Shown here: piece by piece, positions 1 through 49,252 of the stretch
Layout: each line of letters starts with the position of its first letter
How positions within the stretch are numbered: the stretch's first letter is position 1
Assembly: GCA_017656305.1 (NCBI GenBank)
Contig: JACDOG010000016.1
Coordinates: forward strand, 1-49,252
Length of the DNA: 49,252 bases
DNA from: Thermoanaerobacteraceae bacterium
Lineage (GTDB): Bacteria > Bacillota > JADQBR01
Direction: 5' to 3'
Position numbers and translations under genes: made by a program
Notes under the pieces: model-generated
Seen by the model: the letters and a program-made list of their open reading frames with translations, nothing else
Databases searched by the model: none
What the model was told of the DNA's origin: nothing

Positions 1-2
1 AG

Positions 3-98
3 CGCAAACCGCAGCCGGATACACCGCCCAAATGGAATGATACGCCTAATAACGTCCGCATAGATATTCAGCATCCCATCCGGCAGCGTAAGGTATGA
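3..98 (+). CDS. 3' end of an unrecognised gene (partial)
   Basis: An open frame enters from the left edge and stops at TGA 96-98. It gives about 31 polar, Pro- and Arg-rich residues ending in HPIRQRKV. The other two plus frames stop earlier and look less protein-like. No family is recognised. It could be the tail of a real gene or a chance frame; only sequence to the left would tell. Confidence 0.3.
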   Translation, partial: RKPQPDTPPKWNDTPNNVRIDIQHPIRQRKV

Positions 99-408
99 AC
101 TTTGCGTTTATTTTTTGTCTTATACACTTAATTTCCCATTTATTTACTAACAATTAATTTGGTAAAAAAGGGTTGGTGTGCTTAAAAGAGATGAGTATAC
201 TATAAGAGCTGTTGAGTGGAACCCCGCTGCCAAAAAAATTTTGTCTAATGCAGCAGGAAATTGTTATAAAACCTAGAATTTTAATACCTGGGTTTGAGTA
301 GTAATGCTAACCGGTTGGTGGCAATACATCGGCCGGAAATTTTTTTTGCACCATTATTTTATCATGTTAAACTATTATCAATCTAAAACAAAAGAGGAGG
401 CACATAAG
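99..408. other. AT-rich intergenic region upstream of nhaC
   Basis: About 310 bases with no convincing gene, repeat or terminator. An in-frame ATG at 304 would extend NhaC by 35 residues, but it has no ribosome-binding site, so I treat the stretch as leader and promoter DNA. I see no promoter good enough to mark. Confidence 0.4.
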
Positions 409-1791
409 GTGACAGGTGACAGGAGACTTTCCTTAGGTGTAGCCCTGATTCCCGTACTGGGCACTGCAGTGATGTTGTTCTGGGGTATTATTTTTGCGGG
501 GTTGGACGCACATATTCCGCTGCTGCTGGGCATCGTGCTGGCGGCGGTTGTAGGAGTCCTTAACGGTTACAGCTGGAAGGACATTCAGGACGGTATGGTA
601 ACTGGTATTAACCATGCCATAGTTCCCATCCTCATTTTATCGTTGGTGGGGGTTATTATCGGCAGCTGGATTGTTGCCGGCACTGTCCCCGCGCTGATTT
701 ACTACGGGCTTTTGCTGCTTTCTCCCAAGTATTTTCTGTTTACGGCGGCCCTGATCTGTGCTGTCGTGTCACTGGCTACCGGCAGTTCCTGGACCACCGC
801 CGGAACCATCGGTATTGCCCTGATTGGTATTGGTCAGGGGCTGGGACTGCCGCTACCCATGATTGCCGGGGCAATTATTTCCGGTGCCTACTTTGGTGAC
901 AAGATGTCGCCGCTGTCCGATACGACGACTTTAGCACCGGCCATGGCAGGTAGCGATTTATTTGATCACATCAAGCACATGTTTGTGACCACCATTCCCG
1001 GGTTTACTCTGGCACTAATTTTATATTTTATTCTCGGATTAAAGTATGGTGCGGCCGGTGCCAGTACCGAACAGGTAGCGGAAATTCTAAACGCCTTGCG
1101 CAGTAGTTTTAACCTCAATGTAATACTGCTGTTACCGGCTGTGTTTATCATCGTCATGGCAGCTCTTAAGAAGCCCGCCATACCCACCTTGTTTGGCGGT
1201 GTCTTAATTGCCGGTGTCCTTGCATTGATTTATCAGGACGGGGTGACTGTTGCCGACGTGTTGAGTGCCATGCACTACGGTTATGAGGTGGACACCGGTG
1301 TGGACATTGTGGATAGCCTGCTGAGTAAAGGCGGGTTGGACGGTATGATGTGGACCATATCCCTGATTATTATTGCTCTTTCTTACGGTGGCGTGTTGGA
1401 AAAAATCTCCGCCCTGGAAATTATTATTGAAAAAATACTGACCCTGGTGAAATCGGTAGGCGGGTTGATTGCCAGCAACATTGTAATGTGTATTTCCGCA
1501 AATGCTTTATTGGGAGATCAGTTTCTGGGAATCATTGTCCCGGGACGAATGTACCGGGAGGCTTACCGGAAGAAAGGGATTCACCCCAAAACGCTGTCCC
1601 GTGTGCTCGAAGATGCCGCTACGGTGACAGCCTGCTTGATTCCCTGGACCACCGGCGGCGCGTACATGGCAGCCACCCTTGGAGTGCCCACCCTGGCTTA
1701 CGTCAAGTATGCATTCTTCAACCTGTCCGAACCGGTAATTTCCTTGATTATCGGTTTCCTGGGAATAGGTGTTGCCAGATTAAAAAATTAA
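409..1791 (+). CDS. nhaC: Na+/H+ antiporter, NhaC family
   Basis: A 460-residue polytopic membrane protein of the NhaC antiporter family, which exchanges cytoplasmic Na+ for external H+ and supports pH and sodium homeostasis. The protein is almost entirely hydrophobic helices. It carries the family signature GDKMSPLSDTTTLAPAMAG at about residues 164-182, where the conserved polar residues lie in the transport core, and a second conserved block (SANALLGDQF) near residue 363. I chose GTG 409 because GAGGAGG lies 9 bases upstream; the ATG at 304 has no such site and would add a hydrophilic tail atypical for the family. It stands alone and is closed by the hairpin at 1814-1855. Family assignment is firm. 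Ion specificity (Na+ versus malate/lactate coupling as in MleN) cannot be decided from sequence alone. Confidence 0.9.
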   Translation: MTGDRRLSLGVALIPVLGTAVMLFWGIIFAGLDAHIPLLLGIVLAAVVGVLNGYSWKDIQDGMVTGINHAIVPILILSLVGVIIGSWIVAGTVPALIYYGLLLLSPKYFLFTAALICAVVSLATGSSWTTAGTIGIALIGIGQGLGLPLPMIAGAIISGAYFGDKMSPLSDTTTLAPAMAGSDLFDHIKHMFVTTIPGFTLALILYFILGLKYGAAGASTEQVAEILNALRSSFNLNVILLLPAVFIIVMAALKKPAIPTLFGGVLIAGVLALIYQDGVTVADVLSAMHYGYEVDTGVDIVDSLLSKGGLDGMMWTISLIIIALSYGGVLEKISALEIIIEKILTLVKSVGGLIASNIVMCISANALLGDQFLGIIVPGRMYREAYRKKGIHPKTLSRVLEDAATVTACLIPWTTGGAYMAATLGVPTLAYVKYAFFNLSEPVISLIIGFLGIGVARLKN

Positions 1792-1813
1792 AAAACTGTG
1801 GTCTATTCTACGC

Positions 1814-1855
1814 GAGGGTATTGTCTCCGACCGGAGCACAATACCCTCCTTTATT
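1814..1855 (+). terminator. Rho-independent terminator after nhaC
   Basis: An 11-bp perfect stem (GAGGGTATTGT with ACAATACCCTC) with a 13-base loop, followed by CTTTATTT. Confidence 0.85.
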
Positions 1856-1988
1856 TAGCAAAATGCTCAGTGTTTAAAAAAAATTCACACAATTAAAAAA
1901 GGAATTTGTTATTCTTTATCGAAGAAAATATTTAATTAGTATAACACATTTATAACATCCTTAAATAATATATATGTCGCGGGGGGAG

Positions 1989-2033
1989 TTTAATTTATCA
2001 CTGCTGAGCCTGTACGGCGGTAGAGAAATTAAA
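1989..2033 (+). promoter_or_regulatory. Hairpin in the fbp 5' leader
   Basis: TTTAATTT (1989-1996) pairs with AAATTAAA (2026-2033). Inside this, ACTGCTG can pair with CGGCGGT through two G-U wobbles. The structure ends 5 bases before the AAGGAGG of the next gene, so it could influence ribosome access. It matches no riboswitch class I know. Confidence 0.35.
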
Positions 2034-2053
2034 TGTTTAAGGAGGTAAGTTTT

Positions 2054-3178
2054 GTGGCAAAGATTACTTTAACAGTCATTAAGGCTGACATCGGAGGGTT
2101 TGTGGGGCATTCCAGCGTACATCCCGAATTACTGGAGAAAGCGGAAGAGTGCCTGTCGCAGTCAGATTTGCTGGAAGATTTTCACGTTACCCATGTTGGT
2201 GATGACATCAACTTAATCATGACGCACCGGCACGGCACTGACTACGAGCCGGTACATAAGCTGGCCTGGGAAACATTTAAAGCTTGCACGGAGGTAGCCA
2301 AGGAACTGAAACTTTACGGTGCTGGTCAGGACCTGCTTGCCGATGCTTTTTCCGGCAACGTGAAGGGCATGGGTCCTGGTGTTGCCGAGATGGAATTTGA
2401 AGAAAGAAAAAGCGAGCCGGTAATTGTTTTCATGGCGGACAAAACAGAACCCGGTGCTTGGAACTTCCCGCTGTACAAGATGTTTGCTGATCCTTTTAAT
2501 ACCATCGGTCTGGTTATTGATCCCAAAATGCATGCTGGCTTCCGTTTTGAGGTACATGATTTAATTGAAAACAAGAAGGTATATTTTGATGCGCCGGAAG
2601 AGCTTTATGACTTACTCATATTCATCGGTGCTCCCGGGCGCTACTGCATCAAGTCCGTGTACTCCAGGACTACCGGTGACATTGCAGCTACTTCCAGTAC
2701 GCAGAGATTAAACCTGATGGCCGGGCGTTATGTCGGCAAGGACGACCCTGTCTGTATAGTACGCTGCCAGAGTGGGCTGCCGGCAGTAGGTGAGGCTTTA
2801 GAGCCTTTTGCTAACCCGCACCTGGTGTCTGGCTGGATGCGCGGCTCCCACAGCGGGCCCTTGATGCCGGTCAGCCTGGAGCAATCCAACCCCACGCGTT
2901 TTGACGGGCCGCCGCGTGTTGTCGGCCTGGGATTTCAGATTGCCAATGGCAAGCTGGTGGGACCGCAGGATTTCTTTGCCGACCCGTCTTATGATAAGGC
3001 CAGAGAAATGGCCAACGAAATCGCCAGCTACCTGCGCCGGTTGGGTCCCTTTGAACCACACCGGCTGCATCTAGACGAGATGGAGTACACTACTATGCCA
3101 CAGGTAACGGAAAAGCTGAAAGACCGTTTTGTGGATATTGATGCGGAGGACGAGGCAGCAGCCGGAAAGGACGATTAA
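2054..3178 (+). CDS. fbp: Fructose-1,6-bisphosphate aldolase/phosphatase (class V FBPase)
   Basis: A 374-residue bifunctional enzyme of the archaeal/thermophile FBPA type. One active site condenses dihydroxyacetone phosphate with glyceraldehyde 3-phosphate and then dephosphorylates the product to fructose 6-phosphate, making gluconeogenesis effectively one-way. The N-terminus KITLTVIKADIGGFVGHSSV is the family hallmark, with Asp and His ligands for the Mg2+ ions. VMADKTEPGAWNFPLYK and YDLLIFIGAPGRYCIKSVYS are further conserved blocks. Length is normal for the family. Start GTG 2054 is chosen because AAGGAGG sits 8 bases upstream; the ATG at 2033 lies inside the leader hairpin. A hairpin terminator follows. 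In bacteria the enzyme is typical of deep-branching, anaerobic or autotrophic lineages, which fits the rest of the window. Confidence 0.93.
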   Translation: MAKITLTVIKADIGGFVGHSSVHPELLEKAEECLSQSDLLEDFHVTHVGDDINLIMTHRHGTDYEPVHKLAWETFKACTEVAKELKLYGAGQDLLADAFSGNVKGMGPGVAEMEFEERKSEPVIVFMADKTEPGAWNFPLYKMFADPFNTIGLVIDPKMHAGFRFEVHDLIENKKVYFDAPEELYDLLIFIGAPGRYCIKSVYSRTTGDIAATSSTQRLNLMAGRYVGKDDPVCIVRCQSGLPAVGEALEPFANPHLVSGWMRGSHSGPLMPVSLEQSNPTRFDGPPRVVGLGFQIANGKLVGPQDFFADPSYDKAREMANEIASYLRRLGPFEPHRLHLDEMEYTTMPQVTEKLKDRFVDIDAEDEAAAGKDD

Positions 3179-3209
3179 GATATACCGTGAATGCTCTTTG
3201 TGCACTTGA

Positions 3210-3245
3210 TCCCTGCAGTCAGTTTTGACTGCGGGGTTTTGCTTT
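3210..3245 (+). terminator. Rho-independent terminator after fbp
   Basis: CCCTGCAGTCA pairs with TGACTGCGGGG around a short loop, followed by TTTTGCTTTT. Confidence 0.85.
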
Positions 3246-3314
3246 TTAAAACACGAAAAGAAAATTAAAGAGACAGTGAGAAAGTTCTTGCGGGGTGAAA
3301 TTTAACAGAAAAAC

Positions 3315-3343
3315 TTGCTTGACACGGGCACTTGTTCTATGTT
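3315..3343 (+). promoter_or_regulatory. Candidate sigma-A promoter of the decarboxylase gene
   Basis: TTGCTT and TATGTT are separated by 17 bases. A better -35 (TTGACA, 3319) has no -10 at good spacing. The position, about 100 bases before the start codon, is reasonable. Confidence 0.35.
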
Positions 3344-3447
3344 TCAATATATTTGCTGTAAATGACATGGGATTTATCAGGATACCATTTTAGTTGTGGA
3401 CTCTTGGTTGGGTATTTTGGGAGTTTGAGAGAAGGGGGGTGCTGGCA

Positions 3448-4944
3448 GTGGCTTTGGACCAGACCAAAACACCGATTTTTGACGCCATAAAGGAATATAT
3501 CAACCAGGGAACAATCCCGTTTCATGTGCCGGGGCACAAGCAGGGCAAGGGACTGCCCGAGTTTACCCAATTTGTCGGTCAGTCGGTAATGTCCATGGAC
3601 CTGACTTGCATGCCCGGTCTGGATAACATTTGCAACCCGAAAGGTTCCATTAAAGAGGCGGAAGAACTAGCGGCGGAAGTGTACCAGGCAGACAGAGCAT
3701 TTTTCCTGACAAACGGGACCACTTCCGGTATTCAAGCCATGATCATGGCCGTCTGCCAGCCCGGGGATAAGATTATCCTCCCCCGCAATGCCCATAAGTC
3801 TGCAATCGGCGGTTTGATATTAAGCGGTGCCGAACCTGTTTATATAGAACCGCAGCTGCAGCGGGATTTTGGCATTTCTATGGGAGTTACCCCCAAGCAG
3901 GTTGAGCGGGCGCTGCAGCAGCATCCCGATGCCAAAGTGGTGTTTGTCATCAATCCCAACTATTATGGCACGGCTTCCGACTTAAAGCGGATTGTGGAGA
4001 TTGCTCACGCTGCCGGTGTGCCGGTAATAGTGGATGAAGCCCACGGGGCACACCTGTACTTTAGCGAGGAACTTCCCGTGTCTGCTATGGAAGCCGGTGC
4101 GGATTTGGCGGCGACCAGCACGCACAAACTGGCCGGCTCTTTAACTCAAAGTTCCATTCTGCTGCTTAGGGAAGGGCTGATTAACCCGCAGCATGTGAAG
4201 GCAGTATTGAATTTAGGGCAAACTACCAGCCCGTCATATATATTGCTTGCGTCACTGGATGTGGCGCGCAAGCAGATGGCCTTAAAAGGGAAACAGCTGG
4301 TGAAGGATACACTGGAAAAAACGCGGTGGTTACGGCAGCGATTAAGCAAAATGGGGCTGCGGCTCTTGGGTGAAGACCTTGTTGGGCAGCCCGGGTGCCA
4401 TGATTTCGATATCACCAAAGTAACCATTAATGTTAAAGATATAGGCATGTCCGGATATGAAATGGAATACGTGCTGCGCAACAAATACCGGATACAGGTA
4501 GAGTTATCGGACCTTTACAACGTAATCATTCTTATGTCCATCGGCGATACCTGGGATAATATCTACAAACTGGTAGCTGCTGTGGAGGAAATTACCGCGC
4601 AGCGTACGCAGAGCAATGTGGTGCGGCACCTGCCGCCGCTGCCGGAAATCCCCAAGCTGAGCGTACTGCCGCGAGAAGCATTTTACAGTCAAACCAGGGT
4701 GATACCTTTATCCGAAGCGGAAGGTGAAATCAGCGCGGAGTCCATCATGGCTTACCCGCCGGGCATTCCGCTGGTCTGCCCGGGTGAAGTGATTACCCGG
4801 GAGTTGATAGATTATGTGACTGTATTGAAACAGGAACATGCCGACCTCCAGGGGACTGAGGACCCAACGCTGGAAAACATTAAGGTACTGAAAGAAGTGC
4901 ATCCGTTATCCCAATCGGGTAAAAGTGCAGAGGGAGTGGGTTAG
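3448..4944 (+). CDS. Orn/Lys/Arg decarboxylase family protein (PLP-dependent)
   Basis: A 498-residue fold-type I PLP enzyme of the basic amino acid decarboxylase family, which removes CO2 from arginine, lysine or ornithine to give agmatine, cadaverine or putrescine. Visible marks: IPFHVPGHKQGKG near the N-terminus, the glycine-rich TNGTTSGIQAM loop, VDEAHGAH with the PLP-binding Asp, and STHKLAGSLTQSS with the Schiff-base Lys. The C-terminal domain keeps YPPGIPLVCPGE, typical of the short Gram-positive SpeA/Cad type. Two in-frame GTG codons (3439, 3448) compete; 3448 has AAGGGGGG 8 bases upstream and is preferred. The gene is a single unit with its own terminator. Substrate cannot be fixed from sequence; arginine (speA) is the commonest annotation for this type. 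Confidence 0.88.
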   Translation: MALDQTKTPIFDAIKEYINQGTIPFHVPGHKQGKGLPEFTQFVGQSVMSMDLTCMPGLDNICNPKGSIKEAEELAAEVYQADRAFFLTNGTTSGIQAMIMAVCQPGDKIILPRNAHKSAIGGLILSGAEPVYIEPQLQRDFGISMGVTPKQVERALQQHPDAKVVFVINPNYYGTASDLKRIVEIAHAAGVPVIVDEAHGAHLYFSEELPVSAMEAGADLAATSTHKLAGSLTQSSILLLREGLINPQHVKAVLNLGQTTSPSYILLASLDVARKQMALKGKQLVKDTLEKTRWLRQRLSKMGLRLLGEDLVGQPGCHDFDITKVTINVKDIGMSGYEMEYVLRNKYRIQVELSDLYNVIILMSIGDTWDNIYKLVAAVEEITAQRTQSNVVRHLPPLPEIPKLSVLPREAFYSQTRVIPLSEAEGEISAESIMAYPPGIPLVCPGEVITRELIDYVTVLKQEHADLQGTEDPTLENIKVLKEVHPLSQSGKSAEGVG

Positions 4945-4972
4945 AACCAGGATTTTTCCTGGTTCTTTTTTG
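4944..4972 (+). terminator. Rho-independent terminator after the decarboxylase
   Basis: GAACCAGG and CCTGGTTC form a perfect 8-bp stem with a 6-base loop and a TTTTTT tail. It overlaps the last base of the stop codon. Confidence 0.9.
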
Positions 4973-5020
4973 GCATAAAGGCACCGCTCCTAGAAAATAC
5001 TAGGAGTGAGGTGAGGACTG

Positions 5021-5209
5021 GTGGAAATACTCATTATTATTGGTACGGTCATTGCTTTAATATACTATATTTACAGGCAGCGGACCGACCCCGGCATGGA
5101 TATTTTCTTTTCCAATTATTTGAAACACCAGGGGAATTTTCGGAAAAGAAATAAACAGGCTGAACCGCCGGGAGAAGCCACACCGTATCCCGGTCAGGGA
5201 AAGAAGTGA
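5021..5209 (+). CDS. Small single-pass membrane protein (62 aa)
   Basis: A 62-residue protein starting at GTG 5021 behind GAGGTGAGG. Residues 1-18 form one membrane helix (MEILIIIGTVIALIYYIYRQ). A positively charged turn follows, then the motif RTDPGMDIFFSNY and a hydrophilic Lys/Pro-rich tail. The N-terminal 30 residues closely match the 38-residue product of the next gene (IYYIYRQ, DPG, IF), so the two are tandem paralogues. The 7-bp hairpin CTCCTAG/CTAGGAG lies just upstream at 4987-5006. The function is unknown; the neighbourhood of a spore-lytic enzyme gene makes a spore-membrane role possible, but nothing in the sequence proves it. Confidence 0.65.
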   Translation: MEILIIIGTVIALIYYIYRQRTDPGMDIFFSNYLKHQGNFRKRNKQAEPPGEATPYPGQGKK

Positions 5210-5271
5210 AGCGAGCAAATTTTTGCAGGAAAAACAGTATAAATGTAGAATACTTATCTGCTTTAATGAAT

Positions 5272-5280
5272 CATAAACTA
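5272..5280 (+). promoter_or_regulatory. Possible sporulation-sigma -10 element
   Basis: CATAAACTA fits the mother-cell sigma-K -10 pattern CATANNNTA and lies 38 bases before the second microprotein start. No -35 at the ideal distance is seen, so this is weak. Confidence 0.2.
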
Positions 5281-5318
5281 ATAAGTGGAGACGTTCTTGG
5301 CGAACGGAGGTGAGGCCG

Positions 5319-5435
5319 GTGGTTTGGGGTACGGTATTTGGGGTAGGTGCTGTACTGTTATTGATTTATTACATCTATAGACAGACTAAAGATCCGGGAA
5401 TTAAAATTTTTCCCAACAACACACCCAAGGCATAA
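5319..5435 (+). CDS. Small single-pass membrane protein (38 aa), paralogue of the preceding gene
   Basis: A 38-codon frame, GTG 5319 to TAA 5433-5435, preceded by a perfect GGAGGTGAGG. The product begins VVWGTVFGVGAVLLLIYYIY, one membrane helix, followed by RQTKDPGIKIF and a short tail. LIYYIYRQxxDPGxxIF is shared with the 62-residue protein encoded 110 bases upstream, and the conserved motif sits at the membrane-cytoplasm boundary in both. The conserved ribosome-binding site, shared motif and following terminator argue for a real gene despite its size. Function unknown. Confidence 0.65.
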   Translation: MVWGTVFGVGAVLLLIYYIYRQTKDPGIKIFPNNTPKA

Positions 5436-5462
5436 CAGGCAGCGCAATCTGCCTGTTTTTTG
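5435..5462 (+). terminator. Rho-independent terminator after the 38-aa gene
   Basis: AACAGGCAG and CTGCCTGTT form a 9-bp stem around CGCAAT, followed by TTTTT. Confidence 0.85.
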
Positions 5463-5470
5463 TAGAAAAA

Positions 5471-5508
5471 ATAAAAGCTCAGGAACGGGCTGCGCTCCTG
5501 AGCTTTTG
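5471..5508 (-). terminator. Bidirectional terminator between the 38-aa gene and the SleB-type gene
   Basis: AAAAGCTCAGGA pairs perfectly with TCCTGAGCTTTT (12 bp). A T-run exists on either strand, so it can end transcription of the minus-strand hydrolase gene that stops at 5511. Confidence 0.85.
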
Positions 5509-5510
5509 TG

Positions 5511-6332
5511 TTACAGGGTGAAAATATGGTTGTTGATAATATTGGCTACCGGCCGTGTCCGTATCCAGTTGGAGCGAGATGTTAGGGCCGGGTTGTAAAA
5601 ATACAGTGCCCCGTTTGTGGGGTCTTCGCCCTGTAATGCTCTTTTGGCTGCTTTAATTGCCTCGGGTGTCGGTTTTTTGTAAATTGAGCCGTTTTTAACA
5701 GGACTGAACTGGTATACACCATTGACTTTTTGGAATATTACAGCATATACGGTATTGGGGAATTGCGGATTTTTTACCCGGTTGAGAATAACTGCCCCCA
5801 CAGCCACCTGACCTTCCGGCGGTTCACCTCGAGCTTCTGCGGAGATAGCTCGTGCCAGCCAGTACAAATCCTGTTGGCTGTAGCCGGAAGCGGAAGCCGT
5901 TACTGTTTTGGTTTCCTTTCGTTTTGCCGTTGCGGTATTGTGGCTGCCGCTGCGTGAGGGCAGCTTAAGGCGCTGGTTTGGATAGATTATATTTCCTGTA
6001 AGATTGTTAATTGATTTTAGTATTGCGATACTGGTACCGAAACGTCTGCCGATCTTCCACAGGTTATCTCCCGGTTTGACGAGGTAGTAATTGCCTGAAG
6101 AGGAGGGCATTGCTACTTTCAATACCTGGTTTGGATATATGATATTGGTAGTGAGACCGTTAATGCGTTTCAGTTCTGCCACAGTCATGGAATATTTTTG
6201 GGCAATGGCCCACAGGCTGTCACCCTTTTTCACCACATAGCGGTTCTCTGCCGCCCCCAGTGGCATTACAAAAACAAATTGTGCCAGTATCAGCACAGTA
6301 CATAAAATGAAGCGAAATTGTTTGGTTTTCAT
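5511..6332 (-). CDS. LysM-LysM-SleB/CwlJ-type cell wall hydrolase
   Basis: A 273-residue exported protein. Residues 1-27 are a signal peptide (KTKQFRF, then a hydrophobic run ending MPLGAAE). Two LysM repeats follow at about 31-74 and 81-124, each with the YxVKxGDxLW start and the IIYPNQ end, for binding peptidoglycan glycan chains. Residues 160-273 are a Hydrolase_2 (SleB/CwlJ) domain with the catalytic Glu in ISAEARGEPPEGQVAVGAV. In Bacillus, SleB cleaves the muramic-delta-lactam cortex during germination. Here LysM replaces the usual SPOR-like PG_binding_1 module, as in many clostridia. ATG at 6332 follows AGAGGA. The gene is monocistronic on the minus strand. A role in spore germination or vegetative wall turnover is inferred from the family. 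Confidence 0.88.
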   Translation of the reverse strand: MKTKQFRFILCTVLILAQFVFVMPLGAAENRYVVKKGDSLWAIAQKYSMTVAELKRINGLTTNIIYPNQVLKVAMPSSSGNYYLVKPGDNLWKIGRRFGTSIAILKSINNLTGNIIYPNQRLKLPSRSGSHNTATAKRKETKTVTASASGYSQQDLYWLARAISAEARGEPPEGQVAVGAVILNRVKNPQFPNTVYAVIFQKVNGVYQFSPVKNGSIYKKPTPEAIKAAKRALQGEDPTNGALYFYNPALTSRSNWIRTRPVANIINNHIFTL

Positions 6333-6428
6333 AGCAAACGTCCTCTGTTGTTCTCTCCTTTTGTTTTAAAATCACTTTTTAGTATTGCCAAGAAGGCAGC
6401 AAATTATAAGTTTTTTTGTAGGAATTTT

Positions 6429-6437
6429 TGCTATAAT
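6429..6437 (+). promoter_or_regulatory. Extended -10 promoter of the desulfurase-thiI operon
   Basis: TGCTATAAT is an extended -10 with a perfect TATAAT, 61 bases before the ATG. The -35 is poor, as often with extended -10 promoters. Confidence 0.5.
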
Positions 6438-6498
6438 AATGAAAACATTTAATAAATCATGATTTTGGGTACAATAGGTAGCAGTTGAGGTGAGAAAA

Positions 6499-7659
6499 AT
6501 GACCAATGTTTATTTAGATAACAGCGCGACAACCCGATGCCTGCCCCAGGTAGTGGAAGCAGTGACCGAAGTCATGCTGGAAACATACGGCAACCCGTCG
6601 TCCCTTCACAAAATGGGTGTCGAAGCGGAAAAACTGCTGAAAAAAGCACGGCGGCAGGTGGCCAGTGTGTTGCGGGTTGAGGACAGAGAAATCTTTTTTA
6701 CCTCTGGAGGTACGGAGGCCAACAACTGGGCCCTGTGGGGAACGGCCAATCAAAGGGCGGGCCGAGGTAGGCACGTTGTCACTACAACCATAGAGCATTC
6801 TTCGATACTGGAAAGTGCGAAAAGACTGCAGGAAGATGGTTTTACGGTAAGCTTTTTGGAAGTAAACCAGGAGGGTCTGGTGGACCCTGAGCAGTTGCAA
6901 CAAATCTTAACCGAAGAGACCATTCTGGTAAGCATTATGTCTGTCAACAATGAGGTGGGTTCGGTACAGCCGTTGCGGGAATTATCACGGGTAATCCGGT
7001 CGCGGGCACCCCAGGCGGTCTTTCATGTGGATGCGGTTCAGAGTTTCGGTAAGTTGCAGCTATATCCCAAAGAGCTGGGCATTGACTTGTTGTCTCTCAG
7101 CGGCCACAAGATTCACGGGCCCAAAGGTGTTGGCGCGCTTTACATTCGCCGCGACGTGCAGGTAAAACCCTTTCTTATCGGTGGTGAGCAGGAAAACTGC
7201 TTCCGCGCGGGAACGGAAAATGTTCCCGGAATTGTAGGCTTGGGTAAGGCTGCCGAGATTGCCGGGGAAAAACTGGCTGCTAATGACAGGAAATTATATC
7301 ACTTGAACAGGAAATTGCGCGAGGGTCTTGCCAACATACCCGGTGCCCATATCAACGGGCCGAAAAGCCCGGATGCCGCGGCACCGCATATTATCAACAT
7401 GTGGTTTGAAGGTGTTGACAGGGGAGAGGTGTTGCTGCATTCGCTTGAAAGTGAAGGAATCTATGTTTCTACCGGTTCCGCGTGCCACTCGCGGCGCGAG
7501 GAGGCAAGTCACGTATTAAAGGCCATGGGGCTTTCCGGTGAAGCGTTAACCGGTGCCATCAGGGTAAGCTTATCGTACTTGAATAACGAGCAGGAAATAG
7601 ATTATTTTTTGGAAAAATTAACTGATGTAGTATCCGAGTTAAGGGAGTTGGGGAGTTAA
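6499..7659 (+). CDS. nifS: Cysteine desulfurase (NifS/IscS family)
   Basis: A 386-residue PLP enzyme that takes sulfur from L-cysteine, leaving alanine, and passes it as a persulfide to partner proteins. It shows the N-terminal LDNSATT, the TSGGTEANN PLP-phosphate loop, HVDAVQ, the Schiff-base Lys in LSGHKIHGPKG and the catalytic loop Cys in STGSACHSR. ATG 6499 is preferred over GTG 6490 because TTGAGGTG lies 7 bases upstream. The stop overlaps the ATG of thiI by one base (7659), so translation is coupled. That pairing, rather than one with iscU, points to sulfur supply for 4-thiouridine in tRNA as its main task, as with B. subtilis NifZ next to ThiI. Supply of other sulfur acceptors is possible too. 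Confidence 0.92.
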   Translation: MTNVYLDNSATTRCLPQVVEAVTEVMLETYGNPSSLHKMGVEAEKLLKKARRQVASVLRVEDREIFFTSGGTEANNWALWGTANQRAGRGRHVVTTTIEHSSILESAKRLQEDGFTVSFLEVNQEGLVDPEQLQQILTEETILVSIMSVNNEVGSVQPLRELSRVIRSRAPQAVFHVDAVQSFGKLQLYPKELGIDLLSLSGHKIHGPKGVGALYIRRDVQVKPFLIGGEQENCFRAGTENVPGIVGLGKAAEIAGEKLAANDRKLYHLNRKLREGLANIPGAHINGPKSPDAAAPHIINMWFEGVDRGEVLLHSLESEGIYVSTGSACHSRREEASHVLKAMGLSGEALTGAIRVSLSYLNNEQEIDYFLEKLTDVVSELRELGS

Positions 7660-8822
7660 TGGAGCAGGTATTACTCATCCGTTACGGTGAAATCAGCTTA
7701 AAAGGGAAAAACAGGCACCAGTTTGAAAGGCGGCTGCTGCAAAACGTGAAAGATGCACTAAAGGGCCTGGAACCCAGGCGTATTGAACTGGCCTACGGGC
7801 GTATGTACGTTCCGCTTAAAGAAAATGCTGAGGCAGTAATTGAGCGAGTCAAGAAGGTTTTTGGCATTGTTTCCGTTAGTGTGGCGGCAGTGGTTCCGCT
7901 GGAAATTGAAGCCATTTGTGAAGCGGCATTGCAGCAGTTTAACCAGGTTAAAGAAGGTGAGACCTTCAAGGTGGAAACACAGCGTCCGTACAAGCAGTTT
8001 CCGCTGCAGTCGCCGGAGATAAGCAGGCGAGTAGGGGGTTACCTCCTCAAAAATACGGGTAACTGGAAGGTGGATGTCCACAATCCGGACGTGACCGTCA
8101 ATGTGGAGGTGCGTCAGGAAGGAGCATACGTATACACCAACAAAATACCGTGCCTCGGAGGCTTGCCGGTGGGTACCACCGGGCGGGCGGTGCTGCTGTT
8201 GTCCGGCGGCATCGACAGCCCGGTTGCCGGTTGGATGGGCATGAAACGCGGCTTGGAAATAGTGGGGCTGCACTTTCACAGCTTTCCTTTTACCAGCGAG
8301 CGGTCCAAAGAAAAGGTTATCGACCTGGCACGGAAAATCAGTGCCTACAGCGGCAAGGTTAAGCTATATGTAAACCATTTTACGGAGATTCAAAAGGCTA
8401 TTCGCAAGAACTGTCCGGAACAGTATTATGTTACTATTATGCGGCGCATGATGTTTCGCATTGCTGACCGCATTTGCAGGCAGGAAGAGGCGAAAGCCAT
8501 CGTTACGGGAGAAAGTTTGGGACAGGTGGCGAGCCAGACGCTGGAAAGCATGGGTGTGATTAATGAAGTGACCAAGATACCCGTTTTGCGGCCGCTGATT
8601 GCTTTAGACAAATTGGAGATTATTGACTATGCGCAGAAAATAGACACCTATGATATTTCCATCCAGCCCTACGAGGACTGCTGTACCCTGTTTGTTCCCA
8701 AACACCCGGCCATTCGGCCCAAGCTGGAACCGGTACAAAAAGCAGAGGAGGCACTGGACATAGAAGGTTTGATTCAGGAATCGGTGGATAAGACGGAAGT
8801 ACTGGTTATCTATCCCGACTGA
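7659..8822 (+). CDS. thiI: tRNA 4-thiouridine synthase ThiI
   Basis: A 387-residue enzyme that adenylates U8 of tRNA and inserts sulfur to form 4-thiouridine. N-terminal ferredoxin-like and THUMP region (about 1-165), which binds the tRNA acceptor end; then the PP-loop ATP pyrophosphatase motif LLSGGIDSPVAGWM (about 179-192); and conserved ATGESLGQVASQTLES-type text, here as VTGESLGQVASQTLESM. The C-terminus stops after EDCCTLFVPKHPAIRP, so the rhodanese domain of the E. coli enzyme is absent. This is the short form found in Firmicutes, whose sulfur comes from the adjacent desulfurase. Start ATG 7659 overlaps the upstream stop by one base. Confidence 0.95.
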   Translation: MEQVLLIRYGEISLKGKNRHQFERRLLQNVKDALKGLEPRRIELAYGRMYVPLKENAEAVIERVKKVFGIVSVSVAAVVPLEIEAICEAALQQFNQVKEGETFKVETQRPYKQFPLQSPEISRRVGGYLLKNTGNWKVDVHNPDVTVNVEVRQEGAYVYTNKIPCLGGLPVGTTGRAVLLLSGGIDSPVAGWMGMKRGLEIVGLHFHSFPFTSERSKEKVIDLARKISAYSGKVKLYVNHFTEIQKAIRKNCPEQYYVTIMRRMMFRIADRICRQEEAKAIVTGESLGQVASQTLESMGVINEVTKIPVLRPLIALDKLEIIDYAQKIDTYDISIQPYEDCCTLFVPKHPAIRPKLEPVQKAEEALDIEGLIQESVDKTEVLVIYPD

Positions 8823-8836
8823 TTAAGGTGAACATG

Positions 8837-10009
8837 ATGCCAAGATATTTTTGCCCCCGAGTCGTAACCGGGGAGGGAGAGGAAAGGAAAAACGTCATAC
8901 TGGAAATTGCCGGCGGCCTCATTTCCGAACTCCGGTGGGGCGTGCCGCTGGCAACTGCCGGGGAGGCCGTAATTTTGCCAGAGGGGACCACCGTGCTGCC
9001 CGGGTTGATTGACTGTCACATTCACCTGGCCTTGGATGGGGTGGACTTTTACCGGTCCCTGGAACGCTGGGGCGCTGAGGAAAAATGGCGCCCGCAGTTG
9101 GAAAGCCAGCTTCAAGATATATTGGCAGCGGGTATTGTCGCTGTCAGGGACGGTAGCGACAAGGCGGGAATTGGCCTCAGGGCCAAGGGCCTGTCGGTGT
9201 TAAAACCGGATATTGTGGCCTGCGGCCAGGCTATTTACCGCGAAGGACGTTACGGTTCCTTCCTTGGCCCCGGTATCAGTGACATCGACCAGGTGGTGGA
9301 ATTTTTGGACCGGATGGCGGCGGCCGGCATTGACCAGGTGAAGGTGGTGGTTTCGGGTATTGTCAGCTTCTGCCAGTATGGTAAGGTGGGTGATCCCCAG
9401 TTTGACCGCCAATTTCTTACCGCTGTGGTCCGGGAAGCTCGCAGCAGGGGTCTTGCGGTCATGGCCCATGCCAGTGGTGCGGAAGCGGTAGATATGGCTG
9501 TGGATGCCGGTGTGGATTCCGTGGAGCACGGTTTTTTTGTGCGTGAGGAAACTCTTAGGAAAATGGCCGAACGGGGCACGGTTTGGGTGCCCACGGTAAT
9601 TGCCGCCGCCGGCCGGCTGGATTGCAACCGTCCTGAGGAGAAAAGGGAAGTGGTGGAGCGGACTGTCTGCCAGCACCTGGAGGCGGTCAGCCGGGCTCAT
9701 GATATGGGTGTCACTATAGCAGTGGGGACCGATGCCGGCGCACCCGGTGTGCCTCATGGCAAGAGTTTTGTTCGGGAAGCCGGGTGCCTGCAACAGGCGG
9801 GATTAAGCAATAAGGAGGTAATCAGGGCAGCTACATCCCTGGGAGCACGTACGCTTGGGTTGTTGGATTTGGGGAATATACAACCGGGTAAAGCTGCCAG
9901 TTTTATAGCCGTTCGGGGGGACCCGTTGCGGGAGCTGGCGGCCCTGAAGCGGGTGGTCCTGGTTTACCACCGCGGGAGGAAAGTTTTCAACAAACTTGCA
10001 GAATGTTAA
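8837..10009 (+). CDS. Metal-dependent amidohydrolase (imidazolonepropionase-like)
   Basis: A 390-residue enzyme of the amidohydrolase superfamily, with a TIM-barrel metallohydrolase core flanked by a small beta-sandwich. The metal site is visible: DCHIHLALDG (HxH on strand 1), a lysine in QVKVVVSG, histidines in VMAHASG and SVEHGFF, and the catalytic Asp in VGTDAGAPG. The C-terminal LGLLDLGNIQPGKAASFIAV is the typical closing strand of imidazolonepropionase, prolidase-like and related members. Starts at GTG 8828, ATG 8834 or ATG 8837 are all possible; AAGGTGA at 8825-8831 favours 8837. It follows thiI by 14 bases, so it may be cotranscribed. The substrate is unknown. Members hydrolyse imidazolonepropionate, dipeptides or organophosphates, and nothing nearby (no hut genes) narrows this. 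Confidence 0.8.
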   Translation: MPRYFCPRVVTGEGEERKNVILEIAGGLISELRWGVPLATAGEAVILPEGTTVLPGLIDCHIHLALDGVDFYRSLERWGAEEKWRPQLESQLQDILAAGIVAVRDGSDKAGIGLRAKGLSVLKPDIVACGQAIYREGRYGSFLGPGISDIDQVVEFLDRMAAAGIDQVKVVVSGIVSFCQYGKVGDPQFDRQFLTAVVREARSRGLAVMAHASGAEAVDMAVDAGVDSVEHGFFVREETLRKMAERGTVWVPTVIAAAGRLDCNRPEEKREVVERTVCQHLEAVSRAHDMGVTIAVGTDAGAPGVPHGKSFVREAGCLQQAGLSNKEVIRAATSLGARTLGLLDLGNIQPGKAASFIAVRGDPLRELAALKRVVLVYHRGRKVFNKLAEC

Positions 10010-10041
10010 TACCTAATCTAGCGAAGGATTAGAAAAAGTCC

Positions 10042-10155
10042 ATGTTCAGCTCCATGGACAGCTTTATTATGATTGCCGTGCCGCTGTTTATCTTGGCCGG
10101 TATCTTGAAGGATGAAGGTGGTGTTGCAGCGTCCATGGTGAGAAGGGATATTTAA
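10042..10155 (+). pseudogene. Remnant of a TRAP transporter large permease (DctM-like)
   Basis: The frame ATG 10042 to TAA 10153 encodes MFSSMDSFIMIAVPLFILAG followed by a short tail. This matches the conserved DctM segment (typically SxDSFPLLAIPLFILAG) of tripartite C4-dicarboxylate/TRAP permeases. Only 37 of the roughly 430 residues remain, there is a stop (TAG 10030) just before, and no companion DctP or DctQ gene exists. It sits directly before glycerate kinase, so it is most simply the scar of a deleted TRAP importer for glycerate or a related 2-hydroxyacid. Confidence 0.55.
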
Positions 10156-10169
10156 GGGAGGTGGAACAA

Positions 10170-11330
10170 GTGCGTGTAATGCTTGCTCCCGATTCTTTCA
10201 AGGGCAGCCTGTCGGCGGTACAGGTGGCGGACATTATGGAACAGGCGGTGCGGGATATTTTTCCCGAAGCGGCTTTTGTGAAAATTCCCCTGGCGGACGG
10301 GGGAGAGGGTACGGTTGATGCGCTGGTTGCTGCCACAGGCGGCAGGAAGGTGCCGGCTGTCGTGAAAGATCCCTTGGGGCGGGAGGTTAAGAGTTTTTTC
10401 GGTATTTTAGGTGATGGCAATACCGCCGTAGTGGAAATGGCGGCGGCGTCGGGGATAACTTTACTCCGTGAAGAAGAAAAAAACCCGTTGGTAGCTACTA
10501 CCTACGGTACGGGACAGCTTATCAGGGCTGCCCTGGATGAGGGTTGCACCAAGATTATTATTGGCATAGGCGGCAGTGCCACCAACGACGGGGGCGCGGG
10601 TATGGCCCAGGCGCTGGGAGTGAAACTGCTGGATGCCCGGGGTGAGGAACTGGAACCGGGAGGTGCCGCCCTGCTGAACCTGAAAACAATTGATGTTTCC
10701 GGTCTGGATAAAAGACTGGAAAAAGTGGAAATCGAAGTAGCCTGTGATGTGGACAATCCTTTATGTGGTCCTGATGGTGCCAGTGCTGTGTACGGGCCGC
10801 AGAAGGGTGCTGGGCCCGAGGCGGTGGAACTGCTTGACCGGGCTTTGCGGAACTTTGCTATCGTGCTGCAGCGGGACTTGGCCGTTTCTGTTGCTGATGT
10901 TCCCGGAGCAGGCGCGGCCGGCGGGCTGGGTGCAGGATTGCTGGCCTTTTTGCAGGGACAGTTAAAACCGGGTATTGATATCGTACTCCAGGCAACCGGC
11001 TTTGCTGACAGGGTGAAAAACTGCGACCTGGTATTTACCGGTGAGGGAAGGATAGACAGGCAGACTGCTCATGGTAAGGCACCGGTGGGCGTGGCCAGAG
11101 AGGCGAAAAAATACGGCCTGCCGGTTGTTGCTTTTGCTGGCGTACTGGGCGAAGGTTATGAAGCGGTGTACGACAAGGGCATCGATGCGGTAATAGCCAG
11201 TGTGCAGCAGGCTACGGACCTGTCCACTGCACTGGACAGGGCAGCTGACTGGTTGTTTGCCAGTGTGCAGCGGGCAATGCGGCTGATTAGCATCGGAACC
11301 GTTATTGGCGGAAAGGCTAACAAAAATTAG
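10170..11330 (+). CDS. Glycerate kinase
   Basis: A 386-residue kinase of the GlxK/GarK family, which phosphorylates D-glycerate with ATP to phosphoglycerate (2-phosphoglycerate in characterised GarK/GlxK members). The start APDSFKGSLSA, PLADGGEGTVDALV, IIGIGGSATNDGGAGMAQALG and LVFTGEGRIDRQTAHGKAP are the diagnostic blocks. GTG 10170 is chosen over GTG 10161 because AGGGAGG ends 8 bases upstream. The next gene, a D-2-hydroxyacid dehydrogenase 115 bases on, would interconvert hydroxypyruvate or glyoxylate with glycerate or glycolate. Together with the upstream TRAP scar, this marks a glycerate-use module. Confidence 0.9.
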   Translation: MRVMLAPDSFKGSLSAVQVADIMEQAVRDIFPEAAFVKIPLADGGEGTVDALVAATGGRKVPAVVKDPLGREVKSFFGILGDGNTAVVEMAAASGITLLREEEKNPLVATTYGTGQLIRAALDEGCTKIIIGIGGSATNDGGAGMAQALGVKLLDARGEELEPGGAALLNLKTIDVSGLDKRLEKVEIEVACDVDNPLCGPDGASAVYGPQKGAGPEAVELLDRALRNFAIVLQRDLAVSVADVPGAGAAGGLGAGLLAFLQGQLKPGIDIVLQATGFADRVKNCDLVFTGEGRIDRQTAHGKAPVGVAREAKKYGLPVVAFAGVLGEGYEAVYDKGIDAVIASVQQATDLSTALDRAADWLFASVQRAMRLISIGTVIGGKANKN

Positions 11331-11334
11331 TGGT

Positions 11335-11415
11335 GTTAACTTGAAGATGATGAAAAAGCTTAAAGCGACCCAAAGACACTGGGGTTCTACGATTGCAAAT
11401 ATGATTTAAGTTAAC
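11335..11415 (+). promoter_or_regulatory. Possible structured leader between glycerate kinase and the dehydrogenase
   Basis: GTTAACTT (11335-11342) and AAGTTAAC (11408-11415) are perfect complements enclosing 65 bases, which contain a smaller ACCC/GGGGT hairpin. The closing helix ends 30 bases before the ATG of the next gene. No known RNA class is recognised, and there is no T-run. Confidence 0.25.
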
Positions 11416-11445
11416 AGAACTCAAAAATTTTGCGGGGTGATAAAT

Positions 11446-12432
11446 ATGCAGCCCAAGGTTTTTGTGACGCGAGCGCTACCTGAAGAAGGACTAAACATCT
11501 TGCGGGAAGTGGCTGAGGTTAAGGTCTGGGAAGAGGAACTGCCGCCACCCCGGGAAGTCCTGTTGCAGGAAACGGCAGCAGTGGATGGTCTGCTGTCCCT
11601 GCTTACCGATAGAGTAGACGCTGAGCTGATGGACAGGGCTCGAAATCTAAAAGTTATCAGTAATTATGCCGTGGGTTTTGATAATATTGATATCCCCGCA
11701 GCAACCAGGCGGGGTATCATGGTCACCAACACGCCGGGAGTTTTAACTGAGACTTCCGCTGACCTGGCTTTTGCCCTTTTGATGGCCAGTGCTCGGAGAA
11801 TCGTGGAAGCGGATAAGTTTGTCCGTGCCGGCAAATGGAAGACCTGGGGTCCCATGCTGATGCTGGGCAGGGATGTCTACGGGGCGACGCTGGGAATTGT
11901 CGGTTTGGGCCGTATAGGCTACGCAGTGGCCAAGCGCGCCAGGGGTTTTGATATGCGAGTGCTGTATTACAGTAGAAACAGAAATGAACAAGCGGAGCGG
12001 GAATTGGGCCTGGAATATGCCGAACTGGACAGGTTACTCAAAGAATCCGACTTTGTCAGCCTTCATGTACCGCTGACAGCAAATACCAGACATCTTATCA
12101 ATAAAGAAACCCTGGGATTAATGAAAAAAACCGCAATTCTTATCAATACTTCCAGGGGACCTGTCGTGGACGAAAAAGCCCTGTATGAAGCTCTGGTCAA
12201 CGGTGACATAGCAGGTGCGGGCCTGGACGTGACGGACCCTGAACCGCCGGAAATGGATAATCCCCTGCTCCAACTGGACAACGTCACTATCCTGCCGCAC
12301 ATTGGCAGTGCAAGTGTTGCCACCAGAACCAGGATGGCGACCATTGCGGCGCGAAATCTGGTTGCAGGTCTTAAGGGAGAGGTTCCCGAGCATCTCGTAA
12401 ATAAGGAAGTGTTGGAAAAACTGCAAAAATAA
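11446..12432 (+). CDS. D-2-hydroxyacid dehydrogenase (glyoxylate/hydroxypyruvate reductase)
   Basis: A 328-residue NAD(P)-dependent D-isomer-specific dehydrogenase. The catalytic domain is split around a Rossmann fold whose nucleotide loop is [20 protein letters not shown] at about 147-166. Catalytic residues are visible as Arg in [11 protein letters not shown], Glu in [15 protein letters not shown] and His in [12 protein letters not shown]. The HIGSA motif and the PEPP stretch resemble hyperthermophile glyoxylate reductase and human GRHPR. ATG 11446 follows GCGGGGTG by 6 bases. Next to glycerate kinase, it probably reduces hydroxypyruvate to D-glycerate or glyoxylate to glycolate. Confidence 0.88.
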
Positions 12433-12473
12433 ACTTGAGCTAAATGGGGTAAGCTATTCCTGAGGTGATATTT

Positions 12474-12596
12474 ATGGCAAAGGATACGCAGCAAAATCAG
12501 GATAGGCGAACCCGAGTCAGGCAGGAAGACATTAATGACATTAACGAGCACAGGAAAATCCTTGACCCGGAACGGGGACCGGAGAATAAAAAATAG
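12474..12596 (+). CDS. Small hydrophilic protein (40 aa)
   Basis: ATG 12474 to TAG 12594-12596, with TGAGGTGA 6 bases upstream. The 40-residue product is highly charged and ends RKILDPERGPENKK. It has no hydrophobic segment or cysteine. It lies 41 bases after the dehydrogenase gene and ends 9 bases before the converging GH18-SLH gene. No family is recognised; a DNA-binding or spore-associated small protein is conceivable, but unsupported. Confidence 0.5.
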   Translation: MAKDTQQNQDRRTRVRQEDINDINEHRKILDPERGPENKK

Positions 12597-12605
12597 GAGC
12601 CGTTT

Positions 12606-14162
12606 TCAGGCTCCCATTTTTATTGCCCTGGCCAGTATGGCGCTGAATTCAGCCCGGGTTACCGGGGCTTGCGGCTTAAAGGTTCCGTCGGGATACCCGG
12701 TCAATAGGCCGTGCCCCTGGAGGGAAACTACGGCAGTATAAGCCCAGTGGCCGTCAGCCAGATCGGGAAAGCTTTTACCTGCTTTCTCAGGGACTGCCAG
12801 TACCCGGTGCAGTAGTACCGCTAGTTCCGCCCGGGTAATCGAACTGTCCGGCCGAAAGGTATTGTCGGCATAACCGCTGACGATACCGCCGGAGGCGGCT
12901 GCCAGAATTGTGTCGTATGCCCAGTGGTCCTGGGAAATATCCTTGAAGGGGTTGTTTCTTCCTGGAGGCAAACCCAACCAGCGGACTAGTACGGCGGTAG
13001 CTTCGGCCCGTGAAATGGACTGGTCGGGTTTGAAGGTGTGGTCCTGGTACCCTGCTACCAGCCCCAACCGGTACAGGTATTCTATTTCTTTGGCCGCCCA
13101 GTGCTTGGCGATATCGGTGAATAAACGTTCAATTCCTCTGTTGGCAGTATTCTCCTGCTCTTTTTCATTGATTACTGCCCGGAACCGCCTGTAAGTTTCC
13201 CAGAATGCCGGGTCTTCCAGTCCCAGGCGCCAGCAGGCAGTCCCAGCCAAATTATATTTTTCCATCAGGCCCAATTTGGTCCCCAGGCTGTTGGCATCTT
13301 CGTACCATACCTGATGGCGGTTACCGTCTGCGTCCACAAAATCCAGGTACGGAGATTGGGCTTCCGCGTCCCATTTTGGCTGTTCCATATAATTGGCGGC
13401 AATATTTAAGGCCCCTTTGTAGCTAATTTCCTTGACACGACGGCCGTTTATCCACCAGCGGCCGTAAAAAGGCAATCCCAAAACCAGTTTTTCCCGGGGT
13501 ATCTTTTGCGACAGGGTTTTTATTACCTGTTCCACCCACGGTAATGCGGCCACGGGACCCGGTGTTTCCCAGTGCTGGTCATAAGTCATGACTACAATGT
13601 AGTCGGCTATTTCTGCCAATGTTTCATAGTCATAGGCCTGTGCCCAACCTGTGCCGGGCAATACTTCCGTAGCAGGTAAGGCTATTGATAAAGTTTTACC
13701 TAACTTATGTAACTCAGCCGCCATCTGCCCGGCAAACCGGTTAAAGAGCTGTTTGTCCTCAACGGGGATATTTTCCAGGTCCAGGTTGATTCCGTCTAGC
13801 TTGTGCTGTTGGACTGCCGCCACCACCTGCGCAATTATCTCTTGCGAGCGGGACAGGGCGTTGTGCCCGGCTGTTTTGTTAAAGTGATTGCTGATAAACG
13901 GAACAACCCTTAACCCCATGTCATGGGCCCGGGTGATAAATTCCTGATTTATCCTGATGCTGAGGCTTCCGTCGGCGTTAATATCGAAATATCCAGGCAT
14001 TACGATATCTAACTGGTCTTGTAGCGGTTTTAACTGTTCCAGGTCTTTGGTGGCTGTTTGGCCAAAAAGATATGTAATGCTTAACGGGCTTTGTGCTGCT
14101 GCCGGTACCATCTGAGTCGCTAACAAGAAAAGAATTATTACTACGGTTAATACACGTTTCAA
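12606..14162 (-). CDS. Glycosyl hydrolase family 18 protein with three SLH domains
   Basis: A 518-residue secreted wall protein. After a signal peptide (KRVLTVVIILFLLATQ, cleaved near AAA-QSP) comes a GH18 barrel (about 28-325) with the catalytic motif DGINLDLEN, in which the Glu is the acid/base, and later MTYDQHWETPGP and LGLPFYGRWW. This is the YaaH/YdhD-type peptidoglycan or cortex-fragment hydrolase group. Three SLH repeats follow (about 345-515), each with the HWAxxxI/V start and the GYxDxTFxPxxxxTRAE core, anchoring the protein to pyruvylated secondary wall polymer. Three consecutive TTG codons (14168, 14165, 14162) can start it; AAAGGGGA fits the last best. Its GH18 domain is clearly related to the protein encoded at 18114-19028. 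Confidence 0.88.
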   Translation of the reverse strand: MKRVLTVVIILFLLATQMVPAAAQSPLSITYLFGQTATKDLEQLKPLQDQLDIVMPGYFDINADGSLSIRINQEFITRAHDMGLRVVPFISNHFNKTAGHNALSRSQEIIAQVVAAVQQHKLDGINLDLENIPVEDKQLFNRFAGQMAAELHKLGKTLSIALPATEVLPGTGWAQAYDYETLAEIADYIVVMTYDQHWETPGPVAALPWVEQVIKTLSQKIPREKLVLGLPFYGRWWINGRRVKEISYKGALNIAANYMEQPKWDAEAQSPYLDFVDADGNRHQVWYEDANSLGTKLGLMEKYNLAGTACWRLGLEDPAFWETYRRFRAVINEKEQENTANRGIERLFTDIAKHWAAKEIEYLYRLGLVAGYQDHTFKPDQSISRAEATAVLVRWLGLPPGRNNPFKDISQDHWAYDTILAAASGGIVSGYADNTFRPDSSITRAELAVLLHRVLAVPEKAGKSFPDLADGHWAYTAVVSLQGHGLLTGYPDGTFKPQAPVTRAEFSAILARAIKMGA

Positions 14163-14469
14163 CAACAATCCCCTTTCACATGTGATTTTTGATGTTCATC
14201 TAATTCCACCTGTGAAGGGGATTACCTTTCGGAAATAAAAACCAAAAGCACGGGCATGGTGCTTTGGGTTAGTGATAGCTATTAAGTTATTGTTGCTGCT
14301 GTTGTACCTGTTGAATTTGCTGAAATTGCTGCTGCGGCTAGTTGTTGACCTGCGGTTCTGCTGCTGTCCTTGCTGTTGTTTTGTTACCGATGTTTGATAC
14401 CGGAACTATTTTAAAAAGTTTAATCAAAAAATAAAAAGCACCCGGCAAATGGGTGCGCAATGTCGGTAT
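14163..14469. other. Intergenic region with degenerate Gln-rich reading frame
   Basis: It holds a weak hairpin (AAAGCAC/GTGCTTT near 14246-14267), the mgtE terminator, and on the minus strand a Gln-rich stretch. In one frame it begins at a TTG just after the terminator, meets TAG near 14334, and continues PQQQFQQIQQVQQQQQ to a TAA at 14287-14289. I see no ribosome-binding site. It is best read as a decayed small Q-rich gene or low-complexity DNA. Confidence 0.3.
14430..14456 (-). terminator. Rho-independent terminator after mgtE
   Basis: On the minus strand GCACCC and GGGTGC form a 6-bp stem followed by TTTTTATTTTTT. It lies just downstream of the mgtE stop. Confidence 0.7.
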
Positions 14470-15813
14470 TCACAATAAGCGGTTCATAAACAGGGTGGCT
14501 GTGGAGAAATAAATGGTAAGACCAAGGATGTCGTTTATGGTGGTAATGAACGGCCCCGAGGCCACGGCGGGATCAATGTTTAGTAAATCCAGTATCATTG
14601 GTATAACTGCGCCTGCCAGGGTGGCCACAAGCAAGGTAGCCCACAGGGAAAAACCGATGACAAAACCCAAATAGGGATTGCTCTGCCACAGGTATGCCAC
14701 GCCGGCAATCAATAATCCGCAGGTAGTGCCAATAATTAAGCCCGTTGAAGCCTCACGCCGAATGATACGAAATACGTCTTGCTTGGTAAACTTTCCTAAA
14801 GCCAAACCCCGAACTACTACCGCCAGTGACTGGGTACCGGTATTGCCGGCCATATCGGCAATCAGGGGAATAAATGCTGCCAGAATTACAACTTGCTGCA
14901 GGGTGTTTTCAAAATAAGATATGATGTTTCCGGACAACAGGTCCACGATTAGCAGCAGCAGCAACCAGGGCAGCCGGCGCTTGGCGGACTGTATTGCCGA
15001 TACCTCCAGTTCATCCATGTTATGAATTGCCGACAACTGGCCGATATCTTCCGTTGCCTCTTCTTTTAGGACGTCCAGCACGTCATCCACAGTGACAATT
15101 CCCAGCAGTACATTGTTCTCATCTACCACCGGGACGGCCAAAAAGTCATATTTATCAATGATATACGCCACTTCTTCCTGGTCCATGGTGACCGGTACCG
15201 ACACTACGTTTTCATACATGATGTTCTCAATTTTTTCTTCCGGGTCGGCCACGATTAAATCTCTTAAAGAAAGTACTCCCACCAGGCGGTTTTTTGCATC
15301 GGTGACGTATATATAGTAGATGGTTTCCGCGTCGGGAGCAATCAAGCGCAGCTTTTTTACCGTTTCCCCGGCAGTAAAGTACTTTTTCATTGCTACGTAT
15401 TCCGTGGTCATAATGCCCCCTGCGGTTTCTTCCGGGTAGGTGAGCAGCTTGCGCAATTCCGATGCCTCGGTGGTACCCATCAAATCCAGGTACTTTTCCG
15501 CCCGCTCTTTTTTGAGATTGCCCAGCAAGTCTGCGGCGTCGTCTGAAGACATTTCGTTTAACAACTGTGATACCTGCCTGTTATCTAGCTCTTCAATCAG
15601 TACCAGCTGCTCGTCCGGTTCCAGTTCCTGAAAGATCTGCGCTAGTGCTGCGGGGTCAAGGAGACTGTAGATAACCTTTCGTTCTTCTGGCTCCAGTTCC
15701 AGCAGCAGTCGGCTTTGGTCAAAGGGCTGGATTTCTTCCAACAATTCTGCCAGTTGTTCCTTATCGTTGCTTTCAATGGCTTTGCGAAAAATGTTAATGG
15801 TTTCTGCTGTCAC
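14470..15813 (-). CDS. mgtE: Magnesium transporter MgtE
   Basis: A 447-residue Mg2+ channel/transporter. The N-terminal superhelical MgtE_N domain (about 25-130) is followed by two CBS domains (about 135-195 and 200-255) that bind Mg2+ and close the pore when internal Mg2+ is high. A linker helix and five membrane segments (about 285-447) follow, with the pore signature PLIADMAGNTGTQS. The length is standard. It starts at GTG 15813 behind AAAGGAG. Expression should be shut off by high Mg2+ through the M-box aptamer upstream (about 16063-16222) and its terminator. Between these lie a 31-codon ORF and a long hairpin overlapping the mgtE ribosome-binding site, described separately. Confidence 0.95.
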   Translation of the reverse strand: MTAETINIFRKAIESNDKEQLAELLEEIQPFDQSRLLLELEPEERKVIYSLLDPAALAQIFQELEPDEQLVLIEELDNRQVSQLLNEMSSDDAADLLGNLKKERAEKYLDLMGTTEASELRKLLTYPEETAGGIMTTEYVAMKKYFTAGETVKKLRLIAPDAETIYYIYVTDAKNRLVGVLSLRDLIVADPEEKIENIMYENVVSVPVTMDQEEVAYIIDKYDFLAVPVVDENNVLLGIVTVDDVLDVLKEEATEDIGQLSAIHNMDELEVSAIQSAKRRLPWLLLLLIVDLLSGNIISYFENTLQQVVILAAFIPLIADMAGNTGTQSLAVVVRGLALGKFTKQDVFRIIRREASTGLIIGTTCGLLIAGVAYLWQSNPYLGFVIGFSLWATLLVATLAGAVIPMILDLLNIDPAVASGPFITTINDILGLTIYFSTATLFMNRLL

Positions 15814-15819
15814 CGCGTT

Positions 15820-15915
15820 TCACTCCTTTCTCGGAAGATGATAAAAATGGAAAGCACTATTTACTTGTGTTACGTGATGCACGCGTATATAATAATCGCC
15901 CTCTTCACTTTCCAT
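15820..15915 (-). CDS. Putative mgtE leader peptide (31 aa)
   Basis: ATG 15915-15913 to TGA 15822-15820, preceded by a perfect GGGAGGTGAT. The product starts MESEEGDYYIRVHHV, with four acidic residues in the first seven, and its last codons overlap the AAAGGAG used by mgtE. It lies between the riboswitch terminator and mgtE, so it is made only from read-through transcripts. The entire frame is within a 29-bp hairpin whose arms contain this ORF's ribosome-binding site and part of that of mgtE. A regulatory role like that of enterobacterial MgtL is inferred, not shown. Confidence 0.6.
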   Translation of the reverse strand: MESEEGDYYIRVHHVTQVNSAFHFYHLPRKE

Positions 15916-15936
15916 CTTTATCACCTCCCGAGAAAG
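15826..15936 (-). promoter_or_regulatory. Long mgtE-leader hairpin sequestering ribosome-binding sites
   Basis: Arms 15826-15854 and 15908-15936 are complementary over 29 positions. The three non-identical positions all become G-U wobbles in the minus-strand transcript and A-C mismatches in the other, so the structure is suited to RNA in the mgtE direction. The loop is 53 nt. The upstream arm includes the GGGAGGTGAT of the leader ORF, and the downstream arm reaches into the AAAGGAG before mgtE. Confidence 0.7.
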
Positions 15937-15943
15937 AAGCATC

Positions 15944-15972
15944 AAAAAAGCCTTTCACAACAAGTGAAAGGC
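15944..15972 (-). terminator. Riboswitch-controlled terminator of the M-box leader
   Basis: GCCTTTCAC and GTGAAAGGC form a perfect 9-bp stem with a 5-base loop, followed by TTTTTT on the minus strand. It lies about 90 nt beyond the aptamer, the expected place for the expression platform. Confidence 0.88.
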
Positions 15973-15986
15973 GGTAATGGGCACAC

Positions 15987-16040
15987 TAATGCATGTATCC
16001 AGGTAATACATGCTAATGCATGTATCCAGGTAATACATGC
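15987..16040. repeat. Tandem duplication of a 27-bp palindromic unit
   Basis: Two exact 27-bp copies (15987-16013 and 16014-16040). Each contains GCATGTAT and ATACATGC, a perfect 8-bp hairpin with a 7-base loop. The pair lies between the M-box aptamer and its terminator on the minus strand. Confidence 0.9.
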
Positions 16041-16062
16041 AAGGACACAGCACACCCAAACG

Positions 16063-16222
16063 CACTTCACTTGTAGAGCTTTGACACTGTATGGCGTAGG
16101 GTTACCCCAGCTCCATTAGGTAAAGCCTTAATCCGGCAGTACCTGTTTTACCCATTGGCGTCTCTCGACGTTTCCGGGCAGAAGCCTGTTTCCATACAGG
16201 AGCCTCGCCTAACGAAGTATTG
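16063..16222 (-). ncRNA. M-box (ykoK) magnesium riboswitch aptamer
   Basis: The minus strand shows the conserved M-box series in order: CTTCGTTAGGCGAGGCTCC, TGTATGGAAACAGGCT, TGCCCGGAAACG, GACGCCAATGGGT, then GGAGCTGGGG, ACGCCATACAGTG and AAGCTCTAC near the 3' end. These match the B. subtilis mgtE (ykoK) leader closely. Mg2+ binding compacts the aptamer and favours the downstream terminator, switching mgtE off. A promoter lies 30 bases upstream. Confidence 0.95.
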
Positions 16223-16252
16223 CGTTTGGCAGATATGTCGTTTTCCCGTTTA

Positions 16253-16281
16253 AATATAACATTTATAAATTGTCTTGACAA
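16253..16281 (-). promoter_or_regulatory. Sigma-A promoter of the mgtE transcript
   Basis: On the minus strand TTGTCA and TATATT are 17 bases apart. Predicted start of transcription is near 16246, some 25 bases before the M-box aptamer. Confidence 0.6.
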
Positions 16282-16317
16282 GAGTGGATATGCTAAATGT
16301 CGGGAGGTTTTTACAAA

Positions 16318-17268
16318 ATGAAAGTAGGTAAGCCTTTCCTACCCATGGATCCGGTATTGATAGACGAAATTTTTGACGATAGTGATTGGGCCTACCAGGT
16401 GAAGTGGGACGGTGTGCGTATTGTGGCACACGTGTCCGGCGACGAGGTCAGGCTTTTCAATAAACGGCAAAACGAGCGCACCCGCCAGTACCCGGAAATG
16501 TTATCCATTGTCAAGGGGGCTGTAAACGGGAGGGAGGCTATCTTGGACGGGGAAATGATTGCCCTGCGCCATGGCAAGCCGAGCTTTTATGACGTTATCC
16601 GGCGCGACTGGGCTAGCAGTGCCAAAAGCATTAATGCTCTCATAAAGGAAGTACCTGTCAGCTACATGCTGTTTGACATTATTTACTTAGACGGTGAGGA
16701 CTTGCGGGCTCTCCCCTGGGAGGAAAGACAGGAACGGCTTTTGGCAGCGGTGCGCCAGCACGACCGGCTGGTGATAACCGACACTATCTTTGGCGAGGGA
16801 ACGGCCCTGTTTCAAGGAGTGGCGGACCAGGGCCTGGAAGGTGTGGTGGCCAAGCAAAGACGCAGCTGGTACATTGCCGGTGGAAAAAACAAACTGTGGC
16901 GGAAGGCGAAGGTCTGGCAGGAAATCAACTGCGTCATTGGCGGGTATACCCTGTCCGGTAACGAGCTGGCCGCCTTTTTAGTGGGCGGGTATGTCACAGG
17001 ACGCTTAACCTACTGGGGAAAAGTAAACGCCGCTTTCAAGCAGGAAGAAAAAGACCGGGTGAAAGGGTACCTGCGGCAACTGGCAGTGCCGGACTGCCCG
17101 TTTGTCCGGCCACCCCGGCCGGGCGGCAGGGTAAAAATAAACTGGGTGAAGCCGGAACTGGTAATTACAGTGCAGTTTTTGGAATGGACGGACGATTTAA
17201 AACTGAGGCATCCCAGGATACTCGGCTTCAGTACGGCCAGCCCCGGAGAGTGTACTTTACATTCCTGA
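16318..17268 (+). CDS. ATP-dependent DNA ligase (LigD ligase-domain type)
   Basis: A 316-residue ATP-dependent DNA ligase. Motif I is YQVKWDGVR, where the Lys is adenylated; motif III is MLFDIIYLDG, motif IV LEGVVAKQR and motif V KLWRKAKVW. An OB-fold domain follows to the end. Size and motifs match the ligase domain of bacterial LigD and stand-alone LigC-type ligases used in non-homologous end joining. No Ku, polymerase or nuclease gene is in the window. ATG 16318 is preferred over ATG 16297 because GGGAGG lies between them, 11 bases before 16318. Diverges from the mgtE promoter. It could serve repair of spore DNA during germination, by analogy with Bacillus LigD. That is inference. Confidence 0.87.
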   Translation: MKVGKPFLPMDPVLIDEIFDDSDWAYQVKWDGVRIVAHVSGDEVRLFNKRQNERTRQYPEMLSIVKGAVNGREAILDGEMIALRHGKPSFYDVIRRDWASSAKSINALIKEVPVSYMLFDIIYLDGEDLRALPWEERQERLLAAVRQHDRLVITDTIFGEGTALFQGVADQGLEGVVAKQRRSWYIAGGKNKLWRKAKVWQEINCVIGGYTLSGNELAAFLVGGYVTGRLTYWGKVNAAFKQEEKDRVKGYLRQLAVPDCPFVRPPRPGGRVKINWVKPELVITVQFLEWTDDLKLRHPRILGFSTASPGECTLHS

Positions 17269-17345
17269 TATCATAAATTTCTGGATTTATCATATATTTA
17301 TGCAGGGATACAAACAACAGTTGTCGAAATTTTTTTAAAATGCCT

Positions 17346-17380
17346 GTTCGAAAAGAGTTAACCGCTGTAGCTTTTCGAAC
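17346..17380 (+). repeat. Inverted repeat upstream of the ferredoxin gene
   Basis: GTTCGAAAAG and CTTTTCGAAC are perfect 10-bp complements around 15 bases. There is no T-run, so it is not a clear terminator; it may be a leader hairpin or operator of the ferredoxin gene starting at 17417. Confidence 0.5.
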
Positions 17381-17416
17381 CACAAACAAACCATGCTTCA
17401 GGGAGGGGAATTAACC

Positions 17417-17620
17417 ATGGCCAAAAAGAAATTTAAATTTGATTACGTAATCAGGGCGGAGGACTGCTGGGACTGTGCCACTTGCGTAACCGAATGCCGT
17501 GAAGAGGCTATTTTCGTTAACGATGATGTAAGGTACGAAATTGATCAGGAAAAATGCATCCGCTGTGCACGCTGCTTCAAGGCCTGTCCTGTAGAAGCCA
17601 TCGAAAAAGTATCCGCATAG
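17417..17620 (+). CDS. 2[4Fe-4S] ferredoxin-like protein
   Basis: A 67-residue ferredoxin with two cluster motifs. CWDCATCVTEC is followed by REEAI rather than PxxAI, so the proline normally after the fourth cysteine is replaced by Arg. The second, CIRCARCFKACPVEAI, is canonical. Together they bind two [4Fe-4S] clusters for low-potential electron transfer in the cytoplasm. The ATG at 17417 follows GGGAGGGG. A leader hairpin and a terminator flank it, so it is a single-gene unit; its redox partner is not evident. Confidence 0.88.
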   Translation: MAKKKFKFDYVIRAEDCWDCATCVTECREEAIFVNDDVRYEIDQEKCIRCARCFKACPVEAIEKVSA

Positions 17621-17642
17621 CTGAAAATAACCGAAATTTTGG

Positions 17643-17678
17643 AGTGCTGTCATAAAGTTTGCATGGCAGCACTTTTTC
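17643..17678 (+). terminator. Rho-independent terminator after ferredoxin
   Basis: AGTGCTG and CAGCACT form the stem (extended imperfectly by TCA/TGG), followed by TTTTT. Confidence 0.8.
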
Positions 17679-17738
17679 CGTTTTACATGTCAGCAGATTT
17701 TCCTCTTGCCACTGGCATATTTTTATTCAATCCTGGTA

Positions 17739-17747
17739 TGTTATAAT
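17739..17747 (+). promoter_or_regulatory. Extended -10 promoter of the FmdB-type gene
   Basis: TGTTATAAT is an extended -10 with a perfect TATAAT, about 80 bases before the start codon. Confidence 0.45.
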
Positions 17748-17829
17748 AACAATGTATATTGCAGCATTGCACGCACAAATCTTTTTTAGATTTTCCACTA
17801 TTAATTAATATATGCAGGAGGGGACCGAA

Positions 17830-18039
17830 ATGCCGAACTACGACTTCAAATGCAAGCAGTGCAATCATAAATTCAGCAGGCGTGTCAGTTTTTCCGAGAA
17901 AGACCGGGTGACTTGCCCGAAATGCCAGGGTGCGGCAGAGCAGATCTTTACTGGATTTCTCTACTCCAAGCCGAGCGGCGGGGGAAGTACCGGCGGTGGC
18001 TGCTCTGCTTCCAGCTGTAGCGGCTGCTCGGGTTGCTAA
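17830..18039 (+). CDS. FmdB-type zinc ribbon protein
   Basis: A 69-residue protein of the FmdB/CxxC_CxxC_SSSS family. The N-terminus MPNYDFKCKQCNHKF and the later VTCPKCQGAAEQIF form a four-cysteine zinc ribbon. The tail is Gly/Ser/Cys-rich, ending CSASSCSGCSGC, as in many family members. FmdB was named as a regulatory protein of an amidase operon, but most members have no known role. ATG 17830 has GCAGGAGGGG 7 bases upstream. Confidence 0.85.
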   Translation: MPNYDFKCKQCNHKFSRRVSFSEKDRVTCPKCQGAAEQIFTGFLYSKPSGGGSTGGGCSASSCSGCSGC

Positions 18040-18113
18040 CACAAAATTTTTCTGCTCACTCCTTAACCCGGAAATGCATAAGATATGAGAAACGGGACCG
18101 GGAGTGGGCGTAG

Positions 18114-19028
18114 TTGCGTGATTTTAAAGTACTGGCTTACTGCATGCCGCAGCGGGATAACGTTGAAGCGCTGCGATTTGGAAGATATTTGACTCATTTG
18201 GCCGTAACCGGCTTTGCCGTTGCTGCTGACGGAAATATTAGCGTACCCGGCGGGTTTGAACCGCTCCTGGGCCTTCAAGAACAGGGACTGGACATTCTTC
18301 CTGTTGTTCAGAACCTGGTGCAGGGTGCCTTTGACGGAAAGCTGCTGGCGGAAATCCTGAACAACCTGCGGAAACGGAGACGGCTAGTCAACAACTGTGT
18401 GCAGCTGGTGCAAAAGTACCGGTGTTCCGGCATCCATATAAACTTTGAAAACTACAAGGAAGAGGCCGCCGTGCTGACCCGCTTCATGCACGAGCTTTAT
18501 CAGGAGTTAAAGGGTGAAGCCACCGTTAGCATGGCGCTGCCCGCAAAAACGAAGGAGACCACCTGGTTTGAAGGTTATAATTACCGGGGACTATCGGAAG
18601 TGAATGATTTTGCCCTGTTGATGACCTATGACCTGCATTGGCCGGGAGGGGAACCGGGACCGGTGAGCTCTGTCCCATGGATGGAGCAGGTGGTGGATAA
18701 TGCTCTCAGCAGGGGTTGGAAACATAAGCAACTGTTCCTGGGTGTTCCCCTCTACGGCTATGATTGGCCCCGGCATGACCGGGCCAGGGTCGTGCTTCAT
18801 TCCCAGGTGATGTCCTTATTGGAAAGCAAGGGTATTCACAGCACCTGGGACCGGCAACACGGCGAAAGTCACTTTACTTATTTAAAGGACGGCCAAAAGC
18901 ACCAAGTTTGGTTTCAGGATACTCAATCCGTGGGTGTGAAGATTGCCCTGGCCAAAGAAAAAGGTCTGGCCGGGGTGGGTTTTTGGCGGCTGGGTTTCCA
19001 GTTTCCCGGACTGTGGGATGTTTTGTAA
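18114..19028 (+). CDS. Cytosolic GH18-like (YaaH-type) protein
   Basis: A 304-residue GH18-fold protein without signal peptide or LysM, starting at TTG 18114. It aligns along its length with the GH18 part of the protein encoded at 12606-14162: ALLMTYDLHWPGGEPGPVSS, LGVPLYGYDWP, HQVWFQDTQSVGVKIALAKE and LAGVGFWRLG all have counterparts there. The catalytic strand reads CSGIHINFENY; the Glu is kept, but the Asp residues of the DxxDxDxE motif are replaced by Ser, His and Asn. It may therefore be a weak hydrolase or a sugar-binding protein. It is followed after 11 bases by the DUF3786 gene, probably one operon. Confidence 0.78.
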   Translation: MRDFKVLAYCMPQRDNVEALRFGRYLTHLAVTGFAVAADGNISVPGGFEPLLGLQEQGLDILPVVQNLVQGAFDGKLLAEILNNLRKRRRLVNNCVQLVQKYRCSGIHINFENYKEEAAVLTRFMHELYQELKGEATVSMALPAKTKETTWFEGYNYRGLSEVNDFALLMTYDLHWPGGEPGPVSSVPWMEQVVDNALSRGWKHKQLFLGVPLYGYDWPRHDRARVVLHSQVMSLLESKGIHSTWDRQHGESHFTYLKDGQKHQVWFQDTQSVGVKIALAKEKGLAGVGFWRLGFQFPGLWDVL

Positions 19029-19039
19029 GGAGGGGTGCG

Positions 19040-19654
19040 ATGTCGGAACAAGTATACGGAAATTACGAAAGTGGCTACCAGCATGCGGTTGAGCTGCTGG
19101 CTACCGGCGATCCCGAACTGATGGCCGACTGCAGCGGCGCCACTTATGATGCGGGCAAGCAGTTGTTTACCATTAGATACTGCAACCGTATCTACCACGT
19201 GTCTTATCCCGACGGTAAGATAACTTCACCGACAGAGGAAGTAAACAAGGCGGACATGCAGATCCTACCCTATTACCTGGCGCAAGCTAGCGGTTTGCCG
19301 CCGCGGGGCAAGTGGCTTTCCTTCATGCAGCTTCCCGGCGGACCGCACCATTATGCGCTTTTCAAACTGGAAGCCATAAACCCGCTGGCGGAACGCTTCG
19401 GCAATGACCTGGCAAGTTTTATTAAAATTGCTGAGGACATGGGTGGAGAACCCATAGACACGGGCGATGTCGGGTATGTTATAAAGGCCCTTCCCAAAAT
19501 ACCCCTGGGAGTGGCTGTCTGGCAGGGAGATGATGAATTTCCTGCCACTGCCAACATAGTCTTCGATGCCTCGGCACCGACTTATCTATCCACCGATACA
19601 CTTTACCTACTGGGGATCCAGCTGTCCATGAAGTTAAGGCAGCGGGCAGCATAG
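19040..19654 (+). CDS. DUF3786 family protein
   Basis: A 204-residue soluble protein matching the DUF3786 pattern of anaerobic Firmicutes and Deltaproteobacteria. These are proteins of unknown role, sometimes near corrinoid, CO dehydrogenase or Fe-S genes. Features: an acidic N-terminus, YPDGKI near residue 55, ILPYYLAQASGLPPRGKWLSF in the centre, and PLGVAVWQGDDEFPATANIV near 155. ATG 19040 follows AAGGAGGGG. Longer in-frame extension to 18908 overlaps the upstream gene and is rejected. Function unknown. Confidence 0.75.
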   Translation: MSEQVYGNYESGYQHAVELLATGDPELMADCSGATYDAGKQLFTIRYCNRIYHVSYPDGKITSPTEEVNKADMQILPYYLAQASGLPPRGKWLSFMQLPGGPHHYALFKLEAINPLAERFGNDLASFIKIAEDMGGEPIDTGDVGYVIKALPKIPLGVAVWQGDDEFPATANIVFDASAPTYLSTDTLYLLGIQLSMKLRQRAA

Positions 19655-19663
19655 TACATGTCA

Positions 19664-19700
19664 CCATTTAAGCTTTACTGGCTTAAATGGTGTTATTTTT
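19664..19700 (+). terminator. Rho-independent terminator after the DUF3786 gene
   Basis: ACCATTTAAGC and GCTTAAATGGT form a perfect 11-bp stem; GTTATTTTTTT follows. Confidence 0.88.
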
Positions 19701-19722
19701 TTATCAAGAGTGTGGTTATCTG

Positions 19723-19751
19723 TTGTTTGAGCAGGAATTAAAGTATATGTT
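19723..19751 (+). promoter_or_regulatory. Candidate sigma-A promoter of ilvC
   Basis: TTGTTT and TATGTT are 17 bases apart, about 45 bases before the ilvC start. The leader is too short for a riboswitch, so ilvC is apparently not under the T-box control seen for ilvE. Confidence 0.4.
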
Positions 19752-19794
19752 ATAGAATAAATATCATTTAATATTTTAAAGGAGGGTTTAGTTT

Positions 19795-20793
19795 ATGACG
19801 CAAATATATTACGATGCAGATGCAGACCTTCAGGTACTGCAAGGTAAAACCATTGCGGTTATGGGCTACGGCAGCCAGGGGCATGCCCAGGCTTTAAATC
19901 TCAAAGACAGCGGGCTTGACGTTATTGTAGGTCTGAGGAAAGGAAGTAAGTCCTGGGAAAAGGCCGAGCAGAACGGGCTTAAAGTTATGACTGTTGCTGA
20001 GGCGGCTGCAGCGGCTGATATTATTCAGGTTTTACTACCTGATGAGAAGCAGGCTGAAGTTTATGAGAACGAAATAGTTTCCTCCTTAACCGAAGGTAAA
20101 ACTTTAATGTTTTCCCATGGTTTCAACATCCATTTTTCACAAATCAAACCGCCGGAAAATGTGGACGTTATCATGGTGGCCCCCAAGAGCCCGGGACATC
20201 TCGTGCGGAGAATGTATGTCGAGGGCAATGGAGTACCGGCATTAATTGCGGTACATCAAGACTATACCGGTAAAGCAGAGGCGACGGCTTTGGCTTACGC
20301 TAAAGGTATTGGCTGCACTCGAGCAGGGGTTATTAAGACTACTTTCAAAGAGGAAACAGAAACCGACCTGTTCGGTGAACAGGCTGTACTCTGCGGCGGC
20401 TTGACCAGCTTAATCAAAAACGGTTTTGAAACCCTTGTTGAAGCCGGGTACCAACCGGAAATTGCCTATTTTGAGTGCCTGCATGAAATGAAACTGATCA
20501 TAGACATGATTTATGAGGGCGGTTTAAGCTGGATGCGTTATTCAGTCAGTGATACCTGCCAGTACGGCGACTTGACCCGGGGACCGAGGGTTATTAACGA
20601 ATCCGTTCGCAAAGAAATGGAGCAGCTGCTGAAAGAAATTCAAAGCGGGCAATTTGCTAAAGAGTGGATTTTGGAAAACCGCGCCAACCGTCCTGTATTT
20701 AATGCCTTAACCAAGAAAGATGAGGAGCATCAAATAGAAAAGGTCGGGGCAAAATTACGCAAGATGATGCCTTGGTTGAAAACGGAAGAATGA
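19795..20793 (+). CDS. ilvC: Ketol-acid reductoisomerase (NADP+)
   Basis: A 332-residue class I KARI, the second common enzyme of valine, leucine and isoleucine synthesis. It isomerises and reduces 2-acetolactate (or 2-aceto-2-hydroxybutyrate) with Mg2+ and NADPH. The Rossmann loop is [15 protein letters not shown]; the following LRKGSKSW gives Arg and two Ser that favour NADPH. Metal and substrate residues appear in [12 protein letters not shown] and in [14 protein letters not shown] 19795 has AGGAGGG 10 bases upstream. It is an independent unit closed by a terminator, 1.8 kb before the main ilv-leu operon. Confidence 0.97.
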
Positions 20794-20800
20794 GGTATAA

Positions 20801-20832
20801 AAAGCTCACTTTTAAAAAGTGGGCTTTTTTAT
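20801..20832 (+). terminator. Rho-independent terminator after ilvC
   Basis: AAGCTCACTTT pairs with AAAGTGGGCTT around TTAA, followed by a T-run. Confidence 0.85.
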
Positions 20833-20874
20833 TGCAACTTTTTTTGCACAAAACTGGCATAATTTATAAAATTA

Positions 20875-20913
20875 TTCAAAAATTCACATCGAGAACCGTC
20901 CCCGATGTGAATT
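20875..20913 (-). terminator. Terminator-like palindrome with GGGGACGGTTCT loop
   Basis: AATTCACATCG and CGATGTGAATT are perfect 11-bp complements, with a T-run on the minus strand, so it can end the three-gene cluster on that strand. The loop carries AGAACCGTCCCC. I have an impression that this sequence occurs in dispersed palindromes of related Clostridia. Confidence 0.6.
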
Positions 20914-20926
20914 GGATGTGAGTTTT

Positions 20927-21175
20927 TTACTGTGCGGAGTTATCTTCCGGGTCGCCGCGGTCTACTTTCATGCCGCCGCGGCCCACGTACGGCGGTGGTT
21001 CTACAGATACTTTAATATTTGCTTTCATACCGTCGGCAATTTCCGTGGCAAATTCTGCACTAGTGCCCATGGGGTCGTAAGGTGCTTTGGTTTTGGCTGC
21101 ATCACCGGCTGAATGCTGTTGCAGTCTTTTTTGCTGCTTTTGCTCTTTTATGTTTGTCTTGTTTAAATACGTCAC
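20927..21175 (-). CDS. Small spore-type protein, gamma-SASP-like (82 aa)
   Basis: An 82-residue hydrophilic protein, GTG 21175 behind AAGGGGGA. The N-terminal half is Lys/Gln-rich (KEQKQQKRLQQHSAGDAA). The middle has SAEFATEIADG, similar to the AEFATET-type repeats of gamma small acid-soluble spore proteins, and the end is VGRGGMKVDRGDPEDNSAQ. The resemblance is short and suggestive only. It is the last gene of a three-gene minus-strand cluster, 12 bases after the preceding stop. Confidence 0.55.
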   Translation of the reverse strand: MTYLNKTNIKEQKQQKRLQQHSAGDAAKTKAPYDPMGTSAEFATEIADGMKANIKVSVEPPPYVGRGGMKVDRGDPEDNSAQ

Positions 21176-21187
21176 AACAAATCCCCC

Positions 21188-21532
21188 TTAATGTTCATTG
21201 TATGGTGGAAAATGGTATTCCTCGTTCTGCATATTTTTTTCCGGGCTGCTAAAAGTGTTCTGGGTGTTTTGGGTAGTAGTAGTTGCAGCAACTGCAGTTG
21301 CAGTTTGCTGCTGGCCCTGTGGTTGATCCGCTTCGAAAAAATCCAGAGCTATTTCAAAGGGCATGCTTGTAAGCTGCTGCATGATGCTCAGAGAACGGTT
21401 AACTGCATTGCCAAAGGTAGAATTATTATTGTTGGGCGTATCGTTCCAAAAATCCTGTGCTACCCTGAAGGGCATGGTTGTCAGCTCTTCCATCAAGCGT
21501 ATGTTATTACGTACGATAGTATTTAGTGACAA
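21188..21532 (-). CDS. Unrecognised protein with internal duplication (114 aa)
   Basis: No family recognised. The N-terminal two thirds contain two copies of one motif: RLMEELTTMPFRVAQDFWND and SIMQQLTSMPFEIALDFFEA, separated by an Asn-rich stretch (NDTPNNNNSTFGN). The rest is Gln/Thr/Ala-rich and ends EYHFPPYNEH. The composition resembles spore coat or phasin-like proteins. Start: TTG 21532, with GGTGGTGA upstream; GTG 21544 is the alternative. The upstream gene ends at 21545, so the two are tightly coupled. Confidence 0.6.
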   Translation of the reverse strand: MSLNTIVRNNIRLMEELTTMPFRVAQDFWNDTPNNNNSTFGNAVNRSLSIMQQLTSMPFEIALDFFEADQPQGQQQTATAVAATTTTQNTQNTFSSPEKNMQNEEYHFPPYNEH

Positions 21533-21544
21533 GATGCTCACCAC

Positions 21545-21691
21545 CTACTTATTTTTTTTAAAAGCGATTAAGATTACTTCTTCGTTGGGATTGGTTTCCC
21601 TGAGATTGCTGTTTATGGCATCTTCTAACTGTTTGAGCTGGTCCAAGTCATTGTGCGATAGAGAAGCAAATTCGTATCCCTGAACGCTCAT
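21545..21691 (-). CDS. Small unrecognised protein (48 aa)
   Basis: ATG 21691 with AAAGGAGGA 9 bases upstream. The 48-residue product has a predicted helix, SLSHNDLDQLKQLEDAINSN, and a C-terminal strand, EEVILIAFKKNK. It is the first gene of a three-gene minus-strand operon with the duplicated-motif protein and the SASP-like protein. Just upstream, at 21744-21757, is the palindrome ACATATGAATATGT. Function unknown. Confidence 0.6.
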   Translation of the reverse strand: MSVQGYEFASLSHNDLDQLKQLEDAINSNLRETNPNEEVILIAFKKNK

Positions 21692-21869
21692 ACGAGATTC
21701 CTCCTTTTTATGTTGCTTATTATTAGTATTCCAAAGCATACATATGAATATGTACTGTAGTTTTGAATACCAATGTATAAAAATGTTTTGTACAAAAGCA
21801 AAGTGGATCTTTCTTATGCGAGCATACCTGTAACAATTTGTCTGAAAAGTATTTTTTTAAAAAAAGTTC

Positions 21870-21898
21870 TTGACACATTATTAAACGTTGGCTATACT
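21870..21898 (+). promoter_or_regulatory. Strong sigma-A promoter of the ilv-leu operon
   Basis: TTGACA and TATACT with an ideal 17-base spacer, preceded by an A/T-rich UP-like tract at 21851-21865. Predicted start of transcription is near 21905, about 690 bases before ilvE. Confidence 0.85.
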
Positions 21899-22040
21899 AA
21901 AATTTAAAATATATAGTTGACAATGCGATGCGGAAGATACGTTACAGGTAAGTCCCTGGGTCCAGAGAGTCGGGGTTAGGTGGGAGCCCGGCGTCAAACT
22001 TATCCTGTAATATCCCTTCCAAGCAGCACCACCCAAAGAG

Positions 22041-22135
22041 TCGAGGCGCGAAGTACGAAGTGGGAAGTGTGAAGCTTTTGGACCAAGCCAAAAGCAGCAA
22101 ATACGAAAATTCGAACCTCGTACTTCGAACTTCGA
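22041..22135 (+). repeat. Extra long hairpin within the T-box leader
   Basis: 22041-22058 and 22118-22135 are inverted copies (15 of 18 identical, one more able to wobble), with CGAAGTACGA at the core. Inside is a second hairpin, GCTTTTG (22074-22080) with CAAAAGC (22089-22095). The region lies between stem I and the antiterminator and is rich in GAAGT/ACTTC steps. Confidence 0.6.
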
Positions 22136-22241
22136 GTTGAGTAGGTGGTTGCCGGGGTAGCGAACGCCCGTTACAGCGTCCTGTGTCACTGGCACATATA
22201 AGAGGCTGCTTTTTTGCGCAGCAAGTTGGGTGGTACCGCGG

Positions 22242-22280
22242 GTCCTCTCGTCCCAATTTTTGGGATAAGAGGGCTTTTTT
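22242..22280 (+). terminator. T-box-controlled terminator
   Basis: CCTCTCGTCCCA pairs with TGGGATAAGAGG around ATTTT, followed by GCTTTTTT. It overlaps the 3' side of the antiterminator. Confidence 0.9.
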
Positions 22281-22346
22281 ACTACCCGATTTAGCGGTTG
22301 CATGGGATGGGGGTTGTTGCTGTTCCTTTAAAATTTTATATGGAAA

Positions 22347-22446
22347 AAGAGGGAAGTGTACCTAGGGTTCCGCGCCAAAATTGGCGGTCTGGACCGAGCG
22401 GTACAGGCATCCGGACTGGATGTTACACCGTGGGGATAAAAGACTC
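22347..22446 (+). ncRNA. ykkC subtype 2 riboswitch aptamer, probably ppGpp-sensing
   Basis: The core of the ykkC superfamily is evident: GTGTACCTAGGGTTCCGC (22357-22374), GGACCGAGCGGTACAGGC (22391-22408), then GTTACACCGTGGGGATAAAAG (22422 on). The GGACCGAGCGGTACAGG and ACACCGTGGGGA forms are those of subtype 2 (PRPP or ppGpp) rather than guanidine-I. Location before ilvE and after a T-box favours ppGpp, since ppGpp riboswitches are known from branched-chain amino acid genes in Firmicutes. Ligand choice is inference from context; PRPP is the alternative. A terminator at 22441-22502 overlaps the end of the aptamer. Confidence 0.85.
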
Positions 22447-22502
22447 AGCGGATAGGTTCCACTCTGTAACACACAGGAATTTATCTATGAGTCTCTTTTT
22501 AA
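22441..22502 (+). terminator. Terminator of the ykkC-type riboswitch
   Basis: AGACTCA pairs with TGAGTCT, extended by GATAGGTTCC with GGAATTTATC, and TCTTTTTAAT follows. The 5' arm overlaps the aptamer's 3' end, so ligand binding can prevent termination. Confidence 0.85.
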
Positions 22503-22594
22503 TATCTGAGTTGTATTTTTATTTATATACATTAATATTTAACCGGAACGCTTGCGGCCGCTAAGCTCCGGGGAAAACAAAGGGGGAGAGTTTC

Positions 22595-23479
22595 ATGGGA
22601 TTAATTATTTACCTTGACGGGGAGTTTGTTCCTGAGGAGGAAGCGAAGGTTTCGGTTTTCGACCATGGTTTGCTGTATGGTGACGGTGTATTTGAAGGTA
22701 TCAGGGCGTATCATGGTCGTGTGTTCAAGCTGAAGGAGCATATTGACCGGTTGTATGAATCTGCCCAAACATTACAGCTGAAAATTGACCTGACCCCCGA
22801 GGAAATGACCGAAGTGGTTTTGGAGACACTGCGCAGGAATGATCTGCACGATGCCTACATTCGTTTGGTAGTGACCCGCGGTAAAGGTGACCTGGGACTG
22901 GACCCAAAGAAATGTCCCCAAACCACCGTCTTCTGTATTGCAGCAAGTATTCAGCTGTATCCTGAAGAGCTATACGTAAAAGGGTTATCTGTGGTTACCG
23001 TACCCACGAGACGAAATGTGGCAGAGGCGCTGAACCCGAGGATTAAATCCCTAAACTATCTCAACAACATTTTTGCAAAGATGGAAGCCAATCTTACCGG
23101 TTCGCCGGAGGCAATCATGCTTAATAATGAAGGTTATGTGGCAGAGGCGACGGGAGACAATATTTTCATTGTTAGAAACGGTGAACTGATCACACCGCCG
23201 CCTTTTGTGGGCATTTTAGAGGGCATTACTCGCAATACGGTTATGGAACTGGCGAGAAAGAGAGGTATACCAGTATCCGAAAAGCTGTTTACCCGTCATG
23301 ATATGTACATTGCGGATGAAGTGTTCCTGACCGGTACTGCAGCAGAGGTAATTCCTGTGGTGAACGTAGATGGGAGAACAATTGCTGACGGAAAACCGGG
23401 CGAAATGACTAAAGAGCTGATTGCAGACTTTAGAGAACTGACCAAGGTAGATGGTCCGCTGATTTATCCGGATAAATAA
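22595..23479 (+). CDS. ilvE: Branched-chain amino acid aminotransferase
   Basis: A 294-residue fold-type IV PLP aminotransferase, catalysing the last step of valine, leucine and isoleucine synthesis by transfer of the amino group from glutamate. It shows FDHGLLYGDGVFEGIRAYHG near residue 22, the Schiff-base Lys in RIKSLNYLNN, EATGDNIFIV, and GITRNTVMELA. It is the first gene of a ten-gene operon and starts at ATG 22595 behind AAAGGGGGAG. Two successive attenuators (T-box and ykkC-type aptamer) precede it. Confidence 0.95.
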   Translation: MGLIIYLDGEFVPEEEAKVSVFDHGLLYGDGVFEGIRAYHGRVFKLKEHIDRLYESAQTLQLKIDLTPEEMTEVVLETLRRNDLHDAYIRLVVTRGKGDLGLDPKKCPQTTVFCIAASIQLYPEELYVKGLSVVTVPTRRNVAEALNPRIKSLNYLNNIFAKMEANLTGSPEAIMLNNEGYVAEATGDNIFIVRNGELITPPPFVGILEGITRNTVMELARKRGIPVSEKLFTRHDMYIADEVFLTGTAAEVIPVVNVDGRTIADGKPGEMTKELIADFRELTKVDGPLIYPDK

Positions 23480-23508
23480 ATCATTAGAGTATAACGGGGT
23501 GATCTGAT

Positions 23509-25176
23509 TTGAAACTCAATAGCGAACGTATGAAGGCAGGCACTAAAAGGGCACCGCAGCGGTCGCTGCTCAAGGCTAACGGCCTAACTAAGGAAGAGAT
23601 TAACCGTCCTTTGGTCGGGGTAGTCAATTCGTTTAATGAAGTGGTGCCCGGTCATATACACTTGAGGGAAATAGCAGAAGCGGTAAAAGCCGGAGTACGT
23701 ATGGCCGGAGGCACCCCGCTGGAATTTCCCACCATTGCTGTCTGTGACGGGTTGGCCATGGGCCATAAAGGAATGAAGTATTCCCTGGGCAGCCGGGAAC
23801 TGATAGCGGATTCCATTGAGATTATGGCTGAAGCCCATGCATTTGACGCTTTAGTCTTTATTCCCAACTGTGATAAGGTTGTACCTGGCATGCTGATGGC
23901 CGCTGCCAGGCTGAACCTGCCGTCCATTTTTGTAAGCGGCGGCCCCATGCTGGTGGGTAAACTGGATAATCAAGATATGGATTTAAACCAGGTTTTTGAA
24001 GCGGTTGGAGCCTATGAAGCCGGTGAAATTACGGCTGAGCGTTTGGAAGAAGTGGAGAATAATTCTTGTCCCGGCTGCGGTTCCTGTTCCGGGATGTTTA
24101 CGGCAAACTCCATGAACTGTCTGACAGAAGTGCTTGGGCTTGGTTTGCCCGGAAACGGAACTATTCCCGCCGTTCATGCCGGGAGAAAGCGCCTGGCCAA
24201 GCAGGCAGGCATGAAGGTCATGGAGTTGCTGGAAAAGAATATCAGGCCCCTGGATATTTTAACGGAACAGGCTTTTGAAAATGCACTTACCGTAGACATG
24301 GCCATGGGCTGTTCCACCAACACAATCTTACACCTGCCGGCAATTGCCCATGAGGCGGGAGTCAAACTAGATTTGAATAAAGTAAATGAAATCAGTGAGA
24401 GAACTCCACATCTCTGCAAATTAAGTCCTGCCGGACAATACCATATTGAAGACCTGGATTACGCTGGCGGTATGCCGGCAGTCATGAAACAGCTTGCTGA
24501 TTTGGGACTCATTCATACTGACTTGCTGACGGTGACCGGCAAGAAGGTGAAGGATAATATTGCAGGAGTCCGAGTTAAGGACAGCGATGTCATAAGGTCC
24601 AAAGACACTGCATATAACGCCAAGGGCGGCCTGGCAGTTCTCTGGGGCAATCTGGCTCCGGATGGTGCTGTGGTTAAGAAAGCAGCGGTCTCAGAGAAGA
24701 TGCTGGTGCATCAAGGACCAGCCAGGGTATTTGATTCTGAAGAAGAAGCGGTAGAAGCTATCTGGGGCAAGAAAATTAATCCCGGAGACGTCATTGTTAT
24801 ACGTTATGAAGGGCCTAAAGGTAGTCCTGGAATGCGGGAAATGCTTACTCCCACTTCGGCTGTAGCCGGAATGGGCCTGGATGAGTCTGTAGCGTTGATT
24901 ACTGATGGTCGTTTTTCCGGAGCAACCAGGGGTGCATCTATCGGACACATTTCTCCCGAAGCCGCCGAAGGCGGGCCCATAGCTTTGATTGAAGAAGGCG
25001 ATATTATTTCCATAGATATACCAAACAATAAATTAGAGCTTTTGGTAGATGAGGCGGAACTGGAAAGAAGGCGCACCAACTGGCAGCCGCCTGAGCCTAA
25101 AATAACCAGGGGCTACATGGCACGCTATGCCAGACTGGTGACTTCCGCCAGCACGGGAGCGGTTTTCAAAAAATAA
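23509..25176 (+). CDS. ilvD: Dihydroxy-acid dehydratase
   Basis: A 555-residue Fe-S dehydratase that converts 2,3-dihydroxyisovalerate (or 3-methylvalerate) to the 2-oxo acid in valine and isoleucine synthesis. The cluster cysteines lie in [11 protein letters not shown] and [20 protein letters not shown], with [17 protein letters not shown] later. Near the C-terminus [12 protein letters not shown] and [13 protein letters not shown] are conserved. Start TTG 23509 follows GGGGTGAT. It is 29 bases after ilvE in the same operon. Confidence 0.96.
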
Positions 25177-25247
25177 TGGAGGTGAGGTAACTTGGGAATT
25201 TAACGGCACCAAGAATTTTAACAGGGGCACAAATTTTAGTAGAAGCA

Positions 25248-26888
25248 TTGAAAGAAGAAGGAGTGGAGGTAGTATTCGGCTACCCGGGAGGCGCGGTCTT
25301 ATCCATTTATGATGCTTTATATGATGATGACAGGATAAAGCACGTGCTAACCCGGCACGAGCAGGGTGCGGTACATGCTGCCGACGGGTACGCGCGGGCT
25401 ACTGGCAAGCCTGGTGTAGTGATTGCCACTTCCGGTCCCGGGGCGACAAATCTGGTTACCGGGATTGCTAACGCGTATATGGATTCTGTGCCTTTGGTTG
25501 CCATTACCGGACAGGTTGCCTGCAATATGATAGGCAAGGACTCTTTTCAGGAAGCTGACATTACAGGCATAACCCAACCTATTACCAAATACAGTTATCT
25601 TGTTAAGGATGTAAACCATTTGGCCAGAATAGTGAGGGAAGCATTTCACATTGCTTCCACAGGCAGACCGGGGCCTGTTGTTATAGATTTGCCCAAGGAT
25701 GTAACTGCCGCCAGGGCAGAGTTTAGATATCCACCGGAAATTGATTTGCCGGGATATCAATACATGTACAACGGTATTACTGCCAAACTGAACTGTGCCG
25801 TGGAGGCCATCAAAAGGGCCAAGAAGCCGGTTATTTATGCCGGCGGCGGTGTTATCGCCTCCGGTGCCCATGAAGAGCTGCTCCAGTTTGCAGAGCGTAT
25901 TCAAGCGCCTGTGACGACCACACTGATGGGGAAAGGAGCATTTCCGGACACTCACCCGCTGTCTCTGGGAATGCTGGGTATGCATGGTACCTGTTACGCG
26001 AATTATGCAGTGAGCGAGTGTGATCTGTTGATCGGACTGGGGGTGCGTTTTGACGACCGGGTGACCGGGCGGGTGGATACTTTTGCCCCCAATGCCGAGA
26101 TCATTCATGTGGACATTGACCCGGCGGAAGTGGGCAAGAATGTCAATATAGATATTCCGCTGGTTGGCGATGTACGCAGTATACTAGTCGATTTATTAAG
26201 AGAAATTGAGCCGCAAAGGCACGACCAGTGGCTGGATACGGTCTACCGGTGGCGGCGCGATTACCCGCTATCATACTGTACCAAGAAGGATACCATCAAG
26301 CCCCAGTATGTGGTGGAAGAGATTTACAAGGTTACCAATGGTGAAGCTTTTATTACTACCGAAGTCGGTCAGCACCAGATGTGGGCAGCGCAGTATTATC
26401 ACTGCAAGTACCCGCGGCGTTTCGTGTCGTCCGGCGGCTTGGGGACCATGGGTTTCGGTTTTCCGGCGGCTTTAGGTGTACAAATAGCTTACCCCGATGC
26501 GGTGGTGTTTGATATCGCCGGGGATGGCAGCATTCAAATGAACATCCAGGAACTTGCCACTGCCGTGCAGTATAAGCTGCCTGTCAATATTGCTATTTTA
26601 AACAACCATTACTTGGGCATGGTGCGCCAGTGGCAGGAAATGTTCTTCAATAAGAGATATTCTCATTCAAATATGGCCGGAAACCCCGATTTTGTGAAGC
26701 TGGCTCAGGCCTACGGTGCTGAAGGACTGCGGGTAGAGCGTCCGGAAGATGTCAGACCGGCCCTGGAAGAGGCCATAAACTCGCCCAAACCTTTTGTGCT
26801 GGACTTTGTGGTAGATGAAGAGGAAAACGTCTACCCCATGGTACCGCCCGGAGGTTCGCTAAATAAGATGCTGGGAGGTAGCAAGTAA
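25248..26888 (+). CDS. ilvB: Acetolactate synthase large subunit, copy 1, with disrupted start
   Basis: The catalytic ThDP-dependent subunit, which joins pyruvate to pyruvate or 2-oxobutyrate. The catalytic Glu is in [19 protein letters not shown], the ThDP diphosphate motif [20 protein letters not shown], and [11 protein letters not shown] is conserved. The natural start appears to be TTG 25192 after GGAGGTGAGG, as in copy 2. But that frame reads TTG GGA ATT TAA and ends at once, while the homologous residues ([17 protein letters not shown]) continue in the -1 frame. One T is missing relative to an intact gene. The first in-frame alternative, TTG 25248, has no good ribosome-binding site and removes the first helix. 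So it is either a sequencing error, a recent lesion or a frameshift-dependent gene. The downstream stop overlaps ilvN. Confidence 0.85.
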
Positions 26889-27385
26889 TGAAGCATACTT
26901 TGTCAGTATTGGTGGAAAACAAACCCGGTGTTTTGACGCGAATAGCCGGGTTGTTTGCCCGCAGGGGGTTTAATATTAAAAGCCTGGCAGTGGGGGAAAC
27001 GGAAGATCCTGAAGTTTCCCGCATGACCATCGTGGTTGATGGTGATGACCGGATTATCGAGCAGGTGACAAAGCAGCTTAACAAGCTGGTGGACGTGATT
27101 AAACTCAGCGATATCACGCATGATGAATTTGTGGACCGTGAACTGGTTCTGATTAAGGTACATTGTGATGCTAGCAATCGTTCAGAGATTATTCAGATTG
27201 TTGATGTTTTCCGGGCTCGGATCGTGGATATGGGGAGAAATTCCATGATCATCGAAGCTACGGGTGACAGTGGAAAGATTGATGCCATTGAGACCTCCCT
27301 CAGGCCTTTTGGCATTAGAGAACTAGTGCGAACGGGTAAAATTGCCATGGTAAGAGGACCGAAAACTCGTAACGGTGAGGCGTAG
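26888..27385 (+). CDS. ilvN: Acetolactate synthase regulatory (small) subunit
   Basis: A 165-residue small subunit with an N-terminal ACT domain ([29 protein letters not shown], about 4-32), which binds the feedback inhibitor valine and activates the large subunit. A C-terminal ALS_ss_C domain follows, with [11 protein letters not shown] and [15 protein letters not shown]. The length is that of the IlvH/IlvN type. The start ATG overlaps the last base of ilvB1 (TAATG), so the two are translated together. It is flanked by two large-subunit genes and probably serves both. Confidence 0.94.
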
Positions 27386-27428
27386 GCGAGATGGTTTGAC
27401 GTTTTTCATACAGGAGGTGTCATCTTAA

Positions 27429-29120
27429 TTGGGAATAACAGCGGCACAAGCATTAGTGAAAGGTTTGGAAGAAGAAAATGTAACTAAAGTTTTTGGGTAT
27501 CCCGGAGGGGCTGTACTGCCGATTTACGACGCCTTAATTGATTCGGACATCCAACACGTGCTGGTAAGACACGAGCAGGGTGCTGTACACATGGCCAACG
27601 GTTATGCCAGGATTTCCGGACAGCCAGGAGTATGTATCGCCACCTCGGGGCCCGGTGCCACCAATTTGGTGACAGGTATTGCCACGGCATATATGGATTC
27701 CGTTCCAGTGGTTATTATCACGGGTCAGGTAGCCACCAGTATGGTCGGTACCGATGCCTTTCAGGAAGTGGATATTACGGGCATCACCCTGCCCATCACC
27801 AAGCACAATTACCTGGTTAAACGGGCCAAGGATATTCCCAGAATCATCAAGGAAGCTTTTTACATTGCCCGTACCGGACGGCCGGGACCGGTGTTGATTG
27901 ACATCCCCAAGGATGTAGCCGCCAGCACTATTGAATACCAGCCGGTGGAAAAGGTGGAGCTACGCGGGTATAAGCCCAACTACAAAGGGCATCCCCAGCA
28001 GATAGAGCGGGCTGTAAGACTGATAAACAAATCCAAAAAACCGGTAATCTACGTTGGCGGCGGCGTTATCAATTCCGGTGCAACCGAGGAACTGTATGAA
28101 CTGGCATGGAAAGCGCAGATGCCCGTGACTACCACCTTAATGGGGCTGGGAAGTTTCCCGGAAGATGACAGGTTATCCTTACACATGCTGGGCTTACACG
28201 GGGCGCCTTATGCCAACTATGCGGTGACCAATGCCGACTTGCTCATTGGACTGGGTGTGCGCTTTGATGACCGTGTAACCGGTGCCATCGAGAAATTTGC
28301 CCCCCAGGCCAAGATTATCCACATTGATATTGACCCGGCGGAAATCGGCAAAAATGTTGTCGTTGACGTACCTATCGTAGGTGACCTTAAGTTGGTATTA
28401 CGTGACTTGATAGAAAAGTTAGAGCCGCAGGAACATCTGGAATGGCTTGAGCAGATTGAACAGTGGAAGCAGGAGCACCCGCTGCAGTACGGCAATGGGG
28501 ATAGACTACGGCCCCAGTATGTGATTGAGAAATTAGGGGAGCTGACCAACCATCGGGCGGTGGTCACCGCCGACGTGGGTCAGCACCAGATGTGGGCTGC
28601 CCAGTTTTACAAGTTTACTCGTCCTCGCAGTTTCCTGACTTCCGGAGGACTGGGAACCATGGGTTACGGTTTTCCAGCTGCTATCGGGGCGCAGATAGCC
28701 GACCCCGATGCTCTGGTTGTGACGGTGACCGGTGACGGCAGTTTCCAAATGGCCATGCAGGAAATGGGTACGGCGGTAGAGCAGAACCTGCCTATTAAAG
28801 TACTGCTCTTTAACAACAACAGCCTGGCTCTGGTCCGTCAGCTGCAGCATTTTTACTGTGATAAACGCTACACGGCTGTCTCCTTTACCGGCAATCCTGA
28901 CTTTGCCAAATTTGCCGAGTGCTACGGTGCAGTGGGCTTGAAAATAGAGACGCGAGACCAGGTGGAACCGGTGCTGAAGGAAGCGCTCAATAACGGTCGG
29001 TTAACCATAATTGAAGTTTCCATCAGCGAAGAGGAACTGGTTCTTCCCATGGTGCCCAATGCCAGGGGCCTGGATGAGATGGTACAGTTTCCGTTTGGAG
29101 AGGAGGACCAATGTGAGTAA
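27429..29120 (+). CDS. ilvB: Acetolactate synthase large subunit, copy 2
   Basis: A 563-residue intact second AHAS catalytic subunit, clearly homologous along its length to copy 1. It has [19 protein letters not shown] with the catalytic Glu, [15 protein letters not shown], and the ThDP motif [16 protein letters not shown]. Start TTG 27429 follows CAGGAGGTG by 9 bases, and the first codons TTG GGA ATA ACA GCG reveal what copy 1 should look like. The last 8 bases overlap the start of leuA. Two different large subunits next to one small subunit may provide differing preferences for pyruvate or 2-oxobutyrate. Confidence 0.95.
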
Positions 29121-30648
29121 ACGTATCTACATTTTTGATACCACCTTGCGCGATGGCGAACAGTCACCCGGCGTGAGCCTGAATGTCAATGAAAAACTGG
29201 AGATTGCCACTCAGCTGGCGCGCCTGGGTGTGGATATAATAGAAGCCGGTTTTCCCATTGCTTCCGAAGGCGATTTTCAAGCGGTCCGTATGATAGCGGA
29301 AAATGTCAAGGGACCTACTATTGCGGCCCTGGCTCGTATTTCCCCCAAGGACATTGACAGGGCATGGGAAGCCGTCAAGGTGGCGGAAAAACCCCGCATT
29401 CATACCTTTATTGCCACCTCTGAGATTCACATGAAGTACAAATTGCAGTTGTCCCGGGAAGAAGTGCTGGAAAAGGCCGTGCAGGGAGTAAAACACGCTA
29501 AGCGGTACACGGACGATGTGGAGTTTTCGCCGGAAGACGGATTCAGAAGTGACCTGGACTTCATCTGCCAGGTAGTTGAAGCGGTCATTGACGCCGGAGC
29601 AACTACCATTAACATTCCTGACACGGTAGGCTACGCTACGCCGGAGGAATTTGGCCGGTTTATTGCGGAAATCCGGCGCAGGGTACCTAATATCCATAAG
29701 GCCGTGTTAAGCGTGCATTGTCACAATGACTTGGGTCTGGCTGTTGCCAACTCGCTGGCAGCCATAGCCAACGGTGCCCAGCAGGTTGAATGTGCGGTAA
29801 ATGGCATCGGGGAAAGAGCCGGCAACACTGCCTTGGAAGAGATAGTGATGGCTCTGCATACCCGTAAGGACTATTACGATTATTATACCAATATTAATAC
29901 CAAGGAAATTTACCGCACCAGCAAGCTGGTCAGCCGTTTGACGGGTATGAACATTCAGCCCAACAAGGCCATTGTGGGTCGCAATGCTTTCGCACACGAA
30001 TCCGGTATTCACCAGGACGGAGTGCTGAAAGAGCGGACCACCTACGAGATCATGAACCCGGAAATGATTGGCCTGGTGCAGAACAGCATCGTCCTGGGCA
30101 AGCATTCGGGACGGCACGCGTTCAAAAAGCGTCTGGAGGAGCTTGGCTTTAAATTGGGACAGGAAGAGCTGGACAAAGCTTTCAAGCGTTTTAAGGATTT
30201 GGCTGACCGGAAAAAGGAGATCAGTGATCGAGACATTGAGGCTATTGTCGAGTCGGAAATCCGTAGGATTCCGGAAAAATTCCAGCTGGAGCATCTGCAC
30301 ATTTCCTCCGGAAACAGGATTGTTCCCACTGCCACTGTCGGTGTCAAGGTAGACGGGGAGTTGGTGGAGGAAGCTGCCTGTGGTGAAGGCCCGGTTGATG
30401 CGGCGTTTAAGGCCATAGATAAAGTGGCCAAAATCAACGTTTCCCTGGAATATTACAACCTGAGCGCGGTTACCGGTGGCAAGGATGCCATTGGTGAGGT
30501 AACTGTCAAGGTGCGGCACGGTGACCGGGTTTTCATTGGCCGCGGTATCAGCACGGACATTATTGAAGCCAGCGCCAAGGCTTATATTAACGCGTTGAAC
30601 AAGCTGGTGTACGAAGTGGATGAAGCAGAGCTGGAAAAAGAGGAATGA
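29113..30648 (+). CDS. leuA: 2-Isopropylmalate synthase
   Basis: A 511-residue enzyme, the first committed step to leucine: acetyl-CoA plus 2-oxoisovalerate. The DRE-TIM catalytic domain has [16 protein letters not shown] at the N-terminus, the metal-binding His pair in [14 protein letters not shown], and [14 protein letters not shown]. The C-terminal LeuA allosteric domain (about 390-511), which binds leucine, is complete. GTG 29113 follows GAGAGGAGG and overlaps the ilvB2 stop by 8 bases; the longer frame from 29011 simply runs inside ilvB2. Confidence 0.96.
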
Positions 30649-30672
30649 CCTGCTTTGTCACGAGTTGGCGCA

Positions 30673-30745
30673 AATGATGGAGTGCAAGTGCGATGTACGA
30701 GGCGACAGGCATGGCAGCTGAAAGTCTCGACATCGCACTTTGTCT
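30673..30745 (+). repeat. Inverted repeat between leuA and leuC
   Basis: AAGTGCGATGTACGAG (30689-30704) is nearly complementary to CTCGACATCGCACTT (30726-30740), giving a hairpin of about 14 bp in the operon's mRNA. There is no long T-run, so it is more likely a processing or stability element than a terminator. Confidence 0.55.
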
Positions 30746-30769
30746 AAGTAAAAGGAGAGGGTGTTGTTT

Positions 30770-32032
30770 ATGGGTATGACCATTACCGAAAAAATTCTGG
30801 CAGAGCATGCCGGTTTGGAGTATGTGGAACCGGGCCAGTTGATTAATGCCCGGCTGGATGTGGTGCTGGGCAATGACATCACGGCTCCGGTGGCTATCAG
30901 GGAATTTGAAAAGCTGGGTGCCAGGAAAGTTTTTGACCCGGAAAGAATTGTTCTGGTTCCAGACCACTTTGTCCCCAATAAGGATATACAGTCGGCGGAA
31001 CAGGCGAAGATAGTGCGGGAATTTGCCAAAAAACACGGCATTGTCAATTACTTTGAAGTGGGACGCATGGGTATCGAGCACTGCCTGCTGCCTGAGCAGG
31101 GACTGGCGCTGCCGGGTGATGTGATTATCGGTGCGGACTCTCATACGTGTACTTACGGAGCTTTAGGTGCTTTTGCTACCGGTGTGGGCAGTACCGATAT
31201 GGCAGCGGGTATGGCTACCGGTGAGGCGTGGTTTAAGGTGCCGGAAACCATTAAATTTGTGTATTACGGCAAACTGCGGCCCTGGGTGGGCGGTAAGGAC
31301 CTGATCCTGCACACCATCGGTGATATCGGTGTGGACGGGGCCCGCTACATGGCTATGGAGTTTACCGGTGAAGCTATTGCAGAGTTGTCCATGGACGGGC
31401 GCATGACCATGGCCAACATGGCTATTGAAGCCGGTGGTAAAAACGGCATTATTCCGCCGGACGAAAAGACTATTGACTATGTAAAGCGGCGGGCTAAAAG
31501 GGATTACAAAATCTTTAAGAGCGATGACGATGCTAGGTATGCCAGGGTGATAGAGTATGACGTCAGCAAGATTGAACCGGTAGTGGCATTTCCCCACCTG
31601 CCTGAAAACACAAAGCCCATCAGCCAGGTGGCTAACATTCCCATAGACCAGGTGGTTATCGGTTCCTGCACCAACGGCCGCTTGGAGGACTTGCGGGTTG
31701 CGGCAAAAGTACTGAAAGGGCACAAGGTGCACAACGAAATTCGCTTGATTATTATCCCCGGTACCCAGGAAATTTACCGCCAGGCAGTGGCTGAAGGACT
31801 GGTTGATATTTTTATTGAAGCAGGTGCTGTTGTTAGTACGCCAACGTGCGGTCCCTGTCTGGGTGGGCACATGGGTATTCTTGCCAAGGGAGAAAGAGCT
31901 GTCAGCACCACAAACAGAAACTTTGTAGGCCGGATGGGCCATCCCGAGAGCGAAGTTTATCTTAGCGGGCCGGCAGTAGCAGCAGCCAGTGCTGTTCTTG
32001 GCAGAATCGCCAGCCCGGAGGAGGTATGCTAG
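30770..32032 (+). CDS. leuC: 3-Isopropylmalate dehydratase large subunit
   Basis: A 420-residue aconitase-family subunit of the short, archaeal/clostridial type. It isomerises 2-isopropylmalate to 3-isopropylmalate and, with CimA, citramalate to erythro-beta-methylmalate. Cluster cysteines are in VIGSCTNGR and [33 protein letters not shown] is the substrate-binding segment. ATG 30770 is chosen, with AAAAGGAGAGG upstream; ATG 30776 is equally possible. leuD starts immediately after the stop codon. Confidence 0.94.
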
Positions 32033-32533
32033 ATGGAATTTATAGGTAGGGTATGGAAATTTGGTGATGATATAGATACGGACGCCATTATTCCCGCACG
32101 GTATCTGAACACATCAGAACCGGAAGAACTGGCAAAGCACTGCATGGAAGATGCCGATGCCACTTTCCCGCAAAAAGTACAGCCCGGCGATATCATCGTG
32201 GCCGGCAAAAACTTTGGCTGCGGCAGTTCCCGGGAGCATGCTCCCATAGCTATCAAGGCTGCCAAGGTATCTTGTGTTATTGCACCTTCATTTGCACGTA
32301 TTTTTTACCGCAATGCTATTAACATCGGGCTGCCTATTTTTGAATGTGAAGAAGCAGCCCGGGAAATTCAGGAAGGTGATGAGGTAAAGGTAGATGCTGT
32401 TTCTGGAGAGATAACCAACTTGACAACCGGAAAGAAGTATCGGGCAGTACCGTTTCCAGAGTTTATGCAGGAAATCATCAATGCCGGCGGGCTGATGAAA
32501 TACGTGGCAAAGAAGGTGAAGGACAATGGCTAA
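32033..32533 (+). CDS. leuD: 3-Isopropylmalate dehydratase small subunit
   Basis: A 166-residue swivel-domain partner of LeuC. The N-terminus [20 protein letters not shown] and the active-site loop [18 protein letters not shown] are diagnostic of this subunit. It directly abuts the leuC stop and overlaps the leuB start by 8 bases, so LeuC, LeuD and LeuB are translationally linked. Confidence 0.95.
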
Positions 32534-33590
32534 GGTGTTGGTGCTGCCCGGTGATGGGATTGGTCAGGAAATAGTACCGGAAGCAGTCAAAGTGCTGAAA
32601 AAGGTGGCGCCCAAGTACGGGCTGGAGCTGGAATTTGAAGAAGGTCTGATTGGCGGTACGGCCATTGACGAAACGGGTAAACCGTTACCTGAAGAAACTC
32701 TGGAAGCCTGCCGGGAAAGCGATGCTATACTGCTTGGTGCCGTCGGTGGGCCCAAGTGGGACCACCTTCCGGCAAAGGAACGCCCGGAAGTTGCGGCGCT
32801 GCTGGCCTTGAGAAAAGGCCTGGGTCTGTATGCCAATATTCGCCCCTGCCTGCTGTACCCGGCTCTGGCCGATGCTTCCACCCTGAAGAAAGAGGTGGTA
32901 GCGGGTACGGACCTGGTGGTGGTGCGCGAGCTTACAGGCGGGTTATACTTTGGCGAAAAAAGACGCGAGCAGGTGGAAGAGGGAGAAAAGGCAGTTGACA
33001 TGCTGGTTTACACCACGCCGGAAATTGAGCGTATTTTGCGCCTGGCATTTGAGTTGGCCGCCAAGCGCTCGGGCAAGGTGACTTCCGTAGACAAAGCCAA
33101 CGTGCTGGAAAGCTCCAGATTATGGCGGGAAACCGCTACCAGGCTGGCGGCAGATTACCCGGACATTACTCTGGAGCACATGTACGTGGACAACTGCGCC
33201 ATGCAGCTGGTGCGTGATCCCAAACAGTTTGACGTGATTGTGACAGAGAACATGTTTGGCGATATCCTTACTGACCAGGCCTCCATGCTAAGCGGCTCCA
33301 TTGGCATGCTGCCTTCAGCTAGTATCGGGGGTGCCGTGGCGCTTTACGAACCGGCTCACGGTTCGGCGCCGGACATTGCCGGGAAAAACTTGGCCAACCC
33401 CCTGGCTACCATTTTATCAGCAGCCATGATGCTGGAGATTACCTTTGATTTAGAGGAAGCAGCCCAGTCCATTCGCAAGGCAGTGGAAGAAGTACTTGAG
33501 GCGGGATACCGCACCGGAGACATTATGATGCCCGGTGCCAAGCAGGTAGGAACGGACGAAATGGGGGCCTTGGTGAGAGAGAGGTTGTAG
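32526..33590 (+). CDS. leuB: 3-Isopropylmalate dehydrogenase
   Basis: A 354-residue NAD-dependent beta-decarboxylating dehydrogenase giving 2-oxoisocaproate. With CimA it also acts on beta-methylmalate, yielding 2-oxobutyrate. [15 protein letters not shown] starts the fold. Substrate residues lie in [14 protein letters not shown], with metal-binding Asp in [14 protein letters not shown] and the NAD loop in [22 protein letters not shown] 32526 lies within the end of leuD. Confidence 0.96.
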
Positions 33591-33604
33591 AGGTGAGTCA
33601 ACAA

Positions 33605-35218
33605 ATGAATAAAATCTACCTGTTTGATACAACCCTGAGGGATGGGTCTCAAGGAGAAGGTATCAGTTTATCCGTGCAGGACAAATTAAAGATTGCCCAG
33701 AAGCTGGATTATCTGGGTGTGGACTACATTGAAGGCGGTTGGCCGGGATCCAATCCTAAGGATTTGGAATTTTTCCGCCAGGCTAAAAGGTATCCCCTGT
33801 GTCATGCAAAGCTTACGGCGTTTACCAGCACCCGGCGGCCGGGAGTGGATGTTGCGGAGGATGCCAGCTTAAAGGCAGTAATTGAATCCGGGGTAAAAGT
33901 GGTTGCCTTATTCGGGAAAAGCTGGGATTTGCATGTGGAAAAGGCTCTGCAAACCTCGCTGGAAGAAAACCTGGCCATGATCCGCCAGTCGGTGGGATTT
34001 TTTAAGCGGCATGGTTTGGAAGTGGTCTACGACGCGGAGCATTTTTTTGACGGGTTCAAGCATAACAGGGATTATGCCGTTCAAACCGTTCTGGCTGCCG
34101 TGGACGGCGGAGCTGACTGGGTTGTTCTCTGCGATACCAACGGCGGCTGCCTGCCTGGCGAAATAGAAACTATTGTCGGTGAAATTAAGTCACAGCTGTC
34201 TGTTCCCCTGGGTATTCACGCCCATAATGACGGGGAACTGGCAGTTGCCAACACCCTGGCGGCAGTAACTGCCGGGGTCACCATGGTGCAGGGCACCGTT
34301 AACGGGTTGGGTGAGCGCTGCGGCAATGCCAACCTGTGTTCCGTAATTCCCAACCTGGAAACCAAATTGGGACGACAGTGCCTTCCTGACGGGCATCTGG
34401 CCCGGCTGACGGAAACAGCCCGATATGTCAGCGAAATTGCCAACTATAAAATGGCTGACAACCAGCCGTTTGTGGGCAAAAGTGCTTTTGCGCATAAGGG
34501 CGGTATTCACGTCAGTGCGGTGCTGAAAGATGCCAGGACATACGAGCACATTACTCCGGAAACCGTAGGCAATGAACGGCGCGTGCTGGTGTCCGAATTG
34601 AGCGGTGCAAGCAACATCCTGTTTAAAGCAGAAGAACTGCAGCTTGAAGAGATTCTAAGGAGCAAAGAGACTTCCAAAGAACTGGTACAAAAAATAAAGC
34701 ACCTGGAGCACAAAGGATACCAGTTTGAAGGTGCCGAGGCTTCGCTTGAACTGCAGATTAGAAAGGCCCTGCAGGAGTACCGCGAGCATTTTCAGCTGGA
34801 ATCCTTCAAGGTTATCGTGGAAAAGAGAAAAAACCAGGAGTCGCTTTCCGAGGCAGTGATTAAAATCAGGGTGGAAGACCGGGTGGTTCACACCGCTGCT
34901 GAAGGTAACGGTCCCGTTAACGCCCTTGACAATGCTTTGCGAAAAGCACTGGAGGAAATCTACCCGGTTATCAAAAATATGCACTTGAGCGATTACAAGG
35001 TGCGTGTCCTGGATGAAAAGGACGGCACGGGGGCGAAGGTGAGGGTGCTGATAGAGTCCCGGGACGCGCAAAATTCCTGGAGTACCGTTGGTGTTTCCAA
35101 TAACATTATCGAAGCCAGCTGGCAGGCGCTACTGGACAGTATGGATTATGCCTTGATGATGCAGGAAAAAGAGGAACAGCTAATGAAAAAAAGGGCGAGT
35201 GCAAAGCATGACGGTTGA
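33605..35218 (+). CDS. cimA: (R)-Citramalate synthase
   Basis: A 537-residue DRE-TIM enzyme condensing acetyl-CoA with pyruvate to citramalate, the entry to the threonine-independent isoleucine route. The start [20 protein letters not shown], with GSQGEG in place of the GEQSPG of LeuA, and [16 protein letters not shown] mark the CimA branch (TIGR00977 type). [17 protein letters not shown] holds the metal ligands, and a LeuA_dimer-type allosteric domain ends the protein. Start ATG 33605 or GTG 33593; AGAGGTGA fits the ATG. It is the last gene of the operon, and LeuCDB just upstream complete the path to 2-oxobutyrate. Confidence 0.93.
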
Positions 35219-35257
35219 ACGGGCTAAACAAAGCACGAAAAGAAGGGGTTTTGCTAT

Positions 35258-36478
35258 ATGCTGGCAGTTATAGGAGTTATTGCAGCATTTTTGGTGGCAA
35301 TACTGGTCTTGAACAGGTGGCATAATTTCGGAATGGCCATGCTGGTCAGTTCACTTATTGTGGCTTTTACAGGGGGCTTCTCCTTTGCTGAAACGGTTGC
35401 AGTGTTTTGGCAAAATGTAGCCAGCGAGGCCACCTTGCAGCTGTTGTTAGTAGTGGTGTTAATCAACATGCTGGGTTATATTCTCAAGCAGACAGAGGTT
35501 TTGGAAGCTATTGTCAAGATGATGCTTATAGTACTCAAAGATGTCAGACTTCTGGTAGCGGTTATTCCGGCTGTTATCGGGCTGCTGCCGGTGCCGGGCG
35601 GTGCCATAATGTCTGCCCCTTTAGTTGCCGAAACCGGTAAAAAGGCCGGGTTGTCACCGGAACGGCAGGCTGTAGCCAATATTTTGTACCGGCATTTATT
35701 ATACCTGGTCTTTCCTTTGTACCCGACTTTAATTTTGGCACAGGATTTAAGCGGGTTTAGTGTCAATGCTTTTGTTAAGCAGCAGGTGCTGCCCATGGTG
35801 GTAGGACTGGTAGCCAGCATTTTGGTACTGTTTCGCTCTAAGGATGTGCGGGAGACGAAAGAGGAGCAAACGGAAAAGTGGTCGTCAGCATTGGGGAAGC
35901 TTTTGTATTACGCCTCGCCAATAATCCTGGTTTTGGTATTGGCTTTGATTTTGCGAGTGCATTTTGCCATTGCCGTTGGATTGGGAATTGTTTTGGCACT
36001 GTTGCTTGATGTTAAGTCTACTCGTGAATTTGTTTCCCGGGTCAAAAACTATATATTGCCCGGCTTGGACTGGAGCTTGGTTGCTGCCGTGCTGGGAATT
36101 ATGGTGTTTCGAGGATATGTGGAAGCCTCGGGGGCTATGAATATTTTAGCCCAGCGGCTGGATCAGTTGGGGATACCGGTGCTGGTGCTGGCTGTTGTGA
36201 TACCCATGCTGACTGGTGTGGCTACCGGTGCTTCCCTGGCGGGGGTGGGCATCTTATTTCCCATATTTATACCTTTGATACCGCCGGAGATGGACAAACT
36301 TGCCTTTCTGTCATTGGTTTTTGTCAGCACTCTGGTGGGATACATTGCGTCTCCGGTGCACATGTGCCTGGTACTGACCAGGGAAGCCTGTGAGGCGCGC
36401 TTCGGCGGGCTGTACCTGTACCTGGTGCTACCGCTGGCGGCAATATTATTAACATCTCTTATACTGGTAGTTGTTTAG
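35258..36478 (+). CDS. DUF401 family integral membrane protein
   Basis: A 406-residue protein with about ten to twelve hydrophobic helices, matching the DUF401 family (related to GntP and other ion-transporter-superfamily permeases). LLPVPGGAIMSAPLVAE, then ANILYRHLLYLVFPLYPTLILA, and GYIASPVHMCLVLT near the end are typical. Substrate unknown; organic acid transport is a reasonable guess from the superfamily. ATG 35258 follows GAAGGGG. It lies 39 bases after cimA without a terminator between, so it may be the last gene of the ilv-leu transcript. Confidence 0.78.
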   Translation: MLAVIGVIAAFLVAILVLNRWHNFGMAMLVSSLIVAFTGGFSFAETVAVFWQNVASEATLQLLLVVVLINMLGYILKQTEVLEAIVKMMLIVLKDVRLLVAVIPAVIGLLPVPGGAIMSAPLVAETGKKAGLSPERQAVANILYRHLLYLVFPLYPTLILAQDLSGFSVNAFVKQQVLPMVVGLVASILVLFRSKDVRETKEEQTEKWSSALGKLLYYASPIILVLVLALILRVHFAIAVGLGIVLALLLDVKSTREFVSRVKNYILPGLDWSLVAAVLGIMVFRGYVEASGAMNILAQRLDQLGIPVLVLAVVIPMLTGVATGASLAGVGILFPIFIPLIPPEMDKLAFLSLVFVSTLVGYIASPVHMCLVLTREACEARFGGLYLYLVLPLAAILLTSLILVVV

Positions 36479-36505
36479 TCCAGGTTTAAGCCTGGGCTTT
36501 TTTTG
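36479..36505 (+). terminator. Rho-independent terminator after the DUF401 gene
   Basis: CCAGGTT and AGCCTGG form the stem around TTA, followed by GCTTTTTTTG. It probably ends the whole ilvE-cimA-DUF401 transcript. Confidence 0.75.
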
Positions 36506-36583
36506 TTTGCAGTAGTCTTTCGTATTATTTAATGCAATTCCTCGTTTTGGTATGATTAATATTATTTTCCTCATATTTCAGTT

Positions 36584-36602
36584 TTGATAGTAATATTATC
36601 AA
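36584..36602. promoter_or_regulatory. Palindromic operator-like site
   Basis: TTGATAGTAATATTATCAA is a near-perfect palindrome (arms TTGATA/TATCAA, 7-base centre), about 245 bases before the large oxidoreductase gene. Nothing identifies the binding protein. Confidence 0.35.
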
Positions 36603-36647
36603 CTGCAATTGGAAGTTGGATCGGACAAGAGCCTTTTTAAATAAGTC

Positions 36648-36682
36648 TTCACAAATTCTTCACATTATTACCATACTATAAT
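36648..36682 (+). promoter_or_regulatory. PhoP-box-like direct repeat with a -10
   Basis: TTCACA occurs at 36648 and 36659, exactly 11 bases apart, and a perfect TATAAT lies 12 bases further (36677-36682). This is the layout of PhoB/PhoP-activated promoters. Two copies of a six-base word can also occur by chance. Confidence 0.3.
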
Positions 36683-36772
36683 CATATTTAAAGTTTACTC
36701 TGTAACTAGAGACAGAAAAACAGTGAAGAAATTATTAAGGAATTAGCTTCCTGCACTTACAACAAATTTATA

Positions 36773-36801
36773 TTTATAGCGAAAAAACAATTTATTATAA
36801 T
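36773..36801 (+). promoter_or_regulatory. Candidate sigma-A promoter of the FAD/Fe-S oxidoreductase
   Basis: TTTATA and TATAAT with a 17-base spacer, about 47 bases before the ATG. The rest of the 36506-36847 gap is AT-rich and shows no gene. Confidence 0.5.
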
Positions 36802-36847
36802 AGAAAATGAAAGGGGAGGGGTAAAACTTATTAAGGAGGGATACTCT

Positions 36848-39844
36848 ATGACCTGGAAAAGTGAATTGTTTCACAAGTTTGGTGACCGTGCGACTGATGA
36901 TAAGATAGAGAGAAAAATTTATGCCCGCGACCTGGCGGAAACACCCAAAATGCTGCGCCGGGTGGTTGACACGACCCCTGAAGCGGTGGTGCAGCCGGTG
37001 AATGTGGACGAGATTTTGTACTTGATAGAACTTTCGCAAAAATACGGTGTTGCCTTAACTCCCAGAGGTGCCGGCACTTCTGGTTTTGGTGCGGCTCTGC
37101 CGGCCAACAAGGGGATTGTGGTGGATTTTAGCAGGATGGATAAAATTCTGGCAGTAAATGCAAAGGAGCAGACCGTCAAAGTACGGCCGGGTGTCGTGTT
37201 AAAAGATCTGGAAAATGAGTTACACAAGCACGGGCTGGCGCTGCGCAGCTACCCAACTTCCTTGCCTTCGGCTACGGCCGGCGGTTGGGTAGCAACCAAT
37301 GGTGCCGGTGTGGGCAGTTTTGAGTACGGTGCTGCGGGGGAAAGTGTAATCAGTATGGAAGTGGTGACACCTGCCGGTGAAGTGAAGACCGTCACAGGTG
37401 AGGAAAAGGACGTGTACGTGGGTACTGAAGGAGTGCTCGGATTTATTACGGCTATTGAACTGAAAGTGCGCAAGCTGGAAAAAGAAGTTCCGTTGCTGGT
37501 AACGTTTGCTAATAATGAAGACCTGCAGGCTTTTATGAATAAAGTGGTTGACTTACCCTTGTGGCACGTATCATTTTCCAGCAGGGAATTTGTTGCCAAT
37601 CAAAACAGGGCGAAAAAAGAGGATGAAATTCCGGATAATCCTCTGGCGCTGGTAGTCTTTCCCGCAAGCCGGGCTTTGGACGGTGATGTGGCGCGCATTG
37701 CCGAAAGTTGCGGCGGGCGCATGCTGGCGAAAGACTTGGCCGAGAAAGAGTGGCAGGAACGCTTCTACCCCATGCGTCAAAAGGTGCTGGGCCCGTCACT
37801 AATTCCTGCTGAAGCTATCGGACCGGTGGCCCATATCACTGACATTCTCGGAGATATTTCCAAGCAGGTGGGTCCCATGGGTATCGAGGGAACCATGGTG
37901 AACAAATCCGAGGCTGCTTTGCTGGGTTTCTTGCTGTCCGATGCCCGGACACTGTCATACACCCTGGACCAGCATAAACCCATTGTTGTGCTGGAAATTG
38001 CCAAAAAATACGGGGGACGCTCCTACGGCAACGGTCTGTACTTTGCCGACGAGGCAAAAAATGTCCTCGGTGAAGAGAAATATGAAAAGGTCAAGAAACT
38101 TAAGGAAATCCAGGATGCCAGAGGGCTGTTCAATCCCTGCAAGATTACCCAGTACAACAAGCTGCTCAGTTTTGCCAAGGATGTTGCCAAAAATGTCAAG
38201 CCCATGGCGGAAGTGCTGTCCAGGCGTTTGAAGCAGGAAGGAAAGCCCGGCGGAGACCTGGATGCAAGACTTGCCAATGCGGCATATGTCTGCTCCCAGT
38301 GCGGTTTCTGTAAGAACGAGTGTACCCTGTACAAATCCACGCGCTGGGAAAGCTATAGCCCGCGAGGAAAGTTCATTTTCCTCAAAGACTATATGGAAGG
38401 CAGCGTTAAGTTTAATCAGGACATGGTAAACAAGTTTCTTCTCTGTACTACCTGTAAACGCTGTGACAACGTCTGCCAGGTCAACCTTCCCATCCAGGAC
38501 TTGTGGGATGAACTGCGTGGTGAGCTGATTCAAAAGCGGGACTTTGCTACCTTCCGCGCCTTTGAAATGATGGGTGCCAGTGTGAAGGATAACAGGAACA
38601 TTTGGGCCGGTCCCACAGAGGAACGGGATGCCTGGGTGCCGGAAGACGTAACTTACAAGGAAAAAGGAGAAATACTGTATTGGGCCGGTTGCACCGCCAG
38701 CTACGTAGAGGATAACATCTCCGCCAACGCCATGCGCCTGCTGAATGCTGCCGGAGTGGAATTTGCCTACATGGGTAAAGAGGAGAACTGCTGCGGTGTA
38801 CCCATGTTTGTTGCCGGCAAGTGGGACGTTTTTGGCGATATCTTCAAATACAACATGGAGCAGCTCAGGAAACGCGGTGTAAAGAAGGTGGTTCTCTCCT
38901 GTCCCGGCTGCTATGTTGCTTGGTCCCATGCTTATCCCAAGTGGGCCAAAATGCACGGTATAGAGTGGAATATAGAAATTGAGCATATTTCCGAGACGCT
39001 GGTGCCGTACCTGAAAGACGGCACGCTGAAATTAAACAAGGAAATCAATGAAACGGTTACCTGGCATGACCCGTGCCATATCGGACGTCACGGCGGCATC
39101 TATGATGCCCCAAGAGAGTGTATCAAGGCAATCCCCGGTTTACAGTTCACGGAAATGGAGCACAACCGGGAGGATGGTTTATGCTGCGGTTCGGTATTGA
39201 CCCGTATCGGCAAGCCCGATGCTGCCAATGACATCGGCCAGCGCCGGCTGCAGGAAGCAGAACAGGCCGGGGCCAGTACTCTACTGACCACCTGTCCCTG
39301 CTGCCAGGTACAGCTGCGCATTGCAGCGGATAAGACCGGTTCTGAGGTCAAGGTAATGGATTTCACCGATTACCTGGTGGAAGCGCTGGGTTACGAAAGG
39401 CCGGACAGCACGGACAAGACGCTGGAGACTTGGGCTGTTTTTGAAAATGTGCTTGAACAAATGGAGACCGAGCAGATGGCCGAAATGTTCAAGGAACTGA
39501 TGCCCGGTATGATGCAGCATCTGCCCGGCTGGATGAAAACTGCCATGTCAAGCATGAAGAGTTTCCCAGGTAATGAAAGTATCGTCAATGCCATGAAGCC
39601 CATGATTCCAAAGATGGTTCCGGCCATGATTGGTGATATCTTGCCCAAGATGATGCCTGAAGCCGTTGAACTGATGAAGAAGAGGGTCCCCAATATGCCC
39701 CAGCATATGCAGAATATGCTTCCAGATCTGCTGCCGGAGGTAATGTCCCGTGTGGTGCCCAAGGCATTGCCGGAACTGCTGCCTTTAATCGAGGATAAGA
39801 TGATTGAAGAAATGAAGAGGGCATTCTTGAAAAAGACAAGTTAA
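36848..39844 (+). CDS. FAD-linked oxidase/Fe-S/CCG-domain oxidoreductase fusion (998 aa)
   Basis: A large cytoplasmic protein fusing GlcD- and GlpC/HdrB-like modules. Residues 45-185 are an FAD_binding_4 domain (TPRGAGTSGFGAALPANKG); 220-440 the FAD-oxidase C domain; about 475-550 two [4Fe-4S] motifs (CSQCGFCKNEC and CTTCKRCDNVC). Two CCG domains follow at about 625-710 (AGC, NCCG, CPGC) and 765-850 (DPC, LCCG, CPCC), each able to hold a noncubane [4Fe-4S] cluster as in heterodisulfide reductase HdrB. Such fusions act as D-lactate or glycolate dehydrogenases or menaquinone-/thiol-linked reductases. The last 110 or so residues are an unusual Met/Pro-rich helical tail with repeated LPxMMP/MxPMIPKM text. 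ATG 36848 follows AAGGAGGG. Single-gene unit. The substrate is not clear from sequence. Confidence 0.88.
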   Translation: MTWKSELFHKFGDRATDDKIERKIYARDLAETPKMLRRVVDTTPEAVVQPVNVDEILYLIELSQKYGVALTPRGAGTSGFGAALPANKGIVVDFSRMDKILAVNAKEQTVKVRPGVVLKDLENELHKHGLALRSYPTSLPSATAGGWVATNGAGVGSFEYGAAGESVISMEVVTPAGEVKTVTGEEKDVYVGTEGVLGFITAIELKVRKLEKEVPLLVTFANNEDLQAFMNKVVDLPLWHVSFSSREFVANQNRAKKEDEIPDNPLALVVFPASRALDGDVARIAESCGGRMLAKDLAEKEWQERFYPMRQKVLGPSLIPAEAIGPVAHITDILGDISKQVGPMGIEGTMVNKSEAALLGFLLSDARTLSYTLDQHKPIVVLEIAKKYGGRSYGNGLYFADEAKNVLGEEKYEKVKKLKEIQDARGLFNPCKITQYNKLLSFAKDVAKNVKPMAEVLSRRLKQEGKPGGDLDARLANAAYVCSQCGFCKNECTLYKSTRWESYSPRGKFIFLKDYMEGSVKFNQDMVNKFLLCTTCKRCDNVCQVNLPIQDLWDELRGELIQKRDFATFRAFEMMGASVKDNRNIWAGPTEERDAWVPEDVTYKEKGEILYWAGCTASYVEDNISANAMRLLNAAGVEFAYMGKEENCCGVPMFVAGKWDVFGDIFKYNMEQLRKRGVKKVVLSCPGCYVAWSHAYPKWAKMHGIEWNIEIEHISETLVPYLKDGTLKLNKEINETVTWHDPCHIGRHGGIYDAPRECIKAIPGLQFTEMEHNREDGLCCGSVLTRIGKPDAANDIGQRRLQEAEQAGASTLLTTCPCCQVQLRIAADKTGSEVKVMDFTDYLVEALGYERPDSTDKTLETWAVFENVLEQMETEQMAEMFKELMPGMMQHLPGWMKTAMSSMKSFPGNESIVNAMKPMIPKMVPAMIGDILPKMMPEAVELMKKRVPNMPQHMQNMLPDLLPEVMSRVVPKALPELLPLIEDKMIEEMKRAFLKKTS

Positions 39845-39858
39845 GAAAATTGTTTGAA

Positions 39859-39900
39859 AAACCCCGGCACTTGATATAGTTGCCGGGGTTGATTATTCTT
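39859..39900 (+). terminator. Rho-independent terminator after the oxidoreductase
   Basis: AACCCCGGCA and TGCCGGGGTT form a perfect 10-bp stem with an 11-base loop, followed by GATTATTCTT. Confidence 0.78.
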
Positions 39901-40022
39901 GGCAGGCATTTAAAGCCAAGGGCAACCCGGTACTGGCTGCGACCCGGGAATTTTATGAAACCGACAAAAGCCGGGGGGTTGTGGGTAGGTTTTTCTCTTC
40001 ACAGGAATACGCTGCCGGTTAA
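39900..40022 (+). pseudogene. Possible coding remnant upstream of cdaA
   Basis: The frame from TGG 39900 to TAA 40020 gives about 40 residues with normal protein composition (for example NPVLAATREFYETDKSRGVV). It has no in-frame start before it and begins in the preceding terminator. No family is recognised. It may be the tail of a deleted gene. The remainder of the 39845-40147 gap shows no other feature. Confidence 0.25.
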
Positions 40023-40147
40023 TGGAAACTATTAGAAACGAGAAAGGCGATTCTAATAAAAGGAATTTAACGGTGACTTGTCGAAAAGTCAAATATACCA
40101 GGCAATTTTCATACCCTATTTTTGGCCGGGATACGAGGTGTCAATAA

Positions 40148-40969
40148 GTGCTTTCACAACTAAAATTTTTGAAATTTTATGGTGTACTGGACTATTTGTT
40201 AATGATTATAGATATTTCGCTGGTGGCCTTTGTCATCTACAAGGGTCTGATGCTCATCAAAGGCACCAGGGCAGTACAGCTGCTCAAGGGTTTGGCTGTA
40301 CTGATTGTCGCCTCGTTTATTAGCGATGTGCTTGGCCTGACAACTATCAACTGGATGCTGGACCAGACCCGGCTGGCAATTTTAGTGGCACTGCCCATTG
40401 TTTTCCAGCCGGAACTGCGCCGGGCTTTGGAACAATTGGGCCGGGGCAAATTTTTTGCTCGCCCGCTTTCTTCCCTGGGTGCTGAAGATATGTCCCGCCT
40501 CATCGGAGAAATCATCCGCTCGGTGAACGTGCTGGTGAAAAACAAGCATGGTGCCTTGATTGTTATTGAGCGAGAAACTGGGTTAAATGATTATATTGAA
40601 ACGGGTATTAAGTTGGATGGCGTGGTATCTGTCGAGTTACTGGTAAACATATTTGTACCGTCAACACCGCTGCATGACGGGGCGGTTATCATTCGGGGCG
40701 ACCGGGTGGCAGCTGCAGGGTGTTTCCTGCCGCTGACCGACAGTCCCTATCTCAGCAGCCAGCTGGGAACCAGGCACCGGGCGGCACTGGGGATAACGGA
40801 AATTTCCGATGCGGTCGTCATTATTGTATCGGAGGAGACGGGAACTATTTCTGTGGCGGAAGAAGGAAAGCTTACCCGTTATCTGGATGAACATACCCTG
40901 CGCGAAATTTTGGAGGAACTACTCCTTTCTAAATCGGATAACCAGCATTTCTGGCAGCGGAGGTCCTAA
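40148..40969 (+). CDS. cdaA: Diadenylate cyclase CdaA (c-di-AMP synthase)
   Basis: A 273-residue membrane-bound diadenylate cyclase that makes c-di-AMP from two ATP, the messenger for potassium, osmotic and wall homeostasis. Three membrane helices occupy about 10-95. The DAC (DisA_N) domain follows with the catalytic HDGAVIIRGDRVAAAGCFLP and GTRHRAALGITE motifs, i.e. both DGA and RHR. GTG 40148 follows GAGGTG. The gene directly abuts cdaR, and glmM and glmS follow, the conserved Firmicutes arrangement in which CdaR and GlmM modulate CdaA activity. Confidence 0.96.
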   Translation: MLSQLKFLKFYGVLDYLLMIIDISLVAFVIYKGLMLIKGTRAVQLLKGLAVLIVASFISDVLGLTTINWMLDQTRLAILVALPIVFQPELRRALEQLGRGKFFARPLSSLGAEDMSRLIGEIIRSVNVLVKNKHGALIVIERETGLNDYIETGIKLDGVVSVELLVNIFVPSTPLHDGAVIIRGDRVAAAGCFLPLTDSPYLSSQLGTRHRAALGITEISDAVVIIVSEETGTISVAEEGKLTRYLDEHTLREILEELLLSKSDNQHFWQRRS

Positions 40970-41923
40970 ATGGTGGAAAAGTTCTGGCAGCGCAATACAG
41001 TGTTAAAAATCATTTCGGTGTTTGCAGCCATTTTCATGTGGCTCTACGTTAGCGGGAAAGCCAATCCCACGGCGGAAACCGTTATCAGTGTGCCGCTGGA
41101 GACCAGGGCTTTGGCCAGCGACCTGGTAATTGAAGACAAGCCGGCGACAATTAATGTCAGGGTAGAGGGGAAAAAGCAGGTTATCGAAACCATTTCCTCG
41201 CGGGATATTCGGGCTGTGGCGGACCTGCACAATGTCTTTTTAGGCAAGAATACCGTTCCCATACAAGTGGAAACACCGCAGAACGTGGACATAATTTCGG
41301 TGGAGCCCAGCCAGGCTACCATTATCATTGACGAAATATCTGACAGCCAGTTTCCGGTGACCGTCAGCTTTACCGGTCGGCCTGCATCGGGATACATCAC
41401 CTTGGAACCGGTACTCACCCCTTCCCAGGTTATCGTTGCCGGACCGCGTAACGTGTTGAACAAGATAGAGCGTGCCTACGTCACTGTAAATTTAAACGAC
41501 GTCAGCGACAATATTTTGGAAAACTTACCCGTCCACGTGGAGGACAAGCTGGGCAATTCCCTGATGGAGTGGGTGCGAGTAATCCCGCAAACTGTGGAGG
41601 TGTTTGCGCCGGTAGTGGAGGACAAACCGGGTAAACTGGTACTGGTTAAGCCGGTACTGGAAGGACAGCCGGCGCCCGGTTATGAAATCAAGAGAATCAT
41701 TGTCGAGCCGGAAATGGTAAGGGTCTACGGCAAGATGAGTATACTCTGGGATTTGAAGTACCTGGACACGGCTGGCATCGATATTAGCGACGCACAAGAG
41801 GATGTCCAGCAGCAGGTCCAGCTGCGTTTGCCACCGGGAGTGACTCCCAGTATCTTTACGCCGGTTCAGGTGTTTGTGGATATTGGGCCGGAAGAGGCGG
41901 CAGAGGAGAAAACCGGGCAGTAA
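40970..41923 (+). CDS. cdaR: CdaA regulatory protein CdaR (YbbR domains)
   Basis: A 317-residue protein with one N-terminal membrane helix (LKIISVFAAIFMWLYVSG, about 10-27), followed by extracytoplasmic YbbR-like repeats: about 40-120, 125-205 and 215-300, each closing with a VxVxGP/VxVYG-type strand. CdaR binds CdaA in the membrane and tunes c-di-AMP production. Its ATG begins on the base after the cdaA stop. Confidence 0.92.
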   Translation: MVEKFWQRNTVLKIISVFAAIFMWLYVSGKANPTAETVISVPLETRALASDLVIEDKPATINVRVEGKKQVIETISSRDIRAVADLHNVFLGKNTVPIQVETPQNVDIISVEPSQATIIIDEISDSQFPVTVSFTGRPASGYITLEPVLTPSQVIVAGPRNVLNKIERAYVTVNLNDVSDNILENLPVHVEDKLGNSLMEWVRVIPQTVEVFAPVVEDKPGKLVLVKPVLEGQPAPGYEIKRIIVEPEMVRVYGKMSILWDLKYLDTAGIDISDAQEDVQQQVQLRLPPGVTPSIFTPVQVFVDIGPEEAAEEKTGQ

Positions 41924-41947
41924 CATCTTGCCGCGGAGGTTAATAAT

Positions 41948-41992
41948 ATGAAATTAGCTTTGGATAGGATAGCTTTACCTGGTAAATGCTAA
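41948..41992 (+). CDS. Possible 14-codon ORF between cdaR and the FAD gene
   Basis: ATG 41948 to TAA 41990, encoding MKLALDRIALPGKC, with GCGGAGG 7 bases upstream. The ribosome-binding site is good, but the ORF is too short to judge; it might be a coupling ORF or the site may be accidental. Confidence 0.2.
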   Translation: MKLALDRIALPGKC

Positions 41993-42026
41993 ATTAGCGA
42001 AATAATATACTGAAAGGGATAAAGCT

Positions 42027-43625
42027 ATGCGAGTAAAAATAAGCGGCCTGCGTCTCGGTATCAATGAGCCAAAATCCAAGCTGCGTTCACTGGCTGCAGC
42101 CAAGTTGAAATTGGCAGAGGATAAGATATCCGACTTGACAATTAAAAAAGAATCTATTGACGCCCGTAGAAAAGAGATTAGCTTTGTCTACACGGTAGAA
42201 GTGACTGTGCTGGACTACCACTTTACCTTGCCTGAGGATAACCAGGTAGCGGTTGTCCAAGAGGAACGGTCGCGCGTGCTAAAAAAAGGAAATCAGGTAT
42301 TGAATTACCCGCCGGTAGTAGTTGGTGCTGGGCCGGCGGGTTTGTTTGCTGCCCTGACTTTGGCAGAGTACGGCTATGCTCCTGTTCTGCTGGAGAGGGG
42401 CAAGGACGTGGACGCTCGAACGGAGGATGTAAAGAACTTCTGGAAGCGGGGCATCATAGACCGGCAGTCCAATGTCCAGTTTGGTGAGGGCGGTGCCGGT
42501 ACTTTCTCCGACGGTAAGCTTACTACCAGGATTAAGGACCCCCGGGTGGATATCGTGCTGAAGCAGTTAATTGCTGCCGGGGCACCGCCGGAGATTGCAT
42601 ACCAGTACAAACCGCATCTGGGTACGGACAGGTTAAAAGGTATTGTCAAGAAAATCCGGCAGAAGATTATTGCTCTTGGCGGCAGGGTGCAGTTTCAGTC
42701 CCAGGTGACTGACCTGCTGTTGGAGGACAAACGGGTGGTCGGTGTTGTCGTCAACGGGGAAAAGGAACTAGCCGCTGACGTGGTAGTACTGGCAATTGGC
42801 CATAGTGCCAGAGATACCTATACCATGTTAAGTGAAAAAATGGACATGGCTCATAAGCCGTTTGCCATCGGCGTCCGCATCGAGCACCCGCAGCAGCTGA
42901 TTGACCGGGTGCAGTACGGTACTTATGCCGGGCACCCCCGGCTGGGGCCTGCTGATTATCACCTGACCTATCGGGATAGGGCAACCGGGCGCTCCGCATA
43001 TACTTTCTGCATGTGCCCCGGGGGATATGTGGTTGCCGGCGCGTCAGAGCCAGAGACTGTGGTGACTAACGGCATGAGTGAGTCCGGCAGGGATTCGGGT
43101 ATTGCCAACAGTGCCGTGGTAGTTACCGTTGACGAGCGGGACTTCCCCTCCGACCACATACTGGCCGGAGTGGAGTTTCAGCGGAAATGGGAGCGGGCAG
43201 CGTTTGAGCTGGGCGGCGATAATTACAGCGCTCCCTGCCAGCGTGTGGAGGATTTTCTGGCTGACAGGGTGGGAAGCATTTCCGACATAGTGACACCTAC
43301 ATACAGGCCCGGTGTGACACCGGCCAATCTCAACCAGTGTCTGCCGCGGGAGGTGGCCGCTGTATTGGGCCGGGCACTGCAGGCTTTTGATAGAAAGATA
43401 CCGGGCTTTGCCGGAAAAGATATTCCTCTGACCGGAGTTGAGACGCGTACCTCGGCGCCGGTGAGACTTTTAAGAGACAAGGATACCCAGGCGCTCAACA
43501 TCCAGGGCCTGTACCCGGCAGGCGAGGGTGCGGGATATGCAGGGGGAATTGTCAGTGCTGCCGTGGACGGTATACGCGTGGCGGAAAATATAATCAGAAA
43601 ATACTCACCAGATAAGATTTCTTAG
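42027..43625 (+). CDS. NAD(P)/FAD-dependent oxidoreductase (FAD-dependent dehydrogenase family)
   Basis: A 532-residue flavoprotein of the family often annotated as NAD(FAD)-utilizing dehydrogenase. An N-terminal domain of about 90 residues with S4-like/ferredoxin-like text precedes the FAD-binding VVVGAGPAGLFAALTLAEYG (about 92-111). NVQFGEGGAGTFSDGKLTTR and TFCMCPGGYVVAGASEPE are family hallmarks, and the C-terminus has GLYPAGEGAGYAGGIVSAA. The reaction is unknown. It lies between cdaR and glmM, with 15 bases to the glmM start, so it is cotranscribed with the c-di-AMP and amino-sugar genes. Confidence 0.85.
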   Translation: MRVKISGLRLGINEPKSKLRSLAAAKLKLAEDKISDLTIKKESIDARRKEISFVYTVEVTVLDYHFTLPEDNQVAVVQEERSRVLKKGNQVLNYPPVVVGAGPAGLFAALTLAEYGYAPVLLERGKDVDARTEDVKNFWKRGIIDRQSNVQFGEGGAGTFSDGKLTTRIKDPRVDIVLKQLIAAGAPPEIAYQYKPHLGTDRLKGIVKKIRQKIIALGGRVQFQSQVTDLLLEDKRVVGVVVNGEKELAADVVVLAIGHSARDTYTMLSEKMDMAHKPFAIGVRIEHPQQLIDRVQYGTYAGHPRLGPADYHLTYRDRATGRSAYTFCMCPGGYVVAGASEPETVVTNGMSESGRDSGIANSAVVVTVDERDFPSDHILAGVEFQRKWERAAFELGGDNYSAPCQRVEDFLADRVGSISDIVTPTYRPGVTPANLNQCLPREVAAVLGRALQAFDRKIPGFAGKDIPLTGVETRTSAPVRLLRDKDTQALNIQGLYPAGEGAGYAGGIVSAAVDGIRVAENIIRKYSPDKIS

Positions 43626-43640
43626 AGAGGGGTATTGGTT

Positions 43641-44972
43641 ATGAGGATGTTTGGTACAGACGGTGTGCGTGGTGTGGCCAACGATGATTTGACACCGGAG
43701 TTGGCTTTCAAGTTAGGCCGGGCCGGCGCCAAAGTGCTGGCGAAATCGCATTCCCGGCCCAAAATTGTCATCGGAAAAGATACCCGGATATCCGGTGACA
43801 TGCTGGAAGCGGCGCTTATTGCCGGCATCTGTTCCGTGGGTGCCGACGCCCTTTTGGTGGGAGTGATGCCCACTCCTGCAGTGGCTTTTTTGACAAGAGA
43901 CCTCGAGGCCACTGCCGGTGTGGTGATTTCGGCATCGCACAACCCGGTTCAGGACAACGGTATCAAGTTCTTTAACAGCCAGGGCTACAAGCTGGAAGAT
44001 GCTGTGGAGGACGAAATTGAAAGGTTCGTTCTGGCAGAAGATGAGGGTCCGCGGCCGACAGGCGAAAATGTGGGCCGGGTAATACAGGTCCTGGATGCGG
44101 AAGAGCGCTACGTGGATTTTGTCACGCAAACTGTCACCACTGACTTGAAGGGATTAAAGGTGGTGGTTGACTGCGCCAATGGCGCAGCCAGCCGCGTATC
44201 CCCGAAGGCCTTAAACAAACTGGGTGCGGAAGTGATCCCAATATTTAACGATCCCAACGGCATCAACATCAACCGGGACTGCGGTTCTACCCACCCGGAA
44301 GCGCTGCAGGAGGCCGTAGTGAAGCACGGGGCACATGTGGGCCTGGCTCACGATGGGGATGCAGACAGGGTGCTGGCTGTTGACGAAAAGGGTAATTTGA
44401 TAGACGGCGACCAAATCATGGTTACCTGCGCGCTGAAGCTGAAAGAGCAGGGTAAACTGGCTAATGACACTCTGGTGGTAACAGTCATGAGCAACCTGGG
44501 TCTGCACCTGTCACTGAAAGAGCAGGGAATCAGGACTGAGCAGACCAAAGTGGGTGACCGTTATGTACTGGAGAGAATGAGGGAAATCGGTGCCGTGCTT
44601 GGCGGTGAGCAGTCGGGCCATATCATTTTTTTAGAACATAACACCACAGGTGACGGTATCATTACCGGGTTGCAGCTGCTGGCCGTGATGCAAGAGACAG
44701 GGCAGCCGCTGTCGGTGCTGGCTTCACAGATGACAAGATTGCCCCAACTGCTGGTAAATGTCCGTGTGGCAGATAAGGAAGCTGCCATGAACCACCCGGC
44801 AGTGAAAGAAGCTATCCAAAAAGCGGAACAAAGCCTGGGTGACCGGGGACGCATACTGGTCAGACCTTCAGGTACGGAACCGCTGCTGCGCATCATGGGC
44901 GAAGGCCCGGATGAAGAGCTGCTCAAGCAAATTGTGGAAGGCATTGCACGGGTTGTAAGAGAACAGGTATAA
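43641..44972 (+). CDS. glmM: Phosphoglucosamine mutase
   Basis: A 443-residue alpha-D-phosphohexomutase that converts glucosamine 6-phosphate to glucosamine 1-phosphate for UDP-GlcNAc and peptidoglycan. [13 protein letters not shown] starts the protein. The phosphoserine loop is [16 protein letters not shown], the metal loop [10 protein letters not shown], the sugar loop GGEQSGHI and the phosphate-binding loop [15 protein letters not shown] 43641 follows GAGAGGGG. It is also known to bind and inhibit CdaA in Firmicutes. Confidence 0.97.
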
Positions 44973-44997
44973 TAGATGAGTTAAGAGGGGGTGAGAA

Positions 44998-45192
44998 ATG
45001 GTTAACTGGTGGGAAAATTTCATGTCTTGCTGCTCATGTGTTTTTTCAAAGCGCCTGGACCGCACATGGTGCGGTCGACGAGGAAGGGGTTTATCGAATT
45101 TTCGGCGGATGCCCCTCGGCCCGAACCAGGTCGTTACAGGCATTACAAAACTCAGGAGCAATCCTGAGGACAAAAGGTGTCTGGCTGGTTAA
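44998..45192 (+). CDS. Possible leader ORF overlapping the glmS ribozyme (64 codons)
   Basis: ATG 44998 lies 4 bases after AGAGGGGGTGAG, one of the strongest ribosome-binding sites in the window. The frame runs MVNWWENFMSCCSCVFSKRL and then straight through the ribozyme core to 45192. Only the first 17-18 codons precede the cleavage site at 45050/45051. The later part is RNA-constrained and Arg-rich, so probably not selected as protein. It could be a regulatory leader whose translation alters ribozyme folding. Confidence 0.35.
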   Translation: MVNWWENFMSCCSCVFSKRLDRTWCGRRGRGLSNFRRMPLGPNQVVTGITKLRSNPEDKRCLAG

Positions 45193-45206
45193 CGTGTTGC
45201 TAAAGG
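45045..45206 (+). ncRNA. glmS ribozyme (glucosamine-6-phosphate-responsive)
   Basis: The conserved ribozyme core is present: GCGCCTGGACCGCAC directly after the cleavage site (A45050/G45051), then GTGCGGTCGACGAGG, GGGGTTTATCGAATTTTCGG, CGGATGCCCCTCGG, a GAGCAATCC-type hairpin and GGTTAACG near the 3' end. Glucosamine 6-phosphate acts as coenzyme for self-cleavage; the cleaved mRNA is degraded, so GlmS synthesis falls when its product is abundant. It sits between glmM and glmS, the usual place in Firmicutes. Confidence 0.95.
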
Positions 45207-45221
45207 AGTGAATGGTTGACT

Positions 45222-47036
45222 ATGTGCGGTATTGTAGGATATATTGGCTCGAAACCAGCAGCGCCGCTGCTGCTGGAGGGCCTGGCCAAGCTGGAGTATA
45301 GAGGTTATGATTCTGCAGGAATTGCGACATTATCTGGCGATGAAATAGTGATTATAAAGAAAAAGGGCAAGCTGGAAGTGCTGGAGGCGGAATTGAAAAA
45401 TACCCGGTTGAGCAGCAGTATCGGTATCGGCCATACCCGCTGGGCCACCCACGGGAAGCCTTCCGATGAAAACGCCCACCCGCATTATGATTGTGAGGGC
45501 AACTTTGCCGTTGTACACAACGGTATTATTGAAAATTACCAGGAATTAAAGAAGGAATTGATCGCGGAAGGGCACCGGTTTCATTCCGAAACTGATACTG
45601 AAGTGATTGTACACCTGGTGGAAAAGTACTACCAGGGAGACCTGCTGGCAACCGTGGAAAAAGTCGTTGAACTGATAGATGGCGCCTACGCCATGGTTGT
45701 TTTGGCAAAGAATGAGCCGGAAAGACTGGTCTGTGCGCGAAAAGACAGTCCACTGGTAGTAGGACTGGGGGAAAACGAAAACTTTCTGGCTTCGGATATT
45801 CCAGCTATCTTAAAGCACACCAGAAGGGTGTTCCTGCTGGAAGATGGCGAGGTGGCCGCTGTCACGAAAGACCGGGTGGAAGTGTTTAAAGACGGGAAAA
45901 AAGTTGATAAGGAAGTCTTTGAAGTTACCTGGGATGCGGAAGCGGCCGAAAAAGGCGGTTACCCTCACTTCATGCTCAAGGAAATCTTTGAACAGCCTAG
46001 AGCCCTCAGGGCAACCCTTAAGGGAAGGTTGGACAACGGCAGCGTTGTTCTCGATGAACTCGGGTGCCTGGACAGGATTAACGAGTACCACAAGGTATAT
46101 TTCGTGGCTTGCGGTACGGCATACCATGCGGGCCTGGTCGGCAAGTCAGTCGTGGAAAACCTGGCCCGTGTCCCGGCAGAGGCCGACATTGCTTCCGAAT
46201 TCCGCTACCGGGAACCGTTGATTGATGATCGGACCCTGGTAGTGGTAATCAGCCAGTCCGGGGAAACTGCCGACACGCTGGCAGCCATGCGGGAAGCACA
46301 GGCAAAAGGTGCACCCGTTATTGCCATTACCAATGTGGTTGGCAGCTCTGTTTCCCGGGAGGCGGACGCCGTCATTTATACCTGGGCCGGCCCGGAAATA
46401 GCCGTGGCTTCCACCAAAGCCTACTTGACACAGCTTGCGGCAGTATATCTTTTCGGTCTGTTCCTGGCCCAGGAGAGAGGGATGCTGACCGGCGAACAGG
46501 TGGCCGTGGTGTCCCGGGCCTTAAGAGAGCTGCCCGACCAGGTGGAAAAGGTGTTGGAACAGGCGGACAAGGTAAAGAAGCTGGCCTGCGAGTGGGCCAA
46601 GAGGGAAAATGCCTTCTTTATCGGCCGCGGCCTGGACTGGGCGGTTTCCCTGGAAGGAGCGCTAAAGCTCAAAGAGATATCCTATATTCATGCGGAAGCA
46701 TACGCTGCCGGGGAGTTGAAACACGGTACCCTGGCCTTGATTACCGACGGTGTGCCGGTGGTAGCCCTGGCCACGCAAAATACCGTTTTTGATAAAACGG
46801 TCAGTAACATCAAGGAAGTTAAAGCCCGCGGGGCACACGTTACTGGTGTGGTCTTTGAAGGGGTGGATCTCGGCGATACTGTGGATGAGCTGATCACCAT
46901 CCCCAAAACCACTCCGTTGCTTGCTCCAATCCTTTCGGTAGTACCGCTGCAGCTTCTGGCCTACTATGCCGCTGTAGCCCGCGGCTCGGACGTGGATAAA
47001 CCGCGTAACCTCGCTAAATCAGTAACTGTGGAATAG
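45222..47036 (+). CDS. glmS: Glutamine-fructose-6-phosphate aminotransferase (isomerizing)
   Basis: A 604-residue enzyme making glucosamine 6-phosphate from fructose 6-phosphate and glutamine, the first step to UDP-GlcNAc. The N-terminal glutaminase begins MCGIVGYIG, with Cys1 as nucleophile once Met is removed, and includes GIGHTRWATHGKPSDENAHP. Two SIS domains follow (about 285-420 and 455-595) with VISQSGETADTLAA and the C-terminal DKPRNLAKSVTVE. ATG 45222 follows AAAGGAGTG by 12 bases; the TTG at 45216 would bury the Cys. Expression is controlled by the upstream ribozyme. Confidence 0.97.
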   Translation: MCGIVGYIGSKPAAPLLLEGLAKLEYRGYDSAGIATLSGDEIVIIKKKGKLEVLEAELKNTRLSSSIGIGHTRWATHGKPSDENAHPHYDCEGNFAVVHNGIIENYQELKKELIAEGHRFHSETDTEVIVHLVEKYYQGDLLATVEKVVELIDGAYAMVVLAKNEPERLVCARKDSPLVVGLGENENFLASDIPAILKHTRRVFLLEDGEVAAVTKDRVEVFKDGKKVDKEVFEVTWDAEAAEKGGYPHFMLKEIFEQPRALRATLKGRLDNGSVVLDELGCLDRINEYHKVYFVACGTAYHAGLVGKSVVENLARVPAEADIASEFRYREPLIDDRTLVVVISQSGETADTLAAMREAQAKGAPVIAITNVVGSSVSREADAVIYTWAGPEIAVASTKAYLTQLAAVYLFGLFLAQERGMLTGEQVAVVSRALRELPDQVEKVLEQADKVKKLACEWAKRENAFFIGRGLDWAVSLEGALKLKEISYIHAEAYAAGELKHGTLALITDGVPVVALATQNTVFDKTVSNIKEVKARGAHVTGVVFEGVDLGDTVDELITIPKTTPLLAPILSVVPLQLLAYYAAVARGSDVDKPRNLAKSVTVE

Positions 47037-47080
47037 GTTTAGGTTGTTGAAAACAAATGATTGTCGAAAACAAAAAAACT

Positions 47081-47130
47081 CTTTCCGAGAAAAAATAAAG
47101 TTTTTCCGATGAAAATAAAGTGTTTCCGAG
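47081..47130. repeat. Tandem repeat of a 20-bp unit (2.5 copies)
   Basis: CTTTCCGAGAAAAAATAAAG, TTTTTCCGATGAAAATAAAG and TGTTTCCGAG follow each other with an exact 20-base period. The preceding 20 bases (47061-47080) may be a more decayed copy. It lies directly after glmS. Confidence 0.7.
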
Positions 47131-47142
47131 TTGATAGGGTTA

Positions 47143-47340
47143 AGGGATTAGGTTTAAGGAACAAGGGAAATTGAGAGAATGCTTTAAAAATCAAGGGTTG
47201 AGAGGGATTTTGAGATGACCCCATACTCAACCCCTTTGTTTTTTAGGAGGAAAATGGTTTAAGGGGTGAAGAATAAGGAAAAGCCTTGAAACAAGAGGAT
47301 TTGAGGGATGGTTTATCCCTTAATCCTTAAACCTTAATCC
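47143..47340. repeat. Nested inverted repeats in the glmS downstream region
   Basis: The outer arms, GGATTAGGTTTAAGGA near 47146 and TCCTTAAACCTTAATCC near 47323, are nearly complementary. The inner pair, AAGGGTTGAG (near 47193) with CTCAACCCCTTT (47227 on), has a following T-run and can act as the glmS terminator. The stretch 47037-47415 otherwise shows no gene and is rich in TTAAGG words. Confidence 0.55.
47193..47243 (+). terminator. Probable terminator after glmS
   Basis: CAAGGGTTGAG pairs with CTCAACCCCTTTG, with a loop of about 24 bases, followed by TTTTTTAGG. Confidence 0.5.
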
Positions 47341-47415
47341 TGCTCCTTTGGAACGACTTTTTTTACTTTTTTACCTCCTATATTTGGAAATATAAGGGAG
47401 AAATATAACAGATTT

Positions 47416-47649
47416 ATGGAAAGACTTTTTTTGCTGGTAAAAATTAGGATGCCCTATTTTCAAGGGGTTGAGGGGGGTGGTGGGGAAAGAGTTTTTTTAC
47501 ATGAACAGCAACGATTTAGAATGGAGAAGCAATTTGAATGTTTGAGATGTAAGGCACAAATGAAATATTTGAAAGAATACCGTTTTGATTCCCAAGATGA
47601 AAAAGAGGAAAGAATAACGGAGAAGTTTTTGAAGAACAGGTACCCATGA
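47416..47649 (+). pseudogene. Truncated zinc-ribbon-type small protein
   Basis: The segment MEKQFECLRCKAQMKYLKEY (starting at ATG 47521), followed by RFDSQDE, resembles the beginning of a small family with CxxC ... LKEYRFDSQD ... CPxC. Here the second CxxC half is missing and the frame ends in unrelated charged residues (ITEKFLKNRYP). The upstream part from 47416 has no good ribosome-binding site. I read it as a truncated, probably inactive copy. The AT-rich, repeat-rich surroundings agree with decay. Confidence 0.4.
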
Positions 47650-47674
47650 GGCGTTCTGGCAATGGGGAGGTAAA

Positions 47675-48358
47675 ATGAAAATGTCTATAAAGAATACTAA
47701 GATGATAATTTTTATAGGAGTACTGGCAGTGGTATTTTCTATGGGATATTGCTTATTTTTTGGTAATCCTATTGATAAATACAAAGCAAGGATAAGGGCT
47801 GAAAAATACTTAACCGATAAATATAGGGGTGTTGAATTTAATATTAAGAACCTAAAGTATGATTTTATATATGGGAAATATTATGGAAAGGTTATATTTG
47901 AAAAACAAAAGGATATGCCATTTACAGTCTATATCACTAAAAGTGGTATATATGACAATTACGAAGATATAAAACGGAGGTTAAAGATAGAAAAGTATAA
48001 GAGTGAAGTAATAGAACCACTTATTAAAAAGCAGGTTAATGAGGTTAGAGCCATTACAATAGGTCCTGTACCTTCAATTGACTCTAATTTAAAAAGCGGG
48101 GATATTATTGCAGCAGATGTTAACTGGGAGATATCAATTTACTATCAGGAAAATGCTTTTTCATCATGGGAAGAATTTACTGATAAATGCGTGCAAGTAA
48201 AGGATATTTTTATGGAAAATGATATCCTTTTCAGTAGAATCAGTTTTACTTACGGAGATAGTAATTCTGTTATTGAGTTGGTAATTGATGATGATAATTG
48301 CCAAATGTTACCGCAGCAGTTATTAGAACAGATAAGGGTATTAAAATCAAAAGAATAG
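47675..48358 (+). CDS. Membrane-anchored YfjL-like protein of unknown function
   Basis: A 227-residue protein, ATG 47675 after GGGGAGG. One N-terminal membrane helix (IIFIGVLAVVFSMGYCLFFG, about 10-30) is followed by a conserved-looking stretch, KYKARIRAEKYLTDKYRGV, and then an alternating charged/hydrophobic extracytoplasmic domain. The pattern (short TM, then YxxKxxAEKYLxxKYxG) resembles YfjL/DUF3139-like lipoprotein-type small proteins of Firmicutes. GC content is clearly lower than in the genes upstream, suggesting horizontal acquisition. Function unknown. Confidence 0.65.
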   Translation: MKMSIKNTKMIIFIGVLAVVFSMGYCLFFGNPIDKYKARIRAEKYLTDKYRGVEFNIKNLKYDFIYGKYYGKVIFEKQKDMPFTVYITKSGIYDNYEDIKRRLKIEKYKSEVIEPLIKKQVNEVRAITIGPVPSIDSNLKSGDIIAADVNWEISIYYQENAFSSWEEFTDKCVQVKDIFMENDILFSRISFTYGDSNSVIELVIDDDNCQMLPQQLLEQIRVLKSKE

Positions 48359-48392
48359 GTTTAAGTTGGTGAGATTAAAAAGGAAAAGTATT

Positions 48393-48852
48393 ATGCAGAA
48401 AAGGATTTTTATTTTAGTGATATGTATTGCTATATTCATTGGATTTTACCTTACTACAATCTGGTATTATTATAAATCTTAAGTCAGGAAAAAGAATACT
48501 TATTTTAAGGTCAGGACAAGATTTTGAAGTCCAGAGGTATGATGTAAGACCAAAAAATATTTCTTACTGGGCAAAACAACAGGATATTAAGGAGTACCTT
48601 GATAAATTGGCCACAAATACAAAAGACCTGAGCAAGATAATTGATGATAATCTTTATGCCATTATACATAATCTCAAAGCAATGTCCTTTTTAATCCCTT
48701 ATAATATATCAAGGGACCTGCTGTATTTGAACAGGATAAATTCATTTATAAATGTTCATGGCAGGGAGATTTATCTGAGTTTAATGGGAATGAGGCAATA
48801 TACTTTGATGGTATTGAAATATATAGACTGTTTTTCCATGGCGGATATATAA
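48393..48852 (+). pseudogene. Frameshifted membrane-anchored protein gene
   Basis: ATG 48393 opens a frame with a membrane helix (RIFILVICIAIFIGFYLTTI) that stops at TAA 48480. A second frame, open from at least 48427, continues NLKSGKRILILRSGQDFEVQ and runs to 48852. The layout mirrors the upstream gene (N-terminal helix followed by soluble domain), so one gene with a frameshift in the TATTATTATAAA tract around 48463-48475 is likely. A sequencing slip in that tract is the alternative. Confidence 0.5.
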
Positions 48853-48919
48853 AATAGTCTCCAATACTTTTACACATACCGTAAACATAAACTTTTTATG
48901 GAGGTATTAACCTGAATCA

Positions 48920-49252
48920 ATGCTTGAAATAATAAGTTGCAGCTGAAGAACGGATATTCCCGCATTTTATTATGATTGGCTTCAGGAATGTCTGAAAAAT
49001 AAATATGTAATGGTAAAAAACCCTTACAATAAATCAACATACTTGGTAGACCTGTCGCCTGAAAGGGTGCATTCCATATGCCTGTGGTCAAAATCTTTTG
49101 CCAACGTTCTTAAAAACCCTGGATATTTGTCGCTATATAATCTGTATTTTCAGTTTACAATCAATGGTTACTCCAAATTCCTAGAGCCCAATGTTGTTGA
49201 TACAAAAGTAGTAGTAAGGCAGATGGAGCAACTGGCTGAAAGGTATTCTCCA
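48920..49252 (+). pseudogene. DUF1848 family gene with in-frame TGA (partial, runs off the end)
   Basis: From ATG 48920 the frame reads MLEIISCS, TGA (48944-48946), then RTDIPAFYYDWLQECLKNKY and on without a stop to the window end, including YFQFTINGYSKFLEPNV. This matches the N-terminus of DUF1848 proteins (IISxSRRTDIPAFY), with TGA where CGA (Arg) is expected. A CGA to TGA nonsense change is the simplest reading. GGAGG lies upstream, but about 15 bases from the ATG. The C-terminal half is outside the window. Confidence 0.6.

Follow-up and report, generated by a model that had tools for sequence, protein, structure and literature searches.

Does the short open reading frame (ORF) that lies between a Mg2+ riboswitch and the transporter gene mgtE in this genome act as a second, ribosome-based sensor of Mg2+? 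The question was raised by an initial annotation of the window, i.e., the whole stretch of 49,252 nucleotides analyzed here, which pointed to a likeness with MgtL of E. coli. MgtL begins with MEPDP; when Mg2+ is low, ribosomes drop off on EPDP, which turns on the transporter (PMC11282234). In the window, mgtE and its leader lie on the minus strand. The gene (14470–15813, with a GTG start at 15813) encodes a Mg2+ transporter with MgtE_N, CBS and MgtE domains, as assigned with Pfam. Upstream of it, a full-length M-box (ykoK) Mg2+ riboswitch aptamer is found at 16059–16223 (RF00380, 160.3 bits, cut-off 44), followed by an intrinsic terminator at 15944–15972, in which the hairpin GCCTTTCAC-TTGTT-GTGAAAGGC (15972–15950; found by script, -13.7 kcal/mol) precedes the U-tract TTTTTT (15949–15944). 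The 3′ end of the M-box (16074–16061) and the 5′ side of the terminator (15973–15960) form the inverted repeat I2 (15960–16074; 14 nt, 86% complementary), and this pairing would act as the usual antiterminator. Aptamer and expression platform, that is, terminator and antiterminator with mgtE downstream, are canonical for RF00380, a family described as placing mgtE under Mg2+ control. Inserted between M-box and terminator are two identical 27-nt tandem units (GCATGTAT..ATACATGC; direct repeat D1, 15986–16039), each of which is a small hairpin. Elsewhere in the same genome (G000), a second MgtE, 48% identical, is encoded on contig C15 (4605–5912); this copy seems to have no M-box, as the genome search gave one M-box only. 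The window also contains a glmS ribozyme (45039–45193, 117.7 bits).

Beyond the terminator, the Shine-Dalgarno (SD) sequence GGGAGGTGAT (15920–15929) introduces a reading frame of 31 codons (MESEEGDYYIRVHHVTQVNSAFHFYHLPRKE; 15915–15820) that carries no annotation. Its presence and its acidic start, MESEEGD, are as the initial annotation had described them. Codons 2–7 (ESEEGD, 15895–15912) are the proposed ribosome-destabilizing stretch, by analogy with the EPDP of MgtL (PMC11282234). The stop codon of the leader ORF, TGA (15822–15820), adjoins the mgtE SD, AAAGGAG (15823–15829), and lies 6 nt 5′ of the mgtE GTG.

The ORF had also been reported to lie inside a 29-bp hairpin. It is indeed located within the arms of an inverted repeat (I1) that is likewise recovered in folds, but these arms form 32 bp, and the last 3 nt of the ORF fall just beyond them. 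The 5′ arm (15939–15908) contains the SD and start of the leader ORF and the 3′ arm (15854–15823) contains its end and the mgtE SD; the earlier description had placed part of the mgtE site there. In the mgtE-sense RNA the arms form 28 Watson-Crick and 4 G-U pairs, and in the antisense RNA all 4 of the G-U positions are mismatches; the earlier argument from strand therefore stands, with four non-identical positions instead of three. Relative to dinucleotide shuffles, the folding of a 156-nt and of a 135-nt piece of the leader yields z-scores of -6.7 and -8.9, respectively, and for either piece 0 of 200 shuffles were as stable. A mobile or repeated element as the source of the hairpin DNA is ruled out by its single copy in the genome.

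In the outer 12 bp of this hairpin, the sequence 5′ of the leader ORF's own SD hides the mgtE SD. A folding model with ribosomes placed on the RNA gives an accessibility of the mgtE SD of 0.001 when no ribosome is present and 0.28 when a ribosome is initiating on the leader ORF; with a ribosome at codon 5 the site stays shut (0.001), and with one inside the 3′ arm it reaches 0.55. The modeling suggests that, at this locus, occupancy of the first codons by a ribosome is not enough to free the mgtE site, and that occupancy of the 3′ arm is.

Conservation in close relatives, to which the initial annotation had tied its proposal, was assessed in two other genomes of the family, G001 and G002; a search for relatives by MgtE protein in genome contigs gave one distant match. 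Both genomes lack the 27-nt tandem units in their leaders. G001 keeps the M-box, the terminator, the hairpin and an acidic ORF (MESDDDYLKK...), all in the same order; the lack of conservation that had been named as refuting the proposal was thus not observed. Its hairpin is a weaker form (z = -2.4): among the 34 pairs compared, 19 are unchanged, 6 are changed on one side and 1 on both sides, and 8 are broken. The G001 leader ORF extends 47 nt into mgtE, in a different frame. In G002, M-box and terminator are present and the leader ORF is missing; mgtE starts directly at GGTGGTAAAAATGGAA, which resembles the ORF start in G001 (G002 leader L007, 1430–1520), as if the body of the ORF had been deleted. 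The G002 leader is a natural single-layer version that may be used for comparison.

To place this leader in a wider context, 398 genomes of the phylum were searched, 134 of which contain M-boxes, and 110 leaders were inspected. Of these leaders, 60, a set partly chosen by eye for acidic starts, have a short ORF that combines a strong SD with an acidic or Asp-Pro start (for example MDDPDADL, MDPDPGSS, MDAGPS or MEDPYPG). They come from 26 families; the latter is the safer figure, because the genomes are related and the leader counts therefore not independent. Nineteen leaders are too short for an ORF (main gene less than 75 nt from the aptamer), and 29 others have room and no recognizable ORF of the acidic kind. 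When ORFs are chosen by their SD alone, which is unbiased, 47 of the 90 M-box leaders with room contain an ATG ORF with an SD of 6 or more nt. These ORFs have Asp or Glu at codon 2 in 40 of 47 cases (10% for ordinary genes at these loci), a mean of 2.0 acidic residues at positions 2–7 (0.70 in the background genes), and Pro within positions 2–8 in 32 of 47 cases (background, 20%). Among leaders of other riboswitches, an ORF chosen in the same way occurs in 1 of 16 for SAM, where it is not acidic, and in 0 of 7 for Mn.

The main genes behind these M-boxes include those for MgtE, CorA, PRC-barrel/MgtE_N proteins, P-type ATPases and ABC permeases, according to Pfam. In 56 of the 60 acidic-ORF leaders a terminator-like hairpin lies 5′ of the ORF, and transcription of the ORF is therefore expected only when the riboswitch lets the polymerase pass. 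As in the window, many of the leader ORFs stop shortly 5′ of the main gene. In another group (L057, L058, L072, L082, L106 and L122) there is little structure, and the ORF and the start of the gene share about 60 nt; in such leaders, ribosomes that finish the ORF should interfere with the gene, and ribosomes that drop off early should leave it free.

Several variants of this arrangement were also noted. M-boxes directly 5′ of genes for ABC-type inner-membrane permeases (L047, L036, L098, L070 and similar leaders, in families f14, f22, f30 and f91; BPD_transp_1 by Pfam for L047, and by sequence likeness for the others) suggest an ABC-type importer of Mg2+ or of another Mg2+-linked substrate. 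Leaders of P-type ATPase-like genes (L038, L043, L068, L071 and L093) have a distinct, longer version of the ORF (MDGGGSSK..., MDDGGNS..., MDTGSSTD...), with 150–265 nt of further structured RNA between ORF and gene. In L191 (G688), a strong SD behind the M-box is followed in frame by IDEDSPNTF, with ATA instead of ATG; this is either a rare start codon or a decayed leader ORF.

To decide whether the shared start reflects amino acids or nucleotides, the acidic residue at codon 2 is weak evidence, because ATGGA alone would give Asp or Glu. Across families, however, different synonymous codons are used for Asp/Glu (GAC/GAT/GAA) and for Pro (CCT/CCC/CCA/CCG). Among 49 non-redundant ORFs, a set partly chosen by eye, acidic residues per six codons number 1.18 in frame 0 versus 0.51 and 0.22 in the other frames, and Pro residues 1.04 versus 0.37 and 0.55. 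The pattern [DE]x0-2P is present in 38 of the 49; shuffles give 3.5 (maximum, 10). What the peptides of different families have in common is limited to the first few residues. On this comparison, selection across families appears to act on amino acids and not on nucleotides alone.

The likeness to MgtL extends from the 26 surveyed families to the Bacillus family, in which 52 of 55 leaders contain the ORF (e.g., MDSPHSSQSEEVPIYY, MDHPDSRHIE or MEIPRSG). In Bacillus velezensis (NZ_CP083716.1) it begins MDSPHSSMSEEVPIYSQ..., lies between the M-box terminator and mgtE, 18 nt from the latter, and is unannotated in the record. The first codons of the Bacillus ORFs are nearly invariant in nucleotides too, so that selection on amino acids and on nucleotides is inseparable there; the pN/pS of the ORF frame, 0.7–0.86, is not clearly below that of the other frames. 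The N-terminus, the SD and two of the pairing segments described below (2 and 3) are fixed, and the C-terminus drifts, with frameshifting indels. In a more distant group, leaders from genomes reached through a Candidatus Izimaplasma record have ORFs in the same place (MDSSHYPL, MDSGSSYRP and MNRARDSVP...DPDAPP), the last of which shows the acid-Pro combination without the ATGGA nucleotide start. Among clostridial and fusobacterial mgtE records from a plasmid collection, the M-box is absent from L197 and L198, and L199 has one but no acidic ORF. Given the enrichment in frame 0, the synonymous variation, the fixed start in Bacillus and the drifting C-terminus, it would appear that what matters is the RNA pairing and how the peptide begins, and not the remainder of the peptide.

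The RNA pairing follows a common plan in many leaders, with four segments: the first codons of the ORF (segment 1, GGACGACCC), a mimic of the SD late in the ORF (segment 2, GGGAGGGTCG), an anti-SD (segment 3, CGTCCCTCC) and the SD of the gene (segment 4). A 2:3 helix that uses the same strand of segment 3 as the 3:4 helix is found in 20 of 45 non-redundant leaders, compared with 6.8 ± 2.4 in shuffles (maximum, 17). We used this shuffle test in place of a partner-swap test of the 2:3 helices (p = 0.0002), which is biased by the choice of the best helix. The mean energy of the 2:3 helix is -10.4, versus -5.0 ± 0.4 in shuffles, and that of the 3:4 helix -5.5, versus -3.6 ± 0.35. Segment 1 pairs with the same segment 2 in 10 leaders (2.9 expected; maximum, 7). 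In the 20 leaders with competing hairpins, the modeled accessibility of the SD is 0.24 without a block and 0.44 with a ribosome on the first codons (p = 0.0006); a block at a random interior position gives no rise (0.25). This trend is clear only for leaders in which the 2:3 helix competes with 3:4; when all leaders are folded at equilibrium with ribosome blocks, without selection of the class, there is no clear trend. A ribosome at the end of the ORF also gives an accessibility of 0.40 in the same 20 leaders, and folding alone therefore does not prove the sign of control.

Taken together, these observations lead us to consider it probable that the leader ORF of the window is a translation-based Mg2+ sensor stacked behind the transcriptional M-box, a reading that draws on sequence comparison, folding models and the analogy with MgtL. 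As is established for the riboswitch family, low Mg2+ would cause the M-box to antiterminate, so that RNA past the terminator is made. The comparison of leaders shows what comes first in this RNA: an ORF with strong initiation signals and, like MgtL, acidic or Asp-Pro codons at its beginning. If the work on E. coli and Salmonella applies, ribosomes would pause on or fall off the acidic nascent chain at low Mg2+, and would translate the ORF in full when Mg2+ is ample. In the four-segment leaders, consistent with their folding statistics, segment 1 would be masked by ribosomes that stay on the first codons or keep falling off there; segments 2 and 3 could then pair, leaving the transporter SD free. 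Otherwise, 1:2 and 3:4 would form and the SD would be hidden. In the overlapping leaders, where the ORF runs over the transporter start, it would be complete translation that blocks the transporter.

The window and G001 differ from this class in that one long hairpin holds both SDs; the competing four-segment design is absent from the window. Here, a ribosome on the 5′ arm would delay the closure of the hairpin during transcription, and low Mg2+ would again mean on. We favor this reading for the window, though not strongly, because of the class to which the leader belongs. The opposite possibility, namely that complete translation opens the hairpin and couples the ORF to mgtE, fits the modeled accessibilities as well or better. 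The direction of control at this locus is thus the least certain step of the explanation. Further points that count against a second sensor are the 8 broken pairs of the G001 hairpin, with a single pair altered on both sides, the loss of the ORF from G002, the 29 surveyed leaders with room and the 19 short ones that have no such ORF, and the lack of a clear trend when all leaders are folded together.

Such coupling could also be all that there is. If ribosomes simply melt the hairpin and reinitiate at mgtE, Mg2+ would be sensed by the M-box alone and the acidic start would be incidental or a matter of tuning. The position of the ORF stop at the mgtE SD in the window, the modeled release of this SD, which is greatest from inside the 3′ arm, and the many other ORFs that end just 5′ of the gene all agree with this possibility. 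We nevertheless judge it unlikely, for it leaves unexplained why acidic or Asp-Pro starts turn up again and again, in 26 families and exclusively behind M-boxes, why some ORFs overlap the gene start (L057, L058, L072, L106), and why the SD of competing-hairpin leaders opens when the first codons are blocked. The enrichment of Pro along with Asp raises another scenario, in which what the ORF detects is stress on translation at Asp-Pro or acidic motifs (through EF-P, ABC-F proteins such as YfmR or YkpA, or charged Asp and Pro tRNAs) and Mg2+ only indirectly. Both Asp-Pro and acidic runs stall the ribosomes of B. subtilis, where the Asp-Pro stalls are a target of EF-P and YfmR and charged motifs have been linked to YkpA (PMC11381351); in E. 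coli, EttA modulates MgtL (PMC11282234). Yet the ORFs go with Mg2+ transporters and M-boxes, and acidic leaders without Pro near the start exist, including those of the window and G001. We consider this scenario quite improbable as a replacement for Mg2+ sensing, with which it is in any case compatible, because Mg2+ acts via the same ribosome instability.

The strong signals for translation could also mean that the peptide is functional in trans, e.g., as a small partner of MgtE or CorA, and a role as a peptide has been suggested for Rv1805A, the uORF behind the mycobacterial M-box (PMC12810186). The Bacillus ORFs, with their drifting C-terminus, frameshifting indels and lack of a clear protein-level constraint in pN/pS, and the restriction of the common residues to the first few across families, make this very improbable. 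As for a chance ORF inside an inserted palindrome, the ORF is short and the palindrome near-perfect; but the hairpin is single-copy, its G-U pairs exist in the sense RNA only, and conservation across the class refutes chance for the class, so that its probability is negligible.

Turning to known systems, the leader ORFs described here share with MgtL, which precedes mgtA in E. coli and Salmonella, a short frame with an acidic and Pro-containing start before a Mg2+ transporter. MgtL operates through Rho-dependent termination and has no M-box, whereas the ORFs described here lie beyond the intrinsic terminator of an M-box and appear to act on the transporter SD; the likeness, as far as it was compared, is that of the motif. 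The closest parallel in stem-loop logic to the competing-hairpin leaders is Salmonella mgtQ, located between mgtC and mgtB, in which acidic codons and the alternation of stem-loops 1:2/3:4 with 2:3 hide or free a downstream SD (PMC8092293). However, mgtQ has 8 codons, lies inside an operon and has no riboswitch, and the coupling in the window is by a single long hairpin. In Mycobacterium, e.g., in M. tuberculosis, an M-box is likewise followed by a conserved and well-translated short ORF, uORF2 (Rv1805A), whose conserved N-terminus includes Pro7 (PMC12810186). This case differs in that it concerns Actinobacteria and a translational platform plus Rho, and the same paper does not link it to ribosome destabilization. 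No leader ORF is mentioned in the available text of a 2025 review dealing with the B. subtilis mgtE riboswitch (PMC12288461), and for acidic leader ORFs behind the M-boxes of Bacillota we found no precedent in the open-access literature, subscription papers being mostly outside our coverage. We therefore regard them, provisionally, as new to the literature.

For the phylum as a whole, we put at somewhat better than even the chance that many M-box leaders across Bacillota, including that of the textbook Bacillus mgtE, hold a second, translational Mg2+ sensor, namely an acidic or Asp-Pro leader ORF that makes ribosomes unstable at low Mg2+ and frees the transporter SD, such that two unrelated sensors, an RNA-based and a ribosome-based one, operate in series on one mRNA. 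In the papers found, destabilization of ribosomes by acidic nascent chains is documented as a Mg2+ sensor for enterobacteria only. If the same device does stand behind M-boxes across Bacillota, it would be either ancient or repeatedly evolved; the best-studied metal riboswitch would so far have been only half read, and reporters that follow M-box control at the level of transcription would have missed a translational layer. The proposed second sensor is directly testable in B. subtilis.
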